The notes below the pieces were generated by a model. It was not told the DNA's origin. It did no database searches and saw nothing but the letters and a program-made list of their open reading frames with translations. 64,000 nucleotides of DNA from positions 1 through 64,000 of the forward strand of contig NZ_CAMFLA010000006.1 of NCBI RefSeq assembly GCF_945957525.1, read 5' to 3'. A program made the position numbers and the translations under genes. Origin of the DNA: an uncultured Aquitalea sp. (GTDB lineage Bacteria > Pseudomonadota > Gammaproteobacteria > Burkholderiales > Chromobacteriaceae). Shown here in pieces: positions 1 to 64,000 of this stretch; position 1 is the first letter of the stretch, and each line of letters starts with the position of its first letter.

Positions 1-55
1 GAGCGTCTGCCTTACAAGCAGAATGTCGGCGGTTCGACTCCGTCAACGCCCACCA
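1..55 (+). tRNA. tRNA-Val (TAC), 5' truncated by window edge
   Basis: The 3' part of a tRNA-Val: anticodon arm with TAC, variable loop, T arm (GGTTCGACTCC) and encoded CCA at 53-55. It is base-for-base identical to the 3' part of the complete copy at 167-242. The D arm and 5' acceptor strand lie outside the window. Confidence 0.93.
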
Positions 56-66
56 GTTTTACGGTT

Positions 67-143
67 GGAGTGGTAGTTCAGTTGGTTAGAATACCGGCCT
101 GTCACGCCGGGGGTCGCGGGTTCGAGTCCCGTCCACTCCGCCA
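67..143 (+). tRNA. tRNA-Asp (GTC), copy 1
   Basis: A complete 77-nt cloverleaf. The acceptor GGAGTGG pairs with CCACTCC, the anticodon loop is CTGTCAC with GTC, the T arm is GGGTTCGAGTCCC, and CCA is encoded. It starts 11 nt after the preceding tRNA-Val and is identical to the copy at 254-330. Confidence 0.96.
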
Positions 144-166
144 ACATATATAGCAGTACCCGTTTC

Positions 167-242
167 GGGCGTTTAGCTCAGTTGGTAGAGCGTCTGCCTT
201 ACAAGCAGAATGTCGGCGGTTCGACTCCGTCAACGCCCACCA
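167..242 (+). tRNA. tRNA-Val (TAC), complete copy
   Basis: A 76-nt cloverleaf. The acceptor GGGCGTT pairs with AACGCCC, the anticodon is TAC in CTTACAA, the T-arm sequence is normal, and CCA is encoded. It alternates with tRNA-Asp in a tandem array whose repeat unit is 187 nt. The whole array is probably one transcript ending at the terminator at 337-359. Confidence 0.96.
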
Positions 243-253
243 GTTTTACGGTT

Positions 254-330
254 GGAGTGGTAGTTCAGTTGGTTAGAATACCGGCCTGTCACGCCGGGGG
301 TCGCGGGTTCGAGTCCCGTCCACTCCGCCA
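254..330 (+). tRNA. tRNA-Asp (GTC), copy 2
   Basis: A 77-nt exact copy of the tRNA-Asp at 67-143, with anticodon GTC and encoded CCA. It is the last member of the array and is followed 6 nt later by a rho-independent terminator. Confidence 0.96.
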
Positions 331-336
331 AGATCA

Positions 337-359
337 AAGCAGCCTAAGGCTGCTTTTTT
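337..359 (+). terminator. terminator of the tRNA array
   Basis: Stem AAGCAGCC / GGCTGCTT with a TAA loop, followed by a T run. Confidence 0.85.
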
Positions 360-533
360 CATTTCAGCCTCTCACCGCGCCCTTCGGCCAACCTTCCCTG
401 CCGACCAAGCACCGGACATCAGCAGCACTCCGCCGCGCCAAGCTCACGCCAACGGTTGTCGCAGGCACCCTAAAATCTGCACTCACCGCCAGACAGAAGC
501 CTCATCCAGCAAGCATCCCAAACAGAAAACATG
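360..533. other. gap between tRNA array and dsbB terminator
   Basis: No convincing gene. It holds one copy of the dispersed motif TTCGGCCAAC at 383-392, in its extended form ending CCTT. Open frames across the tRNA genes and this stretch have no coding character. Confidence 0.6.
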
Positions 534-563
534 AAAAAAGGCGGCAAAAGCCGCCTTTTTTAT
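534..563 (-). terminator. terminator downstream of dsbB
   Basis: A GC stem (AAGGCGGC / GCCGCCTT) with a short AAAA loop lies between A and T runs, so it could work on both strands. It sits about 15 nt beyond the dsbB stop codon. Confidence 0.85.
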
Positions 564-577
564 TCCAACAAGCAAAT

Positions 578-1072
578 TCAGTCTTTTCGCACCACTTGCC
601 ATACAAGCATAGCCATCACGCCCAGGAAAAACACCGCCACCCAAAAGGGCATGGCTTGACCAAGAAAGGTCCAATCCACCGCTGCGCACTCGCCGCTTCC
701 CTTGAACACTTTGGACAGCACATCCCAGAAAGGCGAAGTTTCCATCAGGTAATCCAGACCAGGACCACAGGCCGGCACTTGCTCCGCCGGCAGGCTCTGC
801 AGCCACAGTTGACGCAGGGACACCGAGATGCCGCCAAGCCCAGCCAACAAGCCCAGCACACCCCAAACCCGAGTGCCGGCCCTGCCCGGGTTGACCAAGC
901 CCGCCAGCAAGGCAATAACGCCAACGGAAATCACGCCCACCCGCTGGAAAATGCACAAGGGGCAGGGCTCCAGCCCCAACACATGCTGGGCGTACAACGC
1001 AAAGCCCATGGCGCCGGCACAAGCGGCGGCAATGAGGAAAAACATTTGTCTACGTGAAAACCGACTCAACAC
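578..1072 (-). CDS. dsbB: disulfide bond formation protein DsbB
   Basis: Inner-membrane quinone reductase that reoxidises periplasmic DsbA and passes the electrons to ubiquinone or menaquinone. It has 164 residues, the usual family length, with four hydrophobic helices at roughly residues 10-30, 43-62, 68-88 and 138-160. Both catalytic cysteine pairs are visible: C37-P-L-C40 in the first periplasmic loop, and C102 and C129 in the second (E. coli uses C41/C44 and C104/C130). The arginine after the first pair (IFQR) is the conserved quinone-site residue. It stands alone, with its own terminator on the tRNA side. Identification is secure. Confidence 0.95.
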   Translation of the reverse strand: MLSRFSRRQMFFLIAAACAGAMGFALYAQHVLGLEPCPLCIFQRVGVISVGVIALLAGLVNPGRAGTRVWGVLGLLAGLGGISVSLRQLWLQSLPAEQVPACGPGLDYLMETSPFWDVLSKVFKGSGECAAVDWTFLGQAMPFWVAVFFLGVMAMLVWQVVRKD

Positions 1073-1125
1073 GGCAGCCCCTTCAGGACGATTCAGAGAA
1101 AGAAAACTGAGATTTTAGTTCTTAT

Positions 1126-2265
1126 TCAAAGTTCCAGAAAACGCATGATAGCTTCTTTTTGATTCAGCGCATCCTTGTAGCCCAATGCAATCAGCGCACG
1201 GGTATAACCCGGTTCGAACAATAAATAGGTGGCCAGGGTCATACCGCGCTGCCGCGTACCGCCCGCCCCTTTCATCAGGAAGCGCAGTACTGGCGGAAAC
1301 TCATGCGCGTATTGATAAGCGATGCTTTCCAGCGACTTGCTGGGATTGAGCATGAAAATATCCACCTCATGCAAGCTGGTTTGCGCGGCCAGCTCCTCAT
1401 GGCAGTTCAACAGCGACACCGTATGATTCACGCGCAGCAGCCGCTCCATGTCCATGGACATGCTGTCAATGAACACGCTATTGAGCAGATGGCCGAAGAT
1501 TTGCGCCGGCGTTGGTTCCAAGCCTTGTGTGCGTCGCTCCACGCCGTCGGGCCGCTGGCTGGCCAGCCCAACGATGAAAAGCTTTTGTGCCCCCAGATGC
1601 AGGGCCGGCGACAGGGGCGCCATCTGCCGCACAGCCCCATCGCAATAGTGGCGCTCCCCCACCATCGCCGAGGGGAAAATAAGGGGAATGGCCGAGGTGG
1701 CCATCAGGTGATCAAGATTAATGCGCTCGCGCACGCCCATGCGCTGGTGGCGAGCCCATTCCTGAATGCTAGGCTCGCCCTCGAAAAAGGTCACCGACAT
1801 GCCAGTAGTGTAACAGGAGGCGGTCAAAGCCAAGGCTCGCAAAGCCTGCTGATCGATGGAACGCTGGATGCCTTCCAACTGCATCACCTGCGAAAGAAAA
1901 CCGCGCAAGGCGGAATTATCCAGAAAACTGCGTGGATTTTTCCAGCCTCGCCCACCGGTCAGAATGGAGACGCCGAAATGGAAAAAGGTTTTGAGGAAGT
2001 AAGCCAAACTGGCGTCGTAGACATCCGCAATATGCAACTGCTTCCACATCTGCGCCAGATACAGTACCGACTGCCGGTAATTGCTGGCGCCGGCCGCCAG
2101 CGCCACCGCATTGATGGCGCCTGCCGACGTGCCGCAGATGATGGGGAAAGGGTTGCTTTCCGGATTGGGCAACAAGCGTGAAATGGCCAGCAGCACGCCG
2201 GCCTGATAGGCCGCGCGCGCCCCGCCGCCGGACAAGACCAGTCCGACATTGCATCTCCCCGCCAT
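1126..2265 (-). CDS. patatin-like phospholipase family protein
   Basis: Serine acyl hydrolase of the patatin fold, 379 residues. The oxyanion-hole motif GGGARAAYQAG lies near the N-terminus. The nucleophile elbow is G-T-S-A-G, and the catalytic Asp is in the later D-G-A motif (CDGAVRQ). The start at 2265 is chosen because GAGGT lies 4 nt upstream and the protein then begins just before the conserved GLVLSGGGARA segment. A longer reading frame runs upstream to 2388, but its extra residues come from intergenic repeat A. There is no signal peptide, so it is probably cytosolic or associated with the inner membrane. The lipid substrate cannot be told from sequence. Confidence 0.88.
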   Translation of the reverse strand: MAGRCNVGLVLSGGGARAAYQAGVLLAISRLLPNPESNPFPIICGTSAGAINAVALAAGASNYRQSVLYLAQMWKQLHIADVYDASLAYFLKTFFHFGVSILTGGRGWKNPRSFLDNSALRGFLSQVMQLEGIQRSIDQQALRALALTASCYTTGMSVTFFEGEPSIQEWARHQRMGVRERINLDHLMATSAIPLIFPSAMVGERHYCDGAVRQMAPLSPALHLGAQKLFIVGLASQRPDGVERRTQGLEPTPAQIFGHLLNSVFIDSMSMDMERLLRVNHTVSLLNCHEELAAQTSLHEVDIFMLNPSKSLESIAYQYAHEFPPVLRFLMKGAGGTRQRGMTLATYLLFEPGYTRALIALGYKDALNQKEAIMRFLEL

Positions 2266-2338
2266 ACGCACCTCGCTGTGGATGCTTGACTGCTTTAGGC
2301 ATAGCTTGCGGCAGGCCGCGCCGCCAGCCCGGCCTTGG

Positions 2339-2447
2339 AGTGGCAAACAAAATCCTGATGCAGCGTTGCGCCGACTGGCCGCACTCAAGTACTGCCTGCA
2401 TCGGCGCGCCTTGCCTCAGTCGTGAAACTGATTTTTGTTAGCCGCTC
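2339..2447 (-). repeat. dispersed MITE-like element, copy A
   Basis: An element of about 109 bp with imperfect terminal inverted repeats. Read on the minus strand it begins AGAGCGGCTAACAAAA and ends TTTTGTTTGCCACT. Its inner part (CTTGAGTGCGGC, GCGCAACGCTGCATCAGG) matches copies B and C. It ends exactly at the pmbA stop codon. It is read through in frame upstream of the patatin gene, giving a false N-terminal extension. Confidence 0.72.
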
Positions 2448-3794
2448 TTACTGGCTGTCGCCGGCCACCATCATCGATTCGATCAACACCGAACCCATCA
2501 GCTTGCCGCCGCGATTGAGCACATCGCTGCCCACCGCCGCCATTTGCGCGTACATATCGCGCAGATTGCCGGCAATGGTGATCTCTTCCACCGGGTAGGC
2601 AATGACGCCGTTCTCCACCCAGAAACCGGCAGCGCCGCGAGAGTAATCGCCGGTCACCGTGTTGATGCCGTGTCCCAGTAGCTCGGTCACCAAGAGCCCG
2701 GTGCCCATCTGGCTCAGCAGTTCGTCAAAACTTTCACCCGTAGAACGCACGATCAGATTGTGCGGTCCGCCGGCATTGCCGGTGCTGACCATGCCGAGCT
2801 TGCGCGCGGAGTAGCTTGCCAGCATGTAACCTTCCAGCCGTCCAGCGTCCACCAGCGTGCGGGCGGAGGTCTCCACCCCCTCGTTGTCGAAAGCGCTGCT
2901 GGAAAAACCCCGCAACAGGAAAGGATCCTCATCGATGGTGATGTTGGCGTTGAACACCGGTTTGCCCAGCACATCCAGCAAGAAGGACGACTTGCGATAC
3001 AAGGCGCCGCCGCTGATGGCGGAGACGAAATGACCGATCAGGGATGAAGCGATCGGCGCCTCAAACAGCACCGGGTACTGGCCGGTTTTGACCCGACGGG
3101 CATTCAGGCGACGCACGGCGCGCTCGCCCGCCGTTCGGCCAACCTTGACCGGATCGTCCAGATCGCCGGGGTGGCGTGCCGCGGAGTACCAGTAGTCGCG
3201 CTGCATGGCGCCGTCCGCTTCCGCCACCACGGCAGCGGAAACGCTATGCCTGCTGCCCGGGAAACCCGCCATGAAGCCATCAGAATTGGCGTAAACAAAC
3301 TGGCTGGCCTGGGCCGATACCGAAGCGCCTTCGGAATTCTTGATGCGTGCATCCACGGCGCGCGCCGATTCTTCGCAGCGACGCGCGATCTCAATGGCCT
3401 CCTCCACTGGCAACCGCCAGGGATGGAAGAGATCAAGATCGGGGAAATCCGTCGCCAGCAGCTGGGGATCGGCCAGACCAGCGCAGTCGTCCTCCGCCGT
3501 ATAGCGCGCGATGTCCAGCGCCGCCTTGACGGTGTCCTGCAATGCCTGATCAGAAAAATCAGAGGTGCTGGCATGGCCTTTCTTGCGGCCAAGGTAAACC
3601 GTGACGCCAACGCCCTTGTCCTGGTTGTATTCAATGGTTTCCACTTCGCCCAGGCGAACGGAAACCGTCTGGCCCAGCCCCTCGGAAACATCGGTTTCCG
3701 CTGCGCTGGCGCCGTATTGACGAGCAAGCTCCAGCACGCGCGAAGCCATGCTTTCCAGCGTGCCGGTAGTGAAACTGAAGGTGTTGTCTGCCAT
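2448..3794 (-). CDS. pmbA: metalloprotease PmbA (TldE)
   Basis: The TldE/PmbA half of the TldD-TldE zinc protease, known in E. coli for maturing microcin B17 and degrading CcdA. It has 448 residues, full family length. Family hallmarks include the N-terminal segment with S-V-R-L-G-E-V-E, the Q-D-K-G-V-G-V-T-V-Y-L-G block (about residues 57-68), and the C-terminal segment with T-G-D-Y-S-R-G-A-A-G-F-W-V-E-N-G. As expected for TldE, the HExxxH zinc motif of TldD is absent. It is divergent from darP. No tldD is in the window. Confidence 0.94.
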   Translation of the reverse strand: MADNTFSFTTGTLESMASRVLELARQYGASAAETDVSEGLGQTVSVRLGEVETIEYNQDKGVGVTVYLGRKKGHASTSDFSDQALQDTVKAALDIARYTAEDDCAGLADPQLLATDFPDLDLFHPWRLPVEEAIEIARRCEESARAVDARIKNSEGASVSAQASQFVYANSDGFMAGFPGSRHSVSAAVVAEADGAMQRDYWYSAARHPGDLDDPVKVGRTAGERAVRRLNARRVKTGQYPVLFEAPIASSLIGHFVSAISGGALYRKSSFLLDVLGKPVFNANITIDEDPFLLRGFSSSAFDNEGVETSARTLVDAGRLEGYMLASYSARKLGMVSTGNAGGPHNLIVRSTGESFDELLSQMGTGLLVTELLGHGINTVTGDYSRGAAGFWVENGVIAYPVEEITIAGNLRDMYAQMAAVGSDVLNRGGKLMGSVLIESMMVAGDSQ

Positions 3795-3909
3795 AGTGTC
3801 TTTCGATGGTCATGATGGCCTGACAGCCCGCCCGGGCTTGGGAAGTCCGGGTCGGCCGCGCCCTTTTCCGGTATCATACCAGCCTTGAAACCCCACAGAC
3901 TGTTGAACG

Positions 3910-4464
3910 ATGACCGATTACCTCAATGACGGCCAGCAAGACGGGCCGGTCAGCAAATCCCAGCGCAAGCGCGACATGGACGCCTTGCAGGATCTGGGCA
4001 AGGAACTGGTGGAGCTGTCCCGCGACACGCTGAAGAAAATGCAGCTGCCGGAAGACCTGCTCACCGCCATTCTGGATTACAAGCGTTTTACCGCCCACGG
4101 CGCATTGCGCCGCCAGCTGCAATACATCGGCAAGCTGATGCGCGATGTCGACCCGGAACCGATCCGCCAGTATCTGCAAGTGATCAAGGGCGAGTCTTCC
4201 GAACACATCGCCTGGCAGCACCTGCTTGAGCGCTGGCGCGAGCGCCTGATGGCGGACGACGCCCAGAGCGCCGCCTTCATCAAGGATTTCCCTGCGGCGG
4301 ACCCGCAACAGCTGCGCACGCTGATTCGCAACGCGCGCAAAGAGCAGCAAGACAGCAAGCCGCCCAAGTCTTTCCGCCTGTTGTATCAGCTGATCAAGGA
4401 AGTGATTCCGGAACCCGGCAAGCCGCGCCCGGTGGCGCATGATGGCGCTGAGGACGAAGCATGA
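3910..4464 (+). CDS. darP: ribosome maturation factor DarP (YjgA, DUF615)
   Basis: A 184-residue helical protein of the YjgA/DarP family, which binds late 50S ribosomal precursors. Family marks are K-S-Q-R-K-R-D near residue 17, A-H-G-A-L-R-R-Q-L-Q-Y-I-G-K-L-M-R in the middle, and K-S-F-R-L-L-Y-Q near the end. It is divergent from pmbA and overlaps mogA by 4 nt (ATGA), so the two are translationally coupled. No strong ribosome binding site precedes the ATG. Confidence 0.92.
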   Translation: MTDYLNDGQQDGPVSKSQRKRDMDALQDLGKELVELSRDTLKKMQLPEDLLTAILDYKRFTAHGALRRQLQYIGKLMRDVDPEPIRQYLQVIKGESSEHIAWQHLLERWRERLMADDAQSAAFIKDFPAADPQQLRTLIRNARKEQQDSKPPKSFRLLYQLIKEVIPEPGKPRPVAHDGAEDEA

Positions 4465-5045
4465 CGCTGAAAATCGGCCTGGTATCGGTGTCCGACCGCG
4501 CCAGCGCGGGCGTGTATGAAGACAAGGGCATCCCGGCGCTGCAAGACTGGCTGGCCGGCGCCCTGGCCACCCCGTTCAGTACGGAAACCCGCCTTATCGC
4601 CGACGAGCAAGCCGTGATTGAAGCCACCTTGTGCGAACTGGTTGATGAAGCAGGCTGCCAGCTGGTGCTGACCACCGGCGGCACAGGCCCCGCGCCGCGC
4701 GACGTCACACCGGACGCCACCCTGGCCGTAGCCGATCGCGAAATGCCCGGCTTCGGCGAACAGATGCGCCAGATCAGCCTGCGTTTTGTACCTACAGCCA
4801 TTCTGTCCCGCCAGGTGGGGGTGCTCCGCAAACAATCGCTGATCCTCAACCTGCCCGGCCAGCCCAAGGCCATCAAGGAAACGCTGGAAGGCCTGAAAGA
4901 TGAGGACGGCAAGGTGGTAGCCGCCGGCATTTTCGCCGCCGTGCCCTACTGCATCGACCTCATCGGCGGCCCCTACATCGAAACCCGAGAGGATGTGGTC
5001 AAGGCCTTCCGTCCGAAATCCGCGCAGAAACCGCCCTCCGCCTGA
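4461..5045 (+). CDS. mogA: molybdopterin adenylyltransferase MogA
   Basis: Adenylates molybdopterin before molybdate insertion in molybdenum-cofactor synthesis. It has 194 residues with the MoaB/Mog fold. The nucleotide and pterin loops are visible as V-S-D-R-A-S-A-G near the N-terminus, T-T-G-G-T-G-P-A-P-R-D-V-T-P-D (about residues 73-87), and the L-N-L-P-G-Q-P-K segment. Length and the A-P-R-D variant fit MogA better than MoaB. Its start overlaps darP, and yheT follows 6 nt downstream, suggesting one operon. Confidence 0.93.
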   Translation: MTLKIGLVSVSDRASAGVYEDKGIPALQDWLAGALATPFSTETRLIADEQAVIEATLCELVDEAGCQLVLTTGGTGPAPRDVTPDATLAVADREMPGFGEQMRQISLRFVPTAILSRQVGVLRKQSLILNLPGQPKAIKETLEGLKDEDGKVVAAGIFAAVPYCIDLIGGPYIETREDVVKAFRPKSAQKPPSA

Positions 5046-5051
5046 TCGCCC

Positions 5052-5999
5052 ATGTCTTATCGCGCTCCCGCATGGTTGCCCGAAGGCCATAGCCAGACCA
5101 TCTGGCCGGCATTGATGCTGCGCCCGCCCCGTCCCGATTACCGCCGTGAAGTCTGGCCGACGCCGGACGGCGGCGACATCGCGCTGGATTTTGTCGACGG
5201 CCAGCCGGGCAGCCCGCTGGTGGTGATGTTTCACGGACTGGAAGGCAGCAGCGACAGCCATTACGCGCGCGCCCTGATGCGGCAAGTGGCCGAGCGGGGC
5301 TGGCATGGCGTAGTGCCCCATTTTCGCGGCTGCGGCGGCATGGATAATGCCCTGCCGCGCGCCTATCACGCTGGCGACGCGGCGGAAGTCCGCTGGATAT
5401 TGCAGGGCCTGAGCCAACGCTACCCGACGATGGCGGTCGCCGCCGTGTCGCTGGGCGGCAGCATGTTGCTCAACTATCTGGCCGATGAGGGCGAACGCGC
5501 CCTGCCCCGCGCCGCCGCCGCCGTCTCCGCGCCGCTGGATCTGGTGGCCGCCAGCACGCGGTTGGATCGCGGCATGGGCAAACTGCTGTACACCCGCATG
5601 TTCATGAACACTCTCAAACCCAAGGCCCTGGCCACACTGCAGCGCCATCCCGGGCTGTTCGACGGTCAACGCGTTCGAAAGGCGCGCACCTTCATCGAGT
5701 TCGACGATCTGGTCACCGCGCCGCTGCACGGCTTCGGCACCGCACTGAACTACTGGAAACGCGCCAGCAGCAAACCCCGCCTGGCTGACATCTGCTGCCC
5801 TACGCTGGTGATCAACGCGCGCAATGACCCTTTCCTCCCCGCCGCAGCCCTGCCCGACGCGCGCGACGCGGGCCCGGCGGTGACGCTGGAGTTCCCCGAA
5901 GAAGGGGGCCACGTCGGCTTTGCCTCCGGCCGTTTCCCCGGCCACATCGACTGGCTGCCGCAGCGGCTGCTGGCCTTCTTCACTCCTCATCTGCGCTGA
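5052..5999 (+). CDS. YheT-family alpha/beta hydrolase
   Basis: A 315-residue hydrolase of the YheT/EMB8 family. It opens with [10 protein letters not shown]. It has the oxyanion segment M-F-H-G-L-E-G-S-S, the nucleophile elbow S-L-G-G-S (consensus GxSxG has a V-S-L-G-G-S form here), an acid near N-A-R-N-D-P-F-L, and the catalytic His in E-G-G-H-V-G-F. The natural substrate of this family is not settled. It follows mogA by 6 nt and is probably cotranscribed with darP-mogA. Confidence 0.9.
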
Positions 6000-6082
6000 G
6001 CCGACCAAGTGCGGCATTGCCAAAGCCGCGTGGCTTCTGCATGATGGCTGTCTCGATCGACGCTTTACACAAGGTTTCACGC

Positions 6083-6883
6083 ATGTCCGACATTCTCAAC
6101 ACCATCATCGCCACCAAGCATCAGGAAATCGCGCAGGCCTTGTCCGTCCGGCCGCTGGCGGCGGTACGTCGCGATGCCGAGGCCCGTCGCGAAGACCGGC
6201 GTGACTTTGTCGCCGCCATTCGCGCCAAGCATGCGCTGAAGCAGCCCGGCGTCATTGCCGAAATCAAGAAAGCCAGCCCCAGCAAAGGGGTGATCCGCGC
6301 GGATTTCCAGCCGGCCCAGATTGCCGAGAGCTACGCCAAAGCCGGCGCAGCCTGTCTGTCTGTACTGACCGACAAGCAATATTTCCAGGGCGACGCCGCT
6401 TATCTGGAAGCCGCCCGTGCCGCCTGCCATCTGCCTGCCCTGCGCAAGGATTTCATGGTGGACGAGTACCAGATCCACGAAGCCCGCGCCATGGGCGCGG
6501 ACTGCATCCTGCTGATCGCCGCCGCGCTCTCCCTGCCGCAAATGCGCGACTTTGAAGCACTGGCCAATGAGCTGGGCATGGCGGTGCTGGTGGAAGTGCA
6601 CAACGGAGCAGAGCTGGAGCAGGCGCTGCAGCTGAACACCGAACTGGTCGGCATCAACAACCGCAACCTGCGCACCTTTGAAGTCAGCCTGTCCACCACC
6701 CTCAAGCTGCTGCCCGAAATTGGCGCAGACCGCATTGTGGTGACGGAAAGCGGCATTCTGAGCGCTGACGATGTGCGCCTGATGCGCAGCCACGACGTAC
6801 ATACCTTCCTGGTGGGCGAAGCCTTCATGCGCCAGCCTGAACCAGGCCAGGCGCTGGCCAGCCTGTTCTTCCCGCAAGACTAA
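6083..6883 (+). CDS. trpC: indole-3-glycerol-phosphate synthase TrpC
   Basis: Converts CdRP to indole-3-glycerol phosphate in tryptophan synthesis. It is a 266-residue monofunctional (beta/alpha)8 barrel without a TrpF domain. Catalytic motifs are [10 protein letters not shown] (catalytic Lys), the R-K-D-F lysine, and the E-S-G-I phosphate-binding segment, with N-N-R-N-L near the end of the barrel. The start at 6083 is chosen because the protein then begins with the typical S-D-I-L-N-T-I. AAGG lies about 9 nt upstream. It is followed by a strong terminator at 6993-7022. No other trp gene is in the window. Confidence 0.95.
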
Positions 6884-6992
6884 GCGCGACTGACAAAAAT
6901 CAGTATCCCGGCAGAGGAAAGGCTCAACGCAACATCAAGGTGTTGCCAGCAGTTGAAGGCCCCGCCGGATACTGGCAGCAGCACGCCATCCA

Positions 6993-7022
6993 GCCGTTCG
7001 CACCGCCGCGAACGGCTTTTTT
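6993..7022 (+). terminator. trpC terminator
   Basis: Perfect 9-bp stem GCCGTTCGC / GCGAACGGC with a 6-nt loop and six Ts. Confidence 0.9.
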
Positions 7023-7036
7023 GCGGCAGACGCTGC

Positions 7037-7067
7037 AAAAGAAAACCGCCGGACATCACCCGGCGGC
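7037..7067 (-). terminator. clpB terminator
   Basis: On the minus strand, stem CCGCCGG / CCGGCGG followed by TTTTCTTTT. It is about 60 nt beyond the clpB stop. A further GC hairpin (GGCCCG / CGGGCC) lies between them at about 7087-7108. Confidence 0.78.
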
Positions 7068-7127
7068 ACGCTTTGCAGTTGAAAGGGGCCCGCTGAAACA
7101 CGGGCCGCCCTTCGGCCAACTACGTCA

Positions 7128-9707
7128 TCAATCAAACACCAGCTGACCATCCCGCGCATCCACCATGATGGTGGCCTTGGGCGGGTATTTGCCGCCCAGA
7201 ATGGCCTTGGCCAAGGGGTTTTCCAGCTCGTTCTGGATAGCCCGCTTGAGCGGCCGCGCTCCATACACTGGATCGAAGCCCGCCTCGGACAGCAAGGCCA
7301 GCGCTTCCTCGCTGATCTGCAGATTGAGATCCAGCTTGGCCAACCGCCCTTCCAGGCTCTTGAGCTGAATGCGGGCAATGGACTGGATGTGCTTTTCGCC
7401 CAGCGCGTGGAACACCACTACTTCGTCGATGCGATTGATGAACTCCGGCCGGAAATGGGTTTTGACTTCCGCCATCACCGCCAGCTTGATCACCTGATAA
7501 TCGTCGGTGGCCATGGTCTGGATCTGCTGGCTGCCCATATTGGAAGTCATCACCACCACGGTGTTCTTGAAGTCTACCGTGCGGCCCTGACCATCGGTCA
7601 GGCGGCCATCATCCAGCACTTGCAGCAGAATGTTGAACACATCGGGATGCGCTTTTTCCACTTCGTCCAGCAAGATCACGCTATAAGGCTTGCGGCGCAC
7701 CTGCTCAGTGAGATAGCCGCCCTCCTCATAACCGACATAACCCGGCGGCGCGCCGATCAGGCGGGCCACAGAATGCTTCTCCATGTATTCCGACATGTCG
7801 ATGCGGATCAGATGATCCTCGCTGTCAAACAGGAAACCCGCCAGCGTCTTGCACAACTCGGTCTTGCCCACGCCGGTGGGGCCTAGAAACAGGAAGCTGC
7901 CATACGGGCGATTCGGATCGGCCAAGCCGGAGCGCGAGCGGCGGATGGCGTCCGCCACGGCGCGCACGGCTTCATTCTGCCCGATAACGCGCTGATGCAG
8001 TACGTCTTCCATGCGCAGCAGTTTTTCCCGCTCGCCGGTCAGCATCTTGGACACCGGAATGCCGGTGGCGCGGCTGATCACCTCGGCGATTTCCTCCGCT
8101 CCCACTTGCGTGCGCAGCAATCGGTTAGGCTGATTGTCCACTTTGGCGCCGGCGGCCTCGGCCTCTTTCAGGCGCGCCTCCAACTGCGGCAGTTTGCCGT
8201 ACTGCAGCTCCGCCAGCTTCTGCCAGTCGCCCTTGCGTTTGAGCTCGTCCATGTCCACCTTGAGGCGGTCGATCTCTTCCTTGATGCTCTGCGAGCCCTG
8301 CTGGGCGGCTTTTTCCGCCTTCCAGATTTCTTCCAGGTCGGCATACTCGCGCGACAGCGCGGCAATTTCATCCTCAATCAGCTGCAGACGCTTCTGGCTG
8401 GCCTCGTCGCTTTCCTTCTTCACCGCTTCGCGTTCGATCTTCAACTGGATCAGCCGGCGATCCAGCTTGTCCATGGATTCCGGCTTGGAATCCAGCTCCA
8501 TCTTGATGCGGCTGGCGGCCTCGTCGATCAGGTCGATGGCCTTGTCCGGCAGAAAACGGTCGGTAATATAGCGGTTGGACAATTCGGCGGCGGCCACAAT
8601 GGCCGGATCAGTAATATCCACCCCGTGGTGAATCTCATACTTTTCCTGCAAGCCGCGCAGAATGGCGATGGTGTCCTCCACCGTGGGCTCGCTGACCAGC
8701 ACTTTCTGGAAGCGGCGCTCCAGCGCGGCATCCTTCTCGATGTATTTGCGGTACTCGTCCAGCGTGGTGGCGCCAAGGCAATGCAGCTCGCCGCGCGCCA
8801 AGGCCGGCTTGAGCATATTGCCCGCGTCCATCGCGCCGTCGGCCTTGCCCGCGCCCACCAGCGTGTGGATTTCATCGATGAAGATCAGTGTCTGGCCATC
8901 GTCCTTGGCCAGATCGTTGAGTACGGCCTTCAGTCGTTCCTCGAACTCGCCACGGAATTTGGCGCCGGCAATCAGCGCCGCCAGATCCAGCACCAGCAGT
9001 CGCTTGTTCTTAAGGCTTTCCGGCACTTCGCCATTGACGATGCGCTGAGCTAGGCCCTCGACGATGGCGGTCTTGCCCACACCCGGTTCGCCGATCAGCA
9101 CCGGATTGTTCTTGGTGCGGCGTTGCAGTACCTGGATGGCGCGGCGGATCTCATCATCGCGGCCGATGACCGGATCGAGCTTGCCATTGCGGGCGCGCTC
9201 GGTCAGATCGGTGGTGTATTTCTTCAGCGCCTCACGCTGGCTTTCCGCGTCCTGACTGCCCACGGTCTGGCCGCCTCGCACCGCCTGGATGGCGGCCTGG
9301 ATGGCGTTGTGGTTGCCGCCGTGTTCTTTCAGCAGCCGACCGGTCTCGCCCTTGTCCTGCGACAGCGCGGACAGGAAGGATTCGCTGGAGATGAACTCAT
9401 CGCCCTGCTTGGTGGCGATCTTGTCGGTCACGTTCAGCAGATTGCCCAGATCGCGCGATACGGTGATGTCGCCGCCGGTGCCCTGCACCTTCGGCAAACG
9501 TTGAATGGACGCCTTGAGCGCGGCCTTCAGGCCGGGCACGTTGACGCCGGCGCGGGCCAGCAAGCCGCCGATGCCGCTTTCGGTATCGTCAGCCATGCAC
9601 AGCAACAGATGCTGCGCCTCGATATAGGCGTTGTCTTCCGCCAGCGCCATGCTTTGCGCATCGCCCAGCGCCTGTTGGAATTTGGTAGTCAGTTTGTCGA
9701 ATCGCAT
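7128..9707 (-). CDS. clpB: ATP-dependent disaggregase ClpB
   Basis: Hexameric AAA+ chaperone that extracts proteins from aggregates together with DnaK/DnaJ/GrpE. It has 859 residues, matching the full-length form. The order is an N-terminal Clp repeat domain (1-145), AAA1 with Walker A G-E-P-G-V-G-K-T near 206 and Walker B F-I-D-E-I-H, a coiled-coil middle domain (about 400-525), and AAA2 with G-P-T-G-V-G-K-T near 605 and [12 protein letters not shown] lies 6 nt before the ATG. A sigma-32-like promoter lies upstream at 9818-9845, fitting heat-shock control. Confidence 0.98.
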
Positions 9708-9817
9708 GCTTTCACTCCTGTCATCCGAAACGCGCCCGGTTCTTACCGGGCCTCATGCCGAAAATGGATAGTTGCCGTGGCGACCCACGTCGCCGGATAA
9801 TCTTGTTTCATCAGCAG

Positions 9818-9845
9818 ATATAGGGTCAGCCCGGCAGACTGCAAG
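9818..9845 (-). promoter_or_regulatory. candidate sigma-32 (RpoH) promoter for clpB
   Basis: On the minus strand, CTTGCAG, a 13-nt spacer, then CCCTATAT. This compares well with the heat-shock consensus CTTGAAA-N13-17-CCCCATNT. It lies about 110 nt upstream of the clpB start codon, and clpB is a standard RpoH target. Confidence 0.6.
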
Positions 9846-9878
9846 CGGGACTGATAAATATTTTTGCCAAACTTTATC

Positions 9879-9897
9879 GATATCAATAATTGATATC
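9879..9897. promoter_or_regulatory. 19-bp AT-rich palindrome upstream of clpB
   Basis: GATATCAAT-A-ATTGATATC is a perfect inverted repeat with a one-base centre, in an AT-rich stretch unusual for this genome. It lies just upstream of the candidate clpB promoter and far from the MCP promoter. It is a likely operator, but the regulator is unknown. It is not the CIRCE element of HrcA. Confidence 0.45.
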
Positions 9898-9933
9898 AAT
9901 TCACTATCAGACGCCGATATTATTCCGGCCATG

Positions 9934-9963
9934 AAAAAGGCGAGGCTCTCGCCTCGCCTTTTT
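9934..9963 (-). terminator. terminator downstream of the Cache-type chemoreceptor gene
   Basis: A 13-bp stem AAAAAGGCGAGGC / GCCTCGCCTTTTT with a TCTC loop. It could act in both directions. Confidence 0.88.
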
Positions 9964-9979
9964 CATGGCCCGCTCAAAC

Positions 9980-12010
9980 TCAAGTACGGAAGGCCCGCAC
10001 TTCTTCCTTGAGCGAATCCGCCAGCCCGGCCATGTGACCCGCCGTCTGCGCCGACAGCTCGGCCGCCTCATTGCTGGTTTCGGCCATGCGCGCCACCGCG
10101 TCCACCCGCTCCGCCATCTGCTGCACGATGTTGCGCTGATGGGAAAGCTCGCGATTGATGCGCTCCACTACTTCCATGGTGCGCATCGAGTCCTGCACGA
10201 TCGAGCCGATGGCCTGCCGTGCGCTGCTGGTATTGGCCGCTCCGTCCGACGCCTGCACCACCGACTCGCGCATGGCCTTCACCGCATCGCCCGTAGCGCT
10301 CTGGATGGTACGGATCATGTCGCCGATCTCTTGCGTGGAAACGCTGGTGCGCTCGGCCAACTTGCGCACTTCGTCAGCCACCACCGCGAAACCCCTGCCC
10401 ATTTCGCCAGCGCGAGCCGCTTCAATGGCGGCGTTGAGCGCCAGCAGATTGGTCTGGTCGGCGATGTCGTGGATCACTTTGACGATGTCGGTAATCTGCT
10501 GGGCGCTGCTCTCGAGTGTTTTCAAGCTGTCCGCCGCACGACCAAGGGTGGCGGAAATCAGGCTGACGCCATCCACCGCCGCTACCAAGCTCTCGCTGCC
10601 CTGCTGGGCGGCTTCGCTGGAGGTGCGCGCCGCATCGCTGGCTTCGCCGGCCACCTGCTCGATTTGTTGCACACCGGAAATCAGCATGCCGGTCTGCTCG
10701 GACATGGCTTGCGCACTATCGCGCTGGGCCGACGAACTGACCGCCGCCGAATTGGCCTTGTCCGCCAACTCGCGCGCGGCGTGGTCCAACTCCAGCGCAT
10801 GCGAACTGGTGCGGGTCAGGGCCTGCTGGAAGCTCACCAGCAGGCTGTTCATGGCGTCCGCCACCTGTCCGACTTCGTCCTTGCGGTTGATAGACAGCCT
10901 GCGAGTCAGATCCTGGCTGTCGCGAATGGCGCCCACCTCCTGCACCAGTTGCTTCACCGGCCGCGCCACCAGCCGGCGGGTAAACAACCACAACGTCAGT
11001 GCCAGGATTACCAGCAGCAAGCCCGCGCCGCCGGCCAGCCAGGCCATCAACACCTTGTTGTCTTTTTCCAGCTCCACACGGGATTCATTGCTGACGATCA
11101 CCCAGCCCCAGGGCTTGTAGCTGGCGTATGACAACAGATGCTCGCTGCTGACATCATCCACGGTGAGGCGCACGGTCGCCGTCCCCTTGCCTTCGCTCAT
11201 GATGGCGTTGGCGTAGGGTTGGCCGGCGCTGTCCAGATCCTTGGCCACCGGCTTGTTGGAGAGCTTGGGATGCAGTACGTACTGACCGAAGCTTTTCGAT
11301 TGTTTGTCCACATCAATGATGTCGACATGGCCACTCTCGCCGATTTTCACCTTGGAGAGGCGCACCAGCAGGCCGGCCACGCCTTCCGTCGCGCCGACGC
11401 CGACAAAGGTGGCCCCGATCACTTTGTCGGTACTGTCCTTGATCGGGCTGTAGCTGGTGACATAGTCCTTGCCGTACAAATCAACGCGGCCGGTGTAGTT
11501 GTTGCCGTCCATCAGCTGTGCGTAAGCCGGACTTTTGCGATCCAGCTTGGTGCCCATGGCGCGCGAGCCGTCTTCCTTGATCACCGAGGTGGACACGCGG
11601 ACAAAGTCGTCGCCGTCGCGCACGAAAAGGGTGGCCACATTGCCGGTCTTGGCCGAGAAGCGGTCGACAACGTCGTTATTGTTGTTAAGCGGGGTGCTGC
11701 CCAGAATGAGCGCGGGCGTCTGCACGCCGCCCACTTCGATTTTCTGCGCCGGATTTACCACCAGCGCGCCGCCGATTTCTGCGTACAGCACTTTTTCAAA
11801 CTGGCGGGCAGAAATCTTCAGGGATTCATTGAAGGCATCGATCATGTTGATCGACTGTGTCAGAAGCTGGGCCTGCACTTTCTCGGTGCGCTCCTGCATT
11901 ATTTTGCTGGTGAGCAAGGTCAAAGGGGCCAGCAGCCCCACTGCCACCACCACCATCAGCACGATCTGCGACAACACCAGCCTGGATCCGATGCTCATTC
12001 CACGCTTCAT
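9980..12010 (-). CDS. methyl-accepting chemotaxis protein with periplasmic Cache domain
   Basis: Transmembrane chemoreceptor of 676 residues. TM1 is at about 12-34, followed by a large periplasmic region of about 290 residues that looks like a Cache_3-Cache_2 type ligand domain ([10 protein letters not shown] and Y-S-P-I-K-D stretches). TM2 is at about 324-346, then a HAMP domain (to about 400) and a signalling domain. The highly conserved tip [20 protein letters not shown] is complete. No C-terminal CheR-tethering pentapeptide is present. AGGTTGAGAC precedes the ATG. No chemotaxis kinase genes are nearby, so it is an orphan receptor. The ligand is not predictable. Confidence 0.93.
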
Positions 12011-12305
12011 GTCTCAACCTCTATTCCCCGCCCGATTGATCTATCAGGCTTCATTATTAGTCTTTCAGCATCTCTTTAAGATACTGCGTTTTTTCTAAAG
12101 ATTCCTGAAAAATGCGGCACAAGCTGCCATGTTGTCAATGCAAACGGCGTATTGGCTTTCAACATGAAAGCCGCGTCGCGAGCTTGCCACAACTGGCTCC
12201 CCGACCGCTCTTTCCACAGCATAGACCCCCACTGGACGCATTGCGGCCAGCCTTGCCGGGATACGCAAGAAAACGCGACAGGGTTGCTCAGGCGACTCAC
12301 TCAAG
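12011..12305. other. gap between the chemoreceptor gene and selD
   Basis: Holds the upstream region of the minus-strand chemoreceptor gene, with an AT-rich stretch at about 12035-12115. Short open frames here have no recognisable homologue or good ribosome binding site. I see no gene. Confidence 0.55.
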
Positions 12306-12332
12306 AAAAAGGGGAAGGCATTTGCCTCCCCC
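12306..12332 (-). terminator. selD terminator
   Basis: On the minus strand, a GGGGAGGC / GCCTTCCCC stem-loop followed by TTTTTC, 25 nt past the selD stop. Confidence 0.8.
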
Positions 12333-12356
12333 TGTCGTCTGCTCGCCGCAGCGCCG

Positions 12357-13394
12357 TCAACCCACGCTGATGCCGGGCTCGCCCGTCTCCAATCCGCCCA
12401 CAATGGCGGCATAATCAAAACCCTCAGCATGGAACGCCGCCAGTACGGCTTGCGCGTGCTCGGCCGCCACCGACACCAGCAAGCCCCCGCTGGTTTGCGG
12501 GTCCGCCAGCAGGCGGCGCTGCCACTCGGGCACGCCTTCGGCAAACGTCACGGCGTGGCCAAAGCTGGCCTGATTGCGCTCGATAGCGCCCGGGCCATAG
12601 CCCTGCTCGGCATAAGGCCGCGCCTCGGCAATCACCGGCACCTTGTCGATATCGATGCGCGCGGCCAGCTTGGCGCCCTTGCTGATCTCCAGCAGATGGC
12701 CGAGCAGGCCGAAACCGGTGACATCCGTCAGCGCGTGCACGCCAGGCAAGTCGGCCAGCCTCGCGCCCACGGTGTTGAGCTTGGTGGTGGACGCAATCAG
12801 GGCCTGATAGCCCGCGTCGTCCAGCACGCCCTTTTTCATGGCCTGCGCCAGAATGCCCACGCCCAGCCCTTTGCCCAGCACCAGCACGTCGCCGGCTTGC
12901 GCATCGCAGTTGCGCTTTAGCTTGTCCGGATGCACCACGCCCAGGCCCACCAAACCGTAAATGGGCTCCGGCGAATCGATGGAGTGACCGCCGGCGATGG
13001 GAATGCCCGCCGCGTGGCACACCGATTCGCCGCCTTGCAGGATGTCGCGGATGGTTTCCACCGGCAGTACGTTCACCGGCATGCCGACAATGGCCAGCGC
13101 CATGATGGGCGTGCCGCCCATGGCGTAGATGTCCGATAGCGCATTGGTGGCGGCGATGCGGCCAAAATCGAAGGCATCGTCGACGATGGGCATGAAGAAA
13201 TCAGTGGTCGCGACAATAGCCTGCTGATCATTGAGCTTGTACACCGCGGCGTCGTCGCTGGTTTCAGCGCCCACCATCAAGTGCGGGAACACCATTTTTT
13301 CGCGCGCCGTGGACAAGATGGATTCCAGCACGGCCGGCGCGATCTTGCAGCCGCAACCGCCGCCGTGGGAAAGCTGAGTGAGTTTGATTGACAA
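12357..13394 (-). CDS. selD: selenide, water dikinase SelD (selenophosphate synthetase)
   Basis: Makes selenophosphate, the selenium donor for selenouridine tRNA and selenocysteine. I chose the TTG start at 13394. GAGGG stands 7 nt upstream, and the protein then opens S-I-K-L-T-Q-L-S-H-G-G-G-C-G-C-K. This gives 345 residues (E. coli has 347). An ATG-initiated reading would add 66 residues derived from the intergenic repeat and spacer. The active-site cysteine is a normal Cys (G-C-G-C-K), not selenocysteine. The ATP-binding glycine-rich segments (G-G-T-P, A-G-G-H-S-I) are present. It is divergent from selU and mnmC, which use its product. Confidence 0.93.
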   Translation of the reverse strand: MSIKLTQLSHGGGCGCKIAPAVLESILSTAREKMVFPHLMVGAETSDDAAVYKLNDQQAIVATTDFFMPIVDDAFDFGRIAATNALSDIYAMGGTPIMALAIVGMPVNVLPVETIRDILQGGESVCHAAGIPIAGGHSIDSPEPIYGLVGLGVVHPDKLKRNCDAQAGDVLVLGKGLGVGILAQAMKKGVLDDAGYQALIASTTKLNTVGARLADLPGVHALTDVTGFGLLGHLLEISKGAKLAARIDIDKVPVIAEARPYAEQGYGPGAIERNQASFGHAVTFAEGVPEWQRRLLADPQTSGGLLVSVAAEHAQAVLAAFHAEGFDYAAIVGGLETGEPGISVG

Positions 13395-13518
13395 TTGAAA
13401 ACCCTCAGGCTGAATGAGATGTCGTGGCGAGGCCGCAGCCTCGCCCATGTGTGCCACACATGGTACACCGGCATGCGATGTACGGTCAGCCGTCGGGCGC
13501 GCCCCAGCCTGGGCTAGA

Positions 13519-13612
13519 AGCGGCCAACAAAAACCAATATCGCGGCTGAGGCAGGCAATACTTGAGTACGGCAAGGCGCCGCAACGCAGCATCAGGGGTT
13601 TGTCCGCCGCTC
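13519..13612 (+). repeat. dispersed MITE-like element, copy B
   Basis: About 94 bp between selD and selU. It opens AGCGGCCAACAAAAACC and closes GGTTTGTCCGCCGCT, which are imperfect inverted repeats of each other. The core CAATACTTGAGTACGGCAAG and CGCAACGCAGCATCAGGGG is shared with copies A and C. Its reading frame gives selU a false upstream extension that parallels the one at the patatin gene. Confidence 0.75.
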
Positions 13613-13720
13613 AAAGCTCAGCCGCGCCAAACCGCGTCTTCATGCTTGGCAGGCAATGGGGCTACAATACACGGCTTGGCGGAAAGACCCCTTTCCGCAG
13701 CCATCCGTCAGCCCGCCACC

Positions 13721-14767
13721 ATGTTTTTCAAGCTTGCCCAAGTTGCCCAGATCAGCGAATTCGATGACATCATCGACGTGCGCTCACCCACCGAGTTTGC
13801 CGAAGACCACATCCCCGGCGCCGTCAATTGCCCGGTACTGGATGATGAAGAGCGCATCCGCGTCGGCACGCTCTACAAGCAGGTGTCGCCGTTTGAAGCG
13901 CGCAAACTGGGCGCGGCATTGGTAGCCCGGAACATCGCCCATCATCTGGACAGCACTTTCCACGACCGGTCCAAGTCCTGGAAGCCGCTGATCTATTGCT
14001 GGCGCGGCGGCCAACGCTCCGGCTCGATGGCGCTGATCTTCGGCCAGATAGGCTGGAGTACGGCACAGCTGGAAGGCGGCTACAAAAACTACCGCCGGCA
14101 GGTGCTGGAGGATTTGGACACCCTGCCGCACACCTTGCGTCTGAAAGTGCTGTGCGGCCCCACCGGTTCAGGCAAAAGCCGCCTGCTGCACGCCCTGGCC
14201 CGCAACGGCCATCAGGTGTTGGACCTGGAAGGCATGGCTGCGCATCGCGGTTCGGTGCTGGGCCGCCTGCCCGATCAGCCACAGCCCAGCCAGAAATGGT
14301 TCGACACCCAGCTACGCCAGGCCATCACGGCGCTGGACCCCGCAAGGCCGGTGTATATCGAATCCGAAAGCAAGAAGATAGGCATGATCGCGCTGCCGGA
14401 CAGCCTGTTTGCCCGCATGCACGAGAGCGAGTGTCTGTTGGTGGACGTGCCGCTGGCGGAGCGGGTGCGCTTTCTGCTGGAGGACTACGATTTTTACCTG
14501 CGCGACGGCGACATGCTGCAGCAACAGCTAGGCTTTCTGCGCAACGTCCACTCACGGGAACAACTGGAAGCCTGGTTCGGCATGATTCGCGCCGGCCGCC
14601 ACGCGCAATTGGTGGAAGAGTTGCTGGTGCGCCACTACGACCCGCTCTATCACCGCTCCATGACCCGGCACTACACCCACCTGCAACATTCCCAGCAGCT
14701 GGCGCTGCCCGGCCTCGCACCGTCCCTGCTGGACAGCGTGGCCGCCAGTCTGCCGCTTGATTCTTGA
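13721..14767 (+). CDS. selU: tRNA 2-selenouridine synthase SelU (MnmH)
   Basis: Replaces sulfur by selenium at the 2-thiouridine wobble base of tRNA-Lys, -Glu and -Gln, using selenophosphate and going through a geranylated intermediate. It has 348 residues. An N-terminal rhodanese domain carries the active Cys in C-W-R-G-G-Q-R-S. A P-loop domain follows with G-P-T-G-S-G-K-S. The ATG at 13721 is preferred because the conserved sequence begins there (F-F-K-L-A-Q); upstream codons belong to repeat B and the leader. It overlaps a possible upstream TTG of mnmC and is almost certainly cotranscribed with it. Confidence 0.95.
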   Translation: MFFKLAQVAQISEFDDIIDVRSPTEFAEDHIPGAVNCPVLDDEERIRVGTLYKQVSPFEARKLGAALVARNIAHHLDSTFHDRSKSWKPLIYCWRGGQRSGSMALIFGQIGWSTAQLEGGYKNYRRQVLEDLDTLPHTLRLKVLCGPTGSGKSRLLHALARNGHQVLDLEGMAAHRGSVLGRLPDQPQPSQKWFDTQLRQAITALDPARPVYIESESKKIGMIALPDSLFARMHESECLLVDVPLAERVRFLLEDYDFYLRDGDMLQQQLGFLRNVHSREQLEAWFGMIRAGRHAQLVEELLVRHYDPLYHRSMTRHYTHLQHSQQLALPGLAPSLLDSVAASLPLDS

Positions 14768-14781
14768 AGCAAGGCCAGATC

Positions 14782-16770
14782 ATGCAAGACCCCAAACTCA
14801 GCCACGCCCGCCTGGAATGGCAGGACGGGCTGCCCGTTTCCGCCGACTTCGGCGATGTCTATTTTTCGCGCGCCAGCGGGCTGGATGAAACCCGCCATGT
14901 CTTTCTCAAGCACAACCGGCTGGCCGAGCGTTTCGCCGCCCTGCCCGCCCACAGCCACTTCACCATTGCGGAAACCGGCTTCGGCACCGGGCTTAACTTT
15001 CTCTGCGCCTGGCAGTTGTTTCTCGCCGCCGCGCCCGCCAACAGCCGGCTGCACTTTGTCAGCGCGGAAAAGTTTCCGCTGACGCCGGCGGACCTTGCCC
15101 GCGCCCTGGCCCTGTGGCCGGAGTTGGCCGAAGAAGCTGGCGAGCTGCTGAAACAATACGCAGTATTGCCGCCTGGTTGGCATCGCTTCGTCTTTGCCGA
15201 TGGTCGGGTACTGTTAACACTGATGGCAGGCGATGTACTGGACGTCCTGCCGGAACTGGATGCCCGGGTTGACGCCTGGTTTCTGGATGGTTTTGCGCCG
15301 TCCAAAAACCCGGACATGTGGCAGCAAAGCCTGTTTGACCATATGGCCCGCCTGTCCGCGCCCGCGGCCAGCTTCGCCACTTTCACCAGTGCCGGTTTCG
15401 TCCGTCGCGGGCTGAAACAGGCCGGTTTCGCCGTGCGCAAAGTACCGGGCTTCGGACACAAACGCGAGATGAGCTGCGGCGAGTTGGTTACCCCGGCCGG
15501 ACAAGCGTGGCAAGCCCCCTGGTACGCCAGGCCGCCTTCGGCCAACCTGACCGAACGCAGCGCGCTGGTCATCGGCGCCGGCATTGCTGGCGCGGCCAGC
15601 GCCGACAGCCTGGCCCGCCGCGGCTGGCGCGTCACCGTACTGGACAAGGAGCCCGGGCCGGCGCAAGCCGCTTCCGGCAACCCGCAAGGCGTGCTCTACA
15701 CCAAACTGTCGGCGCACATGACGCCGTTGACGCAGCTGGTGCTGGCGGGCTATGCCTACTCCTTGCGACTGCTGCGGGCGCGCCTGCCCAAACAGGAAGA
15801 CCACTGGGACGATTGCGGCGTGCTGCAACTGGCCTGGAACGAAGGCGAGGCCAAGCGGCAAGCGAAGCTGGCCGCCGCCGGCCTGCCGGCCGAGATGCTG
15901 CGCCCGGTGAGCGCAGGCGAAGCCAGTGATTTGGCCGGGCTGCCGCTCACCAGCGGCGGCTTGTTCTTCCCGCAAGGCGGTTGGTTACACCCGCCGGCGC
16001 TGGTGCGATGCCTGCTGGATCACCCGGCCATCCGCCAACTCTACAACCGCGAAGCTGTCAGCCTGCGCTATGACGAGCGCCATCAGCGCTGGCAGGCACT
16101 GACTAGCGACGGCTCACTGTTGGCCGAAGCTTCGACGCTGATTCTGGCCGGCGCGGCCGACATCGCCCGCATGCCGCAAGCGGCGCACCTGCCGCTCAAG
16201 CGCATTCGCGGTCAGGTCAGCACCCTGCCCGCCACCACGGATAGCGCCGCGCTGCGCACCGTGCTGTGCGGCGAGGGCTATGTTTCGCCAGCGCGCCATG
16301 GCAGCCACTGCTTTGGCGCCACCTTCAAGTTCGACAGCGAGCATCTGGACCCCACGCTGGCGGAGCACGAAGAGAACCTCGCCATGCTGGAAGCGCTGGT
16401 GCCGGCCTTTCGGCAAACCCTGGGTGAAGCGCTAGCAGAGAAGGCCGGCGGGCGCGCGGCCTACCGCTGCACCAGCCCCGACTATCTGCCGCTGATCGGC
16501 CCGCTGGCAGAGCGCGACGGCTTTGTCGCCGCCTATGCCGAACTGGCGCGCGACGCCAGCTTGCGGCCCGAAGCCGCCAGCCCCTGGTTGCCGCACTGCT
16601 ATGTGAACGTGGCCCACGGTTCGCGCGGCATGATTACCGCCCCGCTGGCCGGGGAGATCATCGCCGCGCTATTGGAAAACGAGCCCGCCCCGCTGCCGCG
16701 TTCGCTGATGCACGCCGCTCATCCCAGCCGTTTTTTGTTGCGCGATCTGATGCGCCGCAAGCTGGGCTGA
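14782..16770 (+). CDS. mnmC: bifunctional tRNA modification enzyme MnmC
   Basis: Finishes the mnm5 group on wobble U34. The C-terminal FAD domain removes the carboxymethyl group from cmnm5U, and the N-terminal SAM domain methylates nm5U. It has 662 residues. The SAM motif E-T-G-F-G-T-G-L-N-F lies near residue 60, and the D-G-F-A-P-S-K-N-P block near 170. The dinucleotide motif V-I-G-A-G-I-A-G-A lies near 260. Both halves look intact. AAGG precedes the ATG at 14782; a TTG at 14764 is possible but less likely. It lies 14 nt after selU, and the two act on the same base of the same tRNAs. Confidence 0.95.
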   Translation: MQDPKLSHARLEWQDGLPVSADFGDVYFSRASGLDETRHVFLKHNRLAERFAALPAHSHFTIAETGFGTGLNFLCAWQLFLAAAPANSRLHFVSAEKFPLTPADLARALALWPELAEEAGELLKQYAVLPPGWHRFVFADGRVLLTLMAGDVLDVLPELDARVDAWFLDGFAPSKNPDMWQQSLFDHMARLSAPAASFATFTSAGFVRRGLKQAGFAVRKVPGFGHKREMSCGELVTPAGQAWQAPWYARPPSANLTERSALVIGAGIAGAASADSLARRGWRVTVLDKEPGPAQAASGNPQGVLYTKLSAHMTPLTQLVLAGYAYSLRLLRARLPKQEDHWDDCGVLQLAWNEGEAKRQAKLAAAGLPAEMLRPVSAGEASDLAGLPLTSGGLFFPQGGWLHPPALVRCLLDHPAIRQLYNREAVSLRYDERHQRWQALTSDGSLLAEASTLILAGAADIARMPQAAHLPLKRIRGQVSTLPATTDSAALRTVLCGEGYVSPARHGSHCFGATFKFDSEHLDPTLAEHEENLAMLEALVPAFRQTLGEALAEKAGGRAAYRCTSPDYLPLIGPLAERDGFVAAYAELARDASLRPEAASPWLPHCYVNVAHGSRGMITAPLAGEIIAALLENEPAPLPRSLMHAAHPSRFLLRDLMRRKLG

Positions 16771-16775
16771 ACGGT

Positions 16776-17207
16776 TCAGGCCGGCTGCCCGGCCGCCGCG
16801 CTTTCGATGGCGGCGCGGATGTCGTCCGGAATGGCTACTGACTGACCGGCCTGGTAATCCACCCACACCAGCGTCACATCGGCGCTGGCGTACACCGTGG
16901 CCGAGTCGCCCTGCTTATAGAAATGGTGGCGCAACTTCAGGCTGCTGCGCCCCAGTTTCTCCAGTTCGATAGTGATTTCCACCGTGGCCGGGTAGGTCAG
17001 CTCGCGCCGGAAGGTGCAACTGGTGCTGGCCAGTACCGGGCCGATAGCGTCGGGGTTGATGCCATGCCCCATGCTTTCCAGCCAGTTGATGCGAATCTGC
17101 TCCAGATAGCGGAAATAATAGGTGTTGTTCAGATGGCCAACGGCATCCATATCGCCCCAACGCATGGCGATGGTCTGGCGATCAATCACCGGGTAGGTTT
17201 TATCCAC
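16776..17207 (-). CDS. YbgC/4HBT-family acyl-CoA thioesterase
   Basis: Hot-dog fold thioesterase of 143 residues. The GTG start at 17207 is chosen because AAGGAG lies 7 nt upstream and the resulting length is normal for the family. The catalytic loop is R-W-G-D-M-D-A-V-G-H-L-N-N-T-Y-Y-F-R-Y, with the conserved Asp and His-x-N-N. It probably hydrolyses short or medium acyl-CoA; the exact substrate is open. It converges on mnmC with only 5 nt between the stops and is divergent from the GntR regulator. Confidence 0.88.
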   Translation of the reverse strand: MDKTYPVIDRQTIAMRWGDMDAVGHLNNTYYFRYLEQIRINWLESMGHGINPDAIGPVLASTSCTFRRELTYPATVEITIELEKLGRSSLKLRHHFYKQGDSATVYASADVTLVWVDYQAGQSVAIPDDIRAAIESAAAGQPA

Positions 17208-17359
17208 GACAGCACTCCTTACCTTAACGTCATTGTGTGCTGCATCATAACCTGTCCCGCCCCCCGCCTGCCAAACGCCGCGCAAGCAGCCCACGACAAC
17301 GCCGGACATGCGCCGCACAGCGCCGCTGTGATACTGTACGGCGGACAGGAGACCCATCC

Positions 17360-18082
17360 ATGAGCAAAAAGACACAAGAAGCTCCGCAACAAACCCTCAC
17401 CGGCATCGCCACCGACGCACTGCGCCAGCGCATCCTTTCCGGCGAATGGCAGGACGGCAAACAGCTGCGCCAGGAGGCTTTGTCGCGCGAGCTGGGCGTC
17501 AGCCGCGTCCCCATCCGCGAGGCCCTGCGCCAACTGGAAGCCGAAGGTTTGGTGCGCATCATCGAGCGGCGCGGCGCCGTGGTGAACCAGCTGTCGCTGC
17601 CGGAAATCGTCGAACTCTTGCGCGTACGCGTGCTGCTGGAATGCGACATCCTGCTGGAAGCCATTCCGCGTCAAACCAGCGCCGATCTGGCCGAGGCCGA
17701 AGGCCTGCTGGCGCGCTTCGAACAAGCACTGCTGAATCAGGACGTGGCCGAGTGGGGCCTGCTCAACGCCAGCTTCCATCTGGCCTTGTACCGCGCGGCG
17801 GGCCGCCCGCAAACGCTGGCGCTGATCGAGCAACTGCACAACCGCACCGACCGCTACACCCGCATGCAAATCCTGCTCACCGGCTTCAACGATCGCGCCC
17901 ACCGCGAACACACCGAGTTGCTGGCGCTATGCAAGAAAAAGGACGCCATCAGCGCGGCCGCTTTTCTCAAGCAGCACATCATGAACGCAGAAGAAGCGCT
18001 AGAAGCCTACTACCGCGCGCGACAGGCTGATCCGCGCAGCCCGCGCCAACGAAAGACCCGCAGCCCACGCGCCGCGGATTGA
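17360..18082 (+). CDS. GntR-family (FadR/FCD subfamily) transcriptional regulator
   Basis: A 240-residue repressor-type protein. The winged helix is at about residues 14-80, with L-R-Q-E-A-L-S-R-E-L-G-V-S-R-V-P-I-R-E-A-L as the recognition helix region. An all-helical FCD ligand domain (about 85-220) carries the metal-binding His/Asp pattern (F-H-L-A-L-Y, H-R-E-H). The C-terminus is a basic tail rich in Arg and Pro. AGGAG precedes the ATG at 17360. It faces the thioesterase gene, which may be its target. The ligand is not predictable. Confidence 0.9.
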   Translation: MSKKTQEAPQQTLTGIATDALRQRILSGEWQDGKQLRQEALSRELGVSRVPIREALRQLEAEGLVRIIERRGAVVNQLSLPEIVELLRVRVLLECDILLEAIPRQTSADLAEAEGLLARFEQALLNQDVAEWGLLNASFHLALYRAAGRPQTLALIEQLHNRTDRYTRMQILLTGFNDRAHREHTELLALCKKKDAISAAAFLKQHIMNAEEALEAYYRARQADPRSPRQRKTRSPRAAD

Positions 18083-18100
18083 TATCTGAAACGCCCAAAC

Positions 18101-18128
18101 AAAAAGGGAGCCTCCCGGCTCCCTTTTT
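18101..18128. terminator. bidirectional terminator between gntR-type gene and tauE-type gene
   Basis: Stem AAAAAGGGAGCC / GGCTCCCTTTTT with a TCCC loop. It serves the converging genes on both sides. Confidence 0.9.
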
Positions 18129-18180
18129 CATCGTGGGCGCATCAAGCAGGCCACGCTTCGGCCAAGCTCGCACCCTGCAA

Positions 18181-18954
18181 TCAAAACACCAGCTTTGCGC
18201 CTACCACTGCCAGCATGACCGCCAGCGCCGGACGCAGCCAGGCTTCGGCCAGACGGCGCGTCAGCTTGCTGCCAAGCCAGATGCCCGGCAAGGAACCCAC
18301 CAGCAAGTTGATCAGCAACATGTAATCCAGATTGCCCAGACTGGCGTGTCCCAGACCCGCCACCAGCGTCAGCGGCACGGCGTGGGCGATTTCGGTGCCC
18401 ACCAAGCGGGTGGTAGGCAAGGCGGGATACAGCAGGAACAGTGCCAGCGTACCCAACGCGCCGGCGCCGATGGAACTCAGGGTAACCAGCACGCCCAGCG
18501 ACACGCCGATAAGGATGGTGGGCAAGATGTGTGGTTGCGGGTTGGGATCGAGATTGCCCACACGACGGCCAATCACCTTCATCAGCCAGGGTTTCAGCAA
18601 AATGGACAACGCGGTCAGCAGCAGGGCAATGCCCAACACCAGCTTGAAAATGGCATTCAGCACATTGCCGGACAGATGCAGCTGCGATAGCACATACAAC
18701 GTGACAAGGGAGGCCGGCACGCTGCCTGCCGCCAGCCAGCCGGTGAGCTTCCAGTCCACATGCTTCTGGCGATGATGAACAAAAACGCCGCCGGCCTTGG
18801 TCAGCGCCGCGTAGAGGAGGTCCGTGCCGACGGCCGTGGCGGGATTGATGCCGAACCATAGCAGGATGGGCGTCATCAGCGAGCCGCCGCCCACGCCGGT
18901 CAGCCCCACGATGAAACCCACTACCAGTCCGGCTACCGCGTAACCCAGCTCCAT
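18181..18954 (-). CDS. TauE/SafE-family sulfite/sulfonate exporter-like permease
   Basis: A 257-residue inner-membrane protein with about eight hydrophobic helices. It carries the paired family motifs G-V-G-G-G-S-L-M-T-P near the N-terminus and G-A-G-A-L-G-T-L near residue 150. The P-A-T-A-V-G-T-D segment is also typical. Members export sulfite, sulfoacetate or related organic anions, but many have unknown substrates. It stands alone, with no sulfur-oxidation or taurine gene beside it. A near-copy of the dispersed motif (TTCGGCCAAG, 18157) lies just past its stop. Confidence 0.85.
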   Translation of the reverse strand: MELGYAVAGLVVGFIVGLTGVGGGSLMTPILLWFGINPATAVGTDLLYAALTKAGGVFVHHRQKHVDWKLTGWLAAGSVPASLVTLYVLSQLHLSGNVLNAIFKLVLGIALLLTALSILLKPWLMKVIGRRVGNLDPNPQPHILPTILIGVSLGVLVTLSSIGAGALGTLALFLLYPALPTTRLVGTEIAHAVPLTLVAGLGHASLGNLDYMLLINLLVGSLPGIWLGSKLTRRLAEAWLRPALAVMLAVVGAKLVF

Positions 18955-19250
18955 GATTGCTCCCGCACTTGAATATGGCAGCTATGCTACTGCAGTTGGC
19001 ATATAACAAATTAGACTGTTTAATTACAACTTTATATCTTTCAGAATTAAAACAGAGCCCGAACCCGATTCCATTCCGCACCGCGTCAAGACATCTGCTA
19101 AAAACAAGTTATGGGGCACACTGTCGCGGCAAACACACAACATTTTGCGAATGCGCGCGCCGCAAAGGCTTTACAAACGCCTGAAATACAGTCAAGTTTT
19201 AATAGGTGGCACCCCAACACGCACATGTGCAACTTCAGGAGGCAGCAAGG

Positions 19251-19442
19251 ATGATTTCCCGCATTCCTCTAAGCATTCGCAGAAAGCAGGCCCGCGACCA
19301 GCATGAAAGCTTTCTGTACGCAGTGGCAAAACCACAATTGAGCGATAACGAGCGTTGCCGTCAGCAGAAAGTCCGGCAACGTGCCCACGACAGGGACGAC
19401 GCGCGTTTCCTGGCTGAACGAAGCGAAGACGATCTGTTCTAG
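19251..19442 (+). CDS. small basic hypothetical protein (63 aa)
   Basis: A 63-codon frame starting ATG-ATT-TCC, with a strong Shine-Dalgarno (AGGAGG, then AAGG) just upstream and a TAG stop. The product is rich in Arg, Gln and Asp, with no Gly, Trp or membrane segment. It opens M-I-S-R-I-P-L-S-I-R-R-K and ends acidic (S-E-D-D-L-F). A terminator-like hairpin at 19471 follows 29 nt after the stop, which supports a real short transcript. I do not recognise the family. Confidence 0.55.
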   Translation: MISRIPLSIRRKQARDQHESFLYAVAKPQLSDNERCRQQKVRQRAHDRDDARFLAERSEDDLF

Positions 19443-19769
19443 CCTTTCCGCCCCACCCGCCTCTGCACAAGGGTGCCGCCGCAGGCACCCTCACTCTCTT
19501 TTGTTTTTCTTTTTTCCAGTCTGGCGTCTGACCGCGCGCAAAGCGGGTCGATAGCCCTCCCTCGCCCCGTGCAAGCCCCCACCGCCGTTTGGCCGCCCTT
19601 TCGCACCGCGACAAAACAGCCCCGCACCTGCAGGCCATCAACCGCCCCGGCACCCTCGCCCCGCTCTGTTTTTATATCTTCTTTACACCGCCCTCGCGCT
19701 TTTTAGCAGGTTTTTGACGCCTGTTTCCTTACTCTTCCATGGCACACATCCGCCAAGGAACACACCACC
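19443..19769 (+). promoter_or_regulatory. leader region of the kdp operon
   Basis: 327 nt without a clear gene. It begins with a terminator-like hairpin (GGGTGCC / GGCACCC, 19471-19490) and then a marked pyrimidine tract (TCTCTTTTGTTTTTC). A second T-rich stretch at about 19669-19735 probably holds the kdp promoter. In other bacteria KdpE binds an AT/T-rich site just upstream of kdp, and this stretch is the natural place to look. I could not define the site by eye. Confidence 0.45.
19471..19490 (+). terminator. hairpin after the 63-aa ORF
   Basis: Stem GGGTGCC / GGCACCC with loop GCCGCA, followed by a pyrimidine run containing T4 and T5. Confidence 0.65.
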
Positions 19770-19865
19770 ATGGATCTCATTTTCATTGGCCTGATCCTGG
19801 CCTTTGCCGGCTTGACCTGCGCCTTCATCGAAGCGTGTCACCTGCTGGAAGGAAAACAATCATGA
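19770..19865 (+). CDS. 31-aa single-helix membrane micro-protein at head of kdp operon
   Basis: A 31-codon frame beginning ATG-GAT-CTC, with AAGGAA 11 nt upstream. It ends in TGA, overlapping the kdpF start by 4 nt (ATGA). The product opens M-D-L-I-F-I-G-L-I-L-A-F and has one hydrophobic helix (residues 3-21) followed by [11 protein letters not shown]. The stop/start overlap with kdpF, the position and the composition all argue that it is translated. From memory, similar unannotated micro-ORFs precede kdpF in other proteobacteria; I cannot verify that here. It may be a second small subunit of the Kdp complex. Confidence 0.7.
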   Translation: MDLIFIGLILAFAGLTCAFIEACHLLEGKQS

Positions 19866-19951
19866 ACCTGATGTACGCCGTAAGCGCCGTACTGGCCATA
19901 GGCCTGCTGGTCTATCTGGTCTACGCCCTCGTGAAACCGGAGAAATTCTGA
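19862..19951 (+). CDS. kdpF: potassium-transporting ATPase subunit KdpF
   Basis: A 29-residue single-span peptide that stabilises the KdpABC complex. It shows the diagnostic C-terminal [12 protein letters not shown], which matches the K/R-P-E-x-F ending of KdpF. It overlaps the preceding micro-ORF by ATGA, and kdpA starts 2 nt after its stop. Confidence 0.93.
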
Positions 19952-19952
19952 C

Positions 19953-21761
19953 ATGACATCCGCTGCCTGGCTCCAACTGGGGCTTTTCCTGGCCGTGCTG
20001 ATCGCTTTGGCCTGGCCGCTTGGCGCTTACATGACCCGCATCATCCAGGGCGAGCATCCCGTCGCCGTTCTCTGGCTGAAACCTGTTGAACGCGCGCTGT
20101 ACAAACTGGCCGGCGTGCGGGAAGAACAAGAAATGGGCTGGAAGGGTTATGCCTTCGCACTGATCCTGTTCAACGTTATCGGCGTTTTCGCTGTTTATGC
20201 CTTACAACGCCTGCAAGGTGCCTTGCCTTTCAATCCGCAAGCGATGGGCGCCGTGTCGCCCGACTCCGCCTTCAACACTGCCGTATCCTTTGTCACCAAC
20301 ACCAACTGGCAAGGCTATGGCGGCGAAACCACCATGAGCTACCTCACACAGATGCTGGGGCTGACCGTACAAAACTTCCTGTCGGCAGCCACCGGTATTG
20401 CCGTAGTGGTGGCGTTGATTCGCGGCTTTGCCCGCCATACGGCGGCCAGCATCGGCAACTTCTGGGTGGATGTGACCCGCGTCACCCTGTATGTGCTGCT
20501 GCCGCTGTCGCTGGTATTCGCTCTGGCCTTTACCCAGCAAGGCGTGATCCAGAACCTGCTGCCCTACCAGACTGCGCACAACATCGAAGCGAACCACTTC
20601 CAGCAGCCGAAAACCGACAGCAAGGGCGCGCCTGTGCTGGGCAAGGACGGCAAGCCGGTAATGGTGGACGCCAGCACGCAGGATCAGGTCCTGCCGATGG
20701 GCCCGGTCGCCTCGCAAGAAGCCATCAAAATGCTGGGCACCAACGGCGGCGGTTTTTTCAACGCCAACTCGGCGCATCCGTATGAAAACCCGACCCCGCT
20801 GACCAACTTCCTGCAAGAGCTGGCCATTTTCCTGATTCCGGCAGCCTTGTGCTTTGTGTTTGGCCGCATGGTGGGCGACCGTCGCCAGGGCTGGGCCGTA
20901 CTCGCCGCCATGACGCTGCTCTTCGCCACCGCCGTTGTTTCTGTCACTGCGGCAGAACAAAACGGCATCCCGCAACTGGCTGCGCTGGGCGCGGATCAGC
21001 AGGTGAGCGCGCTGCAGTCGGGCGGCAATATGGAAGGCAAAGAGAGCCGCTTCGGCATTATCGACACCTCGCTGTTTATTGCGGTAACCACTTCCGCGTC
21101 CTGCGGCGCGGTCAATGCCATGCACGACTCGCTGACGCCGCTGGGCGGCCTGGTGCCCACCTTCCTGATGCAATTGGGCGAAGTGGTGTTCGGCGGCGTG
21201 GGCTCCGGCCTGTACGGCATGCTGATCTTCGCGATTCTGGCGGTATTCATCGCCGGGTTGATGGTAGGCCGCACACCGGAATACCTGGGCAAGAAAATTG
21301 AAACCCAGGAAATGAAAATGACCGCCATCACCATTCTGGTGACGCCGACGCTGGTGCTGGTGCTGACCGCCATCGCCGTCAGCACCGAGGCTGGCCGTGC
21401 CGGCATCGCCAATCCGGGCGCGCACGGTTTCAGCGAAATCCTCTACGCCTTCACTTCCGCCGCCAACAACAACGGCAGCGCCTTCGCCGGTCTGTCTGCC
21501 AACACGATGTTCTACAACATCGCCACCGCGGTGGGCATGTTCTTCGGCCGCTTCCTGATGATTGTGCCGATACTCGCCATCGCAGGCTCTTTGGCCGCCA
21601 AGAAGCGCCTTGCCGTCAACAGCGGCACCCTGCCCACTCACGGCCCGCTGTTTGTTGTACTGCTGATCGGCACCGTGCTGCTGGTGGGCGCGCTCAACTA
21701 TGTGCCGGCCGTGGCTTTGGGCCCGATTGTGGAACACCTGCAAATGGTGATGGCCCACTAA
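19953..21761 (+). CDS. kdpA: potassium-transporting ATPase subunit KdpA
   Basis: The K+-selective channel-like subunit of the high-affinity KdpFABC pump. It has 602 residues with about ten membrane helices and four degenerate selectivity-filter loops, for example [25 protein letters not shown] and [11 protein letters not shown]. It sits directly after kdpF and 24 nt before kdpB. Expression in relatives rises when external potassium is low. Confidence 0.98.
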
Positions 21762-21785
21762 GCGGACCGGACAAGGAATAGCAAA

Positions 21786-23900
<2,115 letters not shown>

Positions 23901-23929
23901 GCCAGTTCGCCCCTTACAAGGAAAGCATC

Positions 23930-24508
23930 ATGAAAAGCATTTTCCGTCCGGCGCTGACCCTGTTTGTCGCGCTCAGTCTGATTACCGGCTTGGCCTATCC
24001 GCTGCTGACCACCGGCCTTGCGCAAGCGCTTTTTCCGCAGCAAGCCAACGGCAGCCTGATCGAGCAAAACGGCAAGGTGATCGGCTCCAGCCTGATCGGC
24101 CAGGCCTTTTCCGGCAACCATTACTTCTGGGGTCGCCCGTCCGCCACTTCGCCGCAAAGCTATAACGCCGGCAACTCCGGCGGCTCCAACCTCGGCCCCA
24201 CCAACAAGGCCCAACTGGACGCGGTGAAAGGCAACCTCGACACCATCCGCAAGGCGCACCCGACGCAGACCGGCCCGGTGCCTGTGGATCTGGTAACGGC
24301 CTCGGCATCGGGCCTGGACCCGGAAATTTCCGCCGCCGCCGCCTACTATCAGGTGGACCGCATCGCCCAGGCACGCCAACTACCGGCCGAGAAGGTGCGC
24401 CAGCTGGTGGCGCAGCACGTGATCGCCAAAACCTTCGGCGTCTTCGGCCAAGCTCGCGTCAATGTGCTGCGGCTGAATCTTGATCTGGACAAGCTCTCGA
24501 AAGCCTGA
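23930..24508 (+). CDS. kdpC: potassium-transporting ATPase subunit KdpC
   Basis: The single-span periplasmic-facing subunit of KdpFABC. The start at 23930 is preferred: AAGGAAAG precedes it and the protein begins M-K-S-I-F-R-P-A-L. This gives 192 residues, normal for KdpC. An upstream ATG at 23897 would add 11 poorly conserved residues. After one N-terminal helix come the typical G-S-x-L-I-G-Q-x-F motif and a Y-F-W-G-R-P-S-like segment (H-Y-F-W-G-R-P-S), with D-P-x-I-S in the middle. Confidence 0.96.
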
Positions 24509-24600
24509 CCGCCTCCGTCAAGGCTCGCCCTGCCCGGTTTGCGCCGCGCAGGGCATCGTCTTGATTGCCCACCCGATGACAGCCCTGCGAAAATCCCCCC

Positions 24601-27294
24601 ATGACCGATAACCGACCCGACCCGGACGCTCTGCTTGAAGAGCTCAAGCAGGATGAAATCGACGCGCGACGCGGCCGACTGAAAATCTTCTTTGGCGCCT
24701 GCGCCGGCGTGGGCAAAACCTACGCCATGCTTAGCGCCGCCCGCCTCAAGCAGCAAGAAGGCGTCAAGGTGCTGGTGGGCGTGGTGGAAACGCACGGCCG
24801 CAAGGAAACCGAGGCCCAGCTGGACGGGCTGGAGCTGCTGCCGCGCAAACAGGTGGCGTACAAGGGCCACTCGCTGGCCGAGTTCGATATCGACCAGGCC
24901 CTGGCCCGCGCGCCGGAGTTGATCCTGATTGATGAGTTCGCCCACTCCAACGTGCCGGGCTCCCGCCACGTCAAACGCTGGCAGGACGTGGAAGAGCTGC
25001 TGGCCGCCGGCATCGACGTCTACACCACGCTGAATGTGCAGCATCTGGAAAGCCTCAACGACGTGGTGGGCCAGATCACCGGCATCGTGGTGCGGGAAAC
25101 CCTGCCCGATCATGTGTTCGATCAGGCCGACGAAGTATCGCTGGTGGACTTGCCGCCGGACGAGCTGCTCAGCCGGCTGGCCGCCGGCAAGGTGTATATC
25201 GCCCATCAGGCCGAACGGGCGGTAAAAAACTTCTTCCGCAAGGGCAACCTGCTGGCCTTGCGCGAGCTGGCCCTGCGCCGCACCGCCGACCGCGTGGACG
25301 CACAGATGCGCGCCTACCGCGCCGACCAGTCCATCCGCCCGGTCTGGCATGCGCGCGAGCGGCTGTTGATTTGCGTGGGCGACGGGCCGGGCACGGAAAA
25401 GCTGATCCGCGCCGGCAAGCGGCTGGCCAACAGCCTGGACGCTGACTGGATTGCCGTGTTCGTCGAAACCCCGGCGCTGCAAAAACTGTCCGAAGCCCAG
25501 CGCGCCCGCATCATGAAAGGCCTGAAGCTGGCGCAAGAGTTGGGCGCGGAAACCACCGTGCTGGGCGGCACCCATCTGGCCGCCACCCTGCTGGCCTACG
25601 CCCGCACCCGCAATGTCTCCAAACTGGTGGTGGGGCGCTCCACCCGCGGGCGGCTCAGCCGCATCTGGCGGCGCTCGCTGCTGGAAGACATCGCCCGCCA
25701 CTCCGGCGATGTGGACGTCTACGTGGTGTCGCATGAGGAAAACCAGCATGACAGCGGCGCGCCGGACACCTTCAACAGCCTTCTGTTCGGCGAAGCCGCG
25801 CATCAACGTAAACACGGCTACATTGCCGCGGCCTTGTCCTGCCTGCTGGCCACCGGTGTTTCCAGCCTGCTGGACCCGTATTTTTCGCTGGTCAACGTGG
25901 TAATGATTTACCTGCTTGCGGTGGTGCTGGTGGCCGTGCGCTTCGGCCGCGGCCCCGGCGTGCTGGCCTCGTTCCTGTCTGTAGCTGTGTTCGATTATTT
26001 CTTCGTGCCACCGCGCATGTCGCTCTCGGTATCCGATACCCAATACCTGCTCACCTTCGGCATCATGCTGGCGGTAGCATTGATCATCAGTCAGCTCACC
26101 GCCCGCCTGCGCTTTGAGGCCAGCATCGCCACCTACCGCGAACGCCGCACGCGCGCGCTGTATGACTTGGGGCGAGAACTGGCCGGCGCGCTCACCGCCG
26201 CGCAAATCATTGAAACTACCATCAGCAGGCTGGAACCCCTGTTCAACGCCAGGCTCGCCGTATTCACCCCCGACAGCAAGGACAGCCTGCAGCTCTCCAG
26301 CGAGCTTGTGGCTGGCAGCGACACAGGCGTGGCGCAATGGGTATACGACAACCAGCAACCCGCCGGGCTAGGTACGCAAACCCTGCCCTCCAACGTCTTG
26401 CTTTATCTGCCCCTGAAAGCGCCAATGCGCACACGCGGGGTACTGGCGGTGCTGCCGGAAAAAATGGATAAGGTATTTCTGCCCGAGCAGCAGCGGCTGC
26501 TGGAAACCTGCGCCGCCCAGATTGCGCTGGCGCTGGAGCGGGTGCATTACGTGGAAGTGGCGCAGGACGCGCTGGTGGCGATGGAATCCGAGCGGCTGCG
26601 CAACAGCGTGTTGTCCGTGGTGTCGCATGATCTGCGCACACCGCTGACCACCCTGGTAGGGCTGTCCAGCCTGTTGGCCGAAGGCAATGTCTCCTCGGAG
26701 CAGCGCCAGGACATCGCCAACTCGATTCAGGACGAATCGCTGCGCATGAACAATCTGGTCACCAATCTGCTGGACATGGCGCGCCTGCAGTCAGGCGTCA
26801 AACTACAAAAGGAATGGCAGATGCTGGATGAGGCGGTTGGCAGCGCGGTGCGCGCCGCCAACCGCAGCCTGAGCGGCCATGCGCTGAGCATCCGGTTGCC
26901 GCCCGATCTGCCGGTGCTGGAGTATGATGCCGTGCTGATCGAGCGCGTGCTGGTCAACCTGCTGGAAAACGCAGCCAAATACACGCCCGCTGGCAGCCAT
27001 ATCGCGCTAGAAGCCAAACGCGACGGCGGCAAGGTTGTCGTTTGCGTCAGCGACGACGGCCCCGGCCTGCCGGACATGCAGGGTCAAAAGCTGTTTGACA
27101 AATTCACTCGCGGCAACAGCGAGTCTTCCACGCCGGGCGTGGGCCTTGGCCTCGCCATCTGCCGCAGCATCATCGAAGCGCACGGCGGCGTCATCAGCGC
27201 CGACAATCGCTTGCCGCATGGCGCTGTGTTCAGTTTCACATTGCCGGCCGGCGCCAGCCCCGCCCTGCCGCAAGAAGAGGAATTCGACGCATGA
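24601..27294 (+). CDS. kdpD: osmosensitive potassium sensor histidine kinase KdpD
   Basis: Inner-membrane sensor kinase that controls kdp in response to potassium and ionic strength. It has 897 residues. An N-terminal KdpD domain has the P-loop G-A-C-A-G-V-G-K-T near 36, followed by a Usp-like domain (about 250-375). Four close membrane helices lie at about 400-500, then a GAF domain. The kinase core has the phospho-acceptor His676 in S-H-D-L-R-T-P-L-T and ATP-binding N and G boxes (N-L-L-E-N-A-A-K-Y; G-V-G-L-G-L-A). It overlaps kdpE by 4 nt. Confidence 0.97.
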   Translation: MTDNRPDPDALLEELKQDEIDARRGRLKIFFGACAGVGKTYAMLSAARLKQQEGVKVLVGVVETHGRKETEAQLDGLELLPRKQVAYKGHSLAEFDIDQALARAPELILIDEFAHSNVPGSRHVKRWQDVEELLAAGIDVYTTLNVQHLESLNDVVGQITGIVVRETLPDHVFDQADEVSLVDLPPDELLSRLAAGKVYIAHQAERAVKNFFRKGNLLALRELALRRTADRVDAQMRAYRADQSIRPVWHARERLLICVGDGPGTEKLIRAGKRLANSLDADWIAVFVETPALQKLSEAQRARIMKGLKLAQELGAETTVLGGTHLAATLLAYARTRNVSKLVVGRSTRGRLSRIWRRSLLEDIARHSGDVDVYVVSHEENQHDSGAPDTFNSLLFGEAAHQRKHGYIAAALSCLLATGVSSLLDPYFSLVNVVMIYLLAVVLVAVRFGRGPGVLASFLSVAVFDYFFVPPRMSLSVSDTQYLLTFGIMLAVALIISQLTARLRFEASIATYRERRTRALYDLGRELAGALTAAQIIETTISRLEPLFNARLAVFTPDSKDSLQLSSELVAGSDTGVAQWVYDNQQPAGLGTQTLPSNVLLYLPLKAPMRTRGVLAVLPEKMDKVFLPEQQRLLETCAAQIALALERVHYVEVAQDALVAMESERLRNSVLSVVSHDLRTPLTTLVGLSSLLAEGNVSSEQRQDIANSIQDESLRMNNLVTNLLDMARLQSGVKLQKEWQMLDEAVGSAVRAANRSLSGHALSIRLPPDLPVLEYDAVLIERVLVNLLENAAKYTPAGSHIALEAKRDGGKVVVCVSDDGPGLPDMQGQKLFDKFTRGNSESSTPGVGLGLAICRSIIEAHGGVISADNRLPHGAVFSFTLPAGASPALPQEEEFDA

Positions 27295-27986
27295 ACGATC
27301 AACCGGTCAACCTCGTCATCATCGAGGACGAAAAGCCCATCCGGCATTTCCTCGCCTCCGCGCTGGCCAGCGAAGACTGGACCGTACACGAGGCGGAAAC
27401 CGGCAAGCAGGGCCTGATTACCGTGGCCACCCGCAAACCGGACATGGTGATTCTGGATCTGGGCCTTCCCGACACCAGCGGCATCGAGGTCATCAAGCAA
27501 CTGCGCGAATGGACCGACATCCCCATCCTGGTGCTGTCGGCCCGCACGCAAGAACATCAGAAAGTGGAAGCGCTGGACGCCGGCGCGGACGACTACCTCA
27601 CCAAGCCTTTCGGCGTGGCTGAATGCCTGGCCCGCATCCGCGTACTGCTGCGCCGTCGCCAGCGCGGCAGCGCCGCCGCGGAACAAACCTTCCGCCTTGG
27701 CGACATCCGCGTCGACCTGGTCAACCGCCTGGTGTACAAGGCGGAAGAAGAAGTACACCTCACCCCCATCGAATACCGGCTGCTCGGCACGCTGATCCGC
27801 AACGCCGGCAAGGTGATCACCCACCGGGAGCTCTTGCTGGCGGTATGGGGACCATCCTATTCCGAACACAATCAGTATCTGCGGGTGTACATGGGACATC
27901 TGCGGCAAAAACTGGAAGACAACCCGGCCACGCCGCGTTACATCGTCACCGAAACCGGCGTGGGCTACCGGCTGCTGGAAGGCTAG
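27291..27986 (+). CDS. kdpE: response regulator KdpE
   Basis: OmpR-type activator of kdp, 231 residues. In the receiver domain the phospho-acceptor is Asp56 (V-I-L-D-L-G-L-P-D), the acidic pocket is E-D-E near residue 12, and the switch Lys is in Y-L-T-K-P-F. The C-terminal winged-helix domain ends V-G-Y-R-L. Its ATGA overlap with kdpD implies coupled translation, and it is the last gene of the kdp operon. Confidence 0.97.
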   Translation: MNDQPVNLVIIEDEKPIRHFLASALASEDWTVHEAETGKQGLITVATRKPDMVILDLGLPDTSGIEVIKQLREWTDIPILVLSARTQEHQKVEALDAGADDYLTKPFGVAECLARIRVLLRRRQRGSAAAEQTFRLGDIRVDLVNRLVYKAEEEVHLTPIEYRLLGTLIRNAGKVITHRELLLAVWGPSYSEHNQYLRVYMGHLRQKLEDNPATPRYIVTETGVGYRLLEG

Positions 27987-28002
27987 GTCTGCCGCAATGT
28001 CA

Positions 28003-28040
28003 AAGCACAAGGCCGCGACGCATGTCGCGGCCTTGTGCTT
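28003..28040. terminator. long perfect hairpin after kdpE
   Basis: A 17-bp perfect stem AAGCACAAGGCCGCGAC / GTCGCGGCCTTGTGCTT with a GCAT loop. It lies between the convergent kdpE and narK-type genes. There is no T tract, so it may act as an RNA-end stabiliser or a weak bidirectional terminator. Confidence 0.65.
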
Positions 28041-28044
28041 CAGA

Positions 28045-28105
28045 TCCGCCAACAAAAAACCTGATCCAGCCCTGTCTCAGGTTTTCTGTGCAATGTTGTC
28101 AGCGG
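28045..28105 (+). repeat. internally deleted MITE-like element, copy F
   Basis: About 61 bp. It begins TCCGCCAACAAAAAACCTGATCC and ends TTGTCAGCGG, which match the two ends of copies B and C, but the core is missing. The inner part AAAACCTGA / TCAGGTTTT folds as a hairpin and may serve as the terminator of the minus-strand carrier gene that ends at 28150. Confidence 0.5.
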
Positions 28106-28149
28106 CGCTTGCAGCCGAAGGCAGCGCTTCGGCCAACCTCAGCTTGGCG

Positions 28150-29529
28150 TCAGCACGGTACTTCAGCGTTCTTGCGCGCGTAGAACCACCAGTTGATCAG
28201 CACGCAGGTCACATAGAAGGCGATGAAGGCGTACAGCGCGGCATCCACCCCGCCGGTCATGCTGATGGAAGTACCGTAGCTCTTAGGGATAAAGAAACCG
28301 CCATACGCGCCGATTGCGCCGGAAAAGCCCAACACAGCCGCCGCCTCCTTGGTGGCTTCCGCCGTGGCCTGCTGTTGGGCCTTGGCGTCGTTGCCGGCCC
28401 AGCGCTTGTGCAGGGTAAGGAAAATGGCCGGCACTTGCATGAAGGTAGAACCGTTGCCGATGCCGGTCAGGGCAAACAAACAGAGGAACATGGCGAAGAA
28501 ACCGCCAAAACTACCGCCCACGCCGCCGTGCGGCAGGAAAGCCAGCACCCCCATCACCGCGCCGATCATCAGCACGAACACCGCCTGCGTCACCTTGGCG
28601 CCGCCGATCTTGTCAGCCAGCCAGCCGCCCACCGGACGGGTCAAGGCGCCAACCAAAGGGCCGAGGAAGACATACTTGGTGGGGTCCATGTCCGGGAACT
28701 GGCCCTTCATCAGCAGGGGAAAGCCAGCGGAAAAACCGATAAAGGAACCGAAAGTGCCCACATACAGCCAGCACATCAGCCAATTGTGCTTGCGCTTGAA
28801 GATAATGGCCTGATCAGAGAAAGAAGCTTTGGCGGCGGCCAGATCGTTCATGCCGAACCAGGCGGCCAGCGTGGACAGAATGATGAACGGTACCCAGACG
28901 AAGCCAGCGTTCTGCAGCCACATCGGTTTGGAAACAGCGCCCTTGACCCAGGTTTGCGGATCGCCGCCCAGTTGGCCGAACAAACCCAGAGTGATGACGA
29001 TGGGCACCACGAACTGCACCACCGACACGCCCAGATTGCCCAAGCCCGCATTCAGGCCCAGCGCCGTGCCCTTCTCCGCCTTGGGGAAGAAAAAGCTGAT
29101 GTTGGACATGGAAGAGCTGAAGTTGCCGCCGCCAAAACCGCACAGCAGCGCCAACATCATCATGGTGCTGTAGGAGGTGCTCGGGTCCTGCACCGCAAAA
29201 CCGATGCCCAGTGCCGGAATCAGCAGGCTGGCGGTAGACAGCGCGGTCCACTTGCGCCCGCCGAAAATCGGCACCATGAATGAGTAAAAAATCCGCAGCG
29301 TGGCGCCTGACAAGGCCGGCAGCGCCGCCAGCCAGAACAGCTGGTTCTGGCTGTAGTTGAAGCCGATGTTGGGCATGTTGAGCACGGCCACGCTCCACAC
29401 CTGCCACATGATGAAGGCCAGCGTGAGCGCGGGGATGGAAATCCACAGATTGCGGCGAGCGACAGCCTTGCCTTCCTGCTGCCAGAAACCGGCGTTTTCC
29501 GGTTCCCAGCGGGTTATCAGCGATGCCAT
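28150..29529 (-). CDS. NarK-family nitrate/nitrite transporter (second of tandem pair)
   Basis: MFS carrier of 459 residues with 12 predicted helices. It has a nitrate-signature-like segment G-L-N-A-G-L-G-N-L-G-V-S-V-V-Q-F in helix 5 and another glycine-rich segment near helix 11. Length and motif fit the NarK2-type nitrate/nitrite exchanger. CAGGAG precedes the ATG. It lies 79 nt after the first narK gene on the same strand, and the gap contains a small GC hairpin. No nar, nas or nir reductase gene is in the window. Confidence 0.88.
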   Translation of the reverse strand: MASLITRWEPENAGFWQQEGKAVARRNLWISIPALTLAFIMWQVWSVAVLNMPNIGFNYSQNQLFWLAALPALSGATLRIFYSFMVPIFGGRKWTALSTASLLIPALGIGFAVQDPSTSYSTMMMLALLCGFGGGNFSSSMSNISFFFPKAEKGTALGLNAGLGNLGVSVVQFVVPIVITLGLFGQLGGDPQTWVKGAVSKPMWLQNAGFVWVPFIILSTLAAWFGMNDLAAAKASFSDQAIIFKRKHNWLMCWLYVGTFGSFIGFSAGFPLLMKGQFPDMDPTKYVFLGPLVGALTRPVGGWLADKIGGAKVTQAVFVLMIGAVMGVLAFLPHGGVGGSFGGFFAMFLCLFALTGIGNGSTFMQVPAIFLTLHKRWAGNDAKAQQQATAEATKEAAAVLGFSGAIGAYGGFFIPKSYGTSISMTGGVDAALYAFIAFYVTCVLINWWFYARKNAEVPC

Positions 29530-29608
29530 GGCGAATATCTCCTGTAGGCGACGGCGTTGCCGCCGCCTGGCTTGCGAGTCGTTGTTTATGAATGGAATGT
29601 TGTCTGGA

Positions 29609-30865
29609 TCAGCGGCGAGCTTCGGCCAACTGGCGGCTTTCCTCTTCGCGCGCCAGCGGTTTGAAGGAGTAATGCATCCACACCAGGCTGACGCACACCG
29701 TGCCGTACATCAGCATGAAGGCACTGCTGCGCACACCGGTAAGGTCCAGCAGCGCGCCAAACAGGATAGGCAGCAGAAAGCCGCCCAAGCCGCCGGCCAG
29801 GCCCACTACGCCGGAAACCGCGCCGATGTTGTCGGTAAAATCATTGGAGATGAACTTGAAAACCGACGCCTTGCCCACGGCCATCGCGATACCAGCGACA
29901 AACAGCACCAGGGTGAACAGCGAATGGTTCAAGCCCATATGCAGGCTCATTGGGCCCTTGATGGTGGTTACTACCATCTCGGTTTGCGGGTAGGACAGGA
30001 CAAAGAAGCACACCCACAGCACCCACATCACCCACCAGGTGGTCTTGTAAGCGCCGAAACGGTCGGACATCCAGCCGCCAATGGCGCGCAGTACCCCGCC
30101 GGGCAGCGAGAAACAGGCGGCCAGGAAGGCGGCTGTCTTCAGATCAAAACCATATTCGCCCACATAGTATTTGGTGAGCCACAGCGACAGGCCGACATAA
30201 CCGCCGAATACGACCGAGTAATACTGGGAGTAGCGCCATACGCGCGGATCGCGCAGCACTTTTAGCTGGTCGGCAAAGGTCACGCTACCGCTCGCTACGT
30301 GGCGCGGATCGTGGTAGCTGAAGAACCAGAACAGCAACGCTGTCGCCAGCATCACGCCGGCGTACACCTGCGGCACCATGGTCCAGCCGGCCGCGGCCAT
30401 GATGGCCGGGGCTACGAACTTGTTGACCGCCGCACCGGAATTGCCCGCGCCGAACACGCCCATCGCCAGGCCCTGCTTGTTGCGCGGAAACCAGCGCGCC
30501 ACATAAGGCGTACCCACCGAAAACGAACCGCCCGCCAGACCGATGAACAGGCCGATGACGAGGAACTGCCAGTACTGGGTGGCGAACTCCATCAGGTAAA
30601 TCGGAATCACCGTGGACAGCATCAGCACGAACAGCACGATGCGACCGCCGAATTTGTCGGTCCAGATGCCCAACGGCACCCGCACCAGCGAGCCTGACAA
30701 CACCGGCGTGGCCGCCAGAATACCGAACTCGGTTTCATTCAGGCCCAGTTGCTGTTTGAGCGGTATCCCCACCACCCCCAGCATCATCCAGACCATGAAA
30801 CAGACGGTGAAAGACAAAGTGCTGGACGCCAGCACTGCGTATTGCTTGTAGGTTTGCGAAGCCAT
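29609..30865 (-). CDS. NarK-family nitrate transporter (first of tandem pair)
   Basis: MFS carrier of 418 residues with 12 helices. The nitrate-signature segment is G-V-F-G-A-G-N-S-G-A-A-V-N-K-F. It resembles the NarK1-type nitrate/proton symporter, and with its partner it would make the NarK1-NarK2 pair seen in denitrifiers. I chose the ATG at 30865 with GGGGAG upstream; a GTG one codon earlier is possible. The last codons contain one copy of the dispersed TTCGGCCAAC motif (29621-29630), giving Q-L-A-E-A. Confidence 0.88.
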   Translation of the reverse strand: MASQTYKQYAVLASSTLSFTVCFMVWMMLGVVGIPLKQQLGLNETEFGILAATPVLSGSLVRVPLGIWTDKFGGRIVLFVLMLSTVIPIYLMEFATQYWQFLVIGLFIGLAGGSFSVGTPYVARWFPRNKQGLAMGVFGAGNSGAAVNKFVAPAIMAAAGWTMVPQVYAGVMLATALLFWFFSYHDPRHVASGSVTFADQLKVLRDPRVWRYSQYYSVVFGGYVGLSLWLTKYYVGEYGFDLKTAAFLAACFSLPGGVLRAIGGWMSDRFGAYKTTWWVMWVLWVCFFVLSYPQTEMVVTTIKGPMSLHMGLNHSLFTLVLFVAGIAMAVGKASVFKFISNDFTDNIGAVSGVVGLAGGLGGFLLPILFGALLDLTGVRSSAFMLMYGTVCVSLVWMHYSFKPLAREEESRQLAEARR

Positions 30866-31267
30866 CACATGCTCCCCGAGCTAGGTCTTTTATCACTGGC
30901 CTAACCTTACGCCGCGCCCAAAGCGAATCCCATTCGCCGGACGTGGGTTTGCCGAACAACAAAATGGCTAGGCCGGCTAGCCGCTTTGGCGCGAGGAAGT
31001 AGTTCTTTCGACCGATATGAGACAAGCCCCGGTCTGGGGGAGACGGCGATTGGACAGCCCGCAGGCAGAGGCGCAAGATGAGCCACGCCCTGCCGACAGA
31101 CTGGCCGGCTTGATCCGTAATTGTTACGAAACCAGTACGTGTAATATATCCGTCATAATTGCAGCTTGTTTACATGGCACAATATTGTTGCAAGCAAATC
31201 CGGAAAGTGACGGTTTTGTGACAAAAATCAGGTTTCGTTTGAACATTGACAGCAGAAGGGATGAGCA
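30866..31267. promoter_or_regulatory. divergent promoter region between narK-type gene and H1-like gene
   Basis: 402 nt without a supported gene. A weak plus-strand promoter candidate is TTGTTA (31121) with TAATAT (31142) and a short 15-nt spacer, in an AT-rich patch unlike the flanking DNA. GTTTGCCGAA (30947-30956) is a minus-strand copy of the dispersed motif. TTGAT at 31110 looks like half an FNR site, but the second half is missing. Confidence 0.4.
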
Positions 31268-31903
31268 ATGAATGCCGCCAAGAAAATCCGTCGTTTCATT
31301 GAAGAAGGCGTGGATGCAGACCAGGTTGCCGTATTGAAAGAGTTGGCCGCCGCGCTGGAAATGGGGCGCTCATTCGATCTTGGCGCGCTGTACGAAATCG
31401 ACATGCGTTATTTCGATGTGGCGCTGGATCTGCTGAAAGACTGGCGTTTCGACCATCACATCGCCGCCCGCAGCAAGCTGCTGGAACAGTTGCTGACCGA
31501 AATCGCGCCAGACCTGCGCGTGGACACGGCCAAGACCGACAGCAAGCCGGCCCAGGCGCCTGCGGAAAAAAACAAGACCAAGAGCAAAGCCGAAGCAGCC
31601 GCCAAGCCCGCTCCGGCAGCCAAAACCCCGGCAATCGACAAAAAACCGGCTGCAGCAAAGCCGGCACCAGCCAAACCGGCAGCCCCTGTCGCCAGCAAAA
31701 CCCCGGCCGCACCGGTAGCCAAAGCACCAGCGGCTAAAGCCCCGGCAGTCAAGGCCGCGGTGGCCAAGCAGAACGCGCCGACAAAACCGACCACCGCCGC
31801 CGCCAGCAAAACCGCGCCCGCAACCAAGCAAACCGTCGCCAAGCCCGCGGCCAAACCGGCTACGCCGCCGGCCAACGCCAAAACCGGCAAGGACGCCAAG
31901 TAA
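31268..31903 (+). CDS. histone H1-like / AlgP-like Ala-Lys-Pro-rich protein
   Basis: 211 residues in two parts. Residues 1-85 are a normal mixed domain, opening M-N-A-A-K-K-I-R-R-F-I-E-E and including a repeated D-M-R-Y-F-D-V-A-type helix. Residues 86-211 are a low-complexity tail of K-P-A, A-A-K-P and K-T-P-A units, almost free of acidic and aromatic residues. Such tails are typical of bacterial H1-like proteins and Pseudomonas AlgP, which bind DNA loosely. The N-terminal domain I do not recognise. Repeat number in the tail may vary between strains. It is followed by a good terminator. Confidence 0.8.
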   Translation: MNAAKKIRRFIEEGVDADQVAVLKELAAALEMGRSFDLGALYEIDMRYFDVALDLLKDWRFDHHIAARSKLLEQLLTEIAPDLRVDTAKTDSKPAQAPAEKNKTKSKAEAAAKPAPAAKTPAIDKKPAAAKPAPAKPAAPVASKTPAAPVAKAPAAKAPAVKAAVAKQNAPTKPTTAAASKTAPATKQTVAKPAAKPATPPANAKTGKDAK

Positions 31904-31928
31904 GCCCCTCGCCAGCGCGACTGACAAG

Positions 31929-31955
31929 AGAAAGCCCGGCATCGCCGGGCTTTCT
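31929..31955. terminator. bidirectional terminator
   Basis: Stem AGAAAGCCCGGC / GCCGGGCTTTCT with an ATC loop, between the convergent H1-like and endonuclease genes. Confidence 0.85.
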
Positions 31956-31989
31956 GCTTTCTACTGATCGGCACACCGTCACAGACCGC

Positions 31990-32847
31990 TCAACCGCAGA
32001 CTTCGGCCAACCTCTCCGGCTGACTCACCAGAAAATTGCCCTCGCCCTGCAGTCTCGCGATGCGCGCATCGCGCTGGCGTTCCCATGCGTTAACCGGTTG
32101 CTGGCGGGCCCAGGCACACATCAGCTGGCGATCCTGCCCGCTCATGCGCAAGCCGTAGCGCTGGTGCATGTACAAGGTAATGCGCGCCGCCGCGCCTCGC
32201 ACTTCAGGCCGGGGTTGGGCGCGCTTGAGCTTGAAATCCACGACGGTGCGGCACTGGCCATAGACCAGCGTGGGGTTGCTGCTCCAGGCACTGTAGGGGA
32301 AATTACTGCGATCGCCGTTTACCTCGCCCACCGCCGGCACCAGATTGTTCAGATCGCCCTCCGCCAATTTGAACACGGGATCGGACTCGGCGCACTGCTT
32401 GCGACCGCCAGCTTGCCAACACTGCCGCTGATGGCCCAGCACCCAGGCCGGCACCACGTGCTCCCACTCGATGCGGGACGCACGCTCCGCATTCTTGCGC
32501 GGCGCAAAACCGCAAGACTGCCAGTCCACGGCCTTGCCGCTGTAGCGACAGCCGCAATAAAACTCTTCCTCCATGCCGGCATATAGCCGGGGCAGCACTT
32601 TCTTGGCGCCGTTGAAATCGCGATGTCCCACCGCTTTGACGCCACTGACCAACGGCGGCAACGCTACCTGACCACTCACCGCGCCGGCGGATTCCCCACC
32701 AGCGCTACCCGCCTGCTGAACCTGCTTGAGCAGGGTCTCCCCCACTTTGGCCAGCAACTTCACTTCTCTTGGCAGGGCTTGCGCGCCGCCCTGCTGGTCA
32801 CACGCCGCCAACAAGGGCAGCCACATCAACACCAGATACTTTTTCAT
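31990..32847 (-). CDS. endonuclease I family (Dns/EndA) lipoprotein-like nuclease
   Basis: Secreted or periplasmic non-specific DNase of the EndA/Dns fold, 285 residues from the ATG at 32847 (another ATG lies two codons upstream). The N-terminus is a signal peptide ending L-L-A-A-C-D, a plausible lipobox. The catalytic segment E-W-E-H-V-V-P-A-W carries the beta-beta-alpha-Me His, followed by the family's conserved D-L-N-N-L-V-P-A and N-G-D-R-S-N-F. Several cysteines around F-Y-C-G-C may form disulfides. One dispersed TTCGGCCAAC motif lies in its last codons. Vibrio Dns limits natural transformation; a similar role here is inference. Confidence 0.9.
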   Translation of the reverse strand: MKKYLVLMWLPLLAACDQQGGAQALPREVKLLAKVGETLLKQVQQAGSAGGESAGAVSGQVALPPLVSGVKAVGHRDFNGAKKVLPRLYAGMEEEFYCGCRYSGKAVDWQSCGFAPRKNAERASRIEWEHVVPAWVLGHQRQCWQAGGRKQCAESDPVFKLAEGDLNNLVPAVGEVNGDRSNFPYSAWSSNPTLVYGQCRTVVDFKLKRAQPRPEVRGAAARITLYMHQRYGLRMSGQDRQLMCAWARQQPVNAWERQRDARIARLQGEGNFLVSQPERLAEVCG

Positions 32848-33027
32848 CAACATCTAGCCGACCATGCGCGGCCGGCCCGCTCATCCAGATTCGGGAGCGG
32901 GCACTATAACGACAAGCCGGGAAAAGTCCAAACCACTACGTCATTATTTCTCGGCAACAACACGGACACATACGCCCATCAGGTTCTCCAAGACACTGAA
33001 TTACCGATACCATTTCTACCAAGATGA

Positions 33028-35859
33028 TCAGACTTGGCTGGTTTCAAGACCGGCATGAAAGCGGGTGAGCCAGTTCTCGCACTGTGCGGCGGGCATAGGT
33101 CTGGCAAACAGATAGCCCTGCCCCTGGTCCGCCCCCGCTTCGGCAAGCAAACGCGCCTGTTCACCGGTTTCCACCCCTTCGGCCACCACCGTCAACGACA
33201 GCGCGTGACCCAGCCCGACAATGGCTTCAACAATCGACAGCGCATCGCTGGCCGGCTGGATATCGGAGACGAATGAGCGATCAATCTTGATGCGGTCGAT
33301 GGGCAGTTTGCGCAGATAGGCCAGGCTGGAGTAGCCGGTGCCGAAATCGTCTATCGACACCGTGACATTGCGCTCGCGCAAGCGGTGGAATAAAGCCAGG
33401 GACGACTCGCTGGCCTCTACCAGCAGGCCCTCCGTCACCTCCAGCTCAAGCAGTTCGGGCGGCAGCCCGGTGGTATCCAGCGCGCGCAGCACGCTGTCGA
33501 ACAGTTGTCCGTGATGAATCTGGAACGGCGACACATTCACCGCCACCGGCAGCTTCGGCCAACCTGCCGCCTGCAGCCGCATCGCCTGTCGGCAAGCTTC
33601 CATCAAAACCCAGTCGCCGATTTGCACGATCAAGCCGTTGCGCTCGGCAATAGGTATGAATTTGTCCGGCCCCACCAGCCCCAGCTGCGGGTGATTCCAG
33701 CGCAACAGGGCCTCAAGACCAGTCACCTGCTGCCGCGCCAGATCCAGCTTCGGCTGGAAGTACAGCTCAAACTGCGCCTCCGCCAGCGCCCGGCGCAGGC
33801 TGTTTTCCATGGTCAAGCGCTCATCGGCGTCGTCGCCGATATTGCGGGTGAAAAACGCATGCCGATTGCGCCCCCGGTCCTTTGCCTGATACAGCGCGGC
33901 GTCAGCATGCCGCAGCAGAGATTCGAAATCGCCGGCATCGCCCGGGTACAGACTGATACCGATGCTGCAGCCGATATGCAGATCGTGGCTCTGGATGCGG
34001 AAGGGTTGTTCGAATTCGGCAATCAGCTCCTGCGCCACCCGCCCTGCGCCATCGCGGCCGCAATCCGTCAGCAGGATGACAAACTCGTCGCCGCCCAGCC
34101 GGGCAATGATGTCGGTGCCGCGGATGTGCTGCTGAAGGCGACCGGCTGCCGCGATGATGAGCTGATCGCCTGCGGAATGGCCCAGCGAATCGTTGATGGT
34201 CTTGAAATGATCAAAATCGAGAAACAGCACCGCCAACTCGCCATTGGCCTGTCCCGCCCGCTCCAACGCCAGCAAGGAACGCTCCATCAACTGGGTGCGG
34301 TTGGGCAAGGCGGTCAGCACGTCGAAATACGCCAGCCGGCGGATGTGTTCATCGGCAGCCTTGCGCGCCGAAACATCGGTGGCGGAGGCAATGAAGTTGC
34401 ACACATGGCCGTCCGCATCGCGCACCTCGGTCACGGACAGCCACTGGGTATACGTGTCGCCGCCTTGCCGCCGGGCCCAAAGTTCGCCCTGCCAGTGGCC
34501 CTCCGCCGCCAGCGCCTTTTCTATCTGCGCCAGCTTCTGCGCGCCGGCAAAATCCACGTATAGCGCCAGCAAGGGCAAGCCCAAGCACTGCTCGCCGGCA
34601 ATGCCGGTCATGTCGACAAAGGCCCGATTGACGCGCAGGATCATCAGATCCGGGTCCGTGATCATCACTGCGTCGCGTCCGTTTTCAAATACTTGCGCCG
34701 CCAGATGCAGCGCCTGCTCTCGCTCCTTGCGCTCGGTAATGTCCTGCACTGTGCCGATAATCTCGCGCGGTGCCCCCTCCGCGTCGCGTTGCAGCGAGCC
34801 CACTTCGGACAACCAGCGCCGCTGGCCGTTGTCCGGCCGCACAATCTGGTAATCCACGGAGAAGCCGCCGTTTTCCAGCAAGCCGCTGTTGATGGCGGCC
34901 AACATCGGTTCATGCTGCTCGGCCGGCACCAGCTTCAGCCACTCTTCATTACTGAAATGTACGCCTTCGCGCAAGCCGAAAATTTCGTTCAGCACCGGCG
35001 TGGATTTCCAGCTCAGATTGTCGCAGTCAGTGATGTAGCAACCAATCCGGCCAGTCTCTTGCGCCTTGCGCAGCAGGGCTTCGCTCTGTTTCAGACTGGA
35101 TTCCAGCCGGCGCGCCTCTGTCACATCGGTATGCACGCCGGCCATAAACATGGGGTTGCCCTGCCCATCGCGCACCAGACAGGAATGGCTGATCATGCTG
35201 CGCCACTCGCCATCGCGATGGCGCATGCGGTATTCCACAGTAGAGTCTTCGTGCCCATCTTCCAACAAGCGCTGGTCAGACTCGAGAAACACCGCCAGAT
35301 CATCCGGATGCACCCGGCTTTGAAATTCTTGGTGATCCGCGCCGAAAGCGCCCGGGCGGTAACCCAGCTGGGCGAGAAAAGCCGGACTGTAAAACATGCT
35401 GTCGGTTGCGGCGTCCCACTCCCAATAGGCCATGTCGGCAATCTTTAGCAATCGATCCAGCCGGGTCCAGGTCAGCGCCCATTGCTCGCGAAAGTGGCGA
35501 CGATCGCCCACGTCGATCATCACCGCCAACCAGGCTTCATCGCCATCCGGCTCCACCATGATCTGCCGCCAGCCTTCGCGACCATCCAGCAATACCCGGT
35601 GCTCCAATTGCCAGCGGGTGCGCTCCATCCGCGAACGGTTCAGCAACCCCGCCAGCGCCGGCATGTCTTCGGGATGCACGGCGCGCGTCAGACTCTCCGG
35701 CTGACGACAAACCTCCTCCGGCGAAACACCATACAAGGCAGCAAGGCTGCCCTTGGCTTCCGCTATGCGCCAGTCGCCCTTTCCGGCAGGCAGAAAACGG
35801 CAGGTGGCGAAGGCACCGCTAAACGACATTTCTGGCAACACGGCATGCTGCATCGACAT
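33028..35859 (-). CDS. multi-PAS GGDEF-EAL cyclic-di-GMP enzyme
   Basis: Large cytosolic signalling protein (about 943 residues from the ATG at 35859; an ATG at 35973 would add 38 residues without domain character). About four PAS/PAC units cover the N-terminal 500 residues. A GGDEF domain follows with an intact R-L-G-G-D-E-F and an R-G-T-D inhibitory site five residues before it. The EAL domain has intact E-A-L-L-R-W, N-V-S-P-F-Q and D-D-F-G-T-G-Y-S-S. Both synthesis and hydrolysis of c-di-GMP are therefore possible. No transmembrane segment is seen. No good Shine-Dalgarno supports either start, so the start is uncertain. Confidence 0.88.
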   Translation of the reverse strand: MSMQHAVLPEMSFSGAFATCRFLPAGKGDWRIAEAKGSLAALYGVSPEEVCRQPESLTRAVHPEDMPALAGLLNRSRMERTRWQLEHRVLLDGREGWRQIMVEPDGDEAWLAVMIDVGDRRHFREQWALTWTRLDRLLKIADMAYWEWDAATDSMFYSPAFLAQLGYRPGAFGADHQEFQSRVHPDDLAVFLESDQRLLEDGHEDSTVEYRMRHRDGEWRSMISHSCLVRDGQGNPMFMAGVHTDVTEARRLESSLKQSEALLRKAQETGRIGCYITDCDNLSWKSTPVLNEIFGLREGVHFSNEEWLKLVPAEQHEPMLAAINSGLLENGGFSVDYQIVRPDNGQRRWLSEVGSLQRDAEGAPREIIGTVQDITERKEREQALHLAAQVFENGRDAVMITDPDLMILRVNRAFVDMTGIAGEQCLGLPLLALYVDFAGAQKLAQIEKALAAEGHWQGELWARRQGGDTYTQWLSVTEVRDADGHVCNFIASATDVSARKAADEHIRRLAYFDVLTALPNRTQLMERSLLALERAGQANGELAVLFLDFDHFKTINDSLGHSAGDQLIIAAAGRLQQHIRGTDIIARLGGDEFVILLTDCGRDGAGRVAQELIAEFEQPFRIQSHDLHIGCSIGISLYPGDAGDFESLLRHADAALYQAKDRGRNRHAFFTRNIGDDADERLTMENSLRRALAEAQFELYFQPKLDLARQQVTGLEALLRWNHPQLGLVGPDKFIPIAERNGLIVQIGDWVLMEACRQAMRLQAAGWPKLPVAVNVSPFQIHHGQLFDSVLRALDTTGLPPELLELEVTEGLLVEASESSLALFHRLRERNVTVSIDDFGTGYSSLAYLRKLPIDRIKIDRSFVSDIQPASDALSIVEAIVGLGHALSLTVVAEGVETGEQARLLAEAGADQGQGYLFARPMPAAQCENWLTRFHAGLETSQV

Positions 35860-36014
35860 AAAAAACAGATCCGGCTGAGTGACAGGACAATGACAAATGC
35901 TCAGCCATGCCAACGGAAAGCACAAGCCGATTTGATCAAAATACCGCAAGCCGTGGCAAAAAAGCCCCTTCATGCCTAAGGAAATACCCCCGCAGCGTCG
36001 CCACCGTGGTCATC

Positions 36015-36110
36015 CGCCCTCTATTGCATTGCGTTCCCTTGTCGTAGTCCAGTGCCAACTGTGGCGGCGCGCCTTGTTTCAGCGATGAGACAGCTTTTTG
36101 TTGGCCGCTC
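36015..36110 (-). repeat. dispersed MITE-like element, copy D (diverged)
   Basis: Read on the minus strand it begins GAGCGGCCAACAAAAAGCTG and continues CTGAAACAAGGCGCGCCGCC, matching the first half of copies A-C. The distal half is more diverged and lacks a clear second end. It lies between the chemoreceptor stop (36133) and the GGDEF-EAL gene. Confidence 0.6.
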
Positions 36111-36132
36111 CTTGCGCCGCGACGGCATGGCG

Positions 36133-37746
36133 TCAGAAGCGGAACTGTGCCGTTGCAGCGCGCAGGCTGACCGCCTCCTTTTGCATGTCCGCCGCAGTCT
36201 GGGCGGTTTGCTGCGCCACCACCGAGGTTTCTTCCGTCATCTGGGCAATCTGCTCCACCTGCTGCGCAATCACATTGCTGGCCATGGCCTGTTCGCGGAT
36301 GGCGTTGGTGATTTCCCCTACATGGGTCATGGCCAGCGACGAGGCCTGTTCGATGTCGGCAATGGCACCGGACGCCACATCGGCATGCTGGACGCCCTGC
36401 TGCACCAGCGTCACGCTCTCCTGCATGGCAGCCGATGTTTCTCGGGATTTTTCCTGAATGGAGGCGATGACCGTGCTGATGTCCGCAGTGAGGCTGGTGG
36501 TTCTTTCGGCCAACTTGCGCACCTCGTCGGCCACCACCGCAAAGCCCCGCCCCTGCTCCCCGGCCCGCGCCGCTTCAATCGCCGCGTTCAGCGCCAGCAG
36601 ATTGGTTTGATCGGCAATATCCTTGATGCTGCCAATGGACTGGGCGATAAGTTGATTGCTTTCTTCCAGCTGACGCATCGTGCCGGCGGCTTCATCCACT
36701 GTGCCGGCAATCTGGCGGATTTCCGCCAGCGTGTGGCCGATAACGGTCTGGCCCTTTTCGGCAAACTGGCCGGACTGTACGGTTTTCTCGTTGGCGGACT
36801 CGGCGCGTTCGCCGACATGGTTGATGCTGACGGTGAGCTGCTCCACTGTGGCCGAGATGCTGGCGGCGGCTTCGCTTTCCTGCACTGAGGCGGCAGCCGC
36901 CTGATGGGCCGCGCCCGCCAGCGTATCTGCCATGGTGGAAACCGACTCTGCGGAGCGGCTTACCTGCTGCAAGGCGCCAGCCACTCTTTCTTGCAGACGG
37001 TTGAAGCCCCGGGCGATAACGCCAAGCTCATCGTTGGCGGATTGATCAAGTCGGCGCGTGAAATCGAGGTGGCTGGTGATATGCGTGATGGTTTCATCCA
37101 TGTCGCGCAACGGAAGCATGATACTGCGCCAGGTAGCCAGTCCAAACGCCAACAGCAAGGCAGCCGCCAGTGCGCCGGCCCCTAGGCTAAGTCCCAATGC
37201 GTAACGGATCTGGCTGGCGCTTTCCGTGCTCTGCCGATCGGCCCAGCTCTTGTTGTAGGCAAGATGATCGCTAATGGCGCGTGCCAACTCCTCGCCCTTG
37301 GGTGTCAGCTTGGCATCGCGCAGGGCAACGGCTTCCGGCAGCCTGCCGGCGTCCACAGACTGCATGAACTCGCCAGCCATACTGTGATAGCTCTCCAGCA
37401 GTCGCTGTTCGTTCTCCAGCAGTTTGCGGTCGCTGTCGTCGTACAGTGTCTTGCCATAGCTGGCCAGCGCGTCGCCGCTGTCCTTGTAATAACGCTCAAG
37501 CTCGTTTTTCAGCCCGGTTCTGACCGCCGGCTGATCGGCATTGACATAACGCAACATCACTACGCGCATCATCAATGACGATCGGGTGAAATTATTCAAG
37601 TCCAGCAAACCCGCCACGCTTTGCTCGGATAGCAGGGTGATGGTCGCACCCAGTCGATTCGCAGTCTGCAAGGAATACGCCGTCAAGGAAACCAGCGACA
37701 CCACGGCAACAAGAATCAGTACAGTCAGTCTTTTGGCAATGGTCAT
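36133..37746 (-). CDS. methyl-accepting chemotaxis protein with 4-helix-bundle sensor
   Basis: Chemoreceptor of 537 residues. TM1 is at about 8-26, followed by a periplasmic region of about 160 residues predicted to be helical (4HB_MCP type). TM2 is at about 185-205, then HAMP and the signalling domain. The tip [20 protein letters not shown] is complete. It has no C-terminal pentapeptide. It differs from the Cache-type receptor at 9980 in its sensor. The K-L-A-E-R codons after the tip include a TTCGGCCAAC motif copy (36505). The ligand is unknown. Confidence 0.93.
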
Positions 37747-37882
37747 GCCTACCCCACATCATTCGCCATATTGCAATGCATTGAAGATTAGCAGGGGCTT
37801 CTACTGAAAGTAAGTGTGGTTTAGTAAAATTTACATGACAGTAATCAAAACCATGCCTTTACATGAAAAAGCATTTTCCGTC

Positions 37883-38674
37883 TCACTGCGTGTCTGGCTG
37901 CTGCAATATGGCACAACCATGATCCTGCACATCATCCTCGGCGGAAGCGTGATCGCCTGAAAGCAGATCAGCCCGGTCGGCCAGCAGCCAGAACCCTTCC
38001 ACGCCATCGGCAAAACGCGCCGCCGTTGCCGCCAGCGTGTAGTCGCCCATGCTTTCCAGCGCGCCGGGCAAGCCTTCGGCCAACCGCTGGAACGGGCGCA
38101 CGCCAACCAGGCTATCGCCGGCAAACCGTTGCGCGTAGTAATTGTGGCCGTTAAGTCCACCGGGCAAGGGTAACCAGCCCTGCCCCACAGGCACGGCCGC
38201 CTCGGCCCGGGTCAGTGCGGCGGCCAACTCGGGTTTGATGCAGGAGATATGAATATGCAGCTGATTCTGACTGCGGCCGCTCTGTGAATTGACCGTCAGC
38301 GACACCGCCTCGCGCGGCACTGCGCTGCCGCGCAAGCGACTCATCCAGTTGCGAGCCTCCCAGGCGGCGGTCCAATAATCGGGTGCATCCGGGTTCAACA
38401 AAGCCGGGCTTTCGATGCCGCTGACCTTGTCGGTGGGAATCAACAAATACTGCAGCGAGCCCTTGATATCTTTCAGCACGATCCAGCCGCCGCCCGGCGT
38501 TTCCGGCAGCGCCACTTGGGCGCAGGGCGCAGGCTCGCCGTTTTGACGCTCATGCGGCACGCACTGCTGACTGACGATGCGCCACAAGATATCCGGATCG
38601 GCGCGCACCGCGACCGACAGCAACAAACTCAGCACAGCCAACACACAAAAACGCAGCAAACGGGAGACTGGCAT
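37883..38674 (-). CDS. cdh: CDP-diacylglycerol pyrophosphatase (Cdh)
   Basis: Hydrolyses CDP-diacylglycerol to phosphatidate and CMP. It has 263 residues from the ATG at 38674, with AAAGG upstream. An N-terminal signal or anchor helix (about residues 6-25, ending V-R-A-D) points it to the periplasm. The HIT-like catalytic stretch Q-N-Q-L-H-I-H-I-S-C matches the family, and W-R-I-V-S-Q-Q-C-V-P near the N-terminus is typical. It stands between the chemoreceptor and the MFS gene and may be cotranscribed with the latter. Confidence 0.88.
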   Translation of the reverse strand: MPVSRLLRFCVLAVLSLLLSVAVRADPDILWRIVSQQCVPHERQNGEPAPCAQVALPETPGGGWIVLKDIKGSLQYLLIPTDKVSGIESPALLNPDAPDYWTAAWEARNWMSRLRGSAVPREAVSLTVNSQSGRSQNQLHIHISCIKPELAAALTRAEAAVPVGQGWLPLPGGLNGHNYYAQRFAGDSLVGVRPFQRLAEGLPGALESMGDYTLAATAARFADGVEGFWLLADRADLLSGDHASAEDDVQDHGCAILQQPDTQ

Positions 38675-38747
38675 CAACCGACCTTTCGTAGAGGAAGACA
38701 GCGGACCGCCATGGTAAAAACGCGACGTGCAGACGACAAGCGCGGCA

Positions 38748-39968
38748 TCAAGAAAACGACGGCAGACGCGGCAGGCGAAACTGGGAAGTCCACAAGGCCA
38801 AGCCCATCAGCCCGCCGGAAAGCAGCACCGACACCACAAAATATCCCCGCGCGCCCAGCCAGCCCATCAAGGACGAGCAAAGCAGCGGCCCCAAGGTGCC
38901 GCCAAGTGCGTAGAGCATCAACATGGAGGCGCTTACCTCCACGCGCCGGCGTGGCGGCATGGCGTCGTTGGCGATGCCGCTGAGCGTGCCGTAAAAGGTG
39001 AAAGCGATGCTGACGTACAGCAATACCAGCGGCAGCAGCAAGGCGGTATCCAGCAAGCGGGTCAGCAACAGCGACACCACCGTCACCGCCAGCGAGGTTT
39101 TGGCCAGCAAGCGCGCGCGATCGCTGCGATCTGCCCATTTGCCCATCGGCCACTGCAGCACCGGCGCGGCCAGCAAGGCCATGCCCATGAAGTCGCCGAT
39201 TTCGTGCGGGATGTAATTCAGTTCGCTCAGCATCACCGGCATCATGCTGTAAAACGCGCTGTTGAAGCAGCCGGACAGCACCGCGCCATAGAGGGCCAGC
39301 GGCGTGCGCCGCTGCAGCTGACGCATGGTGCGCAAGGCGCGGCCCACCACATTGCCGGGCGGTTGCGCCAAAAGCGCCATCGGCCGCTGGCTGGTAAGCG
39401 TGACCGGAATGATGGACAGGGCAAACAGCATGGCCACCACGATGAAAGGCCAGCCCGGCTGGGACAGCGGCAGCTTGAGCAGCCATTGCCCCATGCTGGC
39501 GCCGATGTAGCTGATGATCATGTACAGCGAGAACAACTGCCCGCGCCGCGCATTGCCCACGCTGCCGTTGAGCCAGCTTTCCACCACCATGAAGATGCCG
39601 ACGATGGCCAGGCCGTTGACAAAGCGCACCAGCGCCCACAACAAGGGCGACGCCACCAGCGCCTGACCCAGCACCACGATGCAGATTACCGCCGCCAGCG
39701 CGGCGAAGGCGCGGTGATGACCATAGCGGTGCACGATGGCGCTGCAGAAAAAACCGCCGAGGAAGAAGCCGGCGTAATAGGCCGACTGCACCAGTCCCGC
39801 CACCGCCACCGGCACGCCCTGCGCCAGCAGGCTGAGCGAGGTCTGGGTGTTGCTCAGCGCGTTGCCCACCATCAGCAAGGCGTAGGCCAGCAAAAGACTG
39901 GCCACCACCCTGAGCAGGCTGCCCCAGTCGTCTGCCTCTGCCGCCCCCGTTTGTTCTGTCATGGCCAT
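38748..39968 (-). CDS. MFS transporter, YcaD-like
   Basis: A 406-residue carrier with 12 predicted helices. It has the helix 2-3 motif region G-F-F-C-S-A-I-V-H-R-Y-G-H-H-R and the V-V-E-S-W-L-N segment typical of the YcaD/UPF0226-like branch. The substrate is unknown. A second in-frame ATG two codons later is an equally good start. GTTTGCCGAA, the dispersed motif, lies just upstream of the start (39972). Confidence 0.8.
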   Translation of the reverse strand: MAMTEQTGAAEADDWGSLLRVVASLLLAYALLMVGNALSNTQTSLSLLAQGVPVAVAGLVQSAYYAGFFLGGFFCSAIVHRYGHHRAFAALAAVICIVVLGQALVASPLLWALVRFVNGLAIVGIFMVVESWLNGSVGNARRGQLFSLYMIISYIGASMGQWLLKLPLSQPGWPFIVVAMLFALSIIPVTLTSQRPMALLAQPPGNVVGRALRTMRQLQRRTPLALYGAVLSGCFNSAFYSMMPVMLSELNYIPHEIGDFMGMALLAAPVLQWPMGKWADRSDRARLLAKTSLAVTVVSLLLTRLLDTALLLPLVLLYVSIAFTFYGTLSGIANDAMPPRRRVEVSASMLMLYALGGTLGPLLCSSLMGWLGARGYFVVSVLLSGGLMGLALWTSQFRLPRLPSFS

Positions 39969-40059
39969 CCCGTTTGCCGAAGGAAAGTCGGACGCTCAGG
40001 CTGGCGCATTTTTATCCGTCATGCCAGACCAATAACGTCAAGCCGCATTCATAACACGA

Positions 40060-40084
40060 CACGGCCCGCCTGGGGCGGGCCGTG
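40060..40084 (-). terminator. terminator downstream of proV
   Basis: An 11-bp stem CACGGCCCGCC / GGCGGGCCGTG with a TGG loop, just after the last gene of the transporter operon. There is no T run. Confidence 0.7.
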
Positions 40085-40110
40085 CGACAACCATTACGAT
40101 AACAGTCGCC

Positions 40111-40944
40111 TTATTGCAACGGCATGGCTGCTTGTTGCGACGCGCGCTTCTCCACGAAGCGCCTGACGTACTGGTCGGCCGGGCGGTTGAGGATGTCGTC
40201 CGGGCTGCCCACTTGCACCAGCTCGCCGTCCTTGAGAATAGCAATGCGGTTGCCGATGCGCAGCGCCTCGTCCAGATCGTGGGTGATGAAGACGATGGTT
40301 TTGCGCAAACCCGATTGCAATTGCAGCAGCTGATCCTGCATTTCGGTGCGGATCAACGGGTCCAGCGCGCTGAACGCCTCATCCATCAACAGGATGTCGG
40401 TGTCTGCCGCCAAGGCCCGCGCCAGGCCCACCCGCTGGCGCATGCCGCCCGACAGCTCATCCGGATACTTGTTCTCGTAACCGGCCAGGCCCACCTTGGC
40501 CAGCCAGCCGCGCGCAGCCTCCTGCGCCGCCTGTCTGGCCACGCCGCGCGTGGTGAGCGCGTAAGCGGCGTTTTCCAGCACGGTCTGGTGCGGCATCAAG
40601 CCGAAGCTCTGAAACACCATGCTGATCTTGTGCCGACGCAGCGACAGCAACTGCCGCTCGTCGTAACGCAGGATGTCCTCGCCGTCGATCAGTATCTCGC
40701 CGGCGCTGGGGTCGATCAGCCGGTTGAAATGCCGCACCAACGTCGACTTGCCCGAACCGGACAGGCCCATGATGACGAAGATTTCACCCTCTTCGATGCG
40801 CAGGCTGACATCGCTCAGGCCGACGTTGACGCCTGTCTGCGCCAGGATCTCTGCCTTGCGCTTGCCCTGACGCAACAACGCCAGCGTTTGGGCCGGCTGT
40901 TCGGCAAACACCTTGAACACGTGTTTTACTTCGATCTTGCTCAT
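40111..40944 (-). CDS. proV: betaine/quaternary-amine ABC transporter ATP-binding protein (ProV type)
   Basis: ATPase of an osmoprotectant-type importer, 277 residues. The Walker A is G-L-S-G-S-G-K-S-T, the signature [15 protein letters not shown], and the Walker [14 protein letters not shown]. The opening [12 protein letters not shown] and the R-x-G-K-R-K-A-E-I insertion are ProV-like. The short C-terminus lacks the paired CBS domains of E. coli ProV, so direct osmotic gating is less likely and a catabolic importer is more likely. Its ATG overlaps the proW stop (ATGA). Confidence 0.92.
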
Positions 40945-41831
40945 GCTTTTGCTCCCGCCGTCTTCTTCAGCCGCAAGCTCTTCTTCAGCCGCCCGTCCTG
41001 CCCGTAAGCCTGACTGATGCGGTCGATGACGATGGCCAGAATCACGATAGCCAGCCCGGACTGCATGCCGCGCCCCATGTCCATATTGTTGATGCCGGCC
41101 AGCACGTCCTCACCCAGCCCGCGCGAACCGATCATGGACGCGATCACCACCATGGCCAGCGCCATCATGATGGACTGGTTCACCCCGGCCATGATGCTGG
41201 GCCGCGCCAGCGGCAGTTGCACGCCAAACAGCAATTGCCAGTGCGTGGTCCCGAATGAGCGCGCCGCCTCCAGCAGGTCGCCGTCCACCTGGCGGATGCC
41301 CAGATCAGTCAGCCGCACCAAGGGCGGCAAGGCGTAAATCACGGTGGCGAAAACCGCCGGCACCTTGCCTAGGCCAAACAGCATCAGCACCGGAATCAGA
41401 TACACAAAGGTGGGCAGGGTCTGCATCACGTCCAGCACCGGCACCAGGCACCAGCGCAAGCGCCGGCTGCGCGACATCAGGATGCCCAGCGGCACGCCAA
41501 TGGCAATGGTCAACAGCGTGGACACCGCCATCAGCGCCAGCGTCTGCATCAGCTTGTCCCACAAGCCCAGACAGCCGATCAGATACAGCCCGGCCACCAT
41601 GGTCAGTGTCAGCGTGCGGTTGCGCGTGCCGGCATAGCCGATGACAGCCACCGCAAACAACACCGCCAGTGGCGGCAGCGCCAGCAGCCCTTGCTCCAGA
41701 GGCACCAGCAGATACGTCAGCAGCAGCACCGTCACCTGGTGAAACAGGTCGCCATATTCGCGCACCACCCAGGTGACAAAGTTGTTGATGGCGTCGGCAA
41801 AGGAAAAACTGATGAAAATACCGTTGCTCAT
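40941..41831 (-). CDS. proW: betaine/quaternary-amine ABC transporter permease (ProW type)
   Basis: Inner-membrane permease of 296 residues with about seven helices. The binding-protein-dependent transport motif [22 protein letters not shown] is present (two parts on either side of the coupling loop). The N-terminal [10 protein letters not shown] segment is typical of ProW. It lies between proX and proV in the six-gene operon. Confidence 0.92.
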
Positions 41832-41894
41832 GATGTGTTTTCCAAGGAATTGCGCCTGCCCGGCTTGATGCGCGCCGGGCAGGGTTGGCCGCGT

Positions 41895-42917
41895 TTACTT
41901 GAGCGACTGCTGCACTTTGCCCGCCACATCGGCCGGCACCCAGGCCTTCCAGATGGCGGTGTGCTGCTTGAGGAATTCCCGCGCCATGGTTTCCGGCGGG
42001 ATCTTGCGTTCGCTCATTTGCGAGATGGTCTGATTCAGCAACTCCGGCGTCACTTTCACCTTGGCGATGAAAGCGGCGATGCCCGGCTCGGCCTGCATGA
42101 AGCCCGTGCCGATGCCCACTTGCAGCTGGGTGTTGGGTGTGGCGGACGGGCAAGGCGCCTCGCCCTTGTTGGCCTGCAGAGTGGGCCAGCACTTGGCGTT
42201 GTAGGCCGGCTCCTGCAGCTGGATAAACTTGTACTTGCCCATCAGCGTGGCCGGTGCCCAGTAATAGAACAGTACCGGCTTGCCGCGCTCATAGGCGGAG
42301 CTGATGGCGGCGTCCAGCGCCGAACCGGTGCCGGCGCGGAAGTTGGTGTAAGCCGCGTCCAGTTTGTAGGCTTTCAACTTTTGCGTATTGATGCGCTCGC
42401 AATCCCAACCGGTGGGACAGTTGAGGAAGCGACCCTTGCCGGGCTCTTCCTCATCCTTGAACAGGTCTTTGTACTTGGGCAGATCCGCCACCGTGCGCAA
42501 GCCCGGCGCCATCGGTTTGATGCCGCGCCGAGCGTCGCCGCGAATCACGTAATCCGGCACAAAAAAACCTTCGTAAGCACCGCCTTGCAGCAAGTCGCCG
42601 ATCAGCTTGATCTTGCCGGACTCCACGCCCTTCTTGATCACGTCGGTGCGGTTCCATTGCTCGGTCCACAGTTGCAGATCGCCGTTCACCAGCGCGGTTT
42701 CGGTGGCTGCCGTGCTGCCGGGCACGGTTTCCACCTTGCAGCCATAGCCGTCCTTGATGATTTCGCTGATGACGGCACTATAGAACTGACCGGACTCCCA
42801 TGTGATGCCGGCCAGCTTTACCGGTTTGCCGGCCGAACACCAGCTGCCGGCCTGGACGCCGGCGCTGAGCGCCAGCAACAGCGCGCCTGCGCCGAAGATT
42901 GCGGATTTGCCTTGCAT
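41895..42917 (-). CDS. proX: betaine/quaternary-amine ABC transporter substrate-binding protein (ProX type)
   Basis: Periplasmic binding protein of the OpuAC/ProX fold, 340 residues. The ATG at 42917 follows GAGGAGA and gives a clean signal peptide (cleavage near V-Q-A-G). Tryptophans suited to a cation-pi cage are visible in T-W-E-S-G-Q-F, W-T-E-Q-W and F-Y-Y-W-A-P. A disulfide pair may form around C-P-T-G-W-D-C. Related proteins bind glycine betaine, proline betaine, choline or carnitine; which one cannot be told here. Confidence 0.9.
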   Translation of the reverse strand: MQGKSAIFGAGALLLALSAGVQAGSWCSAGKPVKLAGITWESGQFYSAVISEIIKDGYGCKVETVPGSTAATETALVNGDLQLWTEQWNRTDVIKKGVESGKIKLIGDLLQGGAYEGFFVPDYVIRGDARRGIKPMAPGLRTVADLPKYKDLFKDEEEPGKGRFLNCPTGWDCERINTQKLKAYKLDAAYTNFRAGTGSALDAAISSAYERGKPVLFYYWAPATLMGKYKFIQLQEPAYNAKCWPTLQANKGEAPCPSATPNTQLQVGIGTGFMQAEPGIAAFIAKVKVTPELLNQTISQMSERKIPPETMAREFLKQHTAIWKAWVPADVAGKVQQSLK

Positions 42918-42969
42918 GATCTGTCTCCTCTTATTGGTGTCTTGCACTGCTTGCATGCCGCTGCGCCGC

Positions 42970-44421
42970 CTACAGGCCGCCGAAGCACAAATACTTCAGT
43001 TCCAGGTACTCCTCAATGCCGTAGCGCGAGCCTTCACGACCGAGGCCGGATTGTTTGACCCCGCCGAAAGGCCCCACTTCGTTGGAGATGAGACCGGTGT
43101 TGATGCCTACCATGCCGCACTCCAGTTGCTCCGCCACACGCCACACGCGCTGCATGTCGCGGCTGAAGAAATAGCCAGCGAGGCCAAACTCGGTATCGTT
43201 GGCGGCGGCGATCACCGCCTTGTCGTCGGCAAAGCGGAACAACGGTGCCACCGGGCCGAAGGTTTCCTCGCGGGCAAACAGCATAGCGTCGCTGGCGTCG
43301 GCAATCACGGTGGGCTGGAAAAACGTGCCGCCCAGCGCGTGACGCTGGCCGCCGGTCAGCACGCGCCCGCCCTTGGCCACCGCATCGGCAATGTGCTGCT
43401 CCACCTTGGCCACGGCCTTGTCGTCGATCAGCGGCCCCTGCGTCACTCCCTCCTCCAGCCCGAAGCCGGGGCGGAGCCGCTCTACCGCACGCACCAGTTT
43501 TTCGGCAAAGGCGTCGTACACCGCCTCATGCACATACAGGCGATTGGCGCAGACGCAGGTTTGGCCCGAATTGCGGAACTTGGACTGGATAGCCCCTTCC
43601 ACGGCGGCGTCCAGATCGGCGTCGTCAAACACGATGAAGGGCGCGTTGCCGCCCAGTTCCAGCGACAATTTCTTGATGGAAGGCGCGCTCTGCGCCATCA
43701 GTTGCCGCCCCACTTCGGTAGAGCCGGTGAAGCTGAGTTTGCGCACCACCGGGCTAGCGGTGAGCTCGGCGCCGATGACGCTGGCCGAGCCGGTCAGCAC
43801 ATTGAACAAGCCCTTCGGCAAACCCGCCTCTTCGGCCAACCATGCCAGCGCCAGCGCCGTCAGCGGGGTCTGGCTGGCCGGCTTCAGCACCATGCCGCAT
43901 CCGGCGGCGAAGGCCGGCGCGGCCTTGCGAGTGATCATGGCGGCAGGGAAATTCCACGGGGTGATGGCGGCGGCAACGCCGATGGGCTGCTTGAGCGTCA
44001 GTACGCGTTTGTCGGCCTGCGGCGTGGTTTCCACCTCGCCATGCACTCGCTTGGCCTCGTCGGCGAACCAGTCGACAAAGCTGGCGGCGTAAGCGATCTC
44101 CCCCATGGCCTCGGCCAGCGGCTTGCCTTGCTCGCAAGTGAGAATCACCGCCAGATCGCGCTGATGCGCCATCAGGGCGTCGTACCAGCGGCGCAATACC
44201 TGCGCGCGCTCCTTGCCGGTGCGACGCTGCCAATCGACTTGAGCACGTTCGGCGGCGGCGATGGCGCGACGGGTTTCTTCGGCCCCCATGGCCGGCACTT
44301 GCGCCAGCCGCTCGCCGTTGGCCGGGTTGTCCACCGCCAGGGTGCGGCCATTGTCGGCATCCCGCCACTGACCGTCGATAAGGGCCTGCTGGCGCAGCAG
44401 GCGCGGTTCGTTCAATTGCAT
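42970..44421 (-). CDS. gabD: NADP-dependent succinate-semialdehyde dehydrogenase GabD
   Basis: Oxidises succinate semialdehyde to succinate. It has 483 residues, the same size class as E. coli GabD. The catalytic Cys is in N-S-G-Q-T-C-V-C-A-N, the general base Glu in L-E-L-G-G-N-A-P-F, and the cofactor region is T-P-W-N-F-P-A-A-M. The extra Cys after the active Cys matches the redox switch of GabD. AGGAG precedes the ATG. It lies 12 nt after the aldo/keto reductase gene and 52 nt before proX. The rest of a GABA pathway (gabT, gabP) is not beside it. Confidence 0.92.
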   Translation of the reverse strand: MQLNEPRLLRQQALIDGQWRDADNGRTLAVDNPANGERLAQVPAMGAEETRRAIAAAERAQVDWQRRTGKERAQVLRRWYDALMAHQRDLAVILTCEQGKPLAEAMGEIAYAASFVDWFADEAKRVHGEVETTPQADKRVLTLKQPIGVAAAITPWNFPAAMITRKAAPAFAAGCGMVLKPASQTPLTALALAWLAEEAGLPKGLFNVLTGSASVIGAELTASPVVRKLSFTGSTEVGRQLMAQSAPSIKKLSLELGGNAPFIVFDDADLDAAVEGAIQSKFRNSGQTCVCANRLYVHEAVYDAFAEKLVRAVERLRPGFGLEEGVTQGPLIDDKAVAKVEQHIADAVAKGGRVLTGGQRHALGGTFFQPTVIADASDAMLFAREETFGPVAPLFRFADDKAVIAAANDTEFGLAGYFFSRDMQRVWRVAEQLECGMVGINTGLISNEVGPFGGVKQSGLGREGSRYGIEEYLELKYLCFGGL

Positions 44422-44433
44422 TGGCCTCTCCTG

Positions 44434-45429
44434 TCAGCGCGGCGTGCGCGGAATGCGCCGCTCGTTGTTATGGTCGTTGATCACGTCGCAGGGGGTGTAC
44501 AGGCGATCGATGGCCCAGCGCTCTTCATCGCTCAAAACCAGCGACAAGGCGGCTTGAGCCTGTTCCAGCTGCGCCGTTGCGTCCGCGCCCACCAGCATGG
44601 ACGTGACGCCGGGACGGCCCAGCACCCAGGCCTGCGCCACTTGCGCCGGGGACACGCCGCGTTCTGCCGCTACACGTTCCACCGCCTTGCCGATGGACCA
44701 GGACACCTCATCGCCGTAAAACTCCTGTGTGAAGTTGTCCGTCTTGTTGCGCAATGAATCGGCAGCGCCGGAAAGCAGGCCGCGCGCCAGCGGGCTGAAC
44801 GGCGTCACCGCCACTTGCTGGTCGATGCAATAGGGAATCATCTCCCGCTCTTCTTCGCGGTAGGCCGCGTTGAGCTGACACTGCATGGAAACAAAGCGGG
44901 TCCAGCCATTGAGATCGGCCGCATGCTGCATGCGGGCAAACTGCCAAGCGTACATGGTGGAAGCCCCGATATAACGCGCCTTGCCGCTTTTGACGATGTC
45001 GTGCAGCGCTTCCATGGTTTCTTCGATGGGGGTGTGCGGGTCGAAACCGTGCACGATGTACAGATCGAGATAATCCGTGCCGATGCGGCGCAGCGAGGCG
45101 TCAATGGCGTCCATCAGATGTTTGCGCGACAGTCCGGCGTCATTGGGCCCCGGCCCCATGGCGTAGAAGGCCTTGCTGGCCAGCACCAGTTGTTGGCGCG
45201 GCGCTTTTTCCAGCAGCGCGCGGCCCACCACCTCTTCCCCCGCGCCCAGCGAGTAGAAATCCGCCATATCGAAGAAGTTGATGCCCATGTCCAGCGCCTT
45301 GTGCAGCACCGGGCGGCTTTCCGCCTCGTCCAGCACCCAGGGCCGCCAGCGCGAGCTGCCGAAAGACATGGTGCCCATGCACAGACGGGATACTTTCAGG
45401 CCGCTGCGGCCCAGATTGACGTAATCCAT
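44434..45429 (-). CDS. aldo/keto reductase
   Basis: NADPH-dependent (alpha/beta)8-barrel reductase of 331 residues. The catalytic set is visible: D-F-Y-S (Asp and Tyr), L-A-S-K-A-F (Lys) and I-V-H-G-F-D (His). The phosphate-clamp region S-P-L-A-R-G-L-L-S-G is typical of the AKR11-15 type group. I chose the ATG at 45429, preceded by GAGGGCGAG; an overlapping GTG at 45441 is possible. Its substrate is probably an aldehyde handled by the operon, but this is inference. Confidence 0.87.
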   Translation of the reverse strand: MDYVNLGRSGLKVSRLCMGTMSFGSSRWRPWVLDEAESRPVLHKALDMGINFFDMADFYSLGAGEEVVGRALLEKAPRQQLVLASKAFYAMGPGPNDAGLSRKHLMDAIDASLRRIGTDYLDLYIVHGFDPHTPIEETMEALHDIVKSGKARYIGASTMYAWQFARMQHAADLNGWTRFVSMQCQLNAAYREEEREMIPYCIDQQVAVTPFSPLARGLLSGAADSLRNKTDNFTQEFYGDEVSWSIGKAVERVAAERGVSPAQVAQAWVLGRPGVTSMLVGADATAQLEQAQAALSLVLSDEERWAIDRLYTPCDVINDHNNERRIPRTPR

Positions 45430-45437
45430 GCTCGCCC

Positions 45438-45935
45438 TCACGCCGCGCTGTCAAAGAAAGGATTGGCCGGCTGACGACTGGCTTCCGCCGCCTCCGCCAG
45501 GCTAGGCAGATTGCGCATGGCGCGGGCAATGGCTTCGCGGGTGGCGCGGTGGTTGTTGGCGAACACCTCTTGCGCGTTGTCGGCGCTCCAGTTCACCCAG
45601 ACGGCCGCCACAACGGCCCACTCGTTTTCCGCTTCCGGCGGCAGCAGTCCTTCCAGCAAGCACTCCTGCACTCCCTTGGCCACACCGGCCTGCGCCGGCC
45701 CCCAGGTCATGTTTTCGTGGGTTTCGCCGCGCAAGTCGGCCTTGGCCACGAACAACGTGGCCGGTTTCACCGGCACATTGGGCTTGAGGCAGGTCATGAA
45801 GGGGATGTAGCCCAGACGCGGGGCGGCCAGGCTGTTGGCCAGCGCCTGCCCCACCGGCCCCTGTCGCGGGCCGATCAATACATTGATGTGGGCGGCGTTG
45901 GGACCGCTGCCGACAAAGGATTCGCCGATATGCAT
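45438..45935 (-). CDS. formaldehyde-activating enzyme (Fae) family protein
   Basis: A 165-residue homologue of Fae, the enzyme that condenses formaldehyde with tetrahydromethanopterin in methylotrophs. It has the opening G-E-S-F-V-G-S-G-P-N-A-A-H-I-N-V-L-I-G-P with the catalytic His in A-H-I. The K-P-A-T-L-F-V-A-K and W-G-P-A-Q-A-G-V-A-K segments are conserved, as is the N-P-F-F ending. It is the first gene of a minus-strand run with aldo/keto reductase, gabD and a betaine importer. No other H4MPT-pathway gene is in the window, so a different cofactor or a formaldehyde-sensing or scavenging role is possible. Confidence 0.88.
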   Translation of the reverse strand: MHIGESFVGSGPNAAHINVLIGPRQGPVGQALANSLAAPRLGYIPFMTCLKPNVPVKPATLFVAKADLRGETHENMTWGPAQAGVAKGVQECLLEGLLPPEAENEWAVVAAVWVNWSADNAQEVFANNHRATREAIARAMRNLPSLAEAAEASRQPANPFFDSAA

Positions 45936-46270
45936 GAGTTGCGCTCTCCGTGAGTGCCTTGAAAAAGAAGGCGGCAGGCAAACCGGGCCTTGAATCCGCA
46001 GACAACCCCTGCTCCTGCCTTACGCGCCTTGCCTCGGGTTTTCGGCGGGCGCGTTGCGGGGTTTGCCAGCGTTCTTGGCTGGGCCGGCTTTCAACTTTTG
46101 CTTGCCAGGTTTTCAAGCAGAGTAAACGCTGCCAATGAGCGGCTTCAATGCAGTCAATCCGAGTAAATGTATGCATTCATTGCGCATGCGGAAGGCTGCT
46201 ACTATCAGCTCGAACCGCGGCGCGCGCACGCCATGCGCAACGCCAGCCCCACGTTTGCCGAAGGAAGCTT
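45936..46270. promoter_or_regulatory. divergent control region between fae-type operon and mocR-type gene
   Basis: 335 nt without a supported gene. Two direct repeats GAGTAAA(C/T)G lie at 46120-46128 and 46161-46169, 41 bp apart, close to four helical turns. MocR/GabR proteins bind pairs of direct repeats at about this spacing, so they are good operator candidates for both directions. GTTTGCCGAA (46253-46262) is a copy of the dispersed motif, immediately before the mocR ribosome binding site. Confidence 0.5.
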
Positions 46271-47689
46271 ATGGACCTTGTGATGCGCATCAAAAGCTGG
46301 ATGCCCGACCTCGCCAAGAGCGAGTTGCCGCGCTATCAGGCCATCAGCAACGCCATTTGCGAAGTGATTGACGGCGGACAGGCCGTTATCGGCGAAAAGC
46401 TGCCGCCGCACCGCACGCTGGCGGCGGCGCTCAAGGTAACGGTGGGCACGGTCAGCCGGGCCTACGCGCGGCTGGAAGAACAGGGCCGGGTCATGTCGCG
46501 CATCGGCGACGGCACCTATGTGCTGGCGCGGCAAACGCCGCTGCCGGACAGGCCATTGGAAGGCGAGGACGAACCCGCCCCAGCCGGGCTGGTGGATCTG
46601 GGCCGCAATGTCATCGTGGATATCGGGCAGGACCTGGCGCTGGCGGAAACCCTGCTGGACATCAGCCAGGACGCCGCCTCCCGCCAGCGGGTGTTGGATT
46701 ACCAGGCCGAATGCGGCCACCCCTGGCATCGCGCCGTCGCCGCGCGCTGGCTGGGCCAGTTCGGCATTGCCAGCGGCCCGGACCGCGTGGCGGTCACCAA
46801 CGGCGCGCAGCATGCGCTGGCCTGCCTGCTGCGCATCCTCACCATGCCGGGCGACACGGTATTGTGCGAAGCGCTCAGCTACCCGGGCATCGTGGCGCTG
46901 GCGCAGCAGATGCGTTTGCAGCTGTTGTGCGTGGAGGTGGACGAGGAAGGCATCGTGCCGGAATCACTAGAGCAAATGTGCCGCGCTTTCGACAGCCGGC
47001 TGCTGTTTTGCGTGCCCACGCTGCACAACCCCACCACCGCCACCATGAGTCTGGAACGGCGCTTGCGCATCGTGGACATTGCCCGCCGCCATCATTTGCA
47101 AATCATCGAAGACGCCACCCCGGCCGTACTGCTGCCGTCGCCGCCGCCCGCACTGGCCGCGCTGCTGCCGGAGCAGGTATTTTTTGTCGCCAGTCTGTCC
47201 AAGTCCGTTTCGCCCGGCCTGCGCTTCGGCGTGGTGCAAGCGCCTCGCGCGTGGTCAGGCAAGTTGGCGGCGGTCATCCGCGCCAATTGCTGGATGGCCA
47301 CGCCGATTGCGGTGGAGATTGCCTGTCGCTGGATGGAAGACGGCAGACTGCAACAATTGCTGGACGCCCAGCGCGCCGACATCGCCAACCGGCGACAACT
47401 GGCGGCGTCTTATCTGGAGGGTCAGCAATGGCTCAGCCACCCGGGCAGCCCGCACTGCTGGCTGCACTTGCCGGCTCCGTGGCGCACCAGCGAATTCAGC
47501 ACCATGCTCCGACGCCGCCAAGTGGCCATCAAATCCGGCGACGCCTTCACGGTGGGCCGCACGCCGTCGCCGCATGCCGTGCGCCTGTGCCTGAGCGGAG
47601 CAGGCACGCTGACACAACTGGAACACGGCCTGGCCATCCTTCGGCAAACCTTGCAGGACGGGCCGGAGGCCTTTCTGGCGGAGGCCTGA
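46271..47689 (+). CDS. MocR/GabR-type PLP-dependent transcriptional regulator
   Basis: 472 residues. The N-terminal GntR winged helix (about 15-80) has G-E-K-L-P-P-H-R-T-L-A and V-T-V-G-T-V-S-R-A-Y. It is joined by a linker to an aminotransferase-like fold with the PLP lysine in S-L-S-K-S-V-S-P-G-L-R. The ATG at 46271 has AAGGAAG just upstream; longer readings are not needed. GabR, a relative, controls gabTD through PLP-GABA adducts. Here it faces an operon containing gabD, so control of that operon by an amine or amino acid ligand is likely. Confidence 0.9.
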   Translation: MDLVMRIKSWMPDLAKSELPRYQAISNAICEVIDGGQAVIGEKLPPHRTLAAALKVTVGTVSRAYARLEEQGRVMSRIGDGTYVLARQTPLPDRPLEGEDEPAPAGLVDLGRNVIVDIGQDLALAETLLDISQDAASRQRVLDYQAECGHPWHRAVAARWLGQFGIASGPDRVAVTNGAQHALACLLRILTMPGDTVLCEALSYPGIVALAQQMRLQLLCVEVDEEGIVPESLEQMCRAFDSRLLFCVPTLHNPTTATMSLERRLRIVDIARRHHLQIIEDATPAVLLPSPPPALAALLPEQVFFVASLSKSVSPGLRFGVVQAPRAWSGKLAAVIRANCWMATPIAVEIACRWMEDGRLQQLLDAQRADIANRRQLAASYLEGQQWLSHPGSPHCWLHLPAPWRTSEFSTMLRRRQVAIKSGDAFTVGRTPSPHAVRLCLSGAGTLTQLEHGLAILRQTLQDGPEAFLAEA

Positions 47690-47721
47690 ACACCCCCTGA
47701 ACCAGCGTTGTCGGGCGCAAG

Positions 47722-47746
47722 AAACGGGCTGCTTGCCAGCCCGTTT
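47722..47746 (+). terminator. terminator of the mocR-type gene
   Basis: A 10-bp perfect stem AAACGGGCTG / CAGCCCGTTT with a CTTGC loop, 33 nt after the stop codon. Confidence 0.8.
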
Positions 47747-47755
47747 GCCACTAAG

Positions 47756-47867
47756 AACCGCTAGCAAAACATCGCCAACACCCTGAGCCAAGGCGCGCCG
47801 ACGCAGGCAGTACCCATTTGTACGACAAGGAGGCGCAACGCAGGATCAGGGGTTTTGTCAGCGGTTT
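47756..47867 (+). repeat. dispersed MITE-like element, copy C
   Basis: About 112 bp. It opens AACCGCTAGCAAAAC and closes GGTTTTGTCAGCGGTTT, a clear terminal inverted repeat. The core has CAAGGCGCGCCGACGCAGGC and GCGCAACGCAGGATCAGGGG as in A and B. The end touches the stop codon of the GMC oxidoreductase gene, just as copy A touches the pmbA stop. Confidence 0.75.
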
Positions 47868-49491
47868 ATGCTGCCGACCAATCCTCCAGCACCATATCCG
47901 CCCCCTTCTCCGCCACCATCATGGCCGGCGCGTTGGTATTGCCGGAGGTGATGTTGGGAAACACCGAGGCGTCGATCACTCGCAAACCCGATACACCGTA
48001 AACCTGCAAGCGCGGCGACACGACGCCGCCTTCCGCCTCGGGCCGCATGCCGCAGCTGCCGCACAAATGGTAAATCGAGCCGGACTGCTGCCGGAAAAAC
48101 GCCAGCAGCGAGGCGTCATCCTCCGCCAGCTGGGGGCCGGGGCTGACCTCACGCACAGTGATGTCAGACAAGGCGCGGGTAGCCGCCACACGACGGACAA
48201 GCCGGCTGCCGGCCACCGCCAGCGCGCGATCCTGCTCCGTGGCCAGATAATTCGGCCGAATGGCCGGCTCGGCCTGCGGGTCGGCCGAGTTCAGCGCTAC
48301 CTCGCCCCGGCTTTCCGGCCGGCACGGATTGAAACACATCAGGAAGCCGGAATACGGCTCCGGCTTGAGTCTGGCCTGCGGACTGGGCGGAATGGTGTAA
48401 GACAGCGGATTGAAATACAGCTGCAGATCAGCCCTCGCCGAGTCCGGCCCGGCGCGGAAAAAACCGCCGGCCTGATTGACGCTCAAGCCCAGCGGGCCTT
48501 GCCGCTTCCAGGCGTAACGGAGCGCCGCGCGGGCCTGGCCCCACAGACTGCCCAGCTCGTCGTTGAGCGTGGGCTGCCTCGATTGGAAGTAGTAAGACGC
48601 GCACAGATGATCTTGCAAACCCTGCCCCACGCCCGGCAGATGCCTTACCGGGGCGATGCCCAACTGGAACAGGCGCTCGGCATTGCCCACGCCAGACAGT
48701 TGCAGGATGCGCGGCGAACCCACGGCGCCGGCGGCCAGAATCACTTCGCAAGCGGCATCGAAATGGCGGCGCTGCCCCTGCTGGATCACCGTCACCCCGG
48801 TGGCGCGCCGTTGCTCGTCAAACAATACCCGCTCCACCAGACAGCCTGTCTCCAGCGTGAGATTGGGCCGCGACAGCGCGTGAGCGAGATAAGCGCGATT
48901 GCTGGCGCAGCGCTCGCCGCGCTCGATATTGGCCTCATAGACGCCTGCGCCTTCAAACGCCGCGCCATTGAAATCCGCGCTGACCGGCAAGCCGGCCTCC
49001 CTGCAAGCGTCCAGATAGCTTTGGCAAACCGGGTGGGCCAGGTCTTTCATCGGCGTCAGGCCGATGCGCCCCGCGCCGCCCCGCCAGGCGGTTTCGCCGC
49101 CCGGGTGCCGCTCCAACCGCTTGAAGTAGGGCAACACGTCCTGATAGCCCCAGCCGGGGTTGCCCGCCGCGCGCCAGTCGTCAAAATCCGCCGGCTGGCC
49201 ACGCACCCAGATCATGGCGTTGATCGCGCCCGAACCGCCCACCACCTTGCCGCGCGGCGCGTAAACGCGCCGTCCGCCCAGCGCCGGTTCCGGGTCGGTG
49301 TAATGCATCCAGTTGCGGCCCGGATGGTAATAGCTCTTCACATAGCCCACAGGCAGCCGCAGCCAGAAAGAATCATCCCGACCGCCAGCTTCCAGCAGCA
49401 GCACGCGAAAACGGCCATCGGCAGACAGGCGCTCGGCCAGAATGCAGCCGGCCGAGCCCGCACCAACAATGATGAAGTGGTAGCCGCTCAT
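47866..49491 (-). CDS. GMC-family FAD oxidoreductase (choline dehydrogenase-like)
   Basis: 541 residues. The FAD motif is I-V-G-A-G-S-A-G-C near the N-terminus. GMC signature 1 is visible as G-K-V-V-G-G-S-G-A-I-N-A-M-I-W, and signature 2 around G-A-V-G-S-P-R-I-L-Q-L-S-G-V-G. The active-site pair is His in I-Y-H-L-C-G-S-C-G-M and Asn in N-T-N-A-P. It oxidises a primary alcohol. Choline dehydrogenase is only one option and the neighbours argue for a sugar-acid or polyol-related alcohol. Its start overlaps the stop of the dehydratase gene by 4 nt. Confidence 0.88.
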   Translation of the reverse strand: MSGYHFIIVGAGSAGCILAERLSADGRFRVLLLEAGGRDDSFWLRLPVGYVKSYYHPGRNWMHYTDPEPALGGRRVYAPRGKVVGGSGAINAMIWVRGQPADFDDWRAAGNPGWGYQDVLPYFKRLERHPGGETAWRGGAGRIGLTPMKDLAHPVCQSYLDACREAGLPVSADFNGAAFEGAGVYEANIERGERCASNRAYLAHALSRPNLTLETGCLVERVLFDEQRRATGVTVIQQGQRRHFDAACEVILAAGAVGSPRILQLSGVGNAERLFQLGIAPVRHLPGVGQGLQDHLCASYYFQSRQPTLNDELGSLWGQARAALRYAWKRQGPLGLSVNQAGGFFRAGPDSARADLQLYFNPLSYTIPPSPQARLKPEPYSGFLMCFNPCRPESRGEVALNSADPQAEPAIRPNYLATEQDRALAVAGSRLVRRVAATRALSDITVREVSPGPQLAEDDASLLAFFRQQSGSIYHLCGSCGMRPEAEGGVVSPRLQVYGVSGLRVIDASVFPNITSGNTNAPAMMVAEKGADMVLEDWSAA

Positions 49492-50735
49492 AACACCTCG
49501 CCGTGATTCCAGCGGTTTTTCCAGGCCTCGGACGACTGCGCGCGCACGTCGAAAGGCGCCGGGTCCATAAAGAGATGCAAGCGCTCGCCGCGATAAGGCG
49601 AGTGCGCCCGCACCACGTCCATGTTCAACTCCACACCCAGCCCAGGTTCGTCCGAAGGAATGATGAAGCCCTCTTCCCAGCGTATCGGGGTTTTGAGCAC
49701 GGCGGAGTGAAACCCGCTCCAGTCCATGATGCTTTCCTGAATCAGGAAATTGGGCGTTGCCGCCCCCAGCTGGATGCTGGCCGCCGCGCCCACCGGGCCG
49801 TTGTAGAGATGCGGGGCGATCTGCGCATAGAAGGCCTCCGCCATGCCGGCGATTTTCTTGGCCTCCAGAATGCCGCCCACGCGTCCCAGATTCATTTGCA
49901 GGATGGCGGCGGCGCCCTTTTGCAGCAAGGGCAGGAATTCATATTTGGTGGTCAGCCGCTCACCGGCGGAAATGGGGATGCTGGTGGCGGCCGCCACTTG
50001 CGCCATGGCGTCCGGCTGACCTGGCGGCACCGGCTCCTCAAACCACAGCGGGTCGTATTTTTCCAGCCGTTTGGCCAGACGGATGGCGGACGCCGGCGTC
50101 ATCTGCCCGTGCGTGCCGATCAGGAGATCGCACTGATTGCCCACCGCTTCGCGAATTTTGCGACAGAACACTTCGCACTGGTCCATCAGCTCCAGCGACA
50201 GATGATGGCCGGAATACACCGTGTACGGCCCGGCGGGGTCGAACTTGAGCGCGGTGAAGCCCTGCTTGACGAAGCGCGCCGCGCATTCGGCGGCCAGGTC
50301 GGGGTCGTCATAGTTGTAGCCGCCCTGCCCATCATCCGGATACAGATAGGTGTAGGAGCGCAGGCGCTCGTTCACCTTGCCGCCCAAGAGCTGATGCACC
50401 GGCTTGCCGGCGGCCTTGCCGATGATATCCCAGCACGCCATTTCCAGACCGCTGGCAATGCCCATCATGGTCAGGTCCGGCCGCTGGGTGAAGCCGCTGG
50501 AATAACAAGCGCGGAAGAAGCGCTCCACCTGATGCGGATCGTGCCCTTCCAGATAGCGGCTGTATACGTCGGCAATGGCCGGCAGCATCACGTCCGGGTG
50601 GAAGGTGGCGGCGTACACCTCGCCCACACCCTCAATGCCGCAGTCTGTCTTGAGGGTGACGAAAATCCAGTACATGCCGCCCACATGGGGAGGCGGCACC
50701 GCCACAACGTGTGTTTCCAGCGAAATGATTTTCAT
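49488..50735 (-). CDS. mandelate racemase/enolase-superfamily acid-sugar dehydratase
   Basis: 415 residues with the capping domain and (beta/alpha)7-beta barrel of the enolase superfamily. Metal ligands and bases of the mandelate-racemase subgroup are visible. They are A-L-K-F-D-P near strand 2, G-T-H-G-Q at strand 3, F-E-E-P-V-P at strand 4, A-G-E-R-L at strand 5, and the His in I-A-P-H-L. Members dehydrate sugar acids such as gluconate, galactonate or galactarate. Specificity is not resolvable from sequence. It lies 17 nt after the aldehyde dehydrogenase gene in one operon. Confidence 0.85.
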   Translation of the reverse strand: MKIISLETHVVAVPPPHVGGMYWIFVTLKTDCGIEGVGEVYAATFHPDVMLPAIADVYSRYLEGHDPHQVERFFRACYSSGFTQRPDLTMMGIASGLEMACWDIIGKAAGKPVHQLLGGKVNERLRSYTYLYPDDGQGGYNYDDPDLAAECAARFVKQGFTALKFDPAGPYTVYSGHHLSLELMDQCEVFCRKIREAVGNQCDLLIGTHGQMTPASAIRLAKRLEKYDPLWFEEPVPPGQPDAMAQVAAATSIPISAGERLTTKYEFLPLLQKGAAAILQMNLGRVGGILEAKKIAGMAEAFYAQIAPHLYNGPVGAAASIQLGAATPNFLIQESIMDWSGFHSAVLKTPIRWEEGFIIPSDEPGLGVELNMDVVRAHSPYRGERLHLFMDPAPFDVRAQSSEAWKNRWNHGEVL

Positions 50736-50752
50736 GGTTTGCTCCGGGCGGC

Positions 50753-52174
50753 TCAGTGTTTCATCACGACGAGGCGCGTTTGGGTGAACTCCAGCATGCC
50801 GTGCTTGCCGTCGTCCCCGCCCAGCCCCGAGCGTTTCCAGCCGGCGTGATAGCCCTGATAGGGGTCGGCCGGGGTACGGTTGATGTAAAGCTCGCCCGCT
50901 TCAATGCGATTGGCGAAGCGCAGCGCTGTGCGGTAGTTCTCGGTGTACAGCACCGAGGACAAGCCAAACTGGTGGTCATTGGCCAGCGCCAACGCCTGCT
51001 CCGCATCCTCGTGCCGCAGCAGGCACAGCACCGGGCCGAACACCTCCTCGCGCACGATCTCCATCTCTTGCCGGCATTCCAGCAACAAGGTGGGCGGATA
51101 AAACCAGCCTTCGCCTTCCGGCACGATGCCGCCGGCGGCCAGCACCGCCCCCTCGGCCAAGGCCCGTTCCACCATGGCGTGCACGCGCTGGCGCGCGGCT
51201 TCGCTCGCCAGCGGCCCCATCGCGTCGGGGTGACGGCTTCGATTGCCCCAGCGCCGCGCATGAAAGCGCTCGGTCAACAGACTGGACAGGGGCTGGTAAA
51301 CACTGGCGTGGGCATAGACGCGTTCCACCGATGTGCACACCTGCCCGCAGTGATTCAGCGCCGAGGCGGCAATGTCGTCGGCCGCGCGCACCAGGTCGGC
51401 ATCCGCTTCCACAATGGCCGGGGTCTTGCCGCCCAACTCCAGCGATGTTTTGGCGATATTGGCCTGCGCATACCCCAGTACCTTGCGCCCGGCCTCCACA
51501 CTGCCGGTGAGCGTGATCATGCCCACTTGCGGGTGTTCGCACAGCGCGGCGGCGGTCTCGTGCCGCATGGCGAGAATATTGATGAGCCCCGCCGGCAAAC
51601 CGGCCGACTGCACGGTTGCAGCCAGCTCCAGCGCCGAACACGGCGTGTGATTGCTGGGACGCGCCACCACCGCATTGCCGGCAATCAGCGCCGGCGCAAT
51701 CTTGCGCAACAGGGTGTAGACGGGAAAATTGAAGGGAATCAGGCACACTGCCACGCCTATCGGCGCGCGCAGCAAAATCAGGTTTTCATCCGGCGAGTCG
51801 CTGGGAATCACCTCGCCCTCCAGGCGGCGGCCCCATTCAGCGTGGTAACGGGTGATTTCCGCGCCGTAACGCACCTCCGCCGCCGCATCGGCCAGACTCT
51901 TGCCGGACTCGGCGGCCAGCGCCTCGCCAATGCGCTGCGCATCGCGCTCTAGCGCGTCGGCAAGGCGATGCAGTGCTTCGCCGCGCGCCGCGCCTGGCAG
52001 TTGCGCCCAGGCCTGCTGCGCCTGCGCCGCCATAGTAGCGGCGCGCAAGGCTTGGTCCCGGCTGGCGGCCGCCACTTGCGCCGTCAGCCTGCCGGTGGCG
52101 GGATCGCCAACGTCGATCAGCCCGTCGCCGCCCTCGAAGAACTCATTGCCGATGAAATTGAGATACCTGCGCAT
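50753..52174 (-). CDS. NAD(P)-dependent aldehyde dehydrogenase (lactaldehyde-type)
   Basis: 473 residues. The catalytic Cys is in N-H-C-G-Q-V-C-T-S, the base Glu in L-E-L-G-G-K-T-P, and the cofactor loop is P-F-N-F-P-V-Y, similar to AldA-type lactaldehyde or glycolaldehyde dehydrogenases. GAGGTG precedes the ATG. It is the first gene of the operon ald-dehydratase-GMC. A cluster of AATTGTC half-sites upstream (52239-52292) may be its control region. Confidence 0.88.
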   Translation of the reverse strand: MRRYLNFIGNEFFEGGDGLIDVGDPATGRLTAQVAAASRDQALRAATMAAQAQQAWAQLPGAARGEALHRLADALERDAQRIGEALAAESGKSLADAAAEVRYGAEITRYHAEWGRRLEGEVIPSDSPDENLILLRAPIGVAVCLIPFNFPVYTLLRKIAPALIAGNAVVARPSNHTPCSALELAATVQSAGLPAGLINILAMRHETAAALCEHPQVGMITLTGSVEAGRKVLGYAQANIAKTSLELGGKTPAIVEADADLVRAADDIAASALNHCGQVCTSVERVYAHASVYQPLSSLLTERFHARRWGNRSRHPDAMGPLASEAARQRVHAMVERALAEGAVLAAGGIVPEGEGWFYPPTLLLECRQEMEIVREEVFGPVLCLLRHEDAEQALALANDHQFGLSSVLYTENYRTALRFANRIEAGELYINRTPADPYQGYHAGWKRSGLGGDDGKHGMLEFTQTRLVVMKH

Positions 52175-52238
52175 GACGCACCTCGAAACCGGATGAACGA
52201 CGAGGCGAACGCCGCCCGTACCGTCATCTTCAGTGCGA

Positions 52239-52292
52239 AATTGTCGCGGCAGCCGCCGGGCCCCGTACAGACAGACAATTTCAATAATTGTC
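52239..52292. promoter_or_regulatory. AATTGTC half-site cluster upstream of the dehydrogenase operon
   Basis: GACAATT (52274-52280) and AATTGTC (52286-52292) form a 7-bp inverted repeat with a 5-nt centre. A third AATTGTC occurs at 52239. They overlap the end of the clc-type gene and lie 65-118 nt before the aldehyde dehydrogenase start. They are candidate operators; the regulator is unknown. Confidence 0.4.
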
Positions 52293-53570
52293 CCTGCGCC
52301 AGCCCTCCACCTGCCCTACCGTCGTACCTTTGGGCGGCACGGCCTGGCGATGCTTGGCATGGCCGATGCGCTGAGCCTTGTAGATGCCGCTGTAGCCGGA
52401 AAACAGATAGCTGGCCACGCAAGCCAAGCCGGCATAAACGCCGATTTCTCCGCCAAACAGCTCCATCGCCATTATGGTGGAGGCTATGGGCGTATTGGCC
52501 GCGCCGGCAAAAACGGCGACAAACCCCAAGCCGGCCAGCAAGGGGAAAGGCAGCTGCAGCAAGGGGGCCAGCGCGTTGCCCAGCGTGGCGCCGATGTAAA
52601 ACAGCGGCGTCACTTCACCGCCCTTGAAGCCGGCGGCCAGCGAGCCCACGGTCATGGCCAGCTTGGCGGCGAAATCGTAGGCTGCCACCGGCTGTACAAA
52701 CGCCTCTTTGATCACCGGAATGCCAAGGCCGATGTAGCGATCCGCCCCCAGCCCCATCACCACGGCGGCAATCAGCACGCCGCCCAGCAAAGGCCGCAGC
52801 GGCGCATAGGCCACACGCCGCTTCACCCAGGCGCCCAGCCGGTGCGTGGCTTCGGCAAACACCCGCCCCACAAGGCCGAACAACACGCCAGCCAGCAAGG
52901 TGGCGGCAAGATTCCAGGCGCTCATGCCCGGCACGAAAGGCACGCTGTAATGGGTATGATGCACACCCCACAGCAAGCCCACCTGGTCGGCAACAATGGC
53001 GGCCACCAGGCAGGGGAACAAGGCCTCGTAACGCATGCGGCCCATGGTGAGCACTTCCAGCGCAAATACCGCTCCGGCCAGCGGCGTGCCGAAAACCGAG
53101 GAAAAACCGGCGCTGACCCCCACCATCAGCAGGATGCGACGCTCACCCGGCGCCAACCGCAGCAGGCGGGTCAACTGGTCGGCCAGCGCCCCGCCCATCT
53201 GCACCGCAGTACCTTCACGACCCACCGACGCGCCAAACAGATGCGATATCACCGTACCGCCCAGCACCAGGGGGGCCATGCGCAGCGGGATGATGCGCGA
53301 GGGATCGTGGATTTCATCAATCAGCAGGTTGTTGCCCGCCTCCACCGACTGGCCGTAGCGCAGATAAGCCCAGCCCACGGCAAAACCGGCCAAGGGCAGC
53401 AACCAGATCAGCCAGCGATGGTTGTCGCGAGTGTTGGTGGCCCAGTCGAGGGCGTGCAGGAAGAATGCCGATGCCGTGCCGGCCAGCAAGGCCACCGCGC
53501 AGGAAATGAGCAGCCAGCGGGCCAGCCGCTGCGGCAGGAACAGGGTTTCGGGAGGATGCTTGATGAACAT
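52281..53570 (-). CDS. CLC-F-type fluoride/proton antiporter
   Basis: Membrane exporter of the CLC superfamily, 429 residues with many hydrophobic helices. The ion-path segments are not those of chloride CLCs. In place of GSGIP it has G-N-N-L-L-I-D-E-I-H, then G-R-E-G-T-A-V-Q-M-G-G with the gating Glu, and later F-K-G-G-E-V-T-P-L-F. These features fit the fluoride-specific CLC-F clade, and the gene sits behind a fluoride riboswitch. I chose the ATG at 53570; a start at 53633 would add 21 residues that include a dispersed motif copy. No strong ribosome binding site decides between them. Confidence 0.88.
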   Translation of the reverse strand: MFIKHPPETLFLPQRLARWLLISCAVALLAGTASAFFLHALDWATNTRDNHRWLIWLLPLAGFAVGWAYLRYGQSVEAGNNLLIDEIHDPSRIIPLRMAPLVLGGTVISHLFGASVGREGTAVQMGGALADQLTRLLRLAPGERRILLMVGVSAGFSSVFGTPLAGAVFALEVLTMGRMRYEALFPCLVAAIVADQVGLLWGVHHTHYSVPFVPGMSAWNLAATLLAGVLFGLVGRVFAEATHRLGAWVKRRVAYAPLRPLLGGVLIAAVVMGLGADRYIGLGIPVIKEAFVQPVAAYDFAAKLAMTVGSLAAGFKGGEVTPLFYIGATLGNALAPLLQLPFPLLAGLGFVAVFAGAANTPIASTIMAMELFGGEIGVYAGLACVASYLFSGYSGIYKAQRIGHAKHRQAVPPKGTTVGQVEGWRRDNY

Positions 53571-53736
53571 GTGCGCCGTCTTGTGTGCCGGCGTTGCAGC
53601 AGCGGCCTTCGGCCAACCTTGCTGGAACGCCATGTGGTCATGGCCCCGAGAGGCGGCGCCGGCATGCCCGCACCGCCCGTCATCGCCGCAGCAGGTCGCG
53701 CGCCAGCGCGAGGCCTGAACAGCTTGTCGGGGAATG

Positions 53737-53815
53737 TGCAGGCATCATCAGCCCACGGGGGGCGGTTGCTCGCCGGGCCTTGCGCCGCGACGACGGGAGG
53801 CATGCCATCTCCCGA
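53737..53815 (-). ncRNA. fluoride (crcB) riboswitch
   Basis: On the minus strand the sequence GGGAGATGGCATGCCTCCC is followed, after a GC-rich variable stem, by GGGCTGATGATGCCTGC. This matches the known crcB aptamer layout GG-N-GATGGCAT-N-CC-N-CC ... GCTGATGATGCC, including the pseudoknot strands. It lies about 170 nt upstream of the CLC-F-type gene on the same strand and just downstream of a terminator hairpin for the neighbouring gene. Fluoride binding would be expected to switch the exporter on. Confidence 0.88.
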
Positions 53816-53851
53816 AGTCCATCATGCTAATGCAGGGGCCGCTCCGGATGC

Positions 53852-53882
53852 AACAAGGCCGACCCGATGGGTCGGCCTTGTT
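53852..53882. terminator. terminator downstream of the TerC-type gene
   Basis: A 14-bp perfect stem AACAAGGCCGACCC / GGGTCGGCCTTGTT with a GAT loop. It separates the TerC-type gene from the riboswitch-controlled unit. Confidence 0.85.
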
Positions 53883-53924
53883 CTCATGCCTCGCGCCTGC
53901 CGGCAGAGGGCTTCGTTACCTTGT

Positions 53925-54908
53925 TCAGGCCGGATCCTTGCGCGTCTTGTGCAAGGAGAACAATACCCCCCCAAACAACAGGCCCAGCGTGACCGCCAGC
54001 GACAGACCGGTGGGAATGTGCCAACTCACCAGACCGATGTCGTTCAGGTAGACCAGCCCCACCTTCACGCCAATGAATACCAGCACCACCGCCAGCGCGT
54101 ACTTCAGGTACTCGAACCGGTGCACCATGGCCGCCAGCGCGAAATACAGCGCGCGCAGACCCAGAATGGCGAAGATGTTGGAGGTGTACACCAGGAACGG
54201 GTCCTGCGTGATGGCAAAGATGGCCGGAATGCTATCCACGGCAAAAACCAGGTCGGCGCTTTCCACCAACATCAGCGTCAGCAGCAGCGGCGTGGCCCAC
54301 CAGCCCTTCTTCAGGCCGTGCTGTTCGCCGCGCACCAGAAAGTGCGAACCGTGCAGCGTGGGCGTCAAGCGCAGATGCCCGCGCAGCCACTGGTACAGGC
54401 GGTTGTCCTCCAGCGAGGGATGCGCCTCTTCCTTGGACAGCAGCATTTTCGCGCCGGTCACAATAAGGAACAGACCGAAGATCACCAGTACCCACTTGAA
54501 CTCGGCTACCAGCACCGCACCCAGGCCTATCATCAGTGCGCGCAGGACGATAACGCCCAGAATCCCCCAGAACAGCACACGGTGCTGATACTGACGCGGC
54601 ACCGCCATGCCGGTGAAAATCAACGACATCACAAAGATGTTGTCCATGGACAGCGATTTTTCCACCAGATAACCGGTGAGGTACTGCATGCCGGCGTCGC
54701 CGCCCTTGTACCACCACACCCAGCCGCCGAAGGCCAGCCCCATGGCGATGTAGAAGGCCGACAGCTTCAGGCTCTCCGCCACGCCGATTTCATGGTCGTC
54801 CTTGTGCAGCACACCCAGATCAAAAGCCAGCAGCGCGCCGACAATGCCGGCGAACATCAGCCATACCCACAAGGGATAGCCGACAAAAGCGATATACAAC
54901 CAATCCAT
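53925..54908 (-). CDS. TerC/Alx-family membrane protein
   Basis: A 327-residue inner-membrane protein with about nine helices, of the TerC/Alx type. The conserved acidic motifs are F-D-L-G-V-L-H-K, S-M-D-N-I-F-V and D-L-V-F-A-V-D-S-I-P-A-I-F-A-I-T. E. coli Alx and related proteins export manganese and are controlled by pH or Mn-sensing RNA leaders. The ATG at 54908 has GGGAAAG upstream and the protein begins M-D-W-L-Y. I see no yybP-ykoY riboswitch in the short leader (103 nt to htpX). Confidence 0.88.
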   Translation of the reverse strand: MDWLYIAFVGYPLWVWLMFAGIVGALLAFDLGVLHKDDHEIGVAESLKLSAFYIAMGLAFGGWVWWYKGGDAGMQYLTGYLVEKSLSMDNIFVMSLIFTGMAVPRQYQHRVLFWGILGVIVLRALMIGLGAVLVAEFKWVLVIFGLFLIVTGAKMLLSKEEAHPSLEDNRLYQWLRGHLRLTPTLHGSHFLVRGEQHGLKKGWWATPLLLTLMLVESADLVFAVDSIPAIFAITQDPFLVYTSNIFAILGLRALYFALAAMVHRFEYLKYALAVVLVFIGVKVGLVYLNDIGLVSWHIPTGLSLAVTLGLLFGGVLFSLHKTRKDPA

Positions 54909-55011
54909 GACTTGCTTTCCCCGGCTGCGCGCCGGAATCAAAAGGAGCAGGCAAGGCGCCTGCTCCATCGAATCTCATCCCGAAGGCAGTCCTTCGGCCA
55001 ACCTTGTCGTT

Positions 55012-55893
55012 TTAGCGCGCCTGTTGCAAGGCCGCGATGCGCGACTCCAACGACGGGTGGCTGGACATCAGCGCCATCAGGCCGGCGCCGCCGGCAATCC
55101 CGCTGGCCGCCATGTTCTGCGGCAGTTCGCCCGCTTGCATGCCGCCCAAGCGACGCAGCGCCGCCACCATGGGTTGCGGGCTGCCAAGCAGGCGGGCTGC
55201 GCCGGCGTCTGCGCGGTATTCGCGCTGGCGGGAGAAGTACATCACGATGAAGGACGCCAGAATGCCGAACACGATCTCGCACACGATCACGGTGATGAAA
55301 TAACCGATGCCGGTGCCGCTGGACGACTGCTCGTCGTTGCGACGCAAGAAGTTGTCCACCAGATAGCCCACCACACGAGCGAGGAAAAACACAAAGGTGT
55401 TCACCACGCCCTGGATCAGCGTCAGCGTCACCATATCGCCGTTCTGGATGTGCGCCACTTCATGCGCCAGCACGGCTTCCACTTCTTCTTCGGTCATGGA
55501 CGCCAACAGGCCGGTAGACACCGCCACCAGCGAATTCGACCTGCTGGGGCCGGTGGCGAAGGCGTTGGGCTCGCCCTCGTACACCGCCACTTCAGGCATC
55601 GGCAGGCCAGCGCGATCGGCCAGCTTGCGTACGGTAAACATCAGCCAGCGTTCGGTTTCGTTGGCGGGCTGGTCGATCACCCGTGCGCCGGTGCTCCACT
55701 TGGCCATGGTTTTGGACAGGGCCAGCGAGATGAAAGCGCCGCCAAAACCCATCAGCGCGGCAAAACCGAGCAAGGCGCCCAGATTCAGGCCGTTGCCGGT
55801 AATAAATCGATTGAGGCCCAGCACCTGAGCGGCGATGGACAGCACCAGCATCACGGCGATGTTGGTTGCAATAAGCAGGATGACTCTTTTCAT
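55012..55893 (-). CDS. htpX: membrane zinc protease HtpX
   Basis: Integral-membrane metalloprotease that helps clear misfolded membrane proteins. It has 293 residues. The N-terminal pair of helices begins M-K-R-V-I-L-L-I-A. The zinc site is H-E-V-A-H in [14 protein letters not shown], and the third ligand Glu is in R-E-Y-R-A-D-A. Two more helices lie between them. AAGGGG precedes the ATG at 55893. It is divergent from the NhaR-like regulator across only 106 nt. Confidence 0.95.
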
Positions 55894-55999
55894 GACAAAC
55901 CCCTTGGGGCAAGAACAGCAACGATGGAATGATAGACGCCCAACATTAAGAAAAAAATAAGATAAACTTGGATGATTCTTCAGATTTTTTCGAATAATC

Positions 56000-56878
56000 A
56001 TGCAAAGGCTCAACTACAAGCACCTGCATTACTTCTGGACCGTCGCCCACGCCGGCAGCGTGACCGCGGCCGCGCGCCAGCTGGACATGACCGCGCAAAC
56101 AGTCAGCGGCCAGATTTCCCGGCTGGAGCAAAGCATGGGCCGCGCGCTGTTCACGCAGGAAGGCCGGCAGCTGGTATTAACCGAAGCCGGCCGCCTGGCG
56201 CTGACCTACGCCGACCGCATCTTCCAGCTGGGAGAAGAGCTGGAAGACAGTTTGCGCGAAGAAGAGCCTGGGCAAACCCTGCGCCTGACCGTGGGCATCA
56301 GCGATGTGCTACCCAAGGACATCGCCTGCCGCTTGCTGGCGCCGGCGCTGTCCCTGCCGCAAAAAGTGCGGCTGCAATGTCTGGAAGGCGATGTTGACGA
56401 GTTGCTGGCGGCGCTGGCGCGCCATCAGTGCGATCTGGTGCTGGCCGACCGTCCCGCCCCCGCCGGCGGCGCCCAGCCTTTGCAGTCCACCCTGCTGGTG
56501 CGCTGCCCGGTGATGGTGTTCGGCAATCAGGTGCTGCACCAACGCTACGCAGAGGGCTTCCCGCACAGCCTCAATCGCGCGCCGATGTTGCTGCCCATCC
56601 GCGAAAACGTGCTGCGCGGCCAGCTTGAACACTGGATGGAAGAGCACGGCATCCGTCCCGACATCGTGGGCGAGTTCCAGGACGGCGCGCTCTTGGCCAG
56701 CTTCGGCAAACTGGGCCATGCCCTGTTCCCCGCGCCGGTATATCCCGGCGCGGAACCGGAAGGCATGGAAAACGGACTATTCCCCCTTGGCGCGGTCAGC
56801 GGCGTGGAGGAGCAGTATTACGCCATCGCCAACCGCCGCAAGTTGCAACATCCGGCAGTGGCGGCCATGCTGGATTAA
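56000..56878 (+). CDS. LysR-family regulator, NhaR-like
   Basis: 292 residues. The helix-turn-helix region is [17 protein letters not shown] and [18 protein letters not shown], very close to NhaR. The remaining sequence follows the same pattern ([16 protein letters not shown] near the end). NhaR activates the sodium/proton antiporter gene nhaA in E. coli. Here no nhaA is nearby and the divergent neighbour is htpX, whose promoter region it shares. Confidence 0.9.
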
Positions 56879-57050
56879 GCTGTAAATGCAGCCTGGGCCG
56901 CAGCCGGCAAAAATGCCGCGACAGGCTGAAAAAACCAAGGCTGTCCGCATTTTTCTTGAAACCAGCCCTGCCAGCCCTAATTATTAGCAAATCATTATCA
57001 ATATCGACACTAAGACGCCAACTGCGTCGAATCACACCACCCCATTATTG

Positions 57051-59084
57051 ATGAACAAACACAACACCCCCGCACTTGATGAAGCGTTCGGCCTGCTGAT
57101 GCAGGAAAGCGGACCGAACGACGACGCGCTGGCCCTGCTGGTGAAAGCCATCCGCCCGCGCCGCGCCGAAGACAGCGAACAGGCCGTGATGAATCTGCGC
57201 GCGCTTGCCTGGCTGCTGGAGCATCGCGAAGAATACCGCGCCGCCCTGCGTCGCGCCGTGCTGACCTTGCTGACCGGCACGCGACAAATTCCGCTGTATA
57301 CCGAGTCCGGCATTCTGGCCAACACCGGTTTTTTCTCCACGCTGTCGCGCCGCCTGGGCGAGCGGCTGCTGCCCATGCCCTATCGGGAAAACTCCTTGCA
57401 GGATCGCTTTGGCCGGCTGTTCCGCCGCAAGGATGATCACCAGTGGCTGGAAAGCGTGCCGTACGAGGTATGGCAGGAGTTGTGGCGCGCCATGGCCTGG
57501 CAAGAGGAAACCGCCCGCGACGGCTGGCGGCAGACCCGGCTGCAGATAGTGGAGGCGGTACAGATACTCAGCGCCCGCGTCACCGCCATCGGCCTAGAAC
57601 CTGAGCTGGTACGCGTCTATCCGGAAATCGAACGTTTCGAGTCGCCCTTCCTGCATCTGAATGCGGAGGTGCTGGCCTGGGCGGAAAGCCAGCGTCGGGC
57701 CGTGGTGGACGAAACCGCCCCCACCCACGACGACAAACATGTGCTGGTGCTGCTGGAGCAATGCGAAGACATCCTCGGCCGCATCCGCAAAAACGCTTCG
57801 CGCAACGGCATTTCAGTCGATCTCACCTATCAGGCGTTGCGTCTTTCGCAAAACATCGATCGCATGCAAGCCCTGCTGACCCTGCTTGAGCCCGAGCATG
57901 ACCCCACGGACAACCCTGCCTTGTTCGAGCTGCTGGTGGATTTTGTCCGTTCGGAAAACCGCAAGTACAGCGTCAGCGATGTGCTCAAGTCCAATACCGA
58001 ACTGCTGGCCCTGCAAGTAACCGAACACGCCGGCCGTCATGGCGAGCACTACATCGCGGAAAGCCGCCGCGAGTGGGGCGGCATGGCGCGCGCCGCCATG
58101 GGCGCGGGGCTGATCGTCGGCTTCATGGCGCTGATCAAGCTGATGCTGGCGCAGGCGCACCTGCCCTTGCTGTGGGAAGGTCTGGCTTTTGGCCTCAATT
58201 ACGCCATCGGCTTCATCATCGTGCAGTTGCTGCACTTCACAATCGCCACCAAGCAACCGGCCATGACGGCGGCGCGCATCGCCGCCGCCCTGCACAGCCA
58301 AGGCCGCAAGGTGCAGCTGGAAGAGCTGGCCGACCTGGTGGTGAAAGTGATGCGCACTCAGTTTGTGGCCATTCTGGGCAATGTGCTGCTGGCCATCCCC
58401 ACCGCCGGGTTGATTGCCTGGGGCTGGCAGGCGGCCTTCGGCCAACCCGTGGTCAACGCCGACAAGGCGCGACACTTGCTGCATGATCTGGACCCGCTGG
58501 GCAGCCTGGCGCTGTTCCACGCCGCCATTGCCGGGGTGTATCTGTTCCTGTCCGGCCTCATCGCCGGCTATTACGACAACAAGGCCATTTACCGCCGCAT
58601 CCCGGAGAGGTTGGCCGAACACCGCCTGCTGGGTCATCTCATCGGCAAGCGCCTCGCCTGGAAACTGGGCCATTACGTGGAACACAATCTGGGCGCGCTG
58701 GCGGGCAACTTCTACTTTGGCCTGTTCCTGGGTCTCACCGGCACCATCGGCATCATCCTGGGGCTGCCGCTGGACATCCGCCACATTACCTTCTCGGCGG
58801 CCAATCTGGCCTTCGGTTCGGTGGCGCTGGATTTCCAGATTCCCGGCCGCGAGCTGCTGTACTACGCCTGCGGCGTGGCGCTGATCGGCATGACCAACCT
58901 GGCGGTCAGCTTCACCCTGGCGCTATGGGTGGCGCTGAGGTCGCGCAAGCTGGGCGGCGGCCAGATCCTGCCGCTGTTCTTCTTGCTGCTGAACCGCTTT
59001 TTCAGCAATCCGCTGCAGTTTTTCTTCCCTCCCCGCGCCGAACCGGCTGCGAACGAAGAAGAAAAAACCGCGCCGCCACACTAG
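57051..59084 (+). CDS. Gcr-like 'site-specific recombinase' family membrane protein
   Basis: 677 residues from the ATG at 57051 (a TTG one codon before is possible). The family is annotated as site-specific recombinase Gcr. Yet nothing here resembles a recombinase active site: the first 330 residues are helical and soluble, and the last 320 contain six to eight membrane helices (from about 340, 395, 450, 495, 550, 600). The protein is therefore better described as an uncharacterised membrane protein. Two TTCGGCCAAC copies lie in it (58437 and, reversed, 58610), in different reading frames. Confidence 0.78.
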   Translation: MNKHNTPALDEAFGLLMQESGPNDDALALLVKAIRPRRAEDSEQAVMNLRALAWLLEHREEYRAALRRAVLTLLTGTRQIPLYTESGILANTGFFSTLSRRLGERLLPMPYRENSLQDRFGRLFRRKDDHQWLESVPYEVWQELWRAMAWQEETARDGWRQTRLQIVEAVQILSARVTAIGLEPELVRVYPEIERFESPFLHLNAEVLAWAESQRRAVVDETAPTHDDKHVLVLLEQCEDILGRIRKNASRNGISVDLTYQALRLSQNIDRMQALLTLLEPEHDPTDNPALFELLVDFVRSENRKYSVSDVLKSNTELLALQVTEHAGRHGEHYIAESRREWGGMARAAMGAGLIVGFMALIKLMLAQAHLPLLWEGLAFGLNYAIGFIIVQLLHFTIATKQPAMTAARIAAALHSQGRKVQLEELADLVVKVMRTQFVAILGNVLLAIPTAGLIAWGWQAAFGQPVVNADKARHLLHDLDPLGSLALFHAAIAGVYLFLSGLIAGYYDNKAIYRRIPERLAEHRLLGHLIGKRLAWKLGHYVEHNLGALAGNFYFGLFLGLTGTIGIILGLPLDIRHITFSAANLAFGSVALDFQIPGRELLYYACGVALIGMTNLAVSFTLALWVALRSRKLGGGQILPLFFLLLNRFFSNPLQFFFPPRAEPAANEEEKTAPPH

Positions 59085-59107
59085 CAAGGACACGGTTTCT
59101 TGCCATG

Positions 59108-59136
59108 AACAAGGCCCGGCCATGCCGGGCCTTGTT
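59108..59136. terminator. bidirectional terminator
   Basis: A 12-bp stem AACAAGGCCCGG / CCGGGCCTTGTT with a 5-nt loop, between the convergent Gcr-like gene and the transporter operon. Confidence 0.85.
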
Positions 59137-59139
59137 GCA

Positions 59140-60855
59140 TCAGCGCGGCGCGCGCCAGCGCTGGCTCTGCCGGCCCAGCAGCTTTTCCAGCCCCAACACC
59201 AGCAGCGACACCCCGCCTGAAGTCAGTACGATCAGCGTGGCCATGGCGGCGGCGGCGGCCGTATCGCCGGCGTCGTCCATGGTGATGATGGACACGGCGG
59301 CCAGGCTGTTTTCCGGGCTCATGATGAAGATCAGCGCCGACAGCGTGGTCATGGCGGAGACAAACAGGAAGCGCGCCACGTCCAGCAAGGCCGGCAAGCA
59401 CACCGGCAGCGTTACTCGCCGCATGGTGATCCAGAACGGCACTTTCAAGGAAGCGGCCACCGCCTCGAATTCGCCATCCAGCTGCTTCAGCGCCGTCGCG
59501 GCCGTGAGATGGGCGGTGGTGTAAAAGTGGGCGATGGTGCACACCGTCATCAACGTCAGGCTACCGTAGAGGAAGTTGAGCGGATTGGCCGGGTGATTGA
59601 AAAAGAACACATAACCCAAGCCCAGCACCAAGCCAGGCACCGCCATCGGCAGCATGGCGAAGAAGCGCAACAGCGCGCGCCCCACCGGTGCCACCTTGAG
59701 CTTTTCACAGGAATATGCCCCGACAAACACCAGCATGGTGCCGCACAGCGCGGCCGCAGCCGACATTTTCAGACTGTTGAAATAGGCCGACCAGCCGCCG
59801 CCGTCCACATTGTCAAACTGGTAATGCGACAGCGTGAAGGACAAATCATAAGGCCAGTATTTGATGAAAGACGCTCCCACGCCTACGCCCAGCAGCAGCA
59901 GCAACAAGGCGGAAATCAACAGCAGCATGGCCAACACGGCCAGGTCGCGCCCGAAGGACCGCGCCGGCGCAAACGGCACCGCGCGCGCCGTCAGCGCCGC
60001 CTGCTGACGCCTGGCCATGCGGCGCTCCACAAAGAAGGACAACACCGCCGGCAGCAGCAGCATCAACCCTACTACCGCGCCGCGAGGAAAATTCTGCTGC
60101 CCCACCACCTGCTTGAAAGCTTCCACCGCCAGCACATTGACGTCGCCGCCCACCACTTTGGGCACGCCGAAGTCAGTGATGACCAGCGTAAACACCACCA
60201 GACCCGCCGACACCAGCCCGTAGCGCACGCCCGGCAAGGTAATGGTGAAGAAACGGCGCAAGGCCCCCGCGCCCAATACCCGGCCGGCTTCGTACAAGCG
60301 GGCGTCGGATGCCGACAAAGCGGTAATGATGATGAGCAAGGCATGCGGGAAAGTGTAGAACAGCTCGCCCAGCACCATGCCCCAAAAGCCGTAGACATTG
60401 CCGCCCGCCAGCCAGGACTTGAGCAGCCCCTGATTGCCGAACAGGTATACCAGCGAAATGGCCGGCATCAGCGAAGGCGCCAGCAAAGGCGACAAAGCGA
60501 TCTGGCGAAACAGCTCCCGCCCCCATACCCGGCTGCGCGTCAGCCCCCAGGCAAAGGCGAAAGCCAGGGGCACCACCAGTCCGGTGACAGTCAGCGACAG
60601 GGTCAGACTGTTTCTGGCCGCGCGCATCAGGCCGGGCGAATCCAGCACCTCAGCCACGTTGGCCAGCCCTACCCAGTGGCCATCCATGTTCATCACCGCC
60701 TTGCCGAAGATGAACAGCAAGGGCAGGCCCAGCGCCAGCGCCAGCAAGGTAATCAGCCCCCACACCAGCAGAGTGGCCACTCGGCCTTCCGCATCAGCGC
60801 GGGTGTGCGCAACCTGCCGACCCGGCAAACGGTTCTTCAGCGCCTGCGTCAGCAT
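59140..60855 (-). CDS. putative 2-aminoethylphosphonate ABC transporter permease (PhnU2 type)
   Basis: A 571-residue fused permease with two six-helix halves, each with a binding-protein-dependent transport motif (E-A-G-R-V-L-G-A-G and E-A-V-A-A-S-L-K-V-P). The layout is that of the FbpB/PhnU2 group. The ATG at 60855 follows GGAGGG and overlaps the end of the ATPase gene by 7 nt. An iron(III) role of the FbpB kind is the alternative, but the binding protein argues for phosphonate. Confidence 0.85.
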   Translation of the reverse strand: MLTQALKNRLPGRQVAHTRADAEGRVATLLVWGLITLLALALGLPLLFIFGKAVMNMDGHWVGLANVAEVLDSPGLMRAARNSLTLSLTVTGLVVPLAFAFAWGLTRSRVWGRELFRQIALSPLLAPSLMPAISLVYLFGNQGLLKSWLAGGNVYGFWGMVLGELFYTFPHALLIIITALSASDARLYEAGRVLGAGALRRFFTITLPGVRYGLVSAGLVVFTLVITDFGVPKVVGGDVNVLAVEAFKQVVGQQNFPRGAVVGLMLLLPAVLSFFVERRMARRQQAALTARAVPFAPARSFGRDLAVLAMLLLISALLLLLLGVGVGASFIKYWPYDLSFTLSHYQFDNVDGGGWSAYFNSLKMSAAAALCGTMLVFVGAYSCEKLKVAPVGRALLRFFAMLPMAVPGLVLGLGYVFFFNHPANPLNFLYGSLTLMTVCTIAHFYTTAHLTAATALKQLDGEFEAVAASLKVPFWITMRRVTLPVCLPALLDVARFLFVSAMTTLSALIFIMSPENSLAAVSIITMDDAGDTAAAAAMATLIVLTSGGVSLLVLGLEKLLGRQSQRWRAPR

Positions 60856-61949
60856 GCCGCGCCCTCCGGATAGGCCAGCAAGCGATCCGCCGGCAATTCC
60901 ACTGGCACCACCTCGCCGGGTACTACCGGCTGGCGATTGAGCATGGAGGGGCATACTTCGGCCAACAGGCTGACACCCGGCATGCCTTCCGGCTGCAAGC
61001 GCAGTCGCGTCATGGCACCGCCGAAGCTGACGTCAGCCACCCGCGCCAGCACGGTGTTGGGTGCGTTTTCCCAGCGCGGCTTGACGATGATGTCTTCCGG
61101 CCGCAAGAACAGGGCGGCCCTGCCCGACGCCGGCGCGGCCTGCTCCAGCCTTAGCGCGTGACTACCCACACAGACTGTGTTGGAGCCGGTCACTTCGGCC
61201 TGCAACCAGTTGGCTTCGCCAACAAATTCTGCAACGAAACGGCTGGCCGGCCGGCGGTAGATTTCCGCCGGCGTACCCACTTGCTCGATGCGGCCGGCGT
61301 TCATCACCACCACGCGGTCGGCGATGGCCAGCGCCTCCTCCTGATCATGCGTCACCATCAGCGTGGTGACGCCCAGCCGCTTTTGCAGACCCTTCAATTC
61401 TTCGCGCAGTTTGTCGCGCACGCGTGCGTCCAGCGCCGACAGCGGCTCATCCAGCAACAGCAGGCCCGGCGAGGTGGCCAGTGCTCGCGCCAGCGCCACC
61501 CGCTGCTGCTGACCTCCAGACAATTGCGAGGGATATTTCCGCTCCGCGCCGGGCAAACCCACCATGTCCAGCAGCTCGCGCACGCGTTGCTGATGGCGCG
61601 CCTTGTCGCGGCGCGGGGTCAGCCCATAGGCGATGTTGTCCTGCACGTTGAGATTGGGAAACAAGGCGTAGCTCTGAAACACGATGCCGTAATCGCGCTT
61701 GGCCGGCGGCGCGTGGGTGATATCTTCCTTGCGCAGGCTGATGCTGCCGCCGTCCGGCATGTCCAGACCGGCGATCAGCCGCAGCAGCGTGGTTTTGCCG
61801 CAGCCGGAGGGGCCCAGCAGGCAAACGAACTCGCCCTTGGCGACATTGAGGGACACCCGGTCCAGCGCGATGAAATCGCCAAAACGGCGGGAAAGATCGC
61901 TCACGCTCAGGTGTTCGGACAACTGTTGCAGATAGTCGGCCGGTTTCAT
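60849..61949 (-). CDS. putative 2-aminoethylphosphonate ABC transporter ATP-binding protein (PhnT2 type)
   Basis: 366 residues. The Walker A is G-P-S-G-C-G-K-T-T, the Q-loop F-Q-S-Y-A-L-F-P, the signature L-S-G-G-Q-Q-Q-R-V-A-L-A-R-A-L, and the Walker B L-L-L-L-D-E-P-L-S-A-L-D. A C-terminal TOBE-like domain (about 280-355) is present. It is the middle gene of the phnS-phnT-phnU order, separated from the binding-protein gene by a hairpin. Confidence 0.88.
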   Translation of the reverse strand: MKPADYLQQLSEHLSVSDLSRRFGDFIALDRVSLNVAKGEFVCLLGPSGCGKTTLLRLIAGLDMPDGGSISLRKEDITHAPPAKRDYGIVFQSYALFPNLNVQDNIAYGLTPRRDKARHQQRVRELLDMVGLPGAERKYPSQLSGGQQQRVALARALATSPGLLLLDEPLSALDARVRDKLREELKGLQKRLGVTTLMVTHDQEEALAIADRVVVMNAGRIEQVGTPAEIYRRPASRFVAEFVGEANWLQAEVTGSNTVCVGSHALRLEQAAPASGRAALFLRPEDIIVKPRWENAPNTVLARVADVSFGGAMTRLRLQPEGMPGVSLLAEVCPSMLNRQPVVPGEVVPVELPADRLLAYPEGAAC

Positions 61950-61995
61950 GCATTACTCCATTGCAGGCGGCCGGCGCACCGACGGCCCTGTCAGG

Positions 61996-62034
61996 CAAAA
62001 AAAGGCAAAGGCCACCCGCTGTTGACGGGTGGCC
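61996..62034 (-). terminator. attenuating hairpin between binding-protein and ATPase genes
   Basis: On the minus strand, stem GGCCACCCG / CGGGTGGCC with a TCAACAG loop, then TTTGCC and a T7 run. Such a site lets more message be made for the binding protein than for the membrane parts. Confidence 0.7.
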
Positions 62035-62049
62035 TGGGTCATTGCGTCA

Positions 62050-63072
62050 TCAGCTATTGGGCGCGGCCTTGCTTTCAAAGCGACGCGACCATTCCTTGAG
62101 GATGGCTTCGCGGTTCTTGGCGGCCCAGGCGAAGTTGTTGTGGCTCAAGCGCTTGGCGTAGTCCGTGGGAATGAAGGCGTTCTGCTTGGCTACGCCCGGC
62201 ATGGCCAGCACGGCGTAGTTCTTCTCGTACAACTGCATGGCCGGCAGACTCACCGAGAAATCAGCCAGTTTCTTGGCGGCTTCCAGATTCTTGCTGCCCT
62301 TCATGATGGCGGTGGCTTCCAGATCCCAACCCAGGCCTTCCTTCGGATAGATCAGGTCGATCGGCGCGCCTTTGCCCTTCAGTTCGGCGCCGCGGTATTC
62401 AAACGAGATGCCGATCGGATACTCGCCGGCGGCGGCCATCTTGCAGGGCTTGGAGCCGGAGTGAACATACTGCGCCATGTTGTCGTGCAGCTTGTCCATG
62501 TACTCCCAGCCTTTTTTCTCGCCCATCATCTGCAGCCAGGCGGATACGTCCAGATAGCCGGTGCCGGAAGAAGCCGGATGCGGCATCACGATCTGGCCCT
62601 TGTAAACCGGCTTGAGCAAATCGGCCCAGCTTTCCGGCTTGGGCAGGTTTTTCTTGGCGGCTTCCACCGTGTTGAAACAGATAGTGGCGGCCCATACGTC
62701 CATGCCGGTCCACTTCGGCGGCTTGGCCTTGTCGACGAATTGCGGGCTCAGCTTTTCCACGCCTTTCGGGGAGTAAGCCTGCAGCATGCCTTGCTGATCG
62801 AGGATCATCAGACTGGTGGCGGCCAGACCCCACACCACGTCGGCTTGCGGATTGTTCTTCTCGGACAGCAGCTTGGCGGTGATCACGCCGGTGGATTCGC
62901 GCACAAAGCGCAGTTCGATGCCCGGATTGGCCTTTTCGAAGGCTTCCTTGTACTCCTTCACCTGGTCCGCTTCCAGCGCGGTGTAAACGGTCAGCGTGGT
63001 GGCGGCTTGGGCCACGGAGGCGAACAGACCTGCCAGCAACAGACCGGCGGCGACGGCAATCGGCTTTTTCAT
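62050..63072 (-). CDS. putative 2-aminoethylphosphonate ABC transporter substrate-binding protein (PhnS2 type)
   Basis: Periplasmic binding protein of 340 residues with a clear signal peptide (cleavage after A-Q-A). Family marks are T-V-Y-T-A-L-E-A-D-Q, A-D-V-V-W-G-L-A-A-T-S, P-A-S-S-G-T-G-Y-L-D and H-S-G-S-K-P-C. These match the PhnS2 group assigned to 2-aminoethylphosphonate rather than iron-binding FbpA, whose paired tyrosines are absent. GGGAAGC precedes the ATG at 63072. It is the first gene of the three-gene operon. Confidence 0.88.
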   Translation of the reverse strand: MKKPIAVAAGLLLAGLFASVAQAATTLTVYTALEADQVKEYKEAFEKANPGIELRFVRESTGVITAKLLSEKNNPQADVVWGLAATSLMILDQQGMLQAYSPKGVEKLSPQFVDKAKPPKWTGMDVWAATICFNTVEAAKKNLPKPESWADLLKPVYKGQIVMPHPASSGTGYLDVSAWLQMMGEKKGWEYMDKLHDNMAQYVHSGSKPCKMAAAGEYPIGISFEYRGAELKGKGAPIDLIYPKEGLGWDLEATAIMKGSKNLEAAKKLADFSVSLPAMQLYEKNYAVLAMPGVAKQNAFIPTDYAKRLSHNNFAWAAKNREAILKEWSRRFESKAAPNS

Positions 63073-63094
63073 GAGTGCTTCCCCATCAGGTTTA

Positions 63095-63175
63095 GACGTA
63101 TAGACCAATTCAGCGACGCAACAAGGCGCCGGAATAGCAAGACAGCGTCACGATAAGGCGGAGGCATTACAGCCA
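63095..63175 (+). repeat. possible diverged MITE-like element, copy E
   Basis: CAATTCAGCGACGCAACAAGGCGCC and the following bases resemble the inner part of copies A-D (GAACTGACG..CAAGGCGCGCCG), but no terminal inverted repeat is visible. It lies between the phnS-type gene and the LacI-type gene. Confidence 0.35.
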
Positions 63176-63271
63176 AGTGACTCGCACATGAAGCTTGTTT
63201 GTCGCCGCTAGACGTTTGCCGAAGACCCGCCTGCGCTACAATCGGGACTTGTTTCGCCATCCGGATCAGAC

Positions 63272-64000
63272 ATGCCCAGAAAACCCCGCGTCCGCGCCGG
63301 CAACGGCGTCACCCTGCATGATGTCGGCGACGCCGTCGGCGTCAGCGCCATCACCGTGTCGCGCGTGCTGCGCACCCCGGACAAGGTGTCGGAAGCCTTG
63401 CGGGAAAAGGTACTGGCGGCGGTGGACCGACTGGGTTACGTGCCCAACCGGGCAGCGCGCCACCTGGCCTCGGCCCGCTCCAACACCGTGCTGGTGCTGA
63501 TCCCCTCTCTGAGCAATACCGTATTCATCGACACCCTGGCCGGCATCGAAGAAGTGCTGCAGCCGGCGGGCTACCAGATGCTGATCGGCAACACCCATTA
63601 CGATGCCGATCAGGAGCTGCGCCTGTTGCGCGCCTATCTGGAGCACAGCCCGGACGGGCTGCTTCTCACCGGGCTGACCCAGCATGCCGACTTCCGCGCG
63701 CTGGTGGAGCGCCATCGCCTGCCAGTGGTGCACATGATGGACCTGGCCGACGATGGCCGCGCCTGTGTCGGCTTTTCACAGGAAGACGCCGGCCGCGCCA
63801 TTGCCGGGCATCTGCTCTCTCGCGGCAAGCGCCGCATCGCCTTCTTCGGGGCGCAGCTGGACGAACGCGTGATGAAACGGCTGGACGGTTACCGGCAGAC
63901 GCTGGCCGCCGCTGGCCTGGCTGCGCCGGAGCTGGAAATCCTCGACCCTCGCCCCTCCACCATGCAGATGGGCGCGGACATGCTGGACAGCCTGCTGGCA
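63272..64000 (+). CDS. LacI-family regulator, gluconate repressor (GntR)-like, 3' truncated by window
   Basis: 243 residues visible with no stop. The N-terminal helix-turn-helix is L-H-D-V-G-D-A-V-G-V-S-A-I-T-V-S-R-V-L-R-T-P, followed by the hinge Y-V-P-N-R-A-A-R-H-L. The effector domain opens V-L-V-L-I-P-S-L-S-N-T-V-F and has V-V-H-M-M-D-L. The pattern is close to E. coli GntR (gluconate operon) rather than to phosphonate regulators, so its targets probably lie to the right of the window. The dispersed motif GTTTGCCGAA (63214) lies 50 nt upstream of the start. Confidence 0.88.
   Translation, partial: MPRKPRVRAGNGVTLHDVGDAVGVSAITVSRVLRTPDKVSEALREKVLAAVDRLGYVPNRAARHLASARSNTVLVLIPSLSNTVFIDTLAGIEEVLQPAGYQMLIGNTHYDADQELRLLRAYLEHSPDGLLLTGLTQHADFRALVERHRLPVVHMMDLADDGRACVGFSQEDAGRAIAGHLLSRGKRRIAFFGAQLDERVMKRLDGYRQTLAAAGLAAPELEILDPRPSTMQMGADMLDSLLA

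Follow-up and report, generated by a model that had tools for sequence, protein, structure and literature searches.

A fluoride riboswitch and CLC-F exporter in an Aquitalea genome, and the probable translational control behind its unusual leader

How does a fluoride riboswitch control its exporter gene when no terminator stands between the two? The question is raised by the window analysed here, a stretch of 64,000 nucleotides from an uncultured Aquitalea sp. (family Chromobacteriaceae, order Burkholderiales; contig NZ_CAMFLA010000006.1). In this class of riboswitch, fluoride and Mg2+ close a pseudoknotted aptamer, raising production of the exporter; a CLC-F antiporter exports fluoride by exchanging it for protons. 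We consider it probable (about 0.75) that the locus is a fluoride-resistance unit in which the 5' leader of a CLC-F gene carries a riboswitch that acts, most likely on translation, by the switch scheme of its relatives, here in a derived leader. The pair itself is of a known kind; of interest are the scheme shared by the relatives, the unusual leader of the window and a dispersed 12-mer found in it.

The aptamer and the exporter gene

The pair consists of the following features, with a possible promoter element:

53824–53829, reverse strand: possible -10 element TAGCAT, directly before the aptamer (by eye)
53732–53821, reverse strand: aptamer of the fluoride riboswitch (RF01734), its P1 and P2 separated by a 27-nt hairpin insert (cmscan and folding of the insert)
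52281–53570, reverse strand: gene of a CLC-F fluoride/proton antiporter, 429 aa from the homologous start; the open frame extends up to an ATG at 53633

The first-pass annotation had described an aptamer close to the crcB consensus and suggested a covariance-model search for the crcB RNA. The search bears the description out: cmscan of the window yields a significant match to Rfam RF01734 (43.4 bits against a gathering cut-off of 34, E = 1e-8), and in the whole 4.05 Mb genome it is the single match (E = 1.5e-10). In the RF01734 alignment, P1 is formed by GGGAG/CUCCC and P2 by GCCC/GGGC, the pseudoknot halves GGCAU/AUGCC are complementary, and the CUGAUGA is also there. The aptamer presumably binds fluoride. 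Its score is lower than that of the aptamers of many other genera, the family maximum being 57 bits, and its P1 is separated from P2 by the 27-nt insert.

Nine genomes of the genus have an RF01734 match: that of the window and G001–G008, among which G001, G004, G006, G007 and G008 are Aquitalea. Their aptamers measure 90–101 nt and all have an insert between P1 and P2 (loci L023–L028, L030 and L128, and 53732–53821 of the window). As cut by script, the inserts are 27–39 nt long, the length being understated for L026, where the cutting pattern ended too early; each has a predicted stem, of -6.3 to -21.2 kcal/mol. The search of G009, a genus genome that is 61% complete, gave no RF01734 match. 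In the 114-nt aptamer of L031 (genome G035), the P2 stem seems by eye to be lengthened by a hairpin of about 50 nt, another tolerated insert.

The TAGCAT also occurs at the equivalent place in relatives from the genus, again by eye; a promoter scan gave no site above its threshold. Between the aptamer and a gene of the TerC/Alx family (53925–54968), we noticed by eye a perfect 14-bp inverted repeat, AACAAGGCCGACCC / GGGTCGGCCTTGTT (53852–53882), which has no T-run and is absent from the terminator scan.

The open reading frame downstream of the aptamer (52281–53633, reverse strand) encodes 450 aa from the ATG at 53633, and the protein matches Pfam Voltage_CLC (E = 2.2e-71). Its translation contains GNNLLID, GREGTAVQMG and GGEVTP, that is, all three of the signatures given for CLC-F (GNNLI/GMGLI, GREGT/V and GEVTP; PMC11139923), GNNLL being one letter off GNNLI. 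At an E threshold of 0.001 four solved sequences are found: 6d0j, 6d0k and 6d0n, entries of a CLC-type fluoride/proton antiporter, with E between 1e-62 and 1e-61, and 3nd0 (Sll0855), whose E of 6e-7 compares with 1.1e-62 for 6d0j. The NCBIfam models of chloride CLCs score under their cut-offs. By these sequence comparisons the protein sides with CLC-F rather than with the chloride CLCs. The CLC-F marks noticed at first reading are upheld by both the signatures and the nearest solved relative. The best solved match, 6D0J, listed under Enterococcus casseliflavus in a table of PMC11139923, shares GREGT/V and GEVTP with the window protein, whereas its aligned selectivity motif is GMNLV in place of GNNLL; the same paper gives both an N form and an M form of this motif. 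The genome has two further CLC genes, and a CRCB search of it gave no match at E = 0.001, which leaves the CLC-F of the window as the only fluoride exporter found there.

The pair is conserved in the family. Out of 61 genomes, 34 encode a close CLC-F (E no higher than 1e-124) and 32 contain an aptamer over the cut-off; the CLC-F gene follows directly on the aptamer in 31 of the 34. Three CLC-F genomes, G038, G054 and G059, gave no aptamer match, and cmscan of the CLC-F locus itself was empty too in G054 and G059. Together with the covariance score and the CLC-F signatures, this conservation supports the earlier proposal of a complete fluoride-resistance unit: riboswitch and exporter are confirmed here, at the level of sequence, as a textbook pair.

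Two family genomes hold additional arrangements. G041 has no CLC-F match and two divergent aptamers (L029 and L130), one ahead of a crcB gene (identified by eye; it provided the crcB query) and the other ahead of a gene that by eye is enolase-like. In G034, a second fluoride aptamer (L129) follows the CLC-F gene and precedes a cysteine-containing ORF of 270 aa, a Pfam search of which gave no match.

A multi-strand arrangement in the leaders of relatives

Terminator-based fluoride riboswitches are common (PMC13273304) and the leader of the window has GC-rich hairpins, both of which would suit control by early termination of transcription, whether intrinsic or dependent on Rho. The scan between 53570 and 53732, made for intrinsic-type sites, found nothing terminator-like; an intrinsic terminator was rejected as the expression platform, and we regard control by termination of either kind as very unlikely. 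As no terminator follows the aptamer, control at translation is the most likely mode. Some fluoride riboswitches presumably act in this way (PMC8814607), and Pseudomonas syringae and Burkholderia pseudomallei are named as translational controls (PMC13273304). The locus shares with the translational members of RF01734 the aptamer fold, the place upstream of a fluoride exporter and the absence of a terminator; it differs from them by a longer leader, a candidate anti-pseudoknot strand lying further downstream and, like the eight other matched genomes of its genus, by the insert between P1 and P2.

We collected 73 CLC-F leaders: 31 from the family (the window included), 8 from the order and 34 from named loci, the last being those with an aptamer among 68 scanned. 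Removing leaders more than 85% alike left 55 non-redundant ones besides that of the window. By eye, many of the leaders have the same order of parts: the 3' strand of the aptamer (GCCUACAG), a segment A (CCUGGAC), an anti-pseudoknot strand (CUGUAGGC), a segment B (GUCCAGG) and a segment C (CUGGAC) immediately before the AUG. Some leaders, for example those of Aquitalea, have no recognisable C.

Position rather than complementarity then decided where the segments were cut, and the pairing of each with its own partner was compared with its pairing with partners from other leaders. Own partners were stronger in 47 of the 55 leaders for the anti-pseudoknot helix (p = 9e-9), in 45 for A:B (p = 2e-7) and in 47 for B:C (p = 1e-7). 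Compared with dinucleotide shuffles, these helices had mean z values of -3.2, -2.5 and -1.6, respectively, with z below -2 in 42, 31 and 19 of the 55. The stretches of B used by A:B and by B:C overlap in 52 of 55 leaders, a figure that says little alone, since the shuffles average 0.77.

For the covariation counts 44 of the 55 leaders were aligned, 11 having been excluded by eye beforehand. In the anti-pseudoknot helix, 96.6% of cells are paired and 37 are double-change cells, values that none of 500 shuffles attained; slid controls are 25–50% paired. For B:C, 73.7% of cells are paired (0/500 shuffles) with 10 double-change cells (0/500); four of six slid versions exceed this last count (14, 14, 21 and 13 at slides -1, +1, +2 and +3), with far fewer cells paired. 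For A:B, 70.1% of cells are paired (28/500 shuffles) with 16 double-change cells (0/500), the covariation score is reached by 34 of 500 shuffles, and two of six slid versions have at least as many double-change cells; A is misaligned in some rows of this alignment. The leaders are related, so that the pairing and covariation tests are not independent and none of the covariation numbers is to be read as a probability. We take the anti-pseudoknot helix of the relatives as secure at the level of sequence, and the A:B and B:C pairings as less certain and partly supported, mainly by the test of own against foreign partners.

These strands suggest a switch. In the relatives without fluoride, the free 3' strand of the aptamer would pair with the anti-pseudoknot strand just downstream, enclosing A; B, left free, would base-pair to C, which lies at the ribosome-binding site, and keep the gene off. 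With fluoride, the aptamer would close, A would pair with B, and C would be released, turning the gene on. Such a translational switch is the simplest reading of these leaders. Folding predictions make the start region costlier to open when the aptamer is open than when it is closed in 40 of the 55 (by more than 0.5 kcal/mol) and cheaper in 8.

We also considered an expression platform specific to CLC-F and rejected it: the crcB leaders of the order (26 usable out of 29) trend the same way, more weakly, with own partners stronger in 22, 19 and 18 of the 26 for the anti-pseudoknot helix, A:B and B:C. The scheme is therefore not special to CLC-F.

The published model comprises the aptamer and one downstream hairpin, which corresponds to the anti-pseudoknot helix described here, and the covariation models of that work were built from terminator-containing fluoride riboswitches (PMC13273304). 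In the parts of that work consulted, no layer like A, B and C is seen. The comparative set of leaders offers a concrete model, testable by mutation, for the possible working of translational fluoride riboswitches.

The leader of the window

Measured to the ATG at 53570, the leader of the window is 161 nt long, against 59–120 nt in the 72 relatives. It contains the following elements, the roles of the second and third being proposed from pairing:

53736–53745, reverse strand: 3' strand of the aptamer, AUGCCUGCAC, with the 3' half of the pseudoknot; able to pair with 53664–53673
53664–53673, reverse strand: candidate anti-pseudoknot strand, GUGCGGGCAU, forming 10 pairs with 53736–53745
53652–53677, reverse strand: hairpin GGCGGUGC/GCGCCGCC (-19.9 kcal/mol), which contains the candidate strand and would compete for it
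53696–53712, reverse strand: GC-rich stem, CTCGCGCTGGCGCGCGA, unsupported as expression platform
53608–53619, reverse strand: one occurrence of AGGTTGGCCGAA, a dispersed 12-mer, belonging to the leader or, with a translation start at 53633, to an N-terminal extension

The length of the leader depends on the start codon, which is uncertain. Related proteins align from about residue 22 of the open reading frame, which is the ATG at 53570, and they start near there, so that 53570 is the more likely start by homology. The in-frame ATG at 53633 would give a leader of 98 nt, inside the range of the relatives, and a CLC-F with an N-terminal extension of 21 residues encoding the repeat; such an extension is seen in 0 of the 30 other CLC-F starts of the family chosen by homology, and we hold this start to be distinctly the less probable of the two. 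We continue with the start at 53570.

The conserved A/B/C arrangement was not found at its usual positions in this leader. There, z is -0.9 for the anti-pseudoknot helix, -0.3 for A:B and -1.0 for B:C, none above the shuffles; in the partner test, A:B and B:C are stronger than with foreign partners and the anti-pseudoknot helix is weaker. A strong alternative partner for the 3' strand of the aptamer is present at 53664–53673, about 40 nt further downstream than in the relatives: the helix that it forms with 53736–53745 has a predicted energy of -18.6 kcal/mol, and a helix as strong arises in only 1 of 500 shuffled versions of the leader (dinucleotide shuffling). This leader is a derived one, which would keep the same switch logic with the strand moved and, in this species, with the candidate strand inside a hairpin that would compete for it.

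Predicted opening energies do not confirm such a switch, and switching in this species is accordingly only our inference. The start at 53570 costs 7.2 kcal/mol to open with the aptamer closed and 5.0 with it open, the wrong direction; the start at 53633 is slightly harder to open with the aptamer open (13.5 against 12.4) and would be shut in both states. These energies, the absence of the conserved arrangement from its usual place and the length of the leader are what one would expect if the aptamer still bound fluoride in front of a rebuilt, lengthened platform that no longer switches, leaving the exporter constitutive or poorly made. We judge this unlikely, given the intact aptamer, which suggests selection, and the strong partner at 53664–53673. 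A leader that still switches, in derived form, is the reading we retain.

The first-pass annotation had also pointed to a GC-rich hairpin at about 53696–53712 as a possible expression platform. The GC-rich stretch is there; its proposed role finds no support, for we saw no counterpart in the leaders of relatives and no terminator-like site. The patch that includes it (nt 17–51 of the leader) matches five other places in the genome, perhaps through CGCTGGCG-type words, which are very common in the DNA of the window.

A dispersed 12-mer in the leader

Compared with its own genome, the leader matches at least 44 places (itself included), at least 36 of them within about nt 100–146. This part contains AGGTTGGCCGAA, a 12-mer with 417 exact copies in the genome, 197 in one orientation and 220 in the other (0 and 1 for a control with the pattern reversed). 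A 16-base version allowing up to two mismatches occurs 544 times, against 5 for its reversed control. Nine exact copies lie in the window, including those at 53608–53619, 54993–55004 and 28128–28139; the copies near 54993 and 28128 (two of the nine) each come right behind an ORF's stop codon, with an inverted CCTTCGG partner nearby.

More than 50 copies are found in 8 of the 61 family genomes: that of the window, G035 (144), G036 (610), G037 (465), G044 (Paludibacterium denitrificans, 599), G045 (Pseudogulbenkiania ferrooxidans 2002, 468), G046 (68) and G047 (P. subflava, 384); elsewhere in the family there are 22 in G033, 11 in G034 and 0–6 in the rest. That the 12-mer marks the genus as a whole was rejected, since the nine remaining genomes of the genus, one being only 61% complete, have 0–5 copies. 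Within 399 genomes of the order, none but G000 and G037 has more than five. Its core word, TTGGCCGAA or TTTGCCGAA, occurs in 1 of the 73 CLC-F leaders, that of the window.

Like the DNA uptake sequence of Neisseriaceae, which is also a 12-mer, the word is present in hundreds of copies, about equally in the two orientations, and is restricted to a clade, in this case within Chromobacteriaceae. It differs in having CCG where GCCGTCTGAA has its CTG core, a core present in all eight uptake-sequence dialects of a 2013 survey (PMC3630211). With this replacement we refrain from classing it among the DNA uptake sequences, and call it uptake-sequence-like by copy number, orientation balance and clade restriction. 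We take the name Lutiella nitroferrum 2002 to be an older one for P. ferrooxidans 2002. Both Lutiella nitroferrum 2002 and Pseudogulbenkiania sp. are named in the 2013 survey, whose table of over-represented 10-mers may include the word (PMC3630211). By title and abstract, none of the matches listed in a literature search for the 11-mer GGTTGGCCGAA was on uptake sequences.

A wider reading would join these observations: CLC-F riboswitches of beta- and gammaproteobacteria would share a multi-strand translational switch that goes beyond the model of aptamer plus hairpin, rebuilt in this genome with its strand about 40 nt downstream, in a leader that has acquired an undescribed uptake-like repeat marking part of Chromobacteriaceae. 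Taken as a whole this is speculative, and we put it forward tentatively. If the 12-mer guides DNA uptake, it would extend uptake to bacteria without an obvious uptake sequence in the 2013 survey, as far as its text goes (PMC3630211), and it deserves a study of its own. The window also has 15 occurrences of a related word, GTTTGCCGAA, which is perhaps a second form of the AGGTTGGCCGAA repeat.
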